NCBI GenBank assembly: GCA_017409825.1
Contig: JAFQRZ010000009.1
Coordinates: 1 to 39,518 of the forward strand
Direction of reading: 5' to 3'
From: Agathobacter sp.
Lineage (GTDB): Bacteria > Bacillota > Clostridia > Lachnospirales > Lachnospiraceae
Length of the DNA: 39,518 nucleotides
Every line of letters starts with the position of its first letter. The first letter of the stretch is position 1. The notes beneath the pieces were generated by a model, which saw nothing but the letters and a program-made list of their open reading frames with translations, was not told where the DNA came from and did no database searches. Below are positions 1 to 39,518 of this stretch, piece by piece. A program made the translations under genes and the position numbers.

Positions 1-60
1 CATGAGCCATGCAAACTGTTTGACGCACCGTTCTTGTGCGGAGTTTTTGCATGGCTCATG
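1..60. repeat. Palindromic hairpin at the window edge
   Basis: Bases 1-15 and 46-60 are perfect reverse complements (arm CATGAGCCATGCAAA). Inside lies a second stem, CGCAC (24-28) with GTGCG (36-40). The outer arm begins at base 1, so it may continue beyond the window. There is no T-tract on either side, so it is not a simple terminator. It lacks the CGTTACT/AGTAACG core of the repeat elements at 30656-31074 and is not obviously the same family. Confidence 0.6.
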
Positions 61-261
61 TAATATCACCTTTATAAGACTGCCCACATTAGAGAAACAG
101 GAATTTGAGAACGGTGTCTGTTGCACAACGTACAAAGTGGTACAGAGAGTAAAAGCTATGACAGACACAATACTTAAGCAGAAGTGTGTTTCTTAGAAAT
201 TCTAGCGTTTTCCTTAAAGGTTCGAAAATGCAACTGCGAGACGCAGATATATGTATTTCAA

Positions 262-307
262 GACATGAAGAAAAGGCGTCGACGAATTGATATTTGTGAC
301 AGCCTTT
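262..307 (-). terminator. Likely terminator of the feo operon
   Basis: On the minus strand AAAGGC pairs with GCCTTT (272-277 with 302-307), extended inward by an imperfect stem. It is followed by TTTTCTTC. It lies just downstream of the Cys-rich small gene that ends at 327. Confidence 0.5.
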
Positions 308-315
308 CTATAGTG

Positions 316-345
316 AAAGAGCTGTCTCAATGACAGCTCTTTTTC
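316..345 (+). terminator. Rho-independent terminator, plus strand
   Basis: The arms AAAGAGCTGTC (316-326) and GACAGCTCTTT (332-342) enclose a 5-base loop, and a run of five T follows on the plus strand. The loop carries the stop codon of the minus-strand gene 327-467, so the hairpin overlaps the end of that gene. It would end transcription arriving from the left edge. Confidence 0.7.
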
Positions 346-467
346 GTGCATGTGCCTGCATCGGGACAGCCGATACAATTCACACCTTTATTCTTTTCTT
401 TTTTCATATACCATAGTGCACCACCCAAGATAAGTACGAGCACTATAATAATCACAATATCCTGCAT
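327..467 (-). CDS. FeoB-associated Cys-rich membrane protein
   Basis: This is a 46-residue protein. It has one hydrophobic N-terminal segment (residues 3-20, ending VLILGGALWY), then a basic stretch, then a Cys-rich tail with C31, C34, C40 and C45 (CIGCPDAGTC). This is the architecture of the small FeoB-associated Cys-rich membrane proteins found next to feoB in many Firmicutes, where they are thought to assist ferrous iron uptake. The mechanism is not established. It starts 11 bases after the feoB stop, so it is the last gene of the feo operon, in order feoA, feoB, this gene. Its stop codon lies in the loop of a plus-strand terminator. The assignment rests on topology, cysteine pattern and position. 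Confidence 0.85.
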   Translation of the reverse strand: MQDIVIIIVLVLILGGALWYMKKEKNKGVNCIGCPDAGTCTKKSCH

Positions 468-478
468 AGAAAATACTC

Positions 479-2455
479 CTATTTCGCTGTAGCATTATTT
501 TTCTTCGCCACCAGAACCATAACTGCAATAAAGCAAATCACTGCAATCAATCCACCTAAGAAACCTGCACCAAGTGCACCCGTTGTAATAAGTGTACCAA
601 TCTGGTATACGAAGAATGCAATCGTATAGCCCGTTGCAAACTGAAGTGCTACACCACCCCAGAACCATTTCGAACTTCCCATTTCAGAATTCATTGCTCC
701 AAGAGCTGCGAAGCATGGAGGGGTAAAGAGGTTGAACATCAAGAATGCAAGTGCTGCAACCTTGGTAAGGCCCATCGTCATAGCTACTTCATTACTACCA
801 CCCATAAGAGCAAGTTCTTCGGTATCAATAAAGTTCGTAAGTGCATAACAAACAGCCAAAGTACCAACAACATTTTCTTTTGCAATAAAACCTGTAATCG
901 CTGCTGCTGCCAACTGCCATGCTGCGATGCCGCAAACTGGCACTAATAAAACCGATACTGGAGAAGCAATCGTTGCAAGAATAGATGTTGCTTCCATTCC
1001 TTCTTCTACTAACTGGAGCTGCCAGTTAAAGGATTGCATAATCTGAACAACGGTATTACATACGAGAATTACGGTACCAGCTTTCTTTATGTAAGACTTT
1101 CCACGAGCAATCATGGAAGTCACAGCTCTCTTTAAGCTTGGAAGCTTATATTCTGGAAGCTCCATGATGAAGAAAGAAGTTCTATATTTCAATCCGGAAA
1201 TCTTATTTACTAATAATGCTCCTACAAACACGAGGAAGATACCTACGAAATACATAAGTGTTCCTACCCAAGAAGCATCTCCAAAGAATGCACCTGCAAA
1301 CAATGCGATAACTGGAAGCTTTGCTCCACATGGCATAAATGGCGCAAGCATCGCTGTGACACGACGTTCTCTTTCATTGTGAATCGTACGACACGCCATA
1401 ATACCAGGAATCGCACAACCAGTACCTACTACCATAGGAATTACGGATTTACCAGAAAGACCTACTTTTTTGAAAATTGGGTCAAGCACTACAGTAGCAC
1501 GTGCCATATATCCACAGTCTTCCAATAATGCGATAAGGAAGTACATTACCATAACAAGTGGAAGGAACCCAACAACGGCACCTACACCACCGATGATACC
1601 ATCAATCAAAAGGGCATATAAGAAATCATTTGCACCTGTGAGCATTCCTCCTACCCATCCCTGGAAGGTCTCAATCCAACCAACCAAGATATCCGCAAGT
1701 GCTGGACCAAGGGTAGACTGTGAGATATCAAATACCACAAACATAACCGCTGCAAATACGAGCAGACCGATGATTGGATCGGTTAAAATATTATCGATGG
1801 TATCCTGGAAATTGCGATCCTTTGTATATACCTTTCTCTTTTCAACCTGTCTTACCAACTCGTTTACAAATTTGTATCGCTCTTTATCTGCTTCTTTTGC
1901 CGTTTCCTTATCCCATACCCCTACAAAGGATGGAGTAAAAGGTGCTGCCTGTACCTTTCCCTTTGCACACACGGCAGCATCTACAATCTGATGCAGGCTT
2001 TCATGTGTAGAAATAGTGGAAATCGTATTGATAACTGGACAGCCTAATTTATCTGCAAGCATCGATACGTTAATTTCTGTTTCTTTCTTTAGATTAATAT
2101 CTGCTTTATTTAATGCTACTACCACTGGAACACCCAGTTCCAAAAGCTGAGTTGTAAAGAATAAACTACGACTTAAATTCGTAGCATCTACAATATTGAT
2201 AATAACATCCGGTTTCTCGTTGATTACATAATCCCTTGTCACACTTTCTTCTGCTGTAAATGGTGACATCGAGTATGCACCTGGAAGGTCAACCGCAATC
2301 AATTCTTCCCCTTCATGATAATGTTTCTTAATCAGACTTTCCTTTTTATCTACAGTAACACCTGCCCAGTTTCCCACACGCTCACTTCTACCTGTCAGCG
2401 CATTATACATGGTCGTCTTACCGCTGTTTGGATTTCCTGCAAATGCAATTCTCAT
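479..2455 (-). CDS. feoB: Ferrous iron transport protein B
   Basis: FeoB is an inner-membrane Fe(II) transporter with a cytosolic GTPase domain. At 658 residues it is full length for the compact Firmicute form. The G domain shows GNPNSGKT (residues 7-14, P-loop), switch threonine T34 in GVTVDKKE, DLPG (56-59) and NKAD (116-119). A helical linker follows (around 160-225), then two Gate regions with GTGCAIPGIMACRT and PFMPCGAKLPV, each holding the conserved Cys expected in FeoB, and multiple membrane segments to the C terminus. It lies 12 bases downstream of feoA and 11 bases upstream of the Cys-rich accessory protein. The RBS AGGAG lies just upstream of the ATG. Expression is probably iron-controlled through the operator at 2700-2715. 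Confidence 0.97.
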   Translation of the reverse strand: MRIAFAGNPNSGKTTMYNALTGRSERVGNWAGVTVDKKESLIKKHYHEGEELIAVDLPGAYSMSPFTAEESVTRDYVINEKPDVIINIVDATNLSRSLFFTTQLLELGVPVVVALNKADINLKKETEINVSMLADKLGCPVINTISTISTHESLHQIVDAAVCAKGKVQAAPFTPSFVGVWDKETAKEADKERYKFVNELVRQVEKRKVYTKDRNFQDTIDNILTDPIIGLLVFAAVMFVVFDISQSTLGPALADILVGWIETFQGWVGGMLTGANDFLYALLIDGIIGGVGAVVGFLPLVMVMYFLIALLEDCGYMARATVVLDPIFKKVGLSGKSVIPMVVGTGCAIPGIMACRTIHNERERRVTAMLAPFMPCGAKLPVIALFAGAFFGDASWVGTLMYFVGIFLVFVGALLVNKISGLKYRTSFFIMELPEYKLPSLKRAVTSMIARGKSYIKKAGTVILVCNTVVQIMQSFNWQLQLVEEGMEATSILATIASPVSVLLVPVCGIAAWQLAAAAITGFIAKENVVGTLAVCYALTNFIDTEELALMGGSNEVAMTMGLTKVAALAFLMFNLFTPPCFAALGAMNSEMGSSKWFWGGVALQFATGYTIAFFVYQIGTLITTGALGAGFLGGLIAVICFIAVMVLVAKKNNATAK

Positions 2456-2467
2456 TTCTTTTCTCCT

Positions 2468-2680
2468 CTAGACAGTAATGGCTCCTGCCAAATGTTTATC
2501 GATATTGTATCTTCCATCTTTGATAGAAACGACACAACTATTTCTCTTTCGTGAAATCACCGTAATCGGTTCTCCACTATAACAACCTAATGTAAAAAGA
2601 AAACTATCCAATTCATCATCATTGGTTACTATATCTTCGATGATATATTCTGTTCCTATTTCTGCTTCTAATAATGTCAT
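2468..2680 (-). CDS. feoA: Ferrous iron transport protein A (FeoA domain)
   Basis: This is a 70-residue FeoA/SH3-like protein that is the cytosolic partner of FeoB. Visible family features are the opening MTLLEAEIGTEYIIEDI, the central GCYSGEPITVISRKRNSCVVS segment seen as G-x-x-x-G-E-x-I-x-V, and the closing YNIDKHLAGAITV, close to the usual FeoA ending where the residues before the last strand are L-A-x-x-I-x-V. An in-frame extension to 2710 exists, but AAGGAGG lies 7 bases before the ATG at 2680 and decides the start. It is the first gene of the feo operon, directly behind a strong promoter and an inverted-repeat operator. Confidence 0.92.
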   Translation of the reverse strand: MTLLEAEIGTEYIIEDIVTNDDELDSFLFTLGCYSGEPITVISRKRNSCVVSIKDGRYNIDKHLAGAITV

Positions 2681-2699
2681 AAAAGCCTCCTTTGTATTC

Positions 2700-2715
2700 G
2701 TTAGTCTCAACTAAC
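2700..2715. promoter_or_regulatory. DtxR/MntR-like operator of the feo operon
   Basis: Perfect inverted repeat GTTAGTctcaACTAAC. The TTAG-N6-CTAA half-site spacing is that of DtxR/IdeR/MntR-type metalloregulator boxes. It lies just downstream of the feo -10 box, over the expected start of transcription, where a bound repressor would block it. The identity of the regulator is inferred. Confidence 0.6.
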
Positions 2716-2724
2716 CACATACGT

Positions 2725-2753
2725 ATTTTACTACTCTAACTGCAGTTTGTCAA
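2725..2753 (-). promoter_or_regulatory. feoAB promoter (sigma-A type)
   Basis: Minus-strand TTGACA (2748-2753), a 17-base spacer and TAAAAT (2725-2730). It is correctly placed upstream of feoA, with the operator immediately downstream. Confidence 0.8.
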
Positions 2754-2774
2754 TGCTAACTTGGTAAAAATTAC

Positions 2775-2804
2775 AAAAAAACAGAAGCCATCTACGACTT
2801 CTGT
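2775..2804 (-). terminator. Terminator of the transporter-esterase operon
   Basis: The arms ACAGAAG (2781-2787) and CTTCTGT (2798-2804) are followed on the minus strand by a run of T. It lies 20 bases past the esterase stop. Confidence 0.8.
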
Positions 2805-2823
2805 TTTCTACTTCTGATTTATT

Positions 2824-3567
2824 CTATTTTATAAAATCTACGATTGCACCAAAAAGTTTTTTTCTCACTGGTATGCTGGAAAAATTATGATTTCCGCCCT
2901 CTAGTTCTATATATGTACACGCGTCACCATACACTTCCACATACCTTTGGCATGTTGCAGTATCTACCAATTGATCCTCCGTGCCTCTTATCAAAAGCAC
3001 TGGACCTTCATACCCTTTTGCAGTAGAAAATGGTTCATACTGATGCAAATCCTTGTTAAATGCTGTAGAAAAGCACAAGCCTTCGATGTCTGCTGAAAAA
3101 ATTCCCTTTTCTTCCATTGCAAGCACTCGCTCCAAGGCACCGTTCCACATACCAGCGCCTGGACACTGCAAAATTAATTTTGCCGGCTGAATACCAGGAG
3201 CCGCAGATGCAGCCACATAACCGCCCATGCTTTGACCAGATAAGATTAATTGACTTTCATCTGCCCAATCCTGTGTCTTTACCCAGTTCCAAATATCTTC
3301 TGTATCGTTTAAAAGCGAAGTAAATGTCATATCGGAAAATTCGCCATCACTTTCTCCGTTTCCATACATATCGAAACGCACGCAGGCAACTCCAATTTTC
3401 TCCAATTCTCTTGCCATCTGCACATGGAGATTTTTGTATCCGCATTTATTTCCACCAAATCCATGTATATTTACTACTACCGGTGCTTTTTCGACACCTT
3501 CTGGAATGGTACATACACCCATGAGTATATGGCCCTTACGGTTTGTAATTGAAACCTGTTTGTTCAT
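2824..3567 (-). CDS. Alpha/beta hydrolase, serine esterase family
   Basis: A 247-residue cytosolic alpha/beta hydrolase without signal peptide. The oxyanion region is HGFGGNK (35-41). The nucleophile elbow is GQSMG with the catalytic Ser at about 113. The acid is the Asp in RGTEDQLVD near 196-201, and the His is in GGNHNFSS near 226. The size and the small lid between strands resemble feruloyl/cinnamoyl esterases of rumen and gut Clostridia, but the fold is shared by many acyl esterases and peptidases, so the substrate is not settled. Its start codon overlaps the transporter stop in a TAATG junction, implying translational coupling. The natural reading is import of an acylated glycoside followed by intracellular deacylation. 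Confidence 0.85.
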   Translation of the reverse strand: MNKQVSITNRKGHILMGVCTIPEGVEKAPVVVNIHGFGGNKCGYKNLHVQMARELEKIGVACVRFDMYGNGESDGEFSDMTFTSLLNDTEDIWNWVKTQDWADESQLILSGQSMGGYVAASAAPGIQPAKLILQCPGAGMWNGALERVLAMEEKGIFSADIEGLCFSTAFNKDLHQYEPFSTAKGYEGPVLLIRGTEDQLVDTATCQRYVEVYGDACTYIELEGGNHNFSSIPVRKKLFGAIVDFIK

Positions 3568-4964
3568 TACTGTGCTCCTTTTGCAGCACGTCTTTCTGCT
3601 AATGTGTCAATCATTTCCTGTGTCTTTTTCTTTGTCAATGGATATACAAAGTAAAGAACCGCAACAGCAAGTGCATAACCAACTACATAAAGGATTGTGT
3701 ACCAGCTCCAAATGCTCTTTGTAACGGTTTCACTCTGAACAGATGCTGTTACATCATATCCTACGAGGAAGAGTGCAACGTTTGCAAGGGATGCAGATAA
3801 CGCGTTTGCACATTTACGTACGAATGAATATGCAGAGTATACGATACCTTCGTTTCTCTTTCCATGAATCAATTCATGGTAGTCGATAGAGTCATTCACC
3901 AAAGCCCATACAAGCACCTGGAAACCAGATACGCCAAGATAACAAATACCATTTACAATAATAAATGTCATACCGTCTGTAATTGGGAAGAAATGAAGCA
4001 CACCATATACGATTACAGAGAACAATGCAGAGCCCATAATCCATTCTTTCTTACCAAATTTCTTAGCCGTAAATTTGATACCGATAAATGCGATTGCCGA
4101 CCAAACCACGCTAAGCATACCGCTCATAGCAGAAAGCTTTACATCACCAAAGTAATCCTTGTATAGATATGTATTTAAACCATTTACTACAGAAGCACCT
4201 ACCATACCGATGAAGCTTGCAAGCATGCATCCGATTAATGCACGGTTGCTTGCGATTTCCTTTACTACTGCAACTACATCACTAATATTGAATTTCTTAT
4301 CCTCTTTTACCAAAGATTCTGCAACCACACGTTCCTTACACCAAAAACTTGTAAGCATGAGGCACACTACACCAACTGCAGCAAAACCAGCGGCTACGAT
4401 GATAAATCTTTCTGGTACTGGCTGGTTGTCCTTGTATAACAACAATGGTCCAAGGATAACCGCTACTGTCATGAAGATGGTACCGCCCAAACTTCTATAA
4501 CGAGAAAGGTCTGTTCTCTGGTTAACATCATCTGTCATAACAGCTGATAAACTACCGTATGGTACGTTTACACATGTATACATGATTTCATATACAACAT
4601 AAGATACAAATGCATAAATAAGTCTTGCACTATAAGCCCAATTACTTGTGTCATAAAAGCCTAATACACAAACGACTGCCATAGGAATCGCGAATGCGCG
4701 AATCCACGGAATAAATTTGCCTTTACCGGTATCCTTCTTACTATCTACCAAGGCACCAATGATTGGGTCGTTAACTGCGTCCCAAATTTTTGTGATGAGG
4801 AACAAAGCGGCTGAATGTAATGGATTAATCTGTAATACTAATGTGAAGAATACAGATAAATACGCAGAACGGAACTGTTCTGTACAACAACACCCCATGT
4901 CACCAAGGGTATAACCGATTTTGTCCAACATGCCGAATTTTCTTACGTTTTTCTTTTCGTTCAT
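3567..4964 (-). CDS. GPH-family sugar:cation symporter (MFS)
   Basis: A 465-residue polytopic membrane protein with about twelve hydrophobic segments. The N-terminal part carries GYTLGDMGCC and the segment DAVNDPIIGALVDSKKDTGKGKFIPW, typical of the glycoside-pentoside-hexuronide (MelB/YicJ/XynB) symporters. A charged central loop (around 205-225) separates the two halves. There is no C-terminal IIA domain. The likely cargo is an oligosaccharide or glycoside, of unknown identity. It leads a two-gene operon with the esterase and is divergent from an AraC regulator. The RBS AAAGGAAAAGGG precedes the ATG. Confidence 0.88.
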   Translation of the reverse strand: MNEKKNVRKFGMLDKIGYTLGDMGCCCTEQFRSAYLSVFFTLVLQINPLHSAALFLITKIWDAVNDPIIGALVDSKKDTGKGKFIPWIRAFAIPMAVVCVLGFYDTSNWAYSARLIYAFVSYVVYEIMYTCVNVPYGSLSAVMTDDVNQRTDLSRYRSLGGTIFMTVAVILGPLLLYKDNQPVPERFIIVAAGFAAVGVVCLMLTSFWCKERVVAESLVKEDKKFNISDVVAVVKEIASNRALIGCMLASFIGMVGASVVNGLNTYLYKDYFGDVKLSAMSGMLSVVWSAIAFIGIKFTAKKFGKKEWIMGSALFSVIVYGVLHFFPITDGMTFIIVNGICYLGVSGFQVLVWALVNDSIDYHELIHGKRNEGIVYSAYSFVRKCANALSASLANVALFLVGYDVTASVQSETVTKSIWSWYTILYVVGYALAVAVLYFVYPLTKKKTQEMIDTLAERRAAKGAQ

Positions 4965-5007
4965 AATTCCCTTTTCCTTTCGTTAAAAATTTATCACGAT
5001 TTGTTAC

Positions 5008-5036
5008 AACATAACTATAGCAATGCTTTATGTAAA
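5008..5036 (-). promoter_or_regulatory. Promoter of the transporter-esterase operon
   Basis: Minus-strand TTTACA (5031-5036), a 17-base spacer and TATGTT (5008-5013). The weak -10 fits a promoter that needs an activator. Confidence 0.5.
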
Positions 5037-5071
5037 AACATAGGCATTTCTTGCATAAGAACTAGCAAAAA

Positions 5072-5100
5072 TTGACATTAGTTACTTGTATTTCTTGTAT
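5072..5100 (+). promoter_or_regulatory. Promoter of the AraC-type gene at 5177
   Basis: Plus-strand TTGACA (5072-5077), a 17-base spacer and TTGTAT (5095-5100). The -10 lies inside a tandem 9-bp repeat. Confidence 0.5.
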
Positions 5101-5112
5101 TTCTTGTATACC
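5086..5112 (+). repeat. Three tandem 9-bp repeats, candidate regulator site
   Basis: TTGTATTTC, TTGTATTTC and TTGTATACC lie end to end in the divergent promoter region, overlapping the -10 of the AraC-type gene. Direct repeats are the usual geometry of AraC-family sites, although most half-sites are about 21 bp apart rather than 9. Confidence 0.5.
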
Positions 5113-5176
5113 TTTGCTATCCTACTTATTAAGATAAATTTTGCACAACTATTCTATCGTAAATGGAGAAAGCATT

Positions 5177-6004
5177 ATGGAACACAAAGAATTTCTGATT
5201 CAGCAAATGAACTTTACGAAAACAACCAATCGCAGCTTTAGTTCTGGAAAATACTATCATATATTGCTGATTGCAAAAGGTGAGTGCTATTTTCAGCTTG
5301 ATGAGGCATCTGTGTACTGCAATACGGAAACCGCGGTCTTCTTAAAACCAGAACAAAAGATAACTATGACCTATCACCACAACAAATATCCATTAGAGCT
5401 TTTGAGCATTCGTATTCTGCCCACCTATCTAAAGGAGTTGTCTGATGAAACCTGCGATTTGGAAAAGAATTTTAACTTTATTCCTGTGACAAAGACCATG
5501 GTTCATTTAGACACACGAGATACGACCCTGCTAAAAAATGTTTCCAAAACCATTATTGTACTCTCTCGTACCGAAAATGATTTTGGGTACCAGCTTTATG
5601 AAAAAAACATGCTCTCTATTTTGGTTATTCTTTTCCTTCGCTCCTGTATTGCCTCCGACCATGTTGTCCTATCACGCAACCGAAAAAACCTCGTTATGGA
5701 CGACATCTTTCGTTTTATTCGGGAACATTTGACAGAAGATTTATCCTTGGAGGTCTTTGAAGAACAGTTCTATGTTAGCCGATATCATCTTTGTCGGGAA
5801 TTTAAAAAGCTGACTGGACAAACGATTCATTCGTACATCGTCAAATCACGTTTGGATTTGTGTAAAAAATATATTGAAGCTGGAAAACCGATTAAAGAAG
5901 TGTATACCTTAGGCGGTTTTGGCGGATACAACCACTTCTTCCGTGCCTTCAAAAAGGAATATGGCATGACGCCCAAAGAATATTATGAAAGCCTGACGGA
6001 ATAA
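5177..6004 (+). CDS. AraC-family transcriptional regulator
   Basis: A 275-residue regulator. The N-terminal half is a cupin-like sensing domain (YYHILLIAKGECYFQL onward). The C-terminal ~100 residues hold two helix-turn-helix units: LSLEVFEEQFYVSRYHLCREFK and, in the second, IKEVYTLGGFGGYNHFFRAF, ending with the family signature YGMTPKEYY. The frame is open from a TTG at 5141, but GGAG ahead of the ATG at 5177 supports the shorter start. It is divergent from the sugar transporter-esterase operon and is probably its activator in response to the imported compound. A terminator stem overlaps its stop codon. Confidence 0.88.
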   Translation: MEHKEFLIQQMNFTKTTNRSFSSGKYYHILLIAKGECYFQLDEASVYCNTETAVFLKPEQKITMTYHHNKYPLELLSIRILPTYLKELSDETCDLEKNFNFIPVTKTMVHLDTRDTTLLKNVSKTIIVLSRTENDFGYQLYEKNMLSILVILFLRSCIASDHVVLSRNRKNLVMDDIFRFIREHLTEDLSLEVFEEQFYVSRYHLCREFKKLTGQTIHSYIVKSRLDLCKKYIEAGKPIKEVYTLGGFGGYNHFFRAFKKEYGMTPKEYYESLTE

Positions 6005-6018
6005 TCCGTCAGGCTTTT
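5990..6018 (+). terminator. Terminator overlapping the AraC-gene stop
   Basis: The arms AGCCTGACGGA (5990-6000) and TCCGTCAGGCT (6005-6015) enclose ATAA, whose TAA is the stop codon, and TTTT follows. It may also serve the minus-strand gene that ends at 6020. Confidence 0.85.
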
Positions 6019-6019
6019 C

Positions 6020-7105
6020 CTATGATTGAAACATATATTTATATTTTGCCGCTTGATAACGCAGTGTTTCTTCTACTCGCTGGAATTCATGTAACGAAAA
6101 CCCATCTATTCTTCCCCTAGAAATATCTGTATCATTCAATAGATACTTTTCTCTTAATTCCATAAGAACATCTACAACACGGCTCGCAGAAAAATCAAAT
6201 TTTAAATAAGAGCCATACAACACATTTGCCGCATCTAACTGCTCATCGAAATTCCGATGAAACGGCTTCGCAATTATCTTTTCTTTGCACACAAAATAAT
6301 CATTCCCTAACGGGAAATCCACTTTTGTATCTGCGAACAAAGATAATCCCATGTCATAAAATGGACAAAGACGATATCGATCCGTCTCCTTATTATATAA
6401 AATCGAAATATTATTCGTATGCCTGTCTTCATTGAAAAAGAAAGCGTCCATTTCAAACATCTTGGTCAAATATATTCCAAAGTCTTCTATTTTAGTAATC
6501 TTTCGTACAGTTTCTTCTGTATATCGAATTTTTTCTTTTATATCTGAAATACGTGATAGCTGCCTTGCTAACCCAACTGTCGTATGGCTACGAAATAATC
6601 TTTCCAACGAAACTAGCAATTCTTCCTCATATCGAAAATTCTTACTACGACAGCCACGATATTCTTTGCCCTTATAAAGAATAACTACTGGCTCATACAC
6701 AGCCGCCTCCTTGATACTAGATTGGCCTAGTAAATGCGATGCAACAACCTCTGCCAAACTCTCATATCCAAACTGGTCCGCTTTGTACCAATACCCATCC
6801 TGCAACCACTTCATATCTTCTCCCATGTGCCCTTGCGTTTTTTCAACAATATTCCATGGGTCATAAAAATCTAAATTTAAATCCTGCAAAATCAACTTTA
6901 GGTTATCCCTTGTTCTTGGGAAACATCTCTCCTCCAGAAACTCTAAAAAATCCTCCCAGGTAGGATTTATATTTATCCCAAAAGCACGCAACATGATTTT
7001 ATCCGTTGTGTTTTTTATCTCTACTTTTTCATGCCTAAAATCAATTAAAATCTGCGTACAGCATTTCTCCTCACACATGAAGTCCATACGCATAGTATAG
7101 TCCAT
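6020..7105 (-). CDS. HipA-like protein kinase
   Basis: A 361-residue HipA-family kinase-fold protein. The N-terminal part (30-100) contains FPRTRDNLKLIL and a DPWNIVEKTQG segment. The kinase-like core has an ATP-binding lysine candidate K108 (WYKADQFGYESLAEVVAS), the catalytic loop NEDRHTNN with D227 and N232 five residues apart as in HipA, and D251 in DMG as the DFG equivalent. All catalytic positions are therefore present. HipA kinases phosphorylate aminoacyl-tRNA synthetases or other proteins and are usually encoded after a HipB-type antitoxin. No such gene is next to it: the neighbours are AraC regulators. The RBS AGGAAG precedes the ATG. It could be an orphan toxin or a house protein kinase; the substrate is unknown. 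Confidence 0.75.
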   Translation of the reverse strand: MDYTMRMDFMCEEKCCTQILIDFRHEKVEIKNTTDKIMLRAFGININPTWEDFLEFLEERCFPRTRDNLKLILQDLNLDFYDPWNIVEKTQGHMGEDMKWLQDGYWYKADQFGYESLAEVVASHLLGQSSIKEAAVYEPVVILYKGKEYRGCRSKNFRYEEELLVSLERLFRSHTTVGLARQLSRISDIKEKIRYTEETVRKITKIEDFGIYLTKMFEMDAFFFNEDRHTNNISILYNKETDRYRLCPFYDMGLSLFADTKVDFPLGNDYFVCKEKIIAKPFHRNFDEQLDAANVLYGSYLKFDFSASRVVDVLMELREKYLLNDTDISRGRIDGFSLHEFQRVEETLRYQAAKYKYMFQS

Positions 7106-7120
7106 GACATTTACTTCCTG

Positions 7121-7156
7121 AAAAGAGCGACAAGAAATTAATTTCTTGTCGCTCTT
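7121..7156 (-). terminator. Long perfect palindrome, terminator of the second AraC gene
   Basis: The 15-base arms AAGAGCGACAAGAAA (7123-7137) and TTTCTTGTCGCTCTT (7142-7156) are perfect, with TTAA between them. TTTT follows on the minus strand. The stop codon of the gene at 7138 is inside it, and it sits directly before the HipA-like gene's RBS. Confidence 0.8.
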
Positions 7157-7941
7157 AAAAGGTCTTTGAAACGATATTCTCTTGGAGTCATACGATATCG
7201 CTCTTTGAACACTCTGTTAAATGTTCTTTGACTTTCGAAACCACAATCATAACATATCTGGGTAATAGGATCACTTGTACTTTTCATCATTGCTGTAGCA
7301 TAATTCAAGCGAATTCCATTTACATACGTTGCAAAATTACAATGAAATGTCTTGGCAAATAATCTGGATAATACATATTTGCTGACTCCCAGCTCAAATG
7401 CCATTTTATCTAGTGTAATCTTTTCTCTAAAATTCTTTGCTACATATTCTACAGCCTTATAAATGATATCATCACCACCAATGGCCTCCTTCTCTATCAT
7501 TGCCATTTCTGAAAAAACATGTGCAAAAATCATCTGCACGTAGGCTTGAATCAGTCTGTCATTGTCTTTATCTATATCCACTAATGACTTTATCGCTTTT
7601 GTAACATCCACATGTAAATTTTCTTTACTGATAACAGGAGCCTTAGGACAATAATGTTGCAGTTCTTCCATATAATTAGGGATAATCTTTGGAGAAACCA
7701 GCATATATAATGCTTTATTTTCACCTTCCGTGAAAACCTGATAATGATGAATCACATTTGGAAACACCACAGCAAAGTCTCCTTTTTCCATATGATATAG
7801 TTCTTGTCCTACACCCATTTCCAAAGTACCCTTTGTGACATATACCAACTCTACCGCCTGATGCAAATGAGGAGGAAAGTGAGTTGGGTTTTTCCATTCC
7901 ACAATAAAATCCATACCTTTGTTCTCATATGTTAATAACAA
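7138..7941 (-). CDS. AraC-family transcriptional regulator
   Basis: A 267-residue regulator. The N-terminal cupin has HFPPHLHQAVELVYVTKG, with the His-x-His pattern of sugar-sensing AraC proteins, then GDFAVVFPNVIHHY. The C-terminal double helix-turn-helix includes ITLDKMAFELGVSKYVLSRLF and ITQICYDCGFESQRTFNRVF, closing with YRMTPREYR. The frame is open to 8064, but the extra residues do not look like protein and have no RBS. GGAG before a TTG at 7941 is the best-supported start, with ATG 7914 as the alternative. Its targets are unclear: it lies between the HipA-like gene and the galactose operon and has its own terminator. Confidence 0.85.
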   Translation of the reverse strand: MLLTYENKGMDFIVEWKNPTHFPPHLHQAVELVYVTKGTLEMGVGQELYHMEKGDFAVVFPNVIHHYQVFTEGENKALYMLVSPKIIPNYMEELQHYCPKAPVISKENLHVDVTKAIKSLVDIDKDNDRLIQAYVQMIFAHVFSEMAMIEKEAIGGDDIIYKAVEYVAKNFREKITLDKMAFELGVSKYVLSRLFAKTFHCNFATYVNGIRLNYATAMMKSTSDPITQICYDCGFESQRTFNRVFKERYRMTPREYRFKDLLRATRN

Positions 7942-8066
7942 ATTATCAACTCCAATTCTTCGCCAAACTCCGCAAAAAATGACTACTTTATATTCATTTA
8001 TGACGTGTAATTCACCACACAATGTTATATACTTCAAATGTACAAAACATAAGGAGGTAAACAATT

Positions 8067-8147
8067 ATGTTTAAAAAATTAGTAAATTATTTCAACACAA
8101 TTATGTTTTTTTACGCTGATTACTTCAAAGGGGGCTACCGCATGTAG
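8067..8147 (+). CDS. Unrecognised 26-residue small protein
   Basis: An ORF of 26 codons plus stop, beginning MFKKLVNYFN and ending YFKGGYRM, behind a near-perfect RBS (AAGGAGG, about 9 bases before ATG). The peptide has a basic N-terminus, a hydrophobic aromatic middle (TIMFFYADYF) and a Gly-Gly-Tyr end, so it may sit at the membrane. It is convergent with galT, with no base between the two stop codons, and divergent from the AraC-type gene at 7941. I do not recognise the family. The strong RBS and the clean fit between neighbours argue for translation; the short length argues caution. Confidence 0.5.
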   Translation: MFKKLVNYFNTIMFFYADYFKGGYRM

Positions 8148-9629
8148 TTACAGCGTTGAGAGAAAACGCTTAAACGCAAGAATTCCCTGCTCAGTGCGTT
8201 TAAATACCCCTGCGCATTCGAGCACTTTTACAAATACGTTCCCTATCTCTCTTTGAAGAATGGATTTCATATTCTCTGATGTTATCTCATATTTTCCTTT
8301 CCATTCTTCCACCCAGTCAGCATGTTTGCTGATTTCTGCAATTGTTCGAAGATTTCGGTCTTCCACAATTGCATGGGACAATATGTCCATTTCTTTTTGC
8401 AATCTCGCAGGCAGTACAGCCAATCCCATAACTTCAATCAATCCAATATTCTCTTTTTTGATATGATGATATTTTTCAGCTGGGTGATATACGCCCCATG
8501 GATTTTCTTCGGTTGTAATATTATTTCTTAAAACCAAATCCATTTCGTATAATTCGCCTTTCATACGTGCAATTGGTGTAATGGTATTGTGAGGAACGCC
8601 ATCTGTTTCACAATAAATAAATGCTTCCTCATCTGTATAACTGCGCCATTTTTCTAATATTTCATTGGATGCCGCTGCAAGATGGTCTGCATCTTTACTT
8701 TGCAGACGAATGACAGACATCGGCCATTTGATGATGCCAGCAGCAACATCTTTATAATTCTTTAACTCAAACATATACTCATATGGTGCTTTTGCCATGG
8801 CGAAGGTATAGGCCCCGCCCTGAAAATGATCATGGCTTAAAATTGAACCACCGACAATTGGAAGGTCTGCATTAGAACCAATCGTATAATGTGGAAACTG
8901 TTTTACAAAATCTAACAGTTTCACAAACACCTCCTTATTAATTATCATTGGTTTGTGTTCCGCATTAAACACAATACAATGCTCATTGTAGTATACATAA
9001 GGTGAATACTGTAAATAATACGCCTGACCTGCTAGTTCTATTGGAATTACACGATGATTCTGACGTGCTGGATGCGAAACATGACCTGCAAATCCTTCGT
9101 TCTCTACACATAACAAGCAGTTTGGATATTCGCCTTTCTGCTGTGTTGCTGCCTTTGCAATATCTCTTGGATCTTTTTCTGGCTTAGATAAATTAATGGT
9201 AATATCTATTGGACCATATTCGGAATCCGTTACCCATTTTTCATCTTTTGCTACACGGTCTTTACGAATGTAGTTTGTTGCCTGACTAAACTGATAATAA
9301 AAATCAGTTGCATCTTTCGGACTATCAATATATTTCTGCTGAAAAAGCTTACGCACAATAGATGGAACTGGTGTTAATATACCCATGATTTTTGTATCAA
9401 ACAAATCCCTGTTTGTAATGGTATCTTCTTCTATAAGACCATGTGAAACTGCATAATCATTCATATCCGATAAAATTGCATCTAATTGTCTTGTATCTAC
9501 ATCCATCCAGTGAAACTCTGATTTTTTAAATAGTTCCAATAGTCTGTTGATTACATATATTTTGTCATCTGTATGTACTAAATGATGACCCATACCATAA
9601 GCAACTAATTCTGATATTAATCTATCCAT
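8148..9629 (-). CDS. galT: UDP-glucose-hexose-1-phosphate uridylyltransferase, Firmicute type
   Basis: The 493-residue protein is the long Firmicute-type GalT, which exchanges UMP between UDP-glucose and galactose-1-phosphate in the Leloir pathway. The active-site region is SILSHDHFQGGAYTFAMAKA, holding the His-x-His-x-Gln-Gly pattern in the form HDHFQGG. Earlier landmarks are YPNCLLCVENEGFAGHVSHP and NHRVIPIELAGQAYYLQYSPY. An in-frame GTG at 9638 falls inside the RBS. AGGAGG lies 8 bases ahead of the ATG at 9629, which is chosen. It begins 12 bases after galK and is the last gene of the lac-gal operon. I see no convincing terminator after it. Confidence 0.95.
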   Translation of the reverse strand: MDRLISELVAYGMGHHLVHTDDKIYVINRLLELFKKSEFHWMDVDTRQLDAILSDMNDYAVSHGLIEEDTITNRDLFDTKIMGILTPVPSIVRKLFQQKYIDSPKDATDFYYQFSQATNYIRKDRVAKDEKWVTDSEYGPIDITINLSKPEKDPRDIAKAATQQKGEYPNCLLCVENEGFAGHVSHPARQNHRVIPIELAGQAYYLQYSPYVYYNEHCIVFNAEHKPMIINKEVFVKLLDFVKQFPHYTIGSNADLPIVGGSILSHDHFQGGAYTFAMAKAPYEYMFELKNYKDVAAGIIKWPMSVIRLQSKDADHLAAASNEILEKWRSYTDEEAFIYCETDGVPHNTITPIARMKGELYEMDLVLRNNITTEENPWGVYHPAEKYHHIKKENIGLIEVMGLAVLPARLQKEMDILSHAIVEDRNLRTIAEISKHADWVEEWKGKYEITSENMKSILQREIGNVFVKVLECAGVFKRTEQGILAFKRFLSTL

Positions 9630-9641
9630 TCTATGCACCTC

Positions 9642-10922
9642 CTACACGACCTGGATTCCACCATATTTTCTAATTTTTAAAACACTGCAGGAACCATATC
9701 CAAATATCTGATTCATGGATTCCTGATATGCTTTTACATCCTCATTTTTTACAAATGCCTGAATCGTTCCTGCAAATCCACCTCCGTGAACTCTACATGC
9801 CCCTTTGTCGCCTAATAAAGTTTCACTAAGGGCAAGGGCAAGTGACACATTTTGCTGATATACATTCTTTACCGAATAAACATTCTGAAGGAATTTGTAA
9901 GAAGAATTTCCGGAAGCCTTTATACATTCTAAGAATGATTCAATATCTTCATTTTTTAATGTATTTACTTCTTCCTCAACCCTCTTGTTTTCTGTAAGGA
10001 AATGGACTGCTCTTAAAATACATCTGTCACTTAATACTTTTCTCATATCCGCTACATTATTTAAAAGCTGATCTAATGTGATATCTGCTAACACTTCCTT
10101 GCAGAAGTAGTTTGCTACACGTTTCATTTCTTCTGGAACTGCTGCATACTCATCTGTCAAATCTGCATGGGAACCTTTGGTATCTGTGATACATAAACTG
10201 TACCCATACTTTTCCAAATCAAAATCAACTTTTTCCACATGAGGTTTCTCTGGATTTTGGAAATCAATATATGCGAGACTGCCAATGGAACATGCCATTT
10301 GATCCATAAGTCCACATGGCTTTCCGAAATATACATTCTCGGCAATTTGTCCTATCATAGCAATTTCCACAGCAGAAACCTGCATCTTATTATATAAACC
10401 TGAAAGAATTGTTCCGATTAAAGTTTCAAATGCAGCGGAAGAAGATACGCCAGAGCCAATCAATACGTCACTGGTGATATATGCAGAAAACGCTCCAATT
10501 TTATATCCTCTCTCTTGGAAACCTGCCAATACACCCTTAATTAAGGCAAGTGTACTTCCCTTTTCTTCTTCTCGAATCGAAAGTTCTGTAATATCCACAA
10601 CTATCTCATCCGCACCATCCGATACAATTCTTACTTCGTCTATAGTTTCTTTTTTTACAATTCCGATTGCATCCATGTTAATTGCACAGGCTAAAACCTT
10701 TCCATGCTGATGATCGGTATGATTTCCACCAATTTCACTTCTTCCTGGTGCACTGAAAATCTTAATATCACCATCTCCATAGTGTTCTTCAAATTTCATG
10801 ACTGCATTGATATATCTTTTCTTCTGATATTCTAATTGCTCTGTATCCACATAGATATCTATAAAATCACTATCCAAACCACCTTGGCTAATTAATTCAA
10901 GAACCCTTTTTGTATTCATCAT
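9642..10922 (-). CDS. galK: Galactokinase
   Basis: A 426-residue GHMP kinase that phosphorylates galactose at C1 with ATP. The substrate signature appears as GRSEIGGNHTDHQHG (residues 60-74), the GHMP ATP loop as GSGVSSSAAFETLIG (around 153-167), and the C-terminal motif as GACRVHGGGFAGTIQAF. It is slightly longer than the usual ~390 residues. Two ATG codons are adjacent; AAGGAG is 3 bases before the first (10922) and 6 before the second (10919), so the second may be the true start. It lies 11 bases after lacM and 12 before galT. Confidence 0.95.
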   Translation of the reverse strand: MMNTKRVLELISQGGLDSDFIDIYVDTEQLEYQKKRYINAVMKFEEHYGDGDIKIFSAPGRSEIGGNHTDHQHGKVLACAINMDAIGIVKKETIDEVRIVSDGADEIVVDITELSIREEEKGSTLALIKGVLAGFQERGYKIGAFSAYITSDVLIGSGVSSSAAFETLIGTILSGLYNKMQVSAVEIAMIGQIAENVYFGKPCGLMDQMACSIGSLAYIDFQNPEKPHVEKVDFDLEKYGYSLCITDTKGSHADLTDEYAAVPEEMKRVANYFCKEVLADITLDQLLNNVADMRKVLSDRCILRAVHFLTENKRVEEEVNTLKNEDIESFLECIKASGNSSYKFLQNVYSVKNVYQQNVSLALALSETLLGDKGACRVHGGGFAGTIQAFVKNEDVKAYQESMNQIFGYGSCSVLKIRKYGGIQVV

Positions 10923-10933
10923 AAACTCCTTAT

Positions 10934-11890
10934 TTATCTAATAATAAATGAATAGGAAATATCTTTCTCTGCATTGATGTGATATGCATCCTCTACATCA
11001 CTGCCCCAGCTGTCTATTCCACCTACCCCGCGAACGGCGCCATATACGCAAAGAACTGTTCTTCTTGCTGGTGGCAATTCCTCATGATGTGTTGCGTTTT
11101 CAATCTCTGACGCCGTATAAGGCAGGCAGGAAAAGGAGAAGGTATTTTCAAATTTTTCGAACGTCAATTCCTGTTCGAAAGAGTCATCTCTACTATTATC
11201 TAAGCTCTTGTGTCTGTAAATCTTCACATGGTTTGTATCCATGTGCATACCACATTCCTGCGGAACTAGGTATGGAGTAAGCGATAAATCATCTACTACA
11301 AATATTCCGTTATGAGCACCTTTTTTTCTATCTGGATATGTTTCTCCCGATAATCCATCGTATACATATCGGTCCGCTATTGTTGGCATAATAAATCTCA
11401 TTCCAAAAACAGGAAGTTCTGGCAATCCTTCTGCACCAAAGTAGTGTACATCGACTTTCATGCATCCAGATTCTTTTACGGTATATGCTACCTCCACTTC
11501 TGTCGCAGGAGTGGTAATGGTTTCATATATAAAAATAATTTTCATTTCATTTGCATATACATCTCCACCATAACGGTTATTTTCTGGTGCACAAGGTTTG
11601 CCCTGTGAAATACCATCCATAACAACTTCAACTTCTTTACATTTAACAAACATATCTGCTGCCAACCAGCTTCCACTTTTCAGATGAAAACTGCTACCTC
11701 TATCATTATCCGTTAATGCTCTCCAAAATGTAGGCTTTGGACAGCGATATAACCATTCATATCCGTCTTTTACCAAAGACTCCAAACCACCCTGCGCATA
11801 GGAGAAAATATAATCGAAACCATTTCCATGAACACCTAATGTAAAATCACCATATACAACTCTAAGTGCTCCATTATTTGTATAATCCAT
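10934..11890 (-). CDS. lacM: Beta-galactosidase small subunit
   Basis: A 318-residue protein that corresponds to domain 5 (Bgal_small_N) of the LacZ-type GH2 beta-galactosidase, beginning MDYTNNGALRVVYGDFTLGV. It contains FWRALTDNDRGSSF, the LacZ C-terminal landmark near the active site, and ends in the bgal_small fold (HINAEKDISYSFIIR). The length matches LacM of lactobacilli. Its first 17 bases overlap the 3' end of lacL in another frame, which is how heterodimeric LacL/LacM genes are arranged. It is therefore a real subunit and not a fragment of a broken lacZ. It should assemble with LacL to hydrolyse lactose in the cytosol. Confidence 0.93.
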   Translation of the reverse strand: MDYTNNGALRVVYGDFTLGVHGNGFDYIFSYAQGGLESLVKDGYEWLYRCPKPTFWRALTDNDRGSSFHLKSGSWLAADMFVKCKEVEVVMDGISQGKPCAPENNRYGGDVYANEMKIIFIYETITTPATEVEVAYTVKESGCMKVDVHYFGAEGLPELPVFGMRFIMPTIADRYVYDGLSGETYPDRKKGAHNGIFVVDDLSLTPYLVPQECGMHMDTNHVKIYRHKSLDNSRDDSFEQELTFEKFENTFSFSCLPYTASEIENATHHEELPPARRTVLCVYGAVRGVGGIDSWGSDVEDAYHINAEKDISYSFIIR

Positions 11891-13775
11891 AGTAATACCT
11901 CACTTCCTGCATTGCTGGTTTTTCTTTACGATCTGCAAATACAATTCCATTTCCTGAGAACTCATAATCTGCTGGTCTGTCATCAAAATCTCCGCCATAT
12001 CGAAGAACTTCTTTACCTGTAACTTCATCTGTTACATAAAGTGCCTGGTCGATGAAATCCCAAATAAATCCTCCATGATACATTTCATATTTATCAATCA
12101 GCTCCATATATGAACCAAGACCGCCCATAGAGTTCCCCATATCATGCATGAATTCACATAAAATATATGGTTTCTTTGGACTGTTATTTAAATATTCCTC
12201 AATCTCCTTTGGTTTCGCGTACATGCGGCTCTCGATATCCGAAATTGTATCTTCATAAGCTCTGTTATAAAAAGAACTTTCATAATGTACCAAACGCCCA
12301 TCCTTCTTTTCCTTAAAAAAGGCGTTCATCGCTTCAATGTCGTCTCCTGCATAAGATTCATTTCCCAATGACCAAAACAATACCGATGTATGATTTTTAA
12401 AGGTTTCAAAGTTTGATCTTGCTCTATCTATAACAGCCTCTCTCCACTGTGGAATAGAACCAGGAACATTACAAGATGGTTCTATTGCACCTAGTTTTTG
12501 GAAAGAACCATGGCTTTCCAGATTTGTTTCTGACATTAAGTAAATACCATTTTTATCACACATGTAATACCACGGAATCTGATCTGGATAATGACAAGTT
12601 CTAACAGAATTGATATTGTTCTTTATGATGCATTCCATATCTGATACCATTTCTTCCATTCCGATACATCTACCTGTTTTGGGATTCCACTCATGACGAT
12701 TCACACCTACAAGCACAAGACGTTTTCCATTCAAATACATCACTTTATCAATAATCTCGATTCTGCGGAATCCTACTTCATATGGTACAACTTCTAGAAC
12801 TTTTCCATCTTCATCTAAGATTTCTACAATCACTGTATACAAATATGGTATATAATTATCCCAACTATTTATATGTTCTATCGTTTCATCCACTTTTGCA
12901 GTATACTCATTTCCAGTTTTTACAAAGTTTGCTTTTTTGTCTAAAACCACATACTTATCTTCATCCATTAAAACAACATTCGCAGAAAATTTCTCATTAT
13001 GGATACTAGACACTTTCAAATCTACAACAAGTTTTCCACTACAATTATCTGTATTTAGGATTGGCTGAATCCACAAGTCTTCCACATGAACATCTGGTTT
13101 TGCTTTTAATGAAACATTTCGGAAGATTCCAAAGAATCGGAAAAAATCCTGATCCTCCAAAAATGCTGCTGTACTCATTTTATGTACTTCTACTGCCAAT
13201 ACATTTCCCTTATCTTTTATGTATGGTGTTAAGTCAAATTCCGATGGTGTAAAAGAGTCTTCTGCATATCCGACAAACTCACCATTCAACCACACATACA
13301 TTGCCTGTTCTACACCCTCAAAACAAATTGCGATACGTTTGCCTCTCAATTCTCTATCTAAGTCAAATTCTTTGATATAGGAGCCTACAGGATTGTATTC
13401 TGCTTTGCTGAACATTCCTTCACCAGTTCCTACACCTGCAATACTGTAAGCTCCTCTTCTATAACTCTGGCCTTCCCATGGGTACATCGTATTTATATAG
13501 CGAATCTTATCATAGCCCGCTAATTCGATGTGACCAGGTACTGCAATTTCATCCCAATCACTCGTCTTAAACTGTGGCTTATAGAAATTGACTGGTCGTA
13601 CTTTCGCATTTTTACTGTAAAAAAATTTCCATGTTCCATTTAAAGATTGTGTAAGATAATTATCTTTTTCATTTAAATCAGCATAACTTGTATAATATTC
13701 ATGGTCACTGTGTGCTGGTAACTGATTTACTCGGAATACTTCTGGATTATCCAACCACTTAATATCTGCGTTCAT
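11874..13775 (-). CDS. lacL: Beta-galactosidase large subunit
   Basis: A 633-residue GH2 catalytic subunit. The N-terminal sugar-binding domain (around 45-225) includes SLNGTWKFFYS and LEDQDFFRFFGIFRNV. An immunoglobulin-like domain and the TIM barrel follow. The acid/base is E473 in FWSLGNESYAGDD and the nucleophile is E541 in PYILCEFMHDMGNSMGG. It ends after YYYGLYK, just where LacL proteins end, with LacM supplying the rest. The open frame extends to 13814, but GAGGGG before the ATG at 13775 decides the start. It is downstream of lacS across a hairpin at 13792-13829. Confidence 0.95.
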   Translation of the reverse strand: MNADIKWLDNPEVFRVNQLPAHSDHEYYTSYADLNEKDNYLTQSLNGTWKFFYSKNAKVRPVNFYKPQFKTSDWDEIAVPGHIELAGYDKIRYINTMYPWEGQSYRRGAYSIAGVGTGEGMFSKAEYNPVGSYIKEFDLDRELRGKRIAICFEGVEQAMYVWLNGEFVGYAEDSFTPSEFDLTPYIKDKGNVLAVEVHKMSTAAFLEDQDFFRFFGIFRNVSLKAKPDVHVEDLWIQPILNTDNCSGKLVVDLKVSSIHNEKFSANVVLMDEDKYVVLDKKANFVKTGNEYTAKVDETIEHINSWDNYIPYLYTVIVEILDEDGKVLEVVPYEVGFRRIEIIDKVMYLNGKRLVLVGVNRHEWNPKTGRCIGMEEMVSDMECIIKNNINSVRTCHYPDQIPWYYMCDKNGIYLMSETNLESHGSFQKLGAIEPSCNVPGSIPQWREAVIDRARSNFETFKNHTSVLFWSLGNESYAGDDIEAMNAFFKEKKDGRLVHYESSFYNRAYEDTISDIESRMYAKPKEIEEYLNNSPKKPYILCEFMHDMGNSMGGLGSYMELIDKYEMYHGGFIWDFIDQALYVTDEVTGKEVLRYGGDFDDRPADYEFSGNGIVFADRKEKPAMQEVRYYYGLYK

Positions 13776-13791
13776 TTTATCCCCTCTTTCT

Positions 13792-13829
13792 ATATAGCCC
13801 CTAAAGTTTTGCAACTCCAGAGGCTATAT
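13792..13829 (-). other. Hairpin between lacS and lacL
   Basis: The arms ATATAGCC (13792-13799) and GGCTATAT (13822-13829) have further imperfect pairing inside. There is no T-tract on either strand, so a processing or stabilising stem, or a weak attenuator, is more likely than a terminator. Confidence 0.45.
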
Positions 13830-13841
13830 CATAATTTCATA

Positions 13842-15206
13842 CTATCTATTTGTTCTTAATTTTTCATTTGTTTCTTCCACATTCATGAATGAAAGAATAA
13901 TTGTAATAAGTAAATCAAGGATGAATGGAAGCCATAAATACATGAAGTACATCATGCTAATACAACTATCTGGCTGTACAGATGCATCCCCATTTACAAA
14001 TCCACTTAATGAAAGCATCCACCCAGAAAGTGCCGTACCGATACCACCACCGATTTTTACACCTAACGATGTACATGAATACATAGATCCGTCAATTCGT
14101 TTTCCTTTTGTAAGATATGTATATTCAGAACAGGTTGCGATAACGGCATTCATATCACCTTGCCATGGTCCCTGTCCTAATGCTGCGATTGCTGTAAATA
14201 CAAGCATTAAAGGAACGCTTCCCATGTAACCTGCAAATACTACCCCTAGACGTGCTGCTGTTGCAAGTATATAGCTGTATTTATTTAACTTATACATACC
14301 TTTCCACTTCGCAACCAAGTTTGGTGTAAATACAAGAGCAATAATGAGCGGAATGTTGATTGCCCATGAGAACACACCGAATAAATTCTTATTGTGTAAT
14401 ACGTATGTCATAAAATAAATACCTACACCAATCATTGCTCCATATAACTGTTGTAAAATATATACACCAGAAATCATCACATAGTATTTATTACTGAATA
14501 ACAGTTTTGCTGATTCAATCAGTGTTAATTTATCATCCTTTGGTGCATCCCCGTCTTCACATTCATTTAATTCTTCTTCTGGAAGTTCTTTTACTGAGAA
14601 TACGGAAATTGTATTTGTAACAATACCAAGGATACAGTAAATAAGTGCAATATTTCTCCAACCTACTGCTCCACCACCAAGTGCATCTACCGCACCAACT
14701 GTAATACTCTGAATCAATAAACTTGTACTGAATGCAAAGATGAAACGGAACGATCCCATCTGTACACGTTCACTACTGTTTTTGGTAACAAGTGAAGTTA
14801 ATGCAGAATATGCAATGTTGTTTGCTGTATAGAACACACCATTTAACAATGTATACGCAATAAAAAACCAAGCATATTGTGCTGTCTGTCCAATGTTTGT
14901 TGGAATAGCAAATACTCCAAATAATGTAAGTGCACATCCAAAGAACCCATAAAACATCCAAGGTCTTGCCTTGCCCATTTTACTCTTCGTCTTGTCGATC
15001 ATATTTCCAAAGAAAATATCCGTCACACCGTCCAATAATTTAGATACTGCAATTAAGGTACCTACAATACCTGCATCCAACCCAATCGTATTGGTTAAAT
15101 AAATCATTACGAAGGATGTTAAAAATGCATATACCACATTCCCCGCAATGTCACCCGATCCGTAACCAACCATGTTGTACCACTTTAAATACTTTTTCTC
15201 TGTCAT
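13842..15206 (-). CDS. lacS: GPH-family lactose/galactoside:cation symporter
   Basis: A 454-residue membrane protein with about twelve hydrophobic segments. GYGSGDIAGNVVYAF and the segment SKLLDGVTDIFFGNMIDKTKSKMG are the N-terminal GPH signature. A charged cytosolic loop (ELNECEDGDAPKDDK) divides the halves. Unlike streptococcal LacS it has no C-terminal IIA domain, so phosphotransferase control through that domain is not expected. It leads the operon that continues with lacL, lacM, galK and galT, so lactose or a related galactoside is the likely cargo. The RBS is GGGAGAG before the ATG. Confidence 0.85.
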   Translation of the reverse strand: MTEKKYLKWYNMVGYGSGDIAGNVVYAFLTSFVMIYLTNTIGLDAGIVGTLIAVSKLLDGVTDIFFGNMIDKTKSKMGKARPWMFYGFFGCALTLFGVFAIPTNIGQTAQYAWFFIAYTLLNGVFYTANNIAYSALTSLVTKNSSERVQMGSFRFIFAFSTSLLIQSITVGAVDALGGGAVGWRNIALIYCILGIVTNTISVFSVKELPEEELNECEDGDAPKDDKLTLIESAKLLFSNKYYVMISGVYILQQLYGAMIGVGIYFMTYVLHNKNLFGVFSWAINIPLIIALVFTPNLVAKWKGMYKLNKYSYILATAARLGVVFAGYMGSVPLMLVFTAIAALGQGPWQGDMNAVIATCSEYTYLTKGKRIDGSMYSCTSLGVKIGGGIGTALSGWMLSLSGFVNGDASVQPDSCISMMYFMYLWLPFILDLLITIILSFMNVEETNEKLRTNR

Positions 15207-15264
15207 AATAATTACTCTCCCTTTCTTTTTAAGCCTTTATAGTGCCGTTCTCTTTGTTAATTGT

Positions 15265-15270
15265 ATTATA
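15265..15270 (-). promoter_or_regulatory. -10 box of the lac-gal operon
   Basis: A perfect minus-strand TATAAT about 60 bases before the lacS start. The -35 at 17-base spacing (TGTATT) is poor, as expected for an activator-dependent promoter next to a divergent AraC gene. Confidence 0.5.
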
Positions 15271-15303
15271 AAAAAAACAATCCTTAGAATACATAGCTTA
15301 CAT

Positions 15304-15332
15304 TAGACAAAACATGCACAAAATGATACAAT
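15304..15332 (+). promoter_or_regulatory. Promoter of the AraC gene at 15405
   Basis: Plus-strand TAGACA (15304-15309), a 17-base spacer and TACAAT (15327-15332). Confidence 0.55.
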
Positions 15333-15404
15333 TAACACAAGAAATGACTACTTTAGTTGTTTTTTTGTCCAGTATATACACTTTTTGTAAAGAGAGGTGC
15401 TCAT

Positions 15405-16271
15405 ATGTATACCAGCAATGCCTATTTAAACAACACACTACTAGATATTAAGGACAAATCAAAGCCACTCATTGTAACAAGCTGTGGCACCTATCATCTT
15501 TACACACGTCCAATACTCCCAACCTGGCGGCCTCGTGGCAGATTGGATTTTCAATTATTGTATATTGCCTCTGGAAAAGCTCATTTCCATATAGATGGAG
15601 AAGAAAAAATTGTGACAGCTGGACATATGGTACTTTATCGTCCAAAAGAACCTCAGAAGTACGAATACTATGGCGAAGACCAAACGGAAGTATACTGGGT
15701 TCACTTTACTGGAGGTGATGTTACCAATATCCTGCGTTCTTATGGTTTAACCAAAGATAAGAAGGTATTCTATTGTGGATCTGACTTAGAATATAAGAAT
15801 CATTTTCGTGCCATGATACAGGAATTACAGATGTGTAAAGATGATTACCCTGAAATGCTGGAAATGCATTTAAGACAGATTTTTATTAAGTTGCATCGAT
15901 ACTTTAATACGGTTTCCAAAGTAGATAACAACCAGATTGTAGAAGATATCGACCAAGCTATGCTTTACTTTGCGGAACACTATAACGAAAACATCTGCAT
16001 TGAAGACTATGCAAAGGGGCACCATATGAGCACCAGTTGGTTCATACGAAATTTTAAACAGTATACCGGTTCTACTCCTATGCAATATATTTTATCCAAG
16101 CGTATTTATAACGCCACAGCACTTTTACAGAATGAACAATATAATATAACCGAAATCTCAACGATTGTCGGTTATGATAATCCTTTATACTTTAGTAGGA
16201 TTTTTAAAAAAATAAAGGGGATTTCTCCATCGGAATATCGAAAACACATTATTCAAAAATCTGCATTGTAA
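15405..16271 (+). CDS. AraC-family regulator of the lactose/galactose operon
   Basis: A 288-residue regulator. The N-terminal AraC-type sensing domain runs through RGRLDFQLLYIASGKAHFHI and GHMVLYRPKEPQKYEYYG. The C-terminal helix-turn-helix pair runs through ICIEDYAKGHHMSTSWFIRNF and ITEISTIVGYDNPLYFSRIF, closing with KGISPSEYRKH. The open frame begins at a TTG at 15357, but AGAGAGG ahead of the ATG at 15405 supports the shorter form. It is divergent from lacS, with 198 bases between the start codons, and is most likely the activator of lacS-lacLM-galKT. A bidirectional terminator follows. Confidence 0.9.
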   Translation: MYTSNAYLNNTLLDIKDKSKPLIVTSCGTYHLYTRPILPTWRPRGRLDFQLLYIASGKAHFHIDGEEKIVTAGHMVLYRPKEPQKYEYYGEDQTEVYWVHFTGGDVTNILRSYGLTKDKKVFYCGSDLEYKNHFRAMIQELQMCKDDYPEMLEMHLRQIFIKLHRYFNTVSKVDNNQIVEDIDQAMLYFAEHYNENICIEDYAKGHHMSTSWFIRNFKQYTGSTPMQYILSKRIYNATALLQNEQYNITEISTIVGYDNPLYFSRIFKKIKGISPSEYRKHIIQKSAL

Positions 16272-16275
16272 ATAC

Positions 16276-16315
16276 AAAAAGGACGATGAAACATTTTGTT
16301 CCACCGTCCTTTTTT
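16276..16315. terminator. Bidirectional terminator
   Basis: AAAAAGGACG (16276-16285) pairs with CGTCCTTTTT (16305-16314), with partial pairing inside. T-tracts occur on both strands. It serves the plus-strand AraC gene and the minus-strand adhE-kinase unit. Confidence 0.85.
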
Positions 16316-16319
16316 GATT

Positions 16320-17078
16320 TTACTCAAAATCCATGACATCAATCCACTTCATAAGAAACTCTTTTTCCAATTCATTATCCTTTGTAAGCTGTGAAGCTGC
16401 AACAATTGGAATCCATTTCTGTACATACTGTCTAGCCGTATCACTTTTCTTACAATACAGTCTCAAGTACAAATCTGCCTTTTCCTGGTCCTTTAAGGCA
16501 AATAATAAATATGTCATCGCCGCATCTGCACTGGCATTCCCCTGTGTCGCATGCGCCCAGTCAATTACTTTAAAGCTTCCATCTTCTGTAACAAGCACAT
16601 TACTTGGGTTGTAGTCACCATGACATAATTTTTTATGTTTAGGCATTCCTTCTAGGCGAGCAAGAAGTTCATATCTTGTGGTTGCATCGATAATCTTTAA
16701 GCTGTTAATCTGTCTGGTTAGTTTTCCTTTTAATCTACGTAAAAGACTAGACTGTCTTCCATGAATTTCAATCTGTAAATCAACAAACTGTTCCATGTAT
16801 TCTTCTAATCTTTCAGGATGTTCTTTCATAAGTTTTTCTAATGTCACACCTTCGTTGTACTCAGTAACAAGTGCCCACTTTCCCTCAATCTCTGTTACTT
16901 CTTTGACTCTTGGAACTGCAAGCCCGGTTTCTTCTACACGTACCGTATTTAAGGCTTCATTAAAGATATCTGATTTTGCATATGTACTTTCAAAAATCTT
17001 GATAATACAATCGTCACATTTGTACACCTCTTTGTGTGCACGTTTGATTAATAATTCCGCATCTACTAAATTATACAT
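16320..17078 (-). CDS. Aminoglycoside phosphotransferase (APH)-family kinase
   Basis: A 252-residue kinase-fold protein. The catalytic loop CHGDYNPSNVLV matches the APH/choline kinase pattern HGDxxxxN (His, Asp and Asn all present), and the metal-binding Asp is in VIDWAHATQ. An N-lobe lysine lies in CDDCIIKIFES, and VTEYNEGVTLEKLM forms the hinge. The family phosphorylates small hydroxyl compounds (aminoglycosides, choline, homoserine, sugars); nothing here fixes the substrate. It starts 15 bases after the adhE stop with a GGGGGA RBS and shares its transcript, which argues against a dedicated antibiotic-resistance role. A bidirectional terminator follows. Confidence 0.8.
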   Translation of the reverse strand: MYNLVDAELLIKRAHKEVYKCDDCIIKIFESTYAKSDIFNEALNTVRVEETGLAVPRVKEVTEIEGKWALVTEYNEGVTLEKLMKEHPERLEEYMEQFVDLQIEIHGRQSSLLRRLKGKLTRQINSLKIIDATTRYELLARLEGMPKHKKLCHGDYNPSNVLVTEDGSFKVIDWAHATQGNASADAAMTYLLFALKDQEKADLYLRLYCKKSDTARQYVQKWIPIVAASQLTKDNELEKEFLMKWIDVMDFE

Positions 17079-17093
17079 ACATCATTCCCCCTT

Positions 17094-19685
17094 CTATTTA
17101 CCATAATAAGCATTTAAATACATTTCTTTGATTTCGTTCATAAGTGGATATCTTGGATTTGCACCTGTACACTGGTCGTCAAATGCCTGTTCTACCATAT
17201 CATCTAAGGTATCAAGGAAATACTGTTCGTCTACGCCATATTCCTGAATCGTCTTTTTGATACCGACCTTCTCTTTTAAATCTTCTATCTTTTCGATGAA
17301 TATTTCAAGAGTTTCTTTATCATCTTTTCCACAAATTCCTAAGAAATGTGCACATTCCGCATAACGTTCTAATGCATGTGGATACTGGTACTGTGAGAAT
17401 GTTCCCATCTTTGTAGGTACATCCGTTGCATTAAAACGCATAACTTCTGTAATAAGAAGTGCATTTGCAACACCGTGTGGCAAATGGTGGAATGCACCTA
17501 ATTTGTGAGCCATTGAGTGACATACACCCAAAAATGCATTTGCAAATGCCATACCTGCCAGTGTAGATGCATCTGCCATTTTTTCTCTGGCGATTGGATC
17601 ATTTGCACCATTTTCATAAGCAGATGGTAAGTAAGCAAAAATATTTTTCATAGCTTTTAAGGCAAGACCATCGGTGTAATCTGTTGCCATAATAGAAGCA
17701 TATGCTTCTAATGCATGTGTCAAAGCATCGATACCTGATGCACTGGTCAATCCTTTTGGCTGTGTCATCATATTATCTGCATCAATGATTGCCATATTTG
17801 GAAGTAATTCATAGTCAGCCAATGGATACTTAACACCTGTCTTTTCGTCTGTAATAACTGCAAATGGTGTTACCTCAGAACCTGTACCTGAAGAGGTTGG
17901 AATCGCCACGAAGTATGCCTTTTCACCCATCTTAGGGAACGTATACACACGTTTACGAATATCCATGAATCGCATTGCCATATCAAGGAAGTCTGCTTCT
18001 GGATGTTCATACATTACCCACATAATTTTCGCTGCGTCCATTGCAGAACCACCACCAAGTGCAATAATAACATCTGGTTCAAAACTTCTCATAGCTTCTG
18101 TTCCTGCTTTTGCACATTCCAATGTTGGGTCTGGTGCAACTTCATAGAAACAGGTATGCTGAATTTTCATTTCATCTAATTTGTTCTCAATCGATTTTAC
18201 ATATCCGTTTTTATATAAGAAGCTATCTGTTACAATGAATGCTTTCTTCTTTCCTAGTACGTTGCCAAGTTCGTCCAAGGCTACTGGCATACAGCCTTTT
18301 TTGAAATATACCTTCTGAGGTGCTCTAAACCAAAGCATGTTTTCTCTCCTTTCAGCTACCGTCTTAATATTGATTAAATGTTTTACTCCAACGTTTTCTG
18401 AAACAGAGTTTCCACCCCATGAGCCACAGCCTAAGGTTAATGATGGAGCAAGCTTAAAGTTATAAAGGTCACCAATACCGCCATGTGCTGCAGGTGTATT
18501 TACAAGGATACGACATGTTTTCATTGCCGCTGCATGCTTTGCAAGCTTTTCTGTCTGAGATGGATGTGCATAAATAGAGGATGTATGACCATATCCACCA
18601 TCTGCAACCAACCGCGCTGCTTTTTCCAATGCTTCATCAAAAGTAGACGCTTTGTACATTGCAAGAACTGGCGATAATTTTTCATGTGCAAATTCTTCCG
18701 AAATATCTACCGATTCTACTTCACCAATCAAAATCTTAGTTTCTTCTGGCACTTCTACGCCGGAAAGCTGTGCAATTTTGTAAGCAGACTGTCCCACGAT
18801 TTTCGCATTTAAAGAACCGTGGATAATAATTGTTTTTCTTACTTTATCTAATTCTTCGCCTTTTAAGAAGTAACAACCACGAAATGCGAATTCTTCTTTT
18901 ACTGCTTCATAAACATTTTCCATAACTGTTACAGACTGTTCGGATGCACAAATCATACCATTGTCAAATGTTTTAGAATGTATGATGGAGTTTACTGCCA
19001 TCTTAATGTCTGCGGAATCGTCAATGATAACTGGCGTATTTCCAGCTCCTACACCAAGTGCAGGTTTCCCTGACGAGTATGCTGCTTTTACCATACCTGG
19101 ACCACCGGTTGCAAGAATGATATCTGCATTTCCCATTACTTCGTTAGTAAGCTCTAGGGATGGTTCATCAATCCAGCCGATGATACCTTCTGGTGCACCA
19201 GCTTTTACTGCTGCTTCAAGAACAATTTTTGCAGCCTGAATTGTTGACTCTTTTGCACGAGGATGAGGACTAATAATAATTGCATTTCTTGTCTTTAAAG
19301 CCAGAAGTGTTTTAAAGATAGCCGTTGAAGTAGGATTTGTAGTTGGAATAACGGCTGCAATTAAACCAATTGGTTCTGCAATCTTCTTAATTCCGAATGC
19401 CTTGTCTTCCTCAATCACACCACATGTTTTTGTATCTTTATATGCATTAAAAATGTATTCAGCAGCATAGTGATTTTTTATCACTTTATCTTCTACAATT
19501 CCCATGCCGGTTTCTGCAACAGCTGCTTTTGCTAATGGAATTCGCTGTGCATTTGCCGCCATAGCTGCTTCAAAAAAGATTTTATCTACCTGTTCCTGTG
19601 TATAAGTAGCAAATACTTTTTGTGCTTCTTTCATTGCCTGCATCTTTTCAAGCAATGTTTCCACTGAATTAATTACATTTGACAT
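17094..19685 (-). CDS. adhE: Bifunctional acetaldehyde-CoA/alcohol dehydrogenase
   Basis: The 863-residue fermentative AdhE reduces acetyl-CoA to acetaldehyde and then ethanol, oxidising two NADH. The N-terminal aldehyde dehydrogenase half (1-440) has the catalytic Cys C246 in FDNGMICASEQS and the NAD motif GVGAGNTPV. The C-terminal half is an iron-type alcohol dehydrogenase with GGGSAMDAAKIMW, PTSSGTGSEVTPF and the metal-binding histidines in GVCHSMAHKLGAFHHLPHG. The length is normal for the family. The RBS AGGTAG precedes the ATG. Two Rex-like boxes lie upstream, consistent with induction at high NADH. An APH-family kinase follows in the same unit. Confidence 0.97.
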   Translation of the reverse strand: MSNVINSVETLLEKMQAMKEAQKVFATYTQEQVDKIFFEAAMAANAQRIPLAKAAVAETGMGIVEDKVIKNHYAAEYIFNAYKDTKTCGVIEEDKAFGIKKIAEPIGLIAAVIPTTNPTSTAIFKTLLALKTRNAIIISPHPRAKESTIQAAKIVLEAAVKAGAPEGIIGWIDEPSLELTNEVMGNADIILATGGPGMVKAAYSSGKPALGVGAGNTPVIIDDSADIKMAVNSIIHSKTFDNGMICASEQSVTVMENVYEAVKEEFAFRGCYFLKGEELDKVRKTIIIHGSLNAKIVGQSAYKIAQLSGVEVPEETKILIGEVESVDISEEFAHEKLSPVLAMYKASTFDEALEKAARLVADGGYGHTSSIYAHPSQTEKLAKHAAAMKTCRILVNTPAAHGGIGDLYNFKLAPSLTLGCGSWGGNSVSENVGVKHLINIKTVAERRENMLWFRAPQKVYFKKGCMPVALDELGNVLGKKKAFIVTDSFLYKNGYVKSIENKLDEMKIQHTCFYEVAPDPTLECAKAGTEAMRSFEPDVIIALGGGSAMDAAKIMWVMYEHPEADFLDMAMRFMDIRKRVYTFPKMGEKAYFVAIPTSSGTGSEVTPFAVITDEKTGVKYPLADYELLPNMAIIDADNMMTQPKGLTSASGIDALTHALEAYASIMATDYTDGLALKAMKNIFAYLPSAYENGANDPIAREKMADASTLAGMAFANAFLGVCHSMAHKLGAFHHLPHGVANALLITEVMRFNATDVPTKMGTFSQYQYPHALERYAECAHFLGICGKDDKETLEIFIEKIEDLKEKVGIKKTIQEYGVDEQYFLDTLDDMVEQAFDDQCTGANPRYPLMNEIKEMYLNAYYGK

Positions 19686-19703
19686 TTTTCTACCTCCAAA
19701 AGA

Positions 19704-19721
19704 TTGTTAATTTTTTAACCA
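19704..19721. promoter_or_regulatory. Rex-like operator, start-proximal
   Basis: TTGTTAATTTTTTAACCA is close to the clostridial Rex consensus TTGTTAA-N4-TTAACAA (one mismatch in the right arm). It lies just downstream of the adhE -10 box. Confidence 0.65.
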
Positions 19722-19727
19722 AGTTGA

Positions 19728-19756
19728 AGTCTAATACATTGTTAATTTTTTGTCAA
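19728..19756 (-). promoter_or_regulatory. adhE promoter
   Basis: Minus-strand TTGACA (19751-19756), a 17-base spacer and TAGACT (19728-19733). The -35 is embedded in the distal Rex-like box. Confidence 0.6.
19739..19756. promoter_or_regulatory. Rex-like operator over the adhE -35
   Basis: TTGTTAATTTTTTGTCAA has a perfect left half-site and a right half with two mismatches to TTAACAA. It covers the -35 box, where a bound repressor would exclude polymerase. Confidence 0.55.
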
Positions 19757-19848
19757 TGTGTTTTAAAAAGTTTTTTTATTATCTACCTTTTACATAAAAA
19801 GTCTCTTGATTTTGTTTAATTTGTATACATTTTTGCTTTAAACTGGTC

Positions 19849-19888
19849 AAAAAAAAGAGAGATGAAATTTTTTCCACCTCTCTTTTTT
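19849..19888. terminator. Terminator after the first oxidoreductase gene
   Basis: AAAAAAGAGAG (19851-19861) pairs with CTCTCTTTTTT (19878-19888). A run of eight T follows on the minus strand, 39 bases past the stop at 19927. The plus strand also has a T-tract. The rest of 19757-19848 is AT-rich without genes. Confidence 0.8.
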
Positions 19889-19926
19889 ACAAACTTTGTT
19901 ATTTTTTTAACATTCTTTTGTATATA

Positions 19927-21873
19927 TTAGATATTTTTCACTACCTGATATGCACCTGTAATCGCATCTCTCAAGTTTCCAACCTTTTCTCCATCACCAA
20001 TTAAGTGATAGTGTGCATTCGCACCCTTCAGCATTTCTTCTATAGCAGAATCTACATGGTAGCCATTTGCGAATACTAGTGTATCTGCATCTGTAATCAC
20101 ATGCTCTTGGCCATTCTGTTCGTAGGTAATGGTATCTTCTGTAACCTTCGTTACTTTTGCTCCACATTCAATGTGCACACCCTTTGCCATCATTCTCTGA
20201 ACTAATACGCTACGTCCAGAACCAGATTCATTCATAAGAATTTCTGGAGCCATTTCAAGCACTGTAATGTCACGGTTACGGACGAATCTATCGTTTACAA
20301 GTGGAGCAAGGTATTCTGCCAATTCACAGCCTACACTACCACCACCGATGATGATAATCTTACGTCCCGGGAATGCTTTTCCTGCTAAAATATCATCTGC
20401 TGTTACCGCCTGTTTGAAACCTGTAAACGCTTCAATCACATTTGGTTTTGCACCTGCTGCAGCGATTACTTCATATCCTGCAAATTCCCCTTCTAACATT
20501 TCTTTTGTCACTGGTGTGTTGAGACGAATCTCTACACCCATTGCTTCTATACGATGTGCCATGTACTGAACTACTTTGGTGAGTTCCTGCTTTCCAATTG
20601 GAACGCAGGCTACATGTAACGCACCACCAAGTTCTTCGCTTGCTTCGCAAAGAACTACGTTGTGTCCACGTTTCTTAGCCACGAAAGCCGCTTCCATACC
20701 TGCAGGGCCACCACCGATGACAAGTACGTTTTTCTTTTCTTCTGCTTCGGCAAGTGTATCTTCATTTTCTAATTCGAAGGATGGGTTAATGGTACATGAG
20801 ATTCGTTTTCCAAACATAATACCATTTAAGCATCGTCCACAGCCGATACATGGACGCACTTCAATTTCTCTGCCTTCGTATACTTTATTTGCAAATTCTG
20901 GTTCGCAGAGATTTGCACGACCGATATAACAAGCGTCTGCAAGTTCATTTGCGATGATTTCATCTGCAACCCAAGCATCTGTGATACGACCTACTGTTGC
21001 AACAGGGATGTTTACCTGTTTTTTAATTGCAGCAGAAAGTTCTGTGTGTGAACCCTGCTTGGTTCCTGGTGCTGGCATGGAGCTTGCACGTTTTACGGTA
21101 TTACCACCAGATACATGAAGCATGTCTACCCCTGCTTTTTCGAGCTGTTTTGCAACATAAATCATGTCAGTTAAATTTAAACCGCCATCAGAATATTCAT
21201 CACCTGAAATACGAACCTGAATAATGAAGTCATCGCCACAAGTTTTGCGAACTTCTTCAATAACTTCTAAGGTTAATCTGAGGCGACCATTGATATCGCC
21301 ACCATATTCATCACAACGTTTGTTGTAAAGTGGTGTTAAGAAACCACCAAGTAAACCATGTGCATGTGCTGCATGAATTTCTACACCATCACCACCAGCC
21401 TGTTTTACGCGGTAAGCAGCTTCGCCAAACTGACGAATAATGACTTTTAATTCCTCTTTGGTAACAGCTCTTGGTGCTGCTTTCGCATAGTAAGGTCCTA
21501 CGTTGGAAGGCGCAATAAGCTGTGGTGTCCCTGGCATTGGAAATGCCATATAAGCTGGATGGAATAACTGTGGGAGCATCTTACATCCATATTTATGTAC
21601 TTCTGCAAAAAGCTTGGTCCAACCTTCGATAAAGCTATCATCATGGATAGACATATCACCTGGCAAGTAAATGTAAGTAGGTTCTACCGTTACTACTTCT
21701 GTTACGATAAGACCTACGCCACCTTTGGCACGTGCACCGTAGTGCTGGATAAGTTCTTCTGTTACATATCCTTTGTCAGCCAGGTTAGTAGAAATTGGTG
21801 GCATAAAAATTCTATTCTTGATTTCAGTCTTTCCCACCTTTAAAGGCTGAAATAAATGCTCATATTTGTTCAT
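19927..21873 (-). CDS. NADH:flavin oxidoreductase / enoate reductase-like (FMN, 4Fe-4S, FAD)
   Basis: A 648-residue enzyme of the 2,4-dienoyl-CoA reductase / enoate reductase / BaiCD-BaiH group, which reduces activated C=C bonds using NAD(P)H. The N-terminal OYE-type barrel (1-335) has KNRIFMPPISTN, the substrate histidines in VEIHAAHAHGLLGGFL and DEYGGDINGRLR. A 4Fe-4S cluster motif follows, with C342, C345, C348 and C360; the second gap is two residues where the usual form has three. The C-terminal part has two dinucleotide folds (VLVIGGGPAGMEAA and IIIIGGGSVGCELAEYLAP). AAGGAGAG before the ATG at 21873 fixes the start; an upstream in-frame extension to 21906 is rejected. It is downstream of a paralogue. 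The substrate is unknown. Confidence 0.85.
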   Translation of the reverse strand: MNKYEHLFQPLKVGKTEIKNRIFMPPISTNLADKGYVTEELIQHYGARAKGGVGLIVTEVVTVEPTYIYLPGDMSIHDDSFIEGWTKLFAEVHKYGCKMLPQLFHPAYMAFPMPGTPQLIAPSNVGPYYAKAAPRAVTKEELKVIIRQFGEAAYRVKQAGGDGVEIHAAHAHGLLGGFLTPLYNKRCDEYGGDINGRLRLTLEVIEEVRKTCGDDFIIQVRISGDEYSDGGLNLTDMIYVAKQLEKAGVDMLHVSGGNTVKRASSMPAPGTKQGSHTELSAAIKKQVNIPVATVGRITDAWVADEIIANELADACYIGRANLCEPEFANKVYEGREIEVRPCIGCGRCLNGIMFGKRISCTINPSFELENEDTLAEAEEKKNVLVIGGGPAGMEAAFVAKKRGHNVVLCEASEELGGALHVACVPIGKQELTKVVQYMAHRIEAMGVEIRLNTPVTKEMLEGEFAGYEVIAAAGAKPNVIEAFTGFKQAVTADDILAGKAFPGRKIIIIGGGSVGCELAEYLAPLVNDRFVRNRDITVLEMAPEILMNESGSGRSVLVQRMMAKGVHIECGAKVTKVTEDTITYEQNGQEHVITDADTLVFANGYHVDSAIEEMLKGANAHYHLIGDGEKVGNLRDAITGAYQVVKNI

Positions 21874-21892
21874 TTCTTTTCTCTCCTTATGA

Positions 21893-21940
21893 AAATGGGC
21901 TGTCACTCGGACAGCCCATTTGGTAAAGCCTCACAGGCTT
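21893..21940 (-). other. Two hairpins between the oxidoreductase genes
   Basis: AAATGGGCTGTC (21893-21904) pairs with GACAGCCCATTT (21910-21921). AAGCCT-CAC-AGGCTT (21926-21940) forms a second stem. On the minus strand the larger stem is followed by TTTTCATAAGGAG, so it ends beside the RBS of the next gene. It may be a partial terminator or an mRNA-stabilising stem. Confidence 0.6.
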
Positions 21941-21951
21941 ATGTTTAATTC

Positions 21952-23973
21952 TTAGATCTCATTAGCTGCATTATATCCGCCACGGATTGCAGAAGCGATA
22001 TCTGCAGTTCTTTCGCCAGCACAATCACCAGCATAGTAAACTGGTACATTTACACCTTCTACGTCGAGTACGTTCTTCTTAGAACCTACAGCCATGATAA
22101 TGGTATCGCAGTCGATTGCTAATTCATTGCCTTCTGCATCTGTTACGTTTACAGTCTTGCCGCCGTTTGTGATGCTGTTTACTTTTGTATTTACATACTG
22201 TTTTACATCGTGAGCTTTGAAGTCTTCCATCATGTATGGAAGTACGGTAGCAGATTCCTGAGCTGCAATCTTGTCTGTCATTTCGATGATAGATACTGCA
22301 TTTCCTTTGTTTGCTACGTATTCTGCTGTTTCAGCACCTACAAGACCACCACCGATGACTACGCAGTGTCCATTTACTTCTACTTTTTCAGCAAGAACAT
22401 CCCATGAAGATACTACGGTTGGAGCGTCAGCACCTTCAATTGGAAGTGTGATATCATGTGCACCAACTGCAACGATAACTGCATCTGCTGCGTTCATGAT
22501 TTCTTTGGTAGCTTCTGTATTTAAGTGAATTTCTACGTCCATACCTGGTAAGATTTTTTCATAGTATTCGGTAGCACGAAGGATGTCCGCTTTACGAGGT
22601 GGTACTGCTGCAATGTTAATCTGTCCACCCATTGCTTCTTCTTTTTCATATACATCTACATGATGTCCACGGATAGCTGCTACACGAGCTGCTTCTAAGC
22701 CAGCTACACCCGCACCAACGATTACTACATTCTTCTTAGCATCTGCTGGTTTGATAGAGATAGTAGCTTCGTCACCGTTTTCTGCGTTCAGTACACAAGA
22801 GATATAACGACGGTTAGAGATAGCATCTACACAACCCTTGTTACATGTGAGACATTCACGAATTGGTTCGTCATTTGCAACTTTGTTTGCGATATCTGGA
22901 TCACAGCAGAGAGAACGTCCATAAGCAATGATATCTGCATCGCCATTTGCTAAGATTTCTTCGCCGTTTGCTACAGTAAGCACACGACCTACAGTTGCTA
23001 CTGGGATAGAAACTGCTTCTTTTACTTTGATACAGGTTGGAAGTGTCCAGTTATCCGCCTGTGTTCCCATTGGAGGGATTGTGTCAGCCATGTTTCCTGT
23101 ATGGTTTGCCTGAGCAACCTGAATCATCTGTACGCCAGCTGCTTCCAATTTCTTCGCAAATTCGATACCTTCTGCTTCTACTAAACCACCTTTACCACGA
23201 AGGCTTCCATCTTCGTTTTCAGTAACGATTGGTAATTTATATTCAATCATAAGTCCAGGAGCTGCTGCTTTGATAGCTTCTACAACTTCTAATGCATAAC
23301 GAATACGGTTTTCGAATGCTCCACCGTATTCGTCTGTTCTGTGATTTAAGATAGTAGAACAAAGAGAACCAAGTAAACGGTCACCATGTACTTCGATTGC
23401 ATCAATGCCAGCTTCTTTCGCAAGGCGAGCTGCGTTTGCGATAGCTGCTTTAATCTGATTTAACTGATCCACAGTAGCTTCGGATACGAAGTGCTGCATA
23501 TCATGATGCAGTTTTGCGTAAGCTTCTTTTGTTACTTTTTCCGCTTCTTCCATCTTAGCTCCGAATGCTGCCATATCGCCAGCTTCTTTGAGCTTCATTG
23601 CTTCCTGACGAAGAGCACCTGCCATACCAATCATACGACCAACGCCTGGCACGTCATATTCTGGATGGAAAATCTGTAATGCAACCTTTGCATCGTATTT
23701 ATGTAATGTATCCGCTAATGCTTTGAATGCTGGAATCTGTGAATCATCAAAAAGCTTTGGAGTAGGGGAAGCTGTACGAACTGGAGCTACGTCACCGATT
23801 ACGATGTAGCTTACGCCACCCTTTGCCAATCTTTCATAGAAAGCCAAGCTTCTTGGTCCGATAGAACCATCACGTTCTTCATATCCTGTTGTAAGTGGTG
23901 GGAACATGATACGGTTTTTGAGTGTCAAATTGCCAACTTGAATTGGCTGTAAAAGTAAAGAATCTTTGCCCAT
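21952..23973 (-). CDS. NADH:flavin oxidoreductase, divergent OYE-family (FMN, 4Fe-4S, FAD)
   Basis: A 673-residue paralogue of the gene at 19927 with the same order of domains. The barrel starts at KNRIMFPPLTTGYE. A canonical CX2CX3CX11C cluster site uses C374, C377, C381 and C393. The FAD fold is at VIVGAGVAGLEAAR and the second dinucleotide fold at VVIGGGLVGAETAEYV. Two departures stand out. The substrate-binding His-x-x-His of OYE enzymes, HAAH in the paralogue, reads HGDR (196-199). Residues about 120-165, a charged helical stretch (EAMKLKEAGDMAAFGAKMEE), replace the usual substrate loop. The substrate is therefore likely different. AGGAGG precedes the ATG. It is the first gene of the pair, behind a promoter and an inverted-repeat operator. 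Confidence 0.82.
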   Translation of the reverse strand: MGKDSLLLQPIQVGNLTLKNRIMFPPLTTGYEERDGSIGPRSLAFYERLAKGGVSYIVIGDVAPVRTASPTPKLFDDSQIPAFKALADTLHKYDAKVALQIFHPEYDVPGVGRMIGMAGALRQEAMKLKEAGDMAAFGAKMEEAEKVTKEAYAKLHHDMQHFVSEATVDQLNQIKAAIANAARLAKEAGIDAIEVHGDRLLGSLCSTILNHRTDEYGGAFENRIRYALEVVEAIKAAAPGLMIEYKLPIVTENEDGSLRGKGGLVEAEGIEFAKKLEAAGVQMIQVAQANHTGNMADTIPPMGTQADNWTLPTCIKVKEAVSIPVATVGRVLTVANGEEILANGDADIIAYGRSLCCDPDIANKVANDEPIRECLTCNKGCVDAISNRRYISCVLNAENGDEATISIKPADAKKNVVIVGAGVAGLEAARVAAIRGHHVDVYEKEEAMGGQINIAAVPPRKADILRATEYYEKILPGMDVEIHLNTEATKEIMNAADAVIVAVGAHDITLPIEGADAPTVVSSWDVLAEKVEVNGHCVVIGGGLVGAETAEYVANKGNAVSIIEMTDKIAAQESATVLPYMMEDFKAHDVKQYVNTKVNSITNGGKTVNVTDAEGNELAIDCDTIIMAVGSKKNVLDVEGVNVPVYYAGDCAGERTADIASAIRGGYNAANEI

Positions 23974-24017
23974 AGGTTTTATCCTCCTCTAGATAAAAAA
24001 ATAAGTTGTTCGCCTTT

Positions 24018-24035
24018 GGTAACATCTTTGTTACC
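24018..24035. promoter_or_regulatory. Inverted-repeat operator upstream of the oxidoreductase pair
   Basis: Perfect GGTAACA-TCTT-TGTTACC lies just downstream of the -10 box, a typical repressor site. No regulator gene lies beside it, so its binding protein is unknown. Confidence 0.55.
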
Positions 24036-24045
24036 CATTGTTAAA

Positions 24046-24074
24046 ATTTTATCATTCTATAAAAAAGGTGTAAA
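24046..24074 (-). promoter_or_regulatory. Promoter of the oxidoreductase pair
   Basis: Minus-strand TTTACA (24069-24074), a 17-base spacer and TAAAAT (24046-24051), followed by the operator at 24018-24035. Confidence 0.65.
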
Positions 24075-24101
24075 TATTATATCAATTTATGATAGTTTTG
24101 G

Positions 24102-24142
24102 AGCAAAAAAAGAGAGTTTAGAATTCTCATTCCAAACTCTCT
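24102..24142 (-). terminator. Terminator of the nucleoside operon
   Basis: AGAGAGTTT (24111-24119) pairs with AAACTCTCT (24134-24142), followed on the minus strand by a run of seven T, 18 bases past the last permease stop. Confidence 0.85.
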
Positions 24143-24159
24143 TATAAATAATACTATTT

Positions 24160-25101
24160 TTATCTCTGTCCCTTATCGTAAGGAATACCTTCTGCCTTCG
24201 GTGCTGCAGAATGTTTTGAAGTAAACGCCAATACAATAAGTGAAACAATATATGGAAGCATATTGTATACGGTACTAGGAATATGCAGTGCTGCAAGGAA
24301 ATCAATTCCAAAGTATACATTGGACAACGCTCTAAAGAAACCAAATAAAAGTGCTGCCAATGCAATGTTCTGTGGTTTCCACTTACCAAAAATCATAACT
24401 GCTAATGCAAGGAAACCAAAACCAGCTACACCATATTCAAATTTCCATTCCGATACACCGGTCGTAACATACATGATACCACCAAGACCACCAAGCAATC
24501 CGGAAATAAGAACACCAGCCCAACGCATTTTGTATACGTTAATACCAACGGAATCCGCAGCCTGTGGATGTTCGCCACACGCCATAAGTCTAAGACCAAA
24601 TCTTGTTTTATACAAAACCACATAAGAAGCAACTAATGCAACAAGCGCAATCACGATAAACCAGCTAAATTCAAATCCGCCAATATTAACGATAAATGCT
24701 TTCTTCTCATCAATATACTGTACGATGGATGAATGGTTATCTGGATCATTAATTGTATTGATTGACTTTACAATAACAGTTGCTGCTGCTGTACCAAGCA
24801 TATTCATAGCAGTACCGATAATGGTCTGATCTGCTTTAAAATGAATCGCTGCCACTGCCAATAGTACAGAATAAAGCATACCACAAATAATTGCTGCAAG
24901 TACTGTTAATAGAATAATCATCAAGGCAGATGTTCCATCTGGCATAAAGCTCATCATAAGAGCGCCGCCCATGGCACCCATAACCATGATACCTTCCAAA
25001 CCTAAGTTAATAACACCTGAATGTTCTGCAAAACATCCACCTAACGCAACCAGCATAAGAATGCAGGCAAAAAGAATTGTATACTGAACTAATAATAACA
25101 T
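24160..25101 (-). CDS. Nucleoside ABC transporter permease (BMP-type), second
   Basis: A 313-residue inner-membrane permease of the BPD_transp_2 family, equivalent to NupC/YufQ in the B. subtilis nucleoside transporter. There are about eight to nine hydrophobic segments; family features are GVINLGLEGIMVMGAMGG near the N-terminus and the LRLMACGEHPQAADSVGI cytosolic loop that contacts the ATPase. Its start overlaps the preceding permease stop by one base (TAATG), implying coupled translation. It is the last gene of the operon and a terminator follows. Confidence 0.9.
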   Translation of the reverse strand: MLLLVQYTILFACILMLVALGGCFAEHSGVINLGLEGIMVMGAMGGALMMSFMPDGTSALMIILLTVLAAIICGMLYSVLLAVAAIHFKADQTIIGTAMNMLGTAAATVIVKSINTINDPDNHSSIVQYIDEKKAFIVNIGGFEFSWFIVIALVALVASYVVLYKTRFGLRLMACGEHPQAADSVGINVYKMRWAGVLISGLLGGLGGIMYVTTGVSEWKFEYGVAGFGFLALAVMIFGKWKPQNIALAALLFGFFRALSNVYFGIDFLAALHIPSTVYNMLPYIVSLIVLAFTSKHSAAPKAEGIPYDKGQR

Positions 25102-26201
25102 TATTTTTTGCCTCCCTTCTTCTCATCTGCTTTGTCTAATGCAGTATTCATTGCAATCTTTAAGAATCCAACAAATCCGCAAAGATAAATAATAATCGCA
25201 GCGATTAATTCTGAAATCTGTGAACAGTAAATCGATAAGTCAACATGCGATCCACCATCCGTAATATGCTGAATAAAGAATGATGCAAAAATTGTACCAA
25301 TTGGACTAAGACCACCTAGGAAAGCAGCCGCAATACCATTAAAGCCCATTGCTGGAACAGATGAAATCGTTACCTGCCATTGCTCGATATCTGTTAAATA
25401 CAAAAACGATGCTGCAAGGCCCGCTAAAGCTCCACTAATTGCCAACGAAATAATGATATTTCGTTTTTCTGCCATACCACAATATTTTGCAGCGTTTTTA
25501 TTGGAACCCGTTGCTCTTAACTCATATCCAAATTTGGTTTTTTCCATTACTACCCATACTACAATTGCAAAAATAATCGCAAGTGGAATCGCGATGCCCA
25601 CATATTTGTTATTTGAGAACACAGCTTCCAATCCAAGACTTGGTAAAATTGCTGCCTTTCCTTTAGCTGCAAGTGTATAGGTGTAAGCACTAGATGGATC
25701 CTTTGCTCCCGATAAAATCATATTCGTAATATAAAGACCAATCCAGTTTAACATAATACCTGAAATTACTTCATTTACATTAAAATATGCTTTTAAGAAT
25801 CCGGAAATAGCACCCCAAATGGCTGCAACTACTGCCGCAAGAATCATACACGGAATCCAGCTCCAGCCCAACACAATTGCTGCATAAAGGGATGCACAAG
25901 CACCCATTACATACTGTCCTGCTGCACCTATATTAAACAAACCTACCTTGTAAGAAAACAATACGGATAACGAACACATAATAAGTGGCGCTGTCTTTAC
26001 TAAAGTCGTGCCCATGTGTTTCATCTGAATCTGTGGTCTACTATATCCGAAGAAGTTTTTTGCTACCGCCATAATTGCTTCCCCAGCACCACTTGGCTCA
26101 ATTGCCAGAAGAACTAAATAACCGACAAACATACCTAGCAAAATACAAATAAGCGAGGTAAGTAATGCCTGTACAACAGAATTTCTTAATATCTTTTTCA
26201 T
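25101..26201 (-). CDS. Nucleoside ABC transporter permease (BMP-type), first
   Basis: A 366-residue permease equivalent to NupB/YufP, with about nine membrane segments. The cytosolic coupling loop is LRATGSNKNAAKYCGMAEKR, and GLFNIGAAGQYVMGA is the membrane motif shared with other BMP-type permeases. It is longer at the N-terminus than its partner, as usual for this pair. It is joined to both neighbours by one-base TAATG overlaps. With the second permease it should form the heterodimeric channel. Confidence 0.9.
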   Translation of the reverse strand: MKKILRNSVVQALLTSLICILLGMFVGYLVLLAIEPSGAGEAIMAVAKNFFGYSRPQIQMKHMGTTLVKTAPLIMCSLSVLFSYKVGLFNIGAAGQYVMGACASLYAAIVLGWSWIPCMILAAVVAAIWGAISGFLKAYFNVNEVISGIMLNWIGLYITNMILSGAKDPSSAYTYTLAAKGKAAILPSLGLEAVFSNNKYVGIAIPLAIIFAIVVWVVMEKTKFGYELRATGSNKNAAKYCGMAEKRNIIISLAISGALAGLAASFLYLTDIEQWQVTISSVPAMGFNGIAAAFLGGLSPIGTIFASFFIQHITDGGSHVDLSIYCSQISELIAAIIIYLCGFVGFLKIAMNTALDKADEKKGGKK

Positions 26202-27736
26202 TACTTATCCTCCTTTCTCTTCGCACCAGCCATGTAAAGACCTAACTCTTCCTGAGTTGTCGTCTTAGGATCAAATTCACCTACAATTTCGCCTTCATAC
26301 ATAACTAAGATTCTATCTGGAACGTCCATAACCTCATCCAATTCTAAGGATACTAAAAGAACCGCTTTTCCTGCATCACGCTGTGCCACTAATTGTTTGT
26401 GAATATATTCAATCGCACCTACATCCAATCCACGTGTTGGCTGTACCGCAATCAAAACCTCTGGATTTTTATCAATTTCTCTTGCGATAATCGCTTTCTG
26501 CTGGTTACCACCAGACATACTACGTGAAATCGTAATAGGTCCCTGTCCCGAACGAACATCATATTGTTCAATAAGACGTTCTGCATTCTTTCTAATATTC
26601 TTACGCTTCAAAAATCCGAATTTGTTGGTAAACTCTGGTTCAAAATATCTCTGAAGCACAAGATTGTCTTCCAATGTATAATCCAATACCAAACCATGTT
26701 TATGTCTGTCTTCTGGAATATGACTTAAACCGGAAGTATTTCTCTCACGAATAGAGGCTTTGGTAATATCTTTTCCACACAGCTCAATCTTACCTGAAAC
26801 CAATGGTTCCAAACCACTAAGTCCATATACTAATTCAGTCTGTCCGTTTCCATCAATTCCGGCAATACAAACAATTTCACCAGCACGAACCTGGAACGAA
26901 ACATCTTTCACCGCATTATTTTTGTGTAATTTGGAAGCAACAGTAACACCTTCTACATTTAGAAGCACATCGCCTACGTTAGACGCTTTCTTTTCTACAT
27001 GGAAGTTTACATCTCGTCCAACCATCATTGCGGAAAGCTCTGGAATTGTTGTTTTTGCCGTTTCCACTGTACCAATATATTTCCCCTTACGGATAACCGT
27101 ACAACGGTCTGCAACTTCCATAATCTCTGCCAGTTTATGCGAAATAAAAAGGATACTCTTTCCTTCCGCAGCGAGATTCTTCATAATTTGCATAAGTTCT
27201 GCAATTTCCTGTGGTGTAAGTACAGCGGTAGGCTCATCGAAAATTAAGATTTCATTATCACGGTAAAGCATCTTCAAAATCTCTGTACGCTGCTGCATAC
27301 CTACTGTAATATCTTCAATAATGGCATCTGGATTTACATGAAGGCCATATTTCTCCGACAATTCCATTACCTTTTTTCGTGCTTTGGATTTTTCTAAAAA
27401 TCCATTCTTGGTTGGTTCAACACCTAAGATGATATTCTCTAATACAGAAAAGCACTCTACCAGCTTAAAATGCTGATGCACCATACCAATCCCCAATGCA
27501 TTTGCATCATTCGGATCTTTAATTTTTACTTCTTTGCCATCTTTTTTGATAACACCTTCCTCTGGCTGATATAGACCAAACAATACACTCATCAACGTAG
27601 ATTTACCTGCACCATTTTCTCCTAATAATGCATGAATTTCACCTTTTTTCAACTGAAGTGTAATATTATCATTTGCTATAATTCCAGGGAATTTTTTCGT
27701 AATATTTAACATCTCTATTGCATAGGTCTGTTCCAA
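26201..27736 (-). CDS. Nucleoside ABC transporter ATP-binding protein (double domain)
   Basis: An ATPase of about 511 residues with two ABC domains in one chain (NupA/YufO type). The first domain has GENGAGKST, a Q-loop MVHQHFKLV, a signature at ITVGMQQRTEIL and the Walker B ILIFDEPTAVL. The second has the degenerate P-loop GIDGNGQTELV, signature SMSGGNQQKAIIAREI and a Walker B in which the usual DEPTRG reads IAVQPTRGLD. The second site is likely non-hydrolytic, which is usual in this family. The frame opens at a TTG at 27742; GAGGGA is better spaced from the TTG at 27736, and an ATG lies at 27712, so the start is uncertain. Confidence 0.92.
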   Translation of the reverse strand: MEQTYAIEMLNITKKFPGIIANDNITLQLKKGEIHALLGENGAGKSTLMSVLFGLYQPEEGVIKKDGKEVKIKDPNDANALGIGMVHQHFKLVECFSVLENIILGVEPTKNGFLEKSKARKKVMELSEKYGLHVNPDAIIEDITVGMQQRTEILKMLYRDNEILIFDEPTAVLTPQEIAELMQIMKNLAAEGKSILFISHKLAEIMEVADRCTVIRKGKYIGTVETAKTTIPELSAMMVGRDVNFHVEKKASNVGDVLLNVEGVTVASKLHKNNAVKDVSFQVRAGEIVCIAGIDGNGQTELVYGLSGLEPLVSGKIELCGKDITKASIRERNTSGLSHIPEDRHKHGLVLDYTLEDNLVLQRYFEPEFTNKFGFLKRKNIRKNAERLIEQYDVRSGQGPITISRSMSGGNQQKAIIAREIDKNPEVLIAVQPTRGLDVGAIEYIHKQLVAQRDAGKAVLLVSLELDEVMDVPDRILVMYEGEIVGEFDPKTTTQEELGLYMAGAKRKEDK

Positions 27737-27786
27737 AATCAATCCCTCTCTCTCACGGTTCTCATTTATTTAAGGTTTTAGCTTTC

Positions 27787-27817
27787 AAAAAAGGGCAGAC
27801 ATATCACTTGTCTGCCC
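27787..27817 (-). terminator. Terminator-like hairpin inside the nucleoside operon
   Basis: GGGCAGACA (27793-27801) and TGTCTGCCC (27809-27817), with a run of six T on the minus strand, between the binding-protein gene and the ATPase gene. It probably lets the binding protein be made in excess, with partial read-through. Confidence 0.8.
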
Positions 27818-27840
27818 TCTTCATTTGGCATTCTGCTTAA

Positions 27841-29037
27841 TTATTTTAAGTTACCAAGCCATTCTACTTTAATTTTTTCAACTGTTGGTTCTTTGCTGAT
27901 ATCGTTAGATACTTTAACTTTTCCATCAAACATATCTTTTACAAGTGCTTTGTAATCATCAGCTGTAAATCCATCTGCCCACTGAGTTGTTTCCAAAGGA
28001 AGCTGTACATAGTTAAGTTCTGGGTTGTCTCCAGAAATTAAGCCTAATGTAGCGATTTTGCCTTTGTAGTCATCCCATTTTCCATTTACGAGTACATCTG
28101 TAAGTGTATCGTATGTTGTTGGGTAAAGACCTTTCATTGCAGATGTAACAGTAAGACCTTTACCATAGTCGCCATCGATATTTGCAGACTGATCTGTATC
28201 TACACCGATTACTTTTCCGTTAACGCCTTCTTTTGTAGCTGCTTCTGCTGCTGATGTGAAGATACCACCACCACAAGCAAATACTACTTCTGTTCCACCC
28301 TGATACCATGTATCCATAGCTGCTGTAATATCAGCATCACCACTGAACTGGTTACCATAAGCATATTTTACATTTACATCTACGTTAAGTTCTTTTGCAG
28401 CAGCATCAACGCCCTGTACGAAACCATAACCAAAACGCATAACTGCAGGAACAGCCATACCACCTAAGAAGCCTAAGTTCTTGTATCCAAGCTTAACAGC
28501 TGCATAACCAGCCATGTATCCAGAAAGTTCTTCCTGATAAATTGCACAGTATACATTGCTCATGTCAACATAGTCTTCTAATTTCCAGTTGTCTGGATTG
28601 TAGTCGTATTCTTTTCCTGCATTTGCAACAGCTGCTTCAAGTAAGTCACCTTTCGCAACGTCTAATGCAATGAATTTAACATCTGGATAATCTGCTGATA
28701 CTTCAGCGATTGTTCCACCAAATGCATAACCTGGCATAACGATTACATTAAATCCTTCGTCAATTGCCTTTTCTACAGAAGCAACTCTATCTGCTGTTGA
28801 GTCAGCTGCTGGTTTGAAGTACTTGAAATCAATTTTGTTCTTTTCACAAAATGCTTTACAAGCTTCATAAGTTGTCTGGTTGAAAGACTGGTCGGTAATA
28901 TCGCCGTAGTCTGTAATCATAGCTACTGCGTATTCTTCGCCTTCGCCTTCTGTGCCGCCGTTATTTCCGCCGCCACATCCTACTAAACAGCCCATTACTA
29001 ATGTAGCTGCAAGTAATAATGAAACTAATTTTTTCAT
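27841..29037 (-). CDS. BMP-family nucleoside-binding lipoprotein
   Basis: A 398-residue substrate-binding protein. A lipoprotein signal peptide MKKLVSLLLAATLVMGC leads to a lipobox LVGC with acylated C21, followed by a Gly/Asn/Glu-rich linker. The mature part is a PnrA/Bmp domain: AMITDYGDITDQSFNQTTYE, DKNxx-type core around FIALDVAKGD, GFLGGMAVPAVMRFGYGFVQG, and VIGVDTDQSANID. BMP proteins of this kind bind purine and pyrimidine nucleosides (TmpC/PnrA, BmpA of streptococci). It is encoded between deoC and the ATPase, and a hairpin terminator follows it. Confidence 0.93.
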   Translation of the reverse strand: MKKLVSLLLAATLVMGCLVGCGGGNNGGTEGEGEEYAVAMITDYGDITDQSFNQTTYEACKAFCEKNKIDFKYFKPAADSTADRVASVEKAIDEGFNVIVMPGYAFGGTIAEVSADYPDVKFIALDVAKGDLLEAAVANAGKEYDYNPDNWKLEDYVDMSNVYCAIYQEELSGYMAGYAAVKLGYKNLGFLGGMAVPAVMRFGYGFVQGVDAAAKELNVDVNVKYAYGNQFSGDADITAAMDTWYQGGTEVVFACGGGIFTSAAEAATKEGVNGKVIGVDTDQSANIDGDYGKGLTVTSAMKGLYPTTYDTLTDVLVNGKWDDYKGKIATLGLISGDNPELNYVQLPLETTQWADGFTADDYKALVKDMFDGKVKVSNDISKEPTVEKIKVEWLGNLK

Positions 29038-29122
29038 TTTTATTCTCCTCCTTAAATAAATGAATAAAATTATTTATTTTATCAGAAGCAATTCCAAGTG
29101 CCACATACTTCTGAAAAAATCT

Positions 29123-29788
29123 TTAGTATCCTGATCCCGCTTCGTTTTTCACAATTTTCACGATACGGCTTGTCCCAAGTCTGGTTGCTCCCAATTCAAT
29201 GAACTTCTCTGCGTCATCCATCGATGAGATACCGCCAGCGGCTTTTATCTTCACATTAGAACCTACATATTTTGCAAATAATTCTACGTCTGCGAAAGTA
29301 GCTCCTGCAGTAGAAAATCCTGTGGATGTCTTAATGAAATCAGCACCTGCTTCGGTTACAATTTCACACATCTTAATTTTTTCTTCGTCTGTCAAAAGAC
29401 AAGTTTCAATAATAACCTTTAAAATATGTTCTCCGCATGCTTCCTTAATTGCTTTGATTTCGTTTAATACGTAATCGTATTCGCCAGCTTTAAGCATACC
29501 TACGTTGATTACCATATCAATTTCATCTGCACCATTTGCAAGTGCATCTTTTGTTTCAAACACTTTTACTGCTGTAGTATAGTTTCCGTTCGGAAAACCG
29601 ATAACAGTACATACCTTGCACTTATCCCCCATATAATCCTTCGCCTGTTTTACATAACAGGTAGGAATACATACTGATGCGGTCTCATATTTGATACCAT
29701 CATCACAGATTGCTTTGATTTCTTCCCATGTCGCCGTCTGGAGTAATAAGGTATGGTCGACCATAGATAAGATTTCTTTTTGTGTCAT
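29123..29788 (-). CDS. deoC: Deoxyribose-phosphate aldolase
   Basis: A 221-residue class I aldolase cleaving 2-deoxyribose-5-phosphate to glyceraldehyde-3-phosphate and acetaldehyde. The Schiff-base lysine is K153 in [13 protein letters not shown]. Other landmarks are DHTLL near the N-terminus, [12 protein letters not shown] and [13 protein letters not shown]. The first ATG of the frame (29818) lies upstream of the GGGGGCGG ribosome site; the ATG at 29788 behind it gives a normal DeoC length and start ([13 protein letters not shown]). It sits between deoD and the BMP lipoprotein gene. The acetaldehyde it makes can be disposed of by AdhE. Confidence 0.95.
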
Positions 29789-29862
29789 AATCCGCCCCCA
29801 TTTGTTTCTATTTTTCACTCATATTATTCTAACATAGTTCAAAATATATTTCCACATGAAAA

Positions 29863-30573
29863 CTATTCTGCTGCTTCCAATGCAATTTTCATCATTGCAG
29901 TAAATGCATTTTGTCTTTCGTCAGAACTTGTTTCCTGATGGGTAACAAGAGAATCTGAGATTGTCAAAATACAAGCTGCTTTTTTACCTAATACGTTTGC
30001 GTTGTGGAATAAAGCAAAGCTTTCCATTTCTACACATTTTGCACCAAAGTTTTCTGGATAACGTGTAAAGCTGCCACGATTTGCATCCTGATAAAAAACA
30101 TCGCTGGAATGAATACGTGCTTCCTTACATGGAATTCCTAATTTTTCTGCAGCAGCAAGAATTCTGTCATTTACCTCTCTGGATGGATACATCACATCAT
30201 CCTCGCATCCATTCTGTGTCTTCGCATAGCTGGATTCGCTATAAGCACTTTCTGCCAATACGACATCATATAAATCCAACTCTTCTGTATATGCCCCTGC
30301 GGAACCTACACGAATAATTGTTTCTACCCCATACTGTGTAAATAATTCAAACGAATAAATGCCGATACTTGGCATCCCCATACCGCTTGCCATAACGGAA
30401 ACCTCTTTTCCGTTATATGTTCCTGTATAACCCAATACATTTCTTACAGATGTTACAAGTTTTGGATTTTCCAAAAAATTCTCTGCAATAAATTTCGCTC
30501 TAAGTGGATCTCCTGGCATAAGCACTGTTTTTGCAAATGCTCCATTTTCTGCCCCATTATGTGGTGTTGCCAT
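29863..30573 (-). CDS. deoD: Purine nucleoside phosphorylase, DeoD type
   Basis: The 236-residue hexameric PNP splits purine (deoxy)nucleosides to base and (deoxy)ribose-1-phosphate. Landmarks are VLMPGDPLRAKFIAENF with the phosphate-binding residues, GMPSIGIYSFELF, RVGSAGAY, EMESFALFHNANVLGKKAA and CILTISDSL, with Asp in the last motif as the catalytic acid. The frame opens at a TTG two codons earlier; GGAGGG is 8 bases before the ATG at 30573 and gives the standard 236-residue length. It is first in the nucleoside operon, behind the promoter at 30608-30636. Confidence 0.96.
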   Translation of the reverse strand: MATPHNGAENGAFAKTVLMPGDPLRAKFIAENFLENPKLVTSVRNVLGYTGTYNGKEVSVMASGMGMPSIGIYSFELFTQYGVETIIRVGSAGAYTEELDLYDVVLAESAYSESSYAKTQNGCEDDVMYPSREVNDRILAAAEKLGIPCKEARIHSSDVFYQDANRGSFTRYPENFGAKCVEMESFALFHNANVLGKKAACILTISDSLVTHQETSSDERQNAFTAMMKIALEAAE

Positions 30574-30607
30574 AGTCAATTCCCTCCTCCGACTTCATTA
30601 TAGTGCT

Positions 30608-30636
30608 ATTATACGATATTTTCCCCCAGCTTTCTA
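30608..30636 (-). promoter_or_regulatory. Promoter of the nucleoside operon
   Basis: Minus-strand TAGAAA (30631-30636), a 17-base spacer and TATAAT (30608-30613). A second TATAAT lies a few bases downstream. The structured repeat begins only 20 bases further upstream. Confidence 0.6.
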
Positions 30637-30655
30637 GATATAATTAATGGAATAT

Positions 30656-30866
30656 CTTAATAAATTAGGTTTTCTAAGTGCTACGAAAGCCGAATGACAA
30701 TACAGATAAATATGGACACGACTTGCGCTCATAGCGTCCTCGTTACGTTACTAACCTCATGACGATTACCATCGCCATTCGCTAAGTAACGACGGGCCGC
30801 TAATGGTCCAATTTTATCTGTATTGTCATTCGGCTTTCTTACTTTCTTCTAAAATAATTTATTAAG
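30656..30866 (-). repeat. Structured repeat element, copy A
   Basis: A nested inverted-repeat element that fills half of the deoD-secA gap. The outer arms CTTAATAAATTA (30656-30667) pair with 30855-30866. An asymmetric internal loop carries conserved TTTCGTAG and AAGTAAGAAA, read on the minus strand. A perfect 25-bp stem (30686-30710 with 30813-30837) extends by TGGAC/GTCCA after a 2x2 mismatch. The core pairs CGTTACT (30746-30752) with AGTAACG (30785-30791) around a hairpin. It encodes no protein. It lies on the opposite strand to copy B, the two sharing about 5 bases of outer arm. Confidence 0.85.
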
Positions 30867-31074
30867 AATTCAGTATTATCCATAAAGTAAGAAATCAGCC
30901 CTTATATATATGTAAATGAGCACCCTTAGGGAGCCATCGTTACTTAATGAGCAGACCACCAATGTGGGATGCGAATTTAGTAACGCAACGAGCTCACTAG
31001 GAGCGAAAGTCGTGTGTGAATTTACATATATATAAGGGCTGATTTCGTAGGTTATAGACAACCTGAATTCTTAA
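30862..31074 (+). repeat. Structured repeat element, copy B
   Basis: The same architecture as copy A in the opposite orientation. The outer arms TTAAGAATTCAG (30862-30873) pair with 31063-31074. AAAGTAAGAAA and TTTCGTAG border the main stem, which is a perfect 27 bp (30891-30917 with 31020-31046) of a sequence unrelated to that of copy A. The core CGTTACT (30938-30944) pairs with AGTAACG (30979-30985). The inner hairpin has CCAC/GTGG flanked by GA/GA mismatches. It ends 17 bases before the secA stop, so it would form the 3' end of the secA transcript. Confidence 0.85.
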
Positions 31075-31090
31075 TTAATTCATTTATTCA

Positions 31091-33658
31091 TCATTTGCGA
31101 CCACAACACTGTTTATATTTCTTGCCCGATCCACATGGACATGGATCATTAGGATAAACTTTTTCGCTTGCACGTTTCTTTGGTGCCGCTTTGGCTGTGT
31201 CGTCTTTATTTGTTCCGGTTACTTTTGCAACCTCTTCACGTTCTACCTTCTGCTCTACTTTCACGTGGAAGAGAAGTTTTACGGTATCTTCCTGAATTGC
31301 TGCTGTCATTTCATCGAACATATCGAAACCTGACATCTTGTATTCTACCAATGGGTCACGCTGACCATACGCCTGAAGACCGATACCTTGGCGAAGCTGG
31401 TCCATATCGTCGATGTGATCCATCCACTTACGGTCAATCACTTTCAAGAGGATGACACGTTCTAATTCACGGAACTGTTCTGGTTCTGGGAACTCAGTTT
31501 CCTTCGCTTCATATAAGCGAACTGCCTGTTCCTTCAAGTACTGTTTCAATTCCTTTTCACTGTTAATCGAAGCCAAATCTTCTCTACGAATCTTCTTTAA
31601 TGGAATGATCGGAAGAAGAAGGTCGTTGAGTTCTCGGATGTTCCAATCTTCTTTTTCAATTTCTTCCGAAATGCAGATATCTACTGCATGTTCTACCTGA
31701 TCCTGAATCATCTTGAAAATAACATCACGCATGTTTTCTCCGTTCAATACACGAAGACGTTCTGCATAAATGATTTCTCTTTGGTCATTGTTTACCTGGT
31801 CATATTCTAAGAGGTTTTTACGAATACCAAAGTTGTTGCTTTCAATCTTCTGCTGTGCTTTTTCAATGGCTGAAGTAAGCATATTGTGCTGGATTTCTTC
31901 GTTTTCAGGCACGCCCAATGTCGTAAATACATCCATCAAACGGTCAGAACCGAACAAGCGCATCAAATCATCTTCCAATGAGATGTAGAACTTGGATTCA
32001 CCTGGGTCCCCCTGACGACCAGAACGTCCACGAAGCTGGTTATCGATACGTCTGGATTCATGACGTTCTGTACCAATAATCTTTAGACCACCTGCAGCCT
32101 TTGCTTCGTCATCCAGCTTAATGTCAGTACCACGACCTGCCATGTTAGTAGCTATGGTTACCGCACCGGCAACACCGGCCTGAGCTACGATTTCCGCTTC
32201 CATTTCATGGAATTTCGCATTTAATACTGTATGAGGAATACCTTCACGTTTTAATAATTTACTGATTAACTCTGAGGTTTCGATGGTAATCGTACCTACT
32301 AATACAGGCTGCTTCTTTGCGTGTGCTTTCTTAACCTCCTGTACTACTGCCCAGAATTTTTCCTTCTGTGTCTTATAAACCGCATCTTCATGGTCGATAC
32401 GAGCAACTGGACGGTTCGTAGGAATTTCAATAACGTCCATACCATAGATATCACGGAATTCCTTTTCTTCGGTAAGAGCAGTACCTGTCATACCTGCTTT
32501 TTTGTCAAATTTATTGAAGAAGTTCTGGAATGTAATTGTTGCAAGAGTTTTGCTCTCGCGTTTTACTTTTACATGTTCCTTCGCTTCGATTGCCTGATGC
32601 AAGCCATCGGAATAACGACGACCTGGCATAATACGACCGGTAAATTCATCTACGATCATTACCTGATCATCTTTTACCACATAATCCTGGTCTCTATGCA
32701 TAAGGTTATGTGCACGAAGTGCAAGGATGATATTGTGCTGGATTTCTAAGTTTTCTGGATCTGCGAGGTTTTCAATGTGGAAGAACTGTTCTACCTTTGC
32801 CACACCAGCTTCTGTCAGGTTTACCACCTTGTCTTTTTCGTTTACAACGAAGTCGCCAGTTTCCTGCTGCTCGATACCCATGATAGCATCCATCTTAGAG
32901 TACTCTTCTACATCCTCACCACGCTGCAACTGTCTTGCAAGTATGTCACACGCTTCGTATAATTTGGTAGATTTTCCGCTCTGACCAGAAATAATAAGTG
33001 GGGTTCTAGCCTCGTCAATCAAAACAGAGTCAACTTCGTCGACAATCGCATAATGCAAATCACGAAGCACGAGCTGTTCTTTATAAATAACCATGTTATC
33101 TCTCAAATAGTCGAAACCTAATTCATTATTGGTAACATAGGTAATATCGCATTTGTAAGCTTCACGACGTTCATCATTGGTCATGCTATTTAAAACAACG
33201 CCAACCTTAAGCCCTAAAAACTCATGTACCTGACCCATCCACTCCGCGTCACGCTTTGCAAGATAGTCGTTTACGGTAACGATGTGTACCCCTTTGCCTT
33301 CCAATGCGTTCAAATATGCTGGAAGTGTGGAAACCAAAGTTTTACCTTCACCTGTTTTCATTTCAGAGATACGTCCCTGGTGCAAAACGATACCACCGAT
33401 AATCTGTACACGGTAATGCTCCATTCCGAGCACACGGCGAGCTGCTTCTCGAACCGTCGCATAGGCTTCTGGCAAGATATCATCCATGGTTTCGCCATTT
33501 GCAAGACGATTCTTAAATTCCTTGGTCTTCGCCTTTAATTCCTCATCTGAAAGAGCCATCATTGTGTCTCTCAAAGCTTCTACTTTATCTACAATTGGAT
33601 AAATTCTTTTTAATTCTCTTTCACTGTGGGTTCCAAAAATTCTATCAAAAATACCCAT
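31091..33658 (-). CDS. secA: Protein translocase ATPase SecA
   Basis: The 855-residue cytosolic motor of the Sec pathway. The opening [18 protein letters not shown] is typical. Walker A is MKTGEGKTL (100-108), Walker B is [15 protein letters not shown], and helicase-like motifs follow: [38 protein letters not shown] written here in part as [11 protein letters not shown]. The C-terminus has the zinc-binding SEC-C motif [13 protein letters not shown], which contacts SecB or ribosomes in other species. AAGGAG 7 bases before the ATG at 33658 decides the start, so the seven extra in-frame residues are dropped. It is monocistronic here, with a strong promoter at 33711-33739 and repeat element B directly after it. 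Confidence 0.98.
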
Positions 33659-33710
33659 TTCAAACTCCTTTATCTTCATTTTTGTCCATTTTTAGGCAAA
33701 TACTCATGGT

Positions 33711-33739
33711 ATTGTACCACTTTAGATAAATTTTCTCAA
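33711..33739 (-). promoter_or_regulatory. secA promoter
   Basis: Minus-strand TTGAGA (33734-33739), a 17-base spacer and TACAAT (33711-33716). Confidence 0.7.
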
Positions 33740-33792
33740 TAAAAACAGGTGAACCTTTTGTAAACTTTTTATTAACACATGCTGATTTTTCG

Positions 33793-33821
33793 TTGAAAAA
33801 TGTAAAAAGGCACGATATAAT
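33793..33821 (+). promoter_or_regulatory. Promoter of the TSCPD gene
   Basis: Plus-strand TTGAAA (33793-33798), a 17-base spacer and a perfect TATAAT (33816-33821). Confidence 0.75.
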
Positions 33822-33866
33822 ACATCTGTTATTCACAGAACACAAATTTAGAAAGGGAGATAAATT

Positions 33867-34124
33867 ATGGCATACGTATATAAAACCAAGGGCACATGCT
33901 CTACAAAAATCGAATTAGAATTAGATGGAAACATCGTTCACAATGTAAAATTCACTGGTGGCTGTCACGGAAACCTTCAGGCAATTCCAGCACTTGTAGA
34001 GGGACTTACCGTTGAAGAAGTGGAACGTCGCATCGGCGGCATCAAATGTGGTTTCAAAAATACTTCTTGTGGCGATCAGCTTGCAAAAGCAGTTCGCGAA
34101 GCTTACGAAGCAGCAAATGCATAA
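33867..34124 (+). CDS. TSCPD domain-containing small protein
   Basis: An 85-residue protein of the TIGR03905-type TSCPD group. Its conserved cysteines are in KGTCSTKIELEL, FTGGCHGNLQAIPALVEG, GGIKCGFKNTSCGDQLAKAV. The TSCPD domain was first seen at the end of ribonucleotide reductases and in short stand-alone proteins of unknown function; the Cys pattern suggests metal binding or redox work. GAAAGGGAG precedes the ATG. It has its own strong promoter and a hairpin after the stop, and is followed in the same direction by the AsnB-like gene. No biochemical role can be given. Confidence 0.85.
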   Translation: MAYVYKTKGTCSTKIELELDGNIVHNVKFTGGCHGNLQAIPALVEGLTVEEVERRIGGIKCGFKNTSCGDQLAKAVREAYEAANA

Positions 34125-34136
34125 TTCACGATAACT

Positions 34137-34172
34137 AGGGCGTCGCAAATATAAATTTGTCGACGCCCTTAT
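34137..34172 (+). terminator. Hairpin after the TSCPD gene
   Basis: AGGGCGTCG-CAAAT (34137-34150) pairs with ATTTG and CGACGCCCT (34155-34169), with one bulged T. It is followed by TTATTGT, a poor T-tract, so termination may be partial. Confidence 0.6.
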
Positions 34173-34232
34173 TGTCATGGATTTATGGAATCGCTCATAG
34201 AATGCTTAAGAAAGATTTTGAAGGAGTATTTT

Positions 34233-36086
34233 ATGAGCAGTATCGCAGGTTTTTTTCAACCAAACACCGTTTATTCAAAAGAAAATGAATTCTGTATCAA
34301 GACCATTCATGATATGTCACAAGCATTGATTCATCGAGGTCCCGATGAACAATCCTACTACTATTTCCCCCAAGGGGCACTAAGCCAGAATTTTCTGCTG
34401 GCAGGCTACATCCCCGGCACATTCCCTCATGAAATCCAACCCGTAACTATAACTTACCACGAAAGCACTTACACACTTCTTCTGGATGGTTTTATCAGCA
34501 ATCCAGAGCAATTAGCAATGGCCTTAGAGGTTCGACAAATTTCGACAAAAGATATGTCTCTTGAGAAATTATTGCTACTTTCATTCTTAACACTGGGCGT
34601 AGAATTTATAAAAGAAGTACGCGGTGCTTTTGCCATAGCAATTTACGACGAAGGCGAACGGCAGCTCTACCTATTCCGAGATGCATTAGGTCTGCGTCCG
34701 CTTTTTTACACGCAAAAAGCACAAGCTCTTATTTTCGCTTCCGAAATCAAAGCTTTGCTTCAATATCCTGGGCTACAAGCCATTTTAGATCGTGATGGAC
34801 TAACCGAACTCATAAGTCTTGGACCGGCCCGTAAACCGGGAAGCGCTATTTTTCAAGGAATTTCTGAAGTGAAGCCTGGGCATTACATGATATATAATCG
34901 AGATGGCTTAAAGGAGAAAGCCTTTCATCATTTCGAAATAAAAGAGCACACAGATAGTTATGAAGAAACGAAAGAAAACATCACCTATCTACTTAATCAA
35001 TCTATAGATAGTCTCAAACATGCAGTTATGCCAATTAGTTCCTTCCTTTCCGGCGGCTTAGATTCATCTATCGTAACTGCAAAACTAACAGCGGAAACTC
35101 CTACACCTTTAGCAACTTATTCGCTAGAATTTGACAACAGTAGACAGCACTTTAAATCCAACGCTTTTCAGCCCGCCTTAGATGCACCTTATGTACAGGA
35201 GATGGCGACGTATTTGGGCACCAAACACACAATTTACAATTGTAACAACCAAATACAACTGGATTATTTGAAGAAATCTGTTCTAGCACATGACCTCCCA
35301 ACCATGGCAGATGTAGATTCCTCTTATCTGTACTTCTGCGAAATGGCTGGAAAACAACACAAAATCGTATTTACAGGAGAATGTGCAGATGAAATTTTCT
35401 GTGGTTATCCTTGGTATCACAATACAGAGGCAGATCCAGGAACATTTCCTTGGTCCCTCGATTTATCGCCAAGGCTTACTTTATTAAAGGATGATTTAAT
35501 TAATACTCTCCCTATTGAAGAATGCGTTGAGTCTGCTTATCAAAACACTTGTAATGAAATCGGAATAGATGGAAAAAACACACCATCCGATATGGTCCAT
35601 CGAAAGACCTTCTATCTCACAATACGCTACTTTATGCAAACACTTGTAAATCGTGGAGATCGTGCAGCGGCAGCAAACAGTATGGATGCCCGCGTTCCTT
35701 TCGCACACCAAGAATTAACCGAATATTTATTTAATATCCCTTATGAAATGAAAGCCCAAAATGGAGAACGCAAGCATCTTTTGCGCGAATATGCGATTGG
35801 ATTATTGCCGGAAGCAATTCGCACTCGCAAGAAGAGTCCATATCCAAAGACCTACGACCCAGGCTATGAAGCCCTCATCAATCAAGAACTACTACGAGCT
35901 TTATCCAAAACAGACTGTCCTCTCCATGCTATTGTGGACAAACAAAAGGCAGAAAGCTTCTGTCGCCAGGTAAAAGACTTGGGTCGACCATGGTATGGCC
36001 AACTCATGGCCGGACCACAGCTTATCGCCCACTACTTACAAATCCTCTATTGGATAGAAGAATATAAAATTAAAATCGAGATTTAA
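34233..36086 (+). CDS. AsnB-like protein with degenerate glutaminase domain
   Basis: A 617-residue protein with the two-domain layout of glutamine-hydrolysing asparagine synthetase. The C-terminal synthetase domain is intact in its motifs: the pyrophosphate loop SGGLDSS (273-279), FTGECADEIFCGYPW and ANSMDARVPF. The N-terminal class II glutaminase domain is recognisable (IAGFFQP, RGPD at 35-38, FRDALGLRPLFY), but the nucleophile Cys2 is Ser (AGC codon; MSSIAGFF), the glutamine-binding Arg of the RLSI segment is missing (SQNFLLAG), and the NGE motif reads DGF (85-87). It cannot be expected to release ammonia from glutamine. It may use free ammonia, or another nucleophile as beta-lactam synthetases do. 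AAGGAG 7 bases before the ATG at 34233 sets the start. Confidence 0.85.
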   Translation: MSSIAGFFQPNTVYSKENEFCIKTIHDMSQALIHRGPDEQSYYYFPQGALSQNFLLAGYIPGTFPHEIQPVTITYHESTYTLLLDGFISNPEQLAMALEVRQISTKDMSLEKLLLLSFLTLGVEFIKEVRGAFAIAIYDEGERQLYLFRDALGLRPLFYTQKAQALIFASEIKALLQYPGLQAILDRDGLTELISLGPARKPGSAIFQGISEVKPGHYMIYNRDGLKEKAFHHFEIKEHTDSYEETKENITYLLNQSIDSLKHAVMPISSFLSGGLDSSIVTAKLTAETPTPLATYSLEFDNSRQHFKSNAFQPALDAPYVQEMATYLGTKHTIYNCNNQIQLDYLKKSVLAHDLPTMADVDSSYLYFCEMAGKQHKIVFTGECADEIFCGYPWYHNTEADPGTFPWSLDLSPRLTLLKDDLINTLPIEECVESAYQNTCNEIGIDGKNTPSDMVHRKTFYLTIRYFMQTLVNRGDRAAAANSMDARVPFAHQELTEYLFNIPYEMKAQNGERKHLLREYAIGLLPEAIRTRKKSPYPKTYDPGYEALINQELLRALSKTDCPLHAIVDKQKAESFCRQVKDLGRPWYGQLMAGPQLIAHYLQILYWIEEYKIKIEI

Positions 36087-36112
36087 AAAACCGCGCAACA
36101 TGCGCGGTTTTT
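36087..36112. terminator. Bidirectional terminator after the AsnB-like gene and dpaB
   Basis: AAAACCGCGC (36087-36096) pairs with GCGCGGTTTT (36102-36111), with T-tracts on both strands. The dpaB stop codon starts in its right arm. Confidence 0.9.
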
Positions 36113-36689
36113 ATTGTATCATCGGTTGAATTTGTTTTCCGTGCATCGCCATCTCTATGGTATCTGGCAAAAAATCCAGTTTTGCAATCATCGAGTTTGG
36201 CTTGGACTTTGGATTATCCTGCCCAAATGGCACAAAGTATATATTTTTCATATTCATAAGCTGTCCAATGGTTTTGAAATTCATTCCCAATGCATCATTG
36301 GTGGAAATGGCGATTACCAGTGGCTTTCCATTGCGCATATGTGCTTTTGCAGCCATAAGCACTGGAGTGTCTACAATTCCATTGCAAAGCTTTGCCGCTG
36401 TGTTTCCGGTACATGGAGCAATCACCATAATATCCAAGTAATTATTCGGTCCAATTGGCTCTGCTTCTGTAATGGTTCGTATTCCTTCACTCTCTGTAAT
36501 CTCACAAATCCCTTCTACAAACGCCTTCGCGCTCCCGAATCTTGTATCTGTATTCTGTGTCTGATAAGAAAAGATTGGCGTAATTTGTGCTCCCATTCCT
36601 TTTAATCGCATAACCGCCTTTCTAGATTCTGCAAAAGTACAAAATGAGCCTGTAATCCCATATCCTATATGATAATTTGAAAAATCCAT
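36111..36689 (-). CDS. dpaB: Dipicolinate synthase subunit B
   Basis: The 192-residue flavoprotein-fold subunit of dipicolinate synthase (SpoVFB). With DpaA it converts dihydroxytetrahydrodipicolinate to dipicolinic acid in the mother cell of a sporulating bacterium. Landmarks are GYGITGSFCTF at the N-terminus, the LDIMVIAPCTGNTAAKL segment and ISTNDALGMN. Its 5' end overlaps the dpaA 3' end by 25 bases, indicating coupled translation. Its stop lies in a bidirectional terminator. Its presence shows that the organism can probably form endospores. Confidence 0.95.
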   Translation of the reverse strand: MDFSNYHIGYGITGSFCTFAESRKAVMRLKGMGAQITPIFSYQTQNTDTRFGSAKAFVEGICEITESEGIRTITEAEPIGPNNYLDIMVIAPCTGNTAAKLCNGIVDTPVLMAAKAHMRNGKPLVIAISTNDALGMNFKTIGQLMNMKNIYFVPFGQDNPKSKPNSMIAKLDFLPDTIEMAMHGKQIQPMIQ

Positions 36690-37528
36690 AACTGATCCTC
36701 TCTTACATTTTCTTGCAGGGGAGCATATTGGGATATGGCATTTTTTAAAAGCATTGCACTACTTAAGGTCGTATAAATTCCCGGCAATCCCAAAGCCAGC
36801 TTTGCTGTAACATCATATCTTTTTGCAGCTTCAAAATCCGTCCCACCAGGCTTCGATGCAATATCAATAATCAACGACCCACGCGGCATGCGACGAATAC
36901 AATCCTCTGTCAAAACCAACGATGGCACCGTATTAATAACAGTAGATACATCAAACAAATTCTTTTCCAAATCCACGAAGTCAATTGATTGGAATCCATC
37001 TTTTACGACAGCTTCCCTTACCTCGGCTCTGCGAGCCGCCACGATGACATTTGCCCCAAGCCTTGCAAAAAGCTTCGCAATCTTTTCTCCACAACAGCCA
37101 TATCCTGTCACCAACACCTTTTGCCCTGATATGGAATATTCTCCCAGTTGTAAGACCTCTGCGATAGTGGCTTCTGCCGTAATCCAGCCATTCCCTTCTA
37201 CCACCTCTGGAAGCTTCATGAAATCCCAATAAGGAATTTGATTTTCTTCCAAAAATTCCTTCCATTCCTGATTGAACACCCCACCAAAAACCTTCGGAAT
37301 ATCCTTCCGTCGTTTGCTTATATTTATTAATTCCTGTTTTAACTTTCTCTTTATACTTGGATTGTTATCGAGTTTTGTCACAGGAATTGGCAATACATAT
37401 ATTTTTTCACAACTCTCTTTCCCTTCGGAATTTTCCTCCCACGTATAACTCACTTTTTCCCCTTCCAATAGGGCTGCCAACTTTTCCTGTCGTTTATCTG
37501 CAACGAGTACAATGATATGCCTATCCAT
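36665..37528 (-). CDS. dpaA: Dipicolinate synthase subunit A
   Basis: A 287-residue SpoVFA homologue. The NAD(P)-binding domain carries VTGYGCCGEKIAKLFARLGA, the Rossmann glycine motif written GYGxxG, and the IDIASKPGG-xD segment is typical of the family. The N-terminal region is a variable substrate domain (MDRHIIVLVADKRQEKL). The frame opens at an ATG at 37549, but that codon lies within the sigma-K-like promoter region. The ATG at 37528, behind GGAAGGGAG, is the better start. It follows the aspartokinase gene by 63 bases and overlaps dpaB. Aspartokinase supplies the same pathway, and this gene order is also seen around spoVF in Bacillus. Confidence 0.94.
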   Translation of the reverse strand: MDRHIIVLVADKRQEKLAALLEGEKVSYTWEENSEGKESCEKIYVLPIPVTKLDNNPSIKRKLKQELINISKRRKDIPKVFGGVFNQEWKEFLEENQIPYWDFMKLPEVVEGNGWITAEATIAEVLQLGEYSISGQKVLVTGYGCCGEKIAKLFARLGANVIVAARRAEVREAVVKDGFQSIDFVDLEKNLFDVSTVINTVPSLVLTEDCIRRMPRGSLIIDIASKPGGTDFEAAKRYDVTAKLALGLPGIYTTLSSAMLLKNAISQYAPLQENVREDQLWIFQIII

Positions 37529-37550
37529 AATAAAAACGCTCCCTTCCATA

Positions 37551-37578
37551 TAAAATATGAAAGAAAGCGCCTAATCGT
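37551..37578 (-). promoter_or_regulatory. Sigma-K/sigma-E-like promoter of dpaAB
   Basis: The minus strand has CATATTTTA (37551-37559), matching the CATAnnnTA -10 of mother-cell sigma factors. AC (37577-37578) sits 17 bases before it, matching the minimal sigma-K -35. It lies between aspartokinase and dpaA. In B. subtilis the orthologous spoVF operon is transcribed by sigma-K. Confidence 0.55.
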
Positions 37579-37591
37579 TCCTATTTCCTTT

Positions 37592-38911
37592 TTACAATCT
37601 GGTCACTACGAAAATATCATAAATTGCTTTTATTGCAGTTTCAAAATCTTCATTCGCAACACCAATAATAATATTCAACTCGGAAGAACCCTGGTCAATC
37701 ATTCGAACGTTGATATTTGCATGTGCTAGTGCAGAGAAAATTCTACCTGCAGTACCTCTCTGTGATTTCATACCACGACCCACAACCGCGATAAGTGCGA
37801 TATCTGCTTCTAATTCTGTATAATCAGGATTTACAAGTCTTCTAAGAGAACTCATTACCTGCTGTTCTTTTCCTTCGAACTCAGCCTGATGAACAAAAAC
37901 GGTCATTGTATCAATACCAGAAGGCATATGCTCAATTGAAATACCATTTTCTTCAAATGCCTGCAATGCTTTTCGGCAGAAACCAACCTGTGAATTCATC
38001 TGATCTTTATCAATGCTTACTGCAACAAAACCTTTTTTACCAGCAATACCAGTAATTGTGTAATCTGCCTTCTGGCAGGTGCTATCTACAATCATCGTTC
38101 CAGCAGCTTCTGGATCATTGGTATTACGGATATTGATTGGAATACCAGCCTTACGCACTGGGAATACCGCATCTTCATGAAGTACAGAAGCCCCCATGTA
38201 AGACAACTCGCGAAGTTCACGATAGGTAATCACTTTAATTGGTTCTGGATCCTTTACGATTCTTGGGTCCGCTACAAGACAGCCAGAAACATCTGTCCAG
38301 TTTTCATACATGCTTGCTTTACAAGCCTTTGCAACGATAGAACCTGTAATATCCGAACCACCTCTAGAAAATGTGCGAATACTTCCATCTGGATTCGAAC
38401 CATAAAAACCTGGAATAACAGCATTTTCCATGTTATCCAAACGCTTTGATAATACTTTATGTGTCTTTTCTGCATCAAAATAACCATCTTCATCGAAGAA
38501 AATAACATCTGCTGCATCTAAAAACTCATATCCAAGGTAATTTGCCATGATGATACCATTTAAGTATTCACCACGGGATGCCGCATAATCTACACCTACC
38601 TTATTTTTGAAATTTTCAGAAATCACCTTAAATTCTTCCTCTAAAGAAAGCTTCAAGTTTAAACCGTTAATAATAGAATCATAACGATCTTTAATCTTCA
38701 TAAGTGGAATACGGAAATCTTCATCTGCATCTGCTAACCCATAGCATTCGTAAAGCATATCCGTTACTTTTGTATCCTTTGAATTTCTTTTTCCTGGTGC
38801 ACTTGGAACAACGAATTTTCGAGATTCATCCATGCGAATAATATTTCCAACCTTCGCAAACTGTTCTGCACTGGCAAGAGAGCTACCTCCGAATTTTACT
38901 ACTTTAACCAT
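37592..38911 (-). CDS. Aspartokinase
   Basis: A 439-residue aspartate kinase, the first enzyme of the lysine, threonine and methionine pathway, producing beta-aspartyl phosphate. The kinase domain opens VKVVKFGGSSLASAEQF and contains SRGEYLNG and FSRGGSDITGS for substrate and ATP binding. Two ACT domains follow (about 300-439; ITGIAGKKGFVAVSID and ALIAVVGRGMKSQRGTAGRI), where lysine or other end products would inhibit. Gene position ahead of dpaAB suggests a role in supplying dipicolinate or peptidoglycan diaminopimelate, like DapG/LysC of Bacillus; which isozyme it is cannot be decided. AGGAG precedes the ATG. No lysine riboswitch lies in the short leader. Confidence 0.94.
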   Translation of the reverse strand: MVKVVKFGGSSLASAEQFAKVGNIIRMDESRKFVVPSAPGKRNSKDTKVTDMLYECYGLADADEDFRIPLMKIKDRYDSIINGLNLKLSLEEEFKVISENFKNKVGVDYAASRGEYLNGIIMANYLGYEFLDAADVIFFDEDGYFDAEKTHKVLSKRLDNMENAVIPGFYGSNPDGSIRTFSRGGSDITGSIVAKACKASMYENWTDVSGCLVADPRIVKDPEPIKVITYRELRELSYMGASVLHEDAVFPVRKAGIPINIRNTNDPEAAGTMIVDSTCQKADYTITGIAGKKGFVAVSIDKDQMNSQVGFCRKALQAFEENGISIEHMPSGIDTMTVFVHQAEFEGKEQQVMSSLRRLVNPDYTELEADIALIAVVGRGMKSQRGTAGRIFSALAHANINVRMIDQGSSELNIIIGVANEDFETAIKAIYDIFVVTRL

Positions 38912-38955
38912 ATATTTACTCCTCTATATGTCATTTTTCGACCAATATACCCGTC

Positions 38956-38985
38956 ATTATACAGCTATTTCCTATGTTTCGTCAA
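38956..38985 (-). promoter_or_regulatory. Aspartokinase promoter
   Basis: Minus-strand TTGACG (38980-38985), an 18-base spacer and a perfect TATAAT (38956-38961). Confidence 0.7.
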
Positions 38986-39028
38986 CAAAAAAACTTCTAC
39001 TAAAATCTTTTCAGATTCTAGTAGAAGT
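38986..39028 (-). terminator. Terminator of the Cys-rich small gene
   Basis: ACTTCTACTA (38993-39002) pairs with TAGTAGAAGT (39019-39028), plus an inner AATC/GATT. A run of seven T follows on the minus strand. Confidence 0.85.
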
Positions 39029-39051
39029 AAAATTTCTTTTCCTATACCATT

Positions 39052-39228
39052 TTATGCTAAACGTTTCCACTGTTTACTACATTTATAATACGAATAGAAC
39101 ATACAATTCTCTGCCTGATCGCATCGAACTGGAGCGTTCTCAATATTGCACTGACAATTTACTACTGCATCTGCTTTTCCCTGGCAAGCACCCTTTACCA
39201 TAACATCATCTAATACTTCTCTTGACAT
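39052..39228 (-). CDS. Small Cys-rich protein of unknown function
   Basis: A 58-residue protein with six cysteines (15, 25, 27, 36, 42, 50). The pattern C-x9-C-x-C-x8-C-x5-C-x7-C resembles a small metal-binding or disulfide-rich fold. It ends YYKCSKQWKRLA. It somewhat resembles short Cys-rich (DUF1540-like) proteins of Clostridia, but I cannot assign it firmly. AAGGAG before the ATG at 39228 decides against the longer frame to 39249. It stands alone with its own promoter and terminator. Confidence 0.7.
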   Translation of the reverse strand: MSREVLDDVMVKGACQGKADAVVNCQCNIENAPVRCDQAENCMFYSYYKCSKQWKRLA

Positions 39229-39287
39229 AACTTTCTCCTTTTTGTACATTGTATCGAATTACAAAATTTAGTTCCAAATCACTACTG

Positions 39288-39317
39288 ATTATACTATATA
39301 TTGTGGAGAAAAGCCAA
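39288..39317 (-). promoter_or_regulatory. Promoter of the Cys-rich small gene
   Basis: Minus-strand TTGGCT (39312-39317), an 18-base spacer and a perfect TATAAT (39288-39293). A nearer alternative is TTGGAA (39272-39277) with TACAAT (39248-39253). Confidence 0.5.
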
Positions 39318-39378
39318 TTGTCATTTATCACAAAAAAACTTTTTTCTTTTGGTAGTATTGCCATAAATATCAATTTGG

Positions 39379-39518
39379 TTAAGAATTGAGTTTTTCTATA
39401 AACTACGAAACGAGGCATCTGTATATATAAAATTCAGACACGTTTGCACTCTTCGCCTGCTCGTTACGTTACTAAGTTCGTATCAAGTTGACACTTGCTA
39501 CTCACTAAGTAACGACGG
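39379..39518 (-). repeat. Structured repeat element, copy C (cut by the window end)
   Basis: In minus orientation this shows the same 3' flank as copies A and B (TTTCGTAG, then TATAGA and CTCAATTCTTAA). It has one arm of a main stem with a third sequence, and the core CGTTACT (39467-39473) with AGTAACG (39508-39514). The inner hairpin has GTATCAAGT (39479-39487) paired with ACTTGCTAC, allowing one mismatch. The other half lies outside the window. Confidence 0.75.

Follow-up and report, generated by a model that had tools for sequence, protein, structure and literature searches.

Correia/NEMIS, RUP, ERIC and RPE are MITE-type intergenic repeats of bacteria (PMC2229807). The repeat described in this work, which we call the core family, resembles them in its size range (approximately 100-250 bp for those repeats), in the lack of a substantial ORF and in the inverted repeats at its ends. 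Further points of likeness are the many intergenic copies, the long stem-loop that transcripts would form and a possible effect on neighbouring mRNAs. Unlike those repeats, the core family has a conserved core with compensatory pairs, an invariant GNRA loop and a distribution over 121 genera. It also meets stop codons in a polar manner, carries inverted gene ends in some of its arms and has no partner among the transposase classes tested. REP repeats measure 20-40 bp, and those of the GTAG type are linked to Y1 (RAYT) transposases (PMC3733652). The GTAG- and CGTC-tagged REP/BIME families treated there are extragenic palindromes, often in inverted pairs, as are the elements studied here. GTAG and CGTC strings occur in the core family as well, maybe by coincidence. 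However, its unit is of 200-260 bp, and Y1_Tnp is absent from G000, G007 and G024.

Intrinsic terminators are similar in that a hairpin lies directly behind stop codons; as judged by eye, the core-family hairpin of the window's genus group also has a GC-rich base flanked on either side by A/T tracts. In contrast with terminators, the core family encloses a core of at least about 100 nt within its stem arms, has an inconsistent U-tract, and is repeated and apparently mobile. Finally, template switching has been proposed to create and maintain RNA stems (PMC8794818). There, as we propose for the core family, perfect stems are made or restored in one event, with no G-U intermediates. That work concerns RNA genes, whereas our proposal bears on a mobile repeat with coding ends copied into its arms as well. 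Searches of the literature, mostly outside subscription journals, yielded no description of a core-family repeat.

The window of this study is the whole 39,518-nt stretch that was analysed, contig JAFQRZ010000009.1 of an Agathobacter sp. assembly (GCA_017409825.1). Two elements, A and B, lie between its deoD and secA genes. With somewhat more than half of our confidence, we read them as two copies, placed head to head, of a mobile Lachnospiraceae repeat that is MITE-like, has no ORF and takes over gene 3' ends.

The element pair between deoD and secA

The initial annotation described two inverted elements of about 210 bp filling the gap between deoD (29863-30579, - strand) and secA (31091-33679, - strand), both confirmed with NCBIfam models. 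Inverted-repeat and fold analysis places A, from outer arm to outer arm, at 30655-30867 on the - strand and B at 30864-31072 on the + strand, with an imperfect arm of B that extends to 31086. The two elements touch and are arranged head to head. The start of deoD lies past the 3' side of A, and the stop codon of secA is directed toward the 3' side of B, 18 bp off.

From the outside inward, the elements comprise outer arms, an internal loop made of box 1 and box 2, a long stem called P1 and the core. In A, the outer arm on the element's 3' side (30655-30667) pairs perfectly over 13 bp with 30855-30867, and the 3' arm of P1 (30685-30710) pairs perfectly over 26 bp (25 plus a G-C pair of the box) with 30813-30838. 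The conserved core of A (30711-30812, - strand) contains CGTTACTTA..TTAGTAACGTAACG at 30741-30791, and its small hairpin is closed by a GCAA tetraloop of the GNRA type (30723-30726, - strand). In B, the outer arms (30864-30873 and 31063-31072) form 10 perfect pairs. Box 1 (CCATAAAGTAA, 30880-30890, + strand) and box 2 (GTAGGTTATAGACA, 31047-31060, + strand) are the opposite sides of a conserved mismatched loop, and the 5' arm of P1 (30891-30917) pairs perfectly over 27 bp with 31020-31046. The core of B (30918-31019, + strand) contains CGTTACTTA..TTAGTAACGCAACG at 30938-30990 and a GAAA tetraloop at 31005-31008 (+ strand).

These measurements agree with the outer arms of 12 bp and the perfect stem of 25-27 bp first proposed. 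The motifs reported for the asymmetric loop (AAAGTAAGAAA and TTTCGTAG) and for the core (CGTTACT with AGTAACG, and TTAGTAACGyAACGAG) are present. The length of about 210 bp holds for A and B, but better-preserved copies are longer, with ends near AATAACGCATTT...AAATCGTTATT as judged by eye. The pair contains no coding sequence of substance, as had been claimed: its sole ORF of at least 60 aa is a 61-aa TTG frame antisense to B. Folding energies of A and B are 11.8-12.6 standard deviations below those of dinucleotide shuffles on either strand, and none of 200 shuffles equalled them. A further copy is truncated by the contig end (39437-39518, - strand) and presumably is the third of the three copies initially counted, but the family is far larger. 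Contig C33 is broken at the identical base of the repeat inside which the window contig stops, which indicates that repeats of the core family break the assembly.

Spread of the family and folding of its core

A search with the 451-bp window pair found 66 matching pieces in the own genome, including another inverted pair that is 75% identical across nearly the full length. Among 60 genomes, the exact core pattern was present in the own genome and two relatives. In a public genome set it was found in 35 stretches, 34 of which are labelled Lachnospiraceae, Agathobacter or Butyrivibrio and one uncultured Clostridiales; Butyrivibrio hungatei DSM 14810, a cultured strain, is among the carriers. Identical coordinates suggest that the genomes G007 and G024 are the Agathobacter MAGs RGIG4703 and RGIG2208. 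Neither of two core patterns had an exact match in viral contigs, and the window pair had no match in plasmids and phages.

We built a covariance model of the core from 67 copies (alignment A1), that is, from 71 pattern hits with identical copies merged, minus two chance hits and two copies cut by contig ends. At E <= 1e-4, this model matched 138 of 397 Lachnospiraceae genomes, in 121 of 334 genera, and 107 of the 320 good-quality genomes of the family. In a draw of 398 genomes across the phylum, five matched: four Lachnospiraceae, the own genome included, and one genome outside the family, G816. The G816 locus (L297, on C2) has six weak hits, the best with an E value of 9.5e-8, and a well-folded similar structure. 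A deeper search of four rich genomes gave at least 46, 41, 34 and 19 hits, which are lower bounds as 150 of the 304-452 candidates per genome were scored. The family is thus short, ORF-less and multicopy, in the manner of MITEs.

Comparative evidence suggests that the core is selected as a folded RNA. The structure of A1 is paired in 94.9% of 1255 cells, as against 84.0% in shuffled alignments, and both members of a pair have changed in 169 cells versus 48. Its covariation score is 0.310, versus 0.123 for shuffled alignments and at most 0.078 for slid controls. On four of the five measures none of 500 shuffles equalled the real alignment, and on the fifth three did. The core pair table contains 13 G-U and 6 A-C cells. 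Of 20 elements compared from other genera, 12 have CGUCGGUACUUA..UUAGUACCGCUACG or something close to it in place of the helix CGUCGUUACUUA..UUAGUAACGCAACG of the window's group. One and the same helix thus occurs in compensatory forms, and a U.U mismatch within it is conserved. The loop of the small core hairpin is GNRA in all 67 aligned copies (43 GAAA, 11 GAGA, 7 GCAA, 3 GCGA, 2 GGGA and 1 GGAA). To our knowledge, nothing in a DNA hairpin calls for a purine as the third base of the loop, and we therefore regard this loop as an RNA signature on the + strand. Together, the compensatory pairs and the tetraloop make the core look like RNA and support the 'structured RNA' reading, one of those initially offered. 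The neighbouring genes are in (-,-) orientation for 29 and in (+,+) orientation for 19 of 71 elements, from which no direction of core transcription is apparent. The strand that bears the RNA signature is antisense to the abutting gene.

Both a match to a known Rfam family and a lack of further copies had been named as outcomes that would speak against an undescribed element. As far as tested, the element stands as undescribed, with very many additional copies in its own and related genomes. No Rfam family reached its gathering score in the whole window, and all matches in evalue mode for the window pair, 14 loci and one close-up were below that score. The sub-threshold matches at elements involve miRNA models, rliE, Clostridiales-1 and short models, including 45.1 bits for the MIR2593 model at a core II hairpin, whereas those to rliD and Plastid-psbM fall elsewhere in the loci. 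We consider all of these chance matches. Where alignments were given, the models matched at elements do not pair as the elements do. Clostridiales-1 RNA (RF01699) is likewise clostridial and of comparable length, but its 21.8 bits fall short of the gathering score (48), and its aligned pairing does not correspond.

Other repeats were observed alongside the family. A second apical core, with a 23-nt loop (GAAGCCTTAYGYCARTACAGCGA), sits on the same kind of stem, several times with the same box 1 and box 2 (L034:14549, L040:1883, L044:6847, L037:9151, L039 on the - strand and L034:9744). Core-less or core-reduced hairpins retain boxes, stem and outer arms (L048:4709-4743, L035:3710-3756, L039:14914-15040, L049:5237-5321, L047:4414-4453 and L056:1722-1755). 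A distinct, nearly complete palindrome of about 590 bp at L034:11480-12070 (G000:C7:56479-57069) has ends CTTCAATTCGTGAAGTTCATTTTAAGTAAATTCCGATTT and a folding z of about -33 (20 shuffles). It has about 39 matching places in G007, yet is absent at the orthologous site there, and some core-family composites have ends similar to its own. In G110, an apparently unrelated repeat of about 52 bp occurs in more than 12 copies (e.g. C7:178850-178901, L216:10168-10219).

Gene 3' ends, terminators and stem P1

The secA arrangement recurs throughout the family. Of 96 elements, 59 have an opposite-strand neighbour downstream, and 50 of these 59 have its stop codon at most 80 nt from the core (51 of 60 before removal of one false ORF). 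Among stops that face the 5' side, 12 of 44 are that close (Fisher 4e-9), and the median distances are 66.5 nt on the 3' side and 142 nt on the 5' side, false ORF included. In the window's genus group, the counts are 30 of 31 and 2 of 20. Outside it the bias is weaker, with 21 of 29 (false ORF included) and 10 of 24 (p 0.03). Elements are depleted from divergent gaps, which represent 3 of 57 gaps with an element and 41 of 145 without (p 2e-4), while convergent gaps represent 23 of 57 and 13 of 145, respectively. As copies within a genome are related, these p values overstate independence and are optimistic.

Gene ends abutted by an element tend to have no terminator of the usual kind. In the own genome, a terminator-like hairpin within 130 nt was found at none of 18 abutted ends and at 16 of 41 element-free ends of transcription units (p 0.001); across all genera, the counts are 4 of 50 abutted ends and 13 of 44 ends on the 5' side (p 0.008). 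The same simple scanner detected a terminator behind secA in 7 of 11 relatives and none in the window. It overlooked a hairpin with a T-rich tail behind secA of G007, framed by AACGATTT/AAATCGTT. The elements themselves are not compact GC hairpins followed by a U-tract, apart from one weak + strand match in A (30794-30809), and in other genera a T-rich tail is not consistent. The suggestion that the pair serves as a 3'-end signal of secA is therefore compatible with its position, where most relatives have a terminator, but the pattern appears to be family-wide rather than specific to secA.

In some elements, the end of the adjoining gene is copied into the opposite outer arm. We analysed elements with a recognisable tetraloop and 60-nt flanks, excluding eight loci that duplicate G007 or G024 records. 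At an empirical 99% threshold, 20 of 94 elements have a significant inverted repeat in the flanks outside P1. This outer repeat includes coding sequence on the 3' side only in 12 cases, on both sides in one and on the 5' side only in none. The case with both sides, L074, looks spurious, and three of the 12 are doubtful: L093 is a likely assembly fold-back, the coding sequence of L129 is a false ORF that overlaps, and L115 is marginal. This leaves nine cases, all from the window's genus group. The polarity of the copies owes partly to placement, since stop codons are nearer on the 3' side. At the contig end in L093, a perfect 65-bp fold-back surrounds the element and is probably an assembly artefact caused by the stem. 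As for such artefacts elsewhere, the other inverted coding copies contain mismatches or gaps.

The final codons of pflB (743 aa), an unnamed 492-aa gene, carB and pnp (697 aa), for example, reappear inverted across an element. In G024, pflB and carB have no element; by eye, in the stretch read, the gene end occurs once and is followed by an apparent ordinary terminator. Four gene ends carry different elements in G000 and G007 (C6:5706/L056, C8:122886/L066, carB and a gene for a 746-aa glycosidase-like protein, L040/L071), and one carries the same element in both (C8:138675/L064).

P1 was scored in 40 elements of the window's genus group, comprising 37 distinct stems, one that was skipped and two duplicates. 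Of 740 cells, 728 are Watson-Crick, 5 G-U, 6 A-C and 1 other, figures that the scoring itself favours, as the arms were set at the best-pairing offset with at least 15 of 20 matches required. Three or four types of pair are used at 16 of the 20 positions. An RNA stem that drifts by single changes is expected to pass through G-U steps, with G-U outnumbering A-C. The nearly perfect, strand-symmetric pairing with few G-U cells therefore points to template switching between the arms during DNA replication as the probable source of P1 pairing. Next to P1, mismatches persist in the loop, with A.G in 32 of the 37 stems and G.G in 22, which is not expected from unrestrained template switching; this loop thus seems to be selected. 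We reject an origin of P1 from the target site, since the G194 copies have P1 in common.

Mobility and alternative explanations

The 'non-autonomous mobile element' initially considered is supported by the many copies, their spread and their common terminal repeats. In G194, 19 aligned copies share the terminal repeats GGTAATTGCGAAACT..AGTTTCGCAATTACC, with variation. Deletion derivatives of 49-115 bp are bounded by these ends too, and TA adjoins the ends in many of the 19 copies (by eye). In the own genome, outer arms differ between copies, and the ends of head-to-head composites recur at contig ends, the contig joins being inferred. The usual unit in G110 is a head-to-head pair of about 700 bp made of two different subtypes, at 13 places. 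No clean empty site of the core element was recovered and no target-site duplication was demonstrated, with one genome in the search of the G110 genus; the only clean empty site is that of the different 590-bp palindrome. The 30 loci read out of 71 places with a G194 end comprised elements and deletion derivatives, and no autonomous copy was recognised. No mobilising enzyme was found among Y1_Tnp, RVT_1 and DDE_3, each of which is missing from carriers, and mobilisation by IS630 (DDE_3) or Y1 enzymes is unsupported. The core family would work like a mobile, MITE-like hairpin that occupies gene 3' ends; it may or may not qualify as a strict MITE, which calls for a partner transposase and a target duplication.

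On the reading that we favour, we infer movement, termination and an RNA function from the patterns described above. The element would move as DNA, with an enzyme supplied in trans, and copies would settle at the 3' ends of transcription units, where they would take over or displace the terminator. The long hairpin would then become the new 3' end of the opposing mRNA. Template switching at the replication fork would keep the arms alike and swap the stem sequence in single steps, and it might extend the palindrome outward, thereby copying the gene end into the other arm. The core would be selected as a folded RNA on the + strand, either for its own spread or for use by the host.

An unlikely competitor is a plain MITE, a derivative of a DNA transposon in which the inverted repeats yield the hairpin incidentally, purifying selection has left the 3'-end placement and the core has no RNA role. 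It would account for the terminal inverted repeats, the internal-deletion derivatives with the same ends, the TA beside many G194 ends and the depletion between divergent genes. The family-wide covariation of the core pairs and the constant GNRA loop do not fit with it, and selection provides no obvious reason for the 3' rather than the 5' side of the element being at stops. Moreover, DDE_3, the transposase class expected from TA ends, is missing from 18 of 20 element-rich genomes; G079 has one and the hit in G110 is below the cut-off.

Alternatively, the element might be a host-beneficial 3'-end module, a terminator or protector of mRNA ends that spreads mainly via recombination and is retained for its function, which we find rather improbable. 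The lack of terminator-like hairpins at abutted ends, where relatives have terminators at the same genes, argues for it, as do the different elements that two species carry at some gene ends and a P1 base rich in GC that leads, in the gene direction, into the T-rich box 1 (window's genus group, by eye). However, the distribution is patchy, with a minority of the family's genomes matched and the exact pattern confined to three of 60, and copies are numerous and closely similar. The inconsistent T-rich tail in other genera and an RNA signature antisense to the abutting gene also argue against such a module.

Very little of our confidence goes to a bacterial SINE-like retroelement, which would insert at the 3' ends of genes through target-primed reverse transcription; the enzyme would then switch to the local mRNA and leave an inverted gene-end copy on the element's 5' side. 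This scheme predicts both the stop-codon junction and the polarity of the inverted copies, doubtful cases included. Nevertheless, RVT_1 is absent from 11 of the 20 element-rich genomes, several of them 99-100% complete. An RVT_1 match is present in 11 of 12 genomes without element hits. An integron-like recombination site behind each gene of a cassette array hardly deserves credence: position behind stop codons and a same-strand cluster of hits on one G393 contig evoke it, but the hits of that cluster lie where units of several genes end and amid nested repeats, not in single-gene cassettes, and the core appears to lack the attC core sites. In the cluster, L211 (G393:C9:21463-31419), the core is of a variant type, TCTCGTTACTTA..TTAGTAACGTGAGC, and the usual GAAA hairpin cannot be recognised in it.

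To return to the repeat that we favour as mobile, about one third of the genomes sampled from the Lachnospiraceae, a major family in gut and rumen, carry it. Each of the four genomes counted gave tens of hits, and the repeat reaches no Rfam family. It would join in one object the movement of an ORF-less repeat with no obvious transposase, the takeover of gene 3' ends by a hairpin and the natural rewriting of a stem. With 37 different stems and almost no intermediates, P1 would constitute an unusually clean natural record of template switching. It is tempting to speculate further, although we regard this as improbable, that the elements are family-wide mobile structured RNAs, spread by an unrecognised kind of enzyme acting on the folded core, that their insertion behind stop codons is of fixed polarity and supplants the terminator, and that template switching then matches their arms to the host gene. 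If so, a parasite would form the 3' end of host messages.
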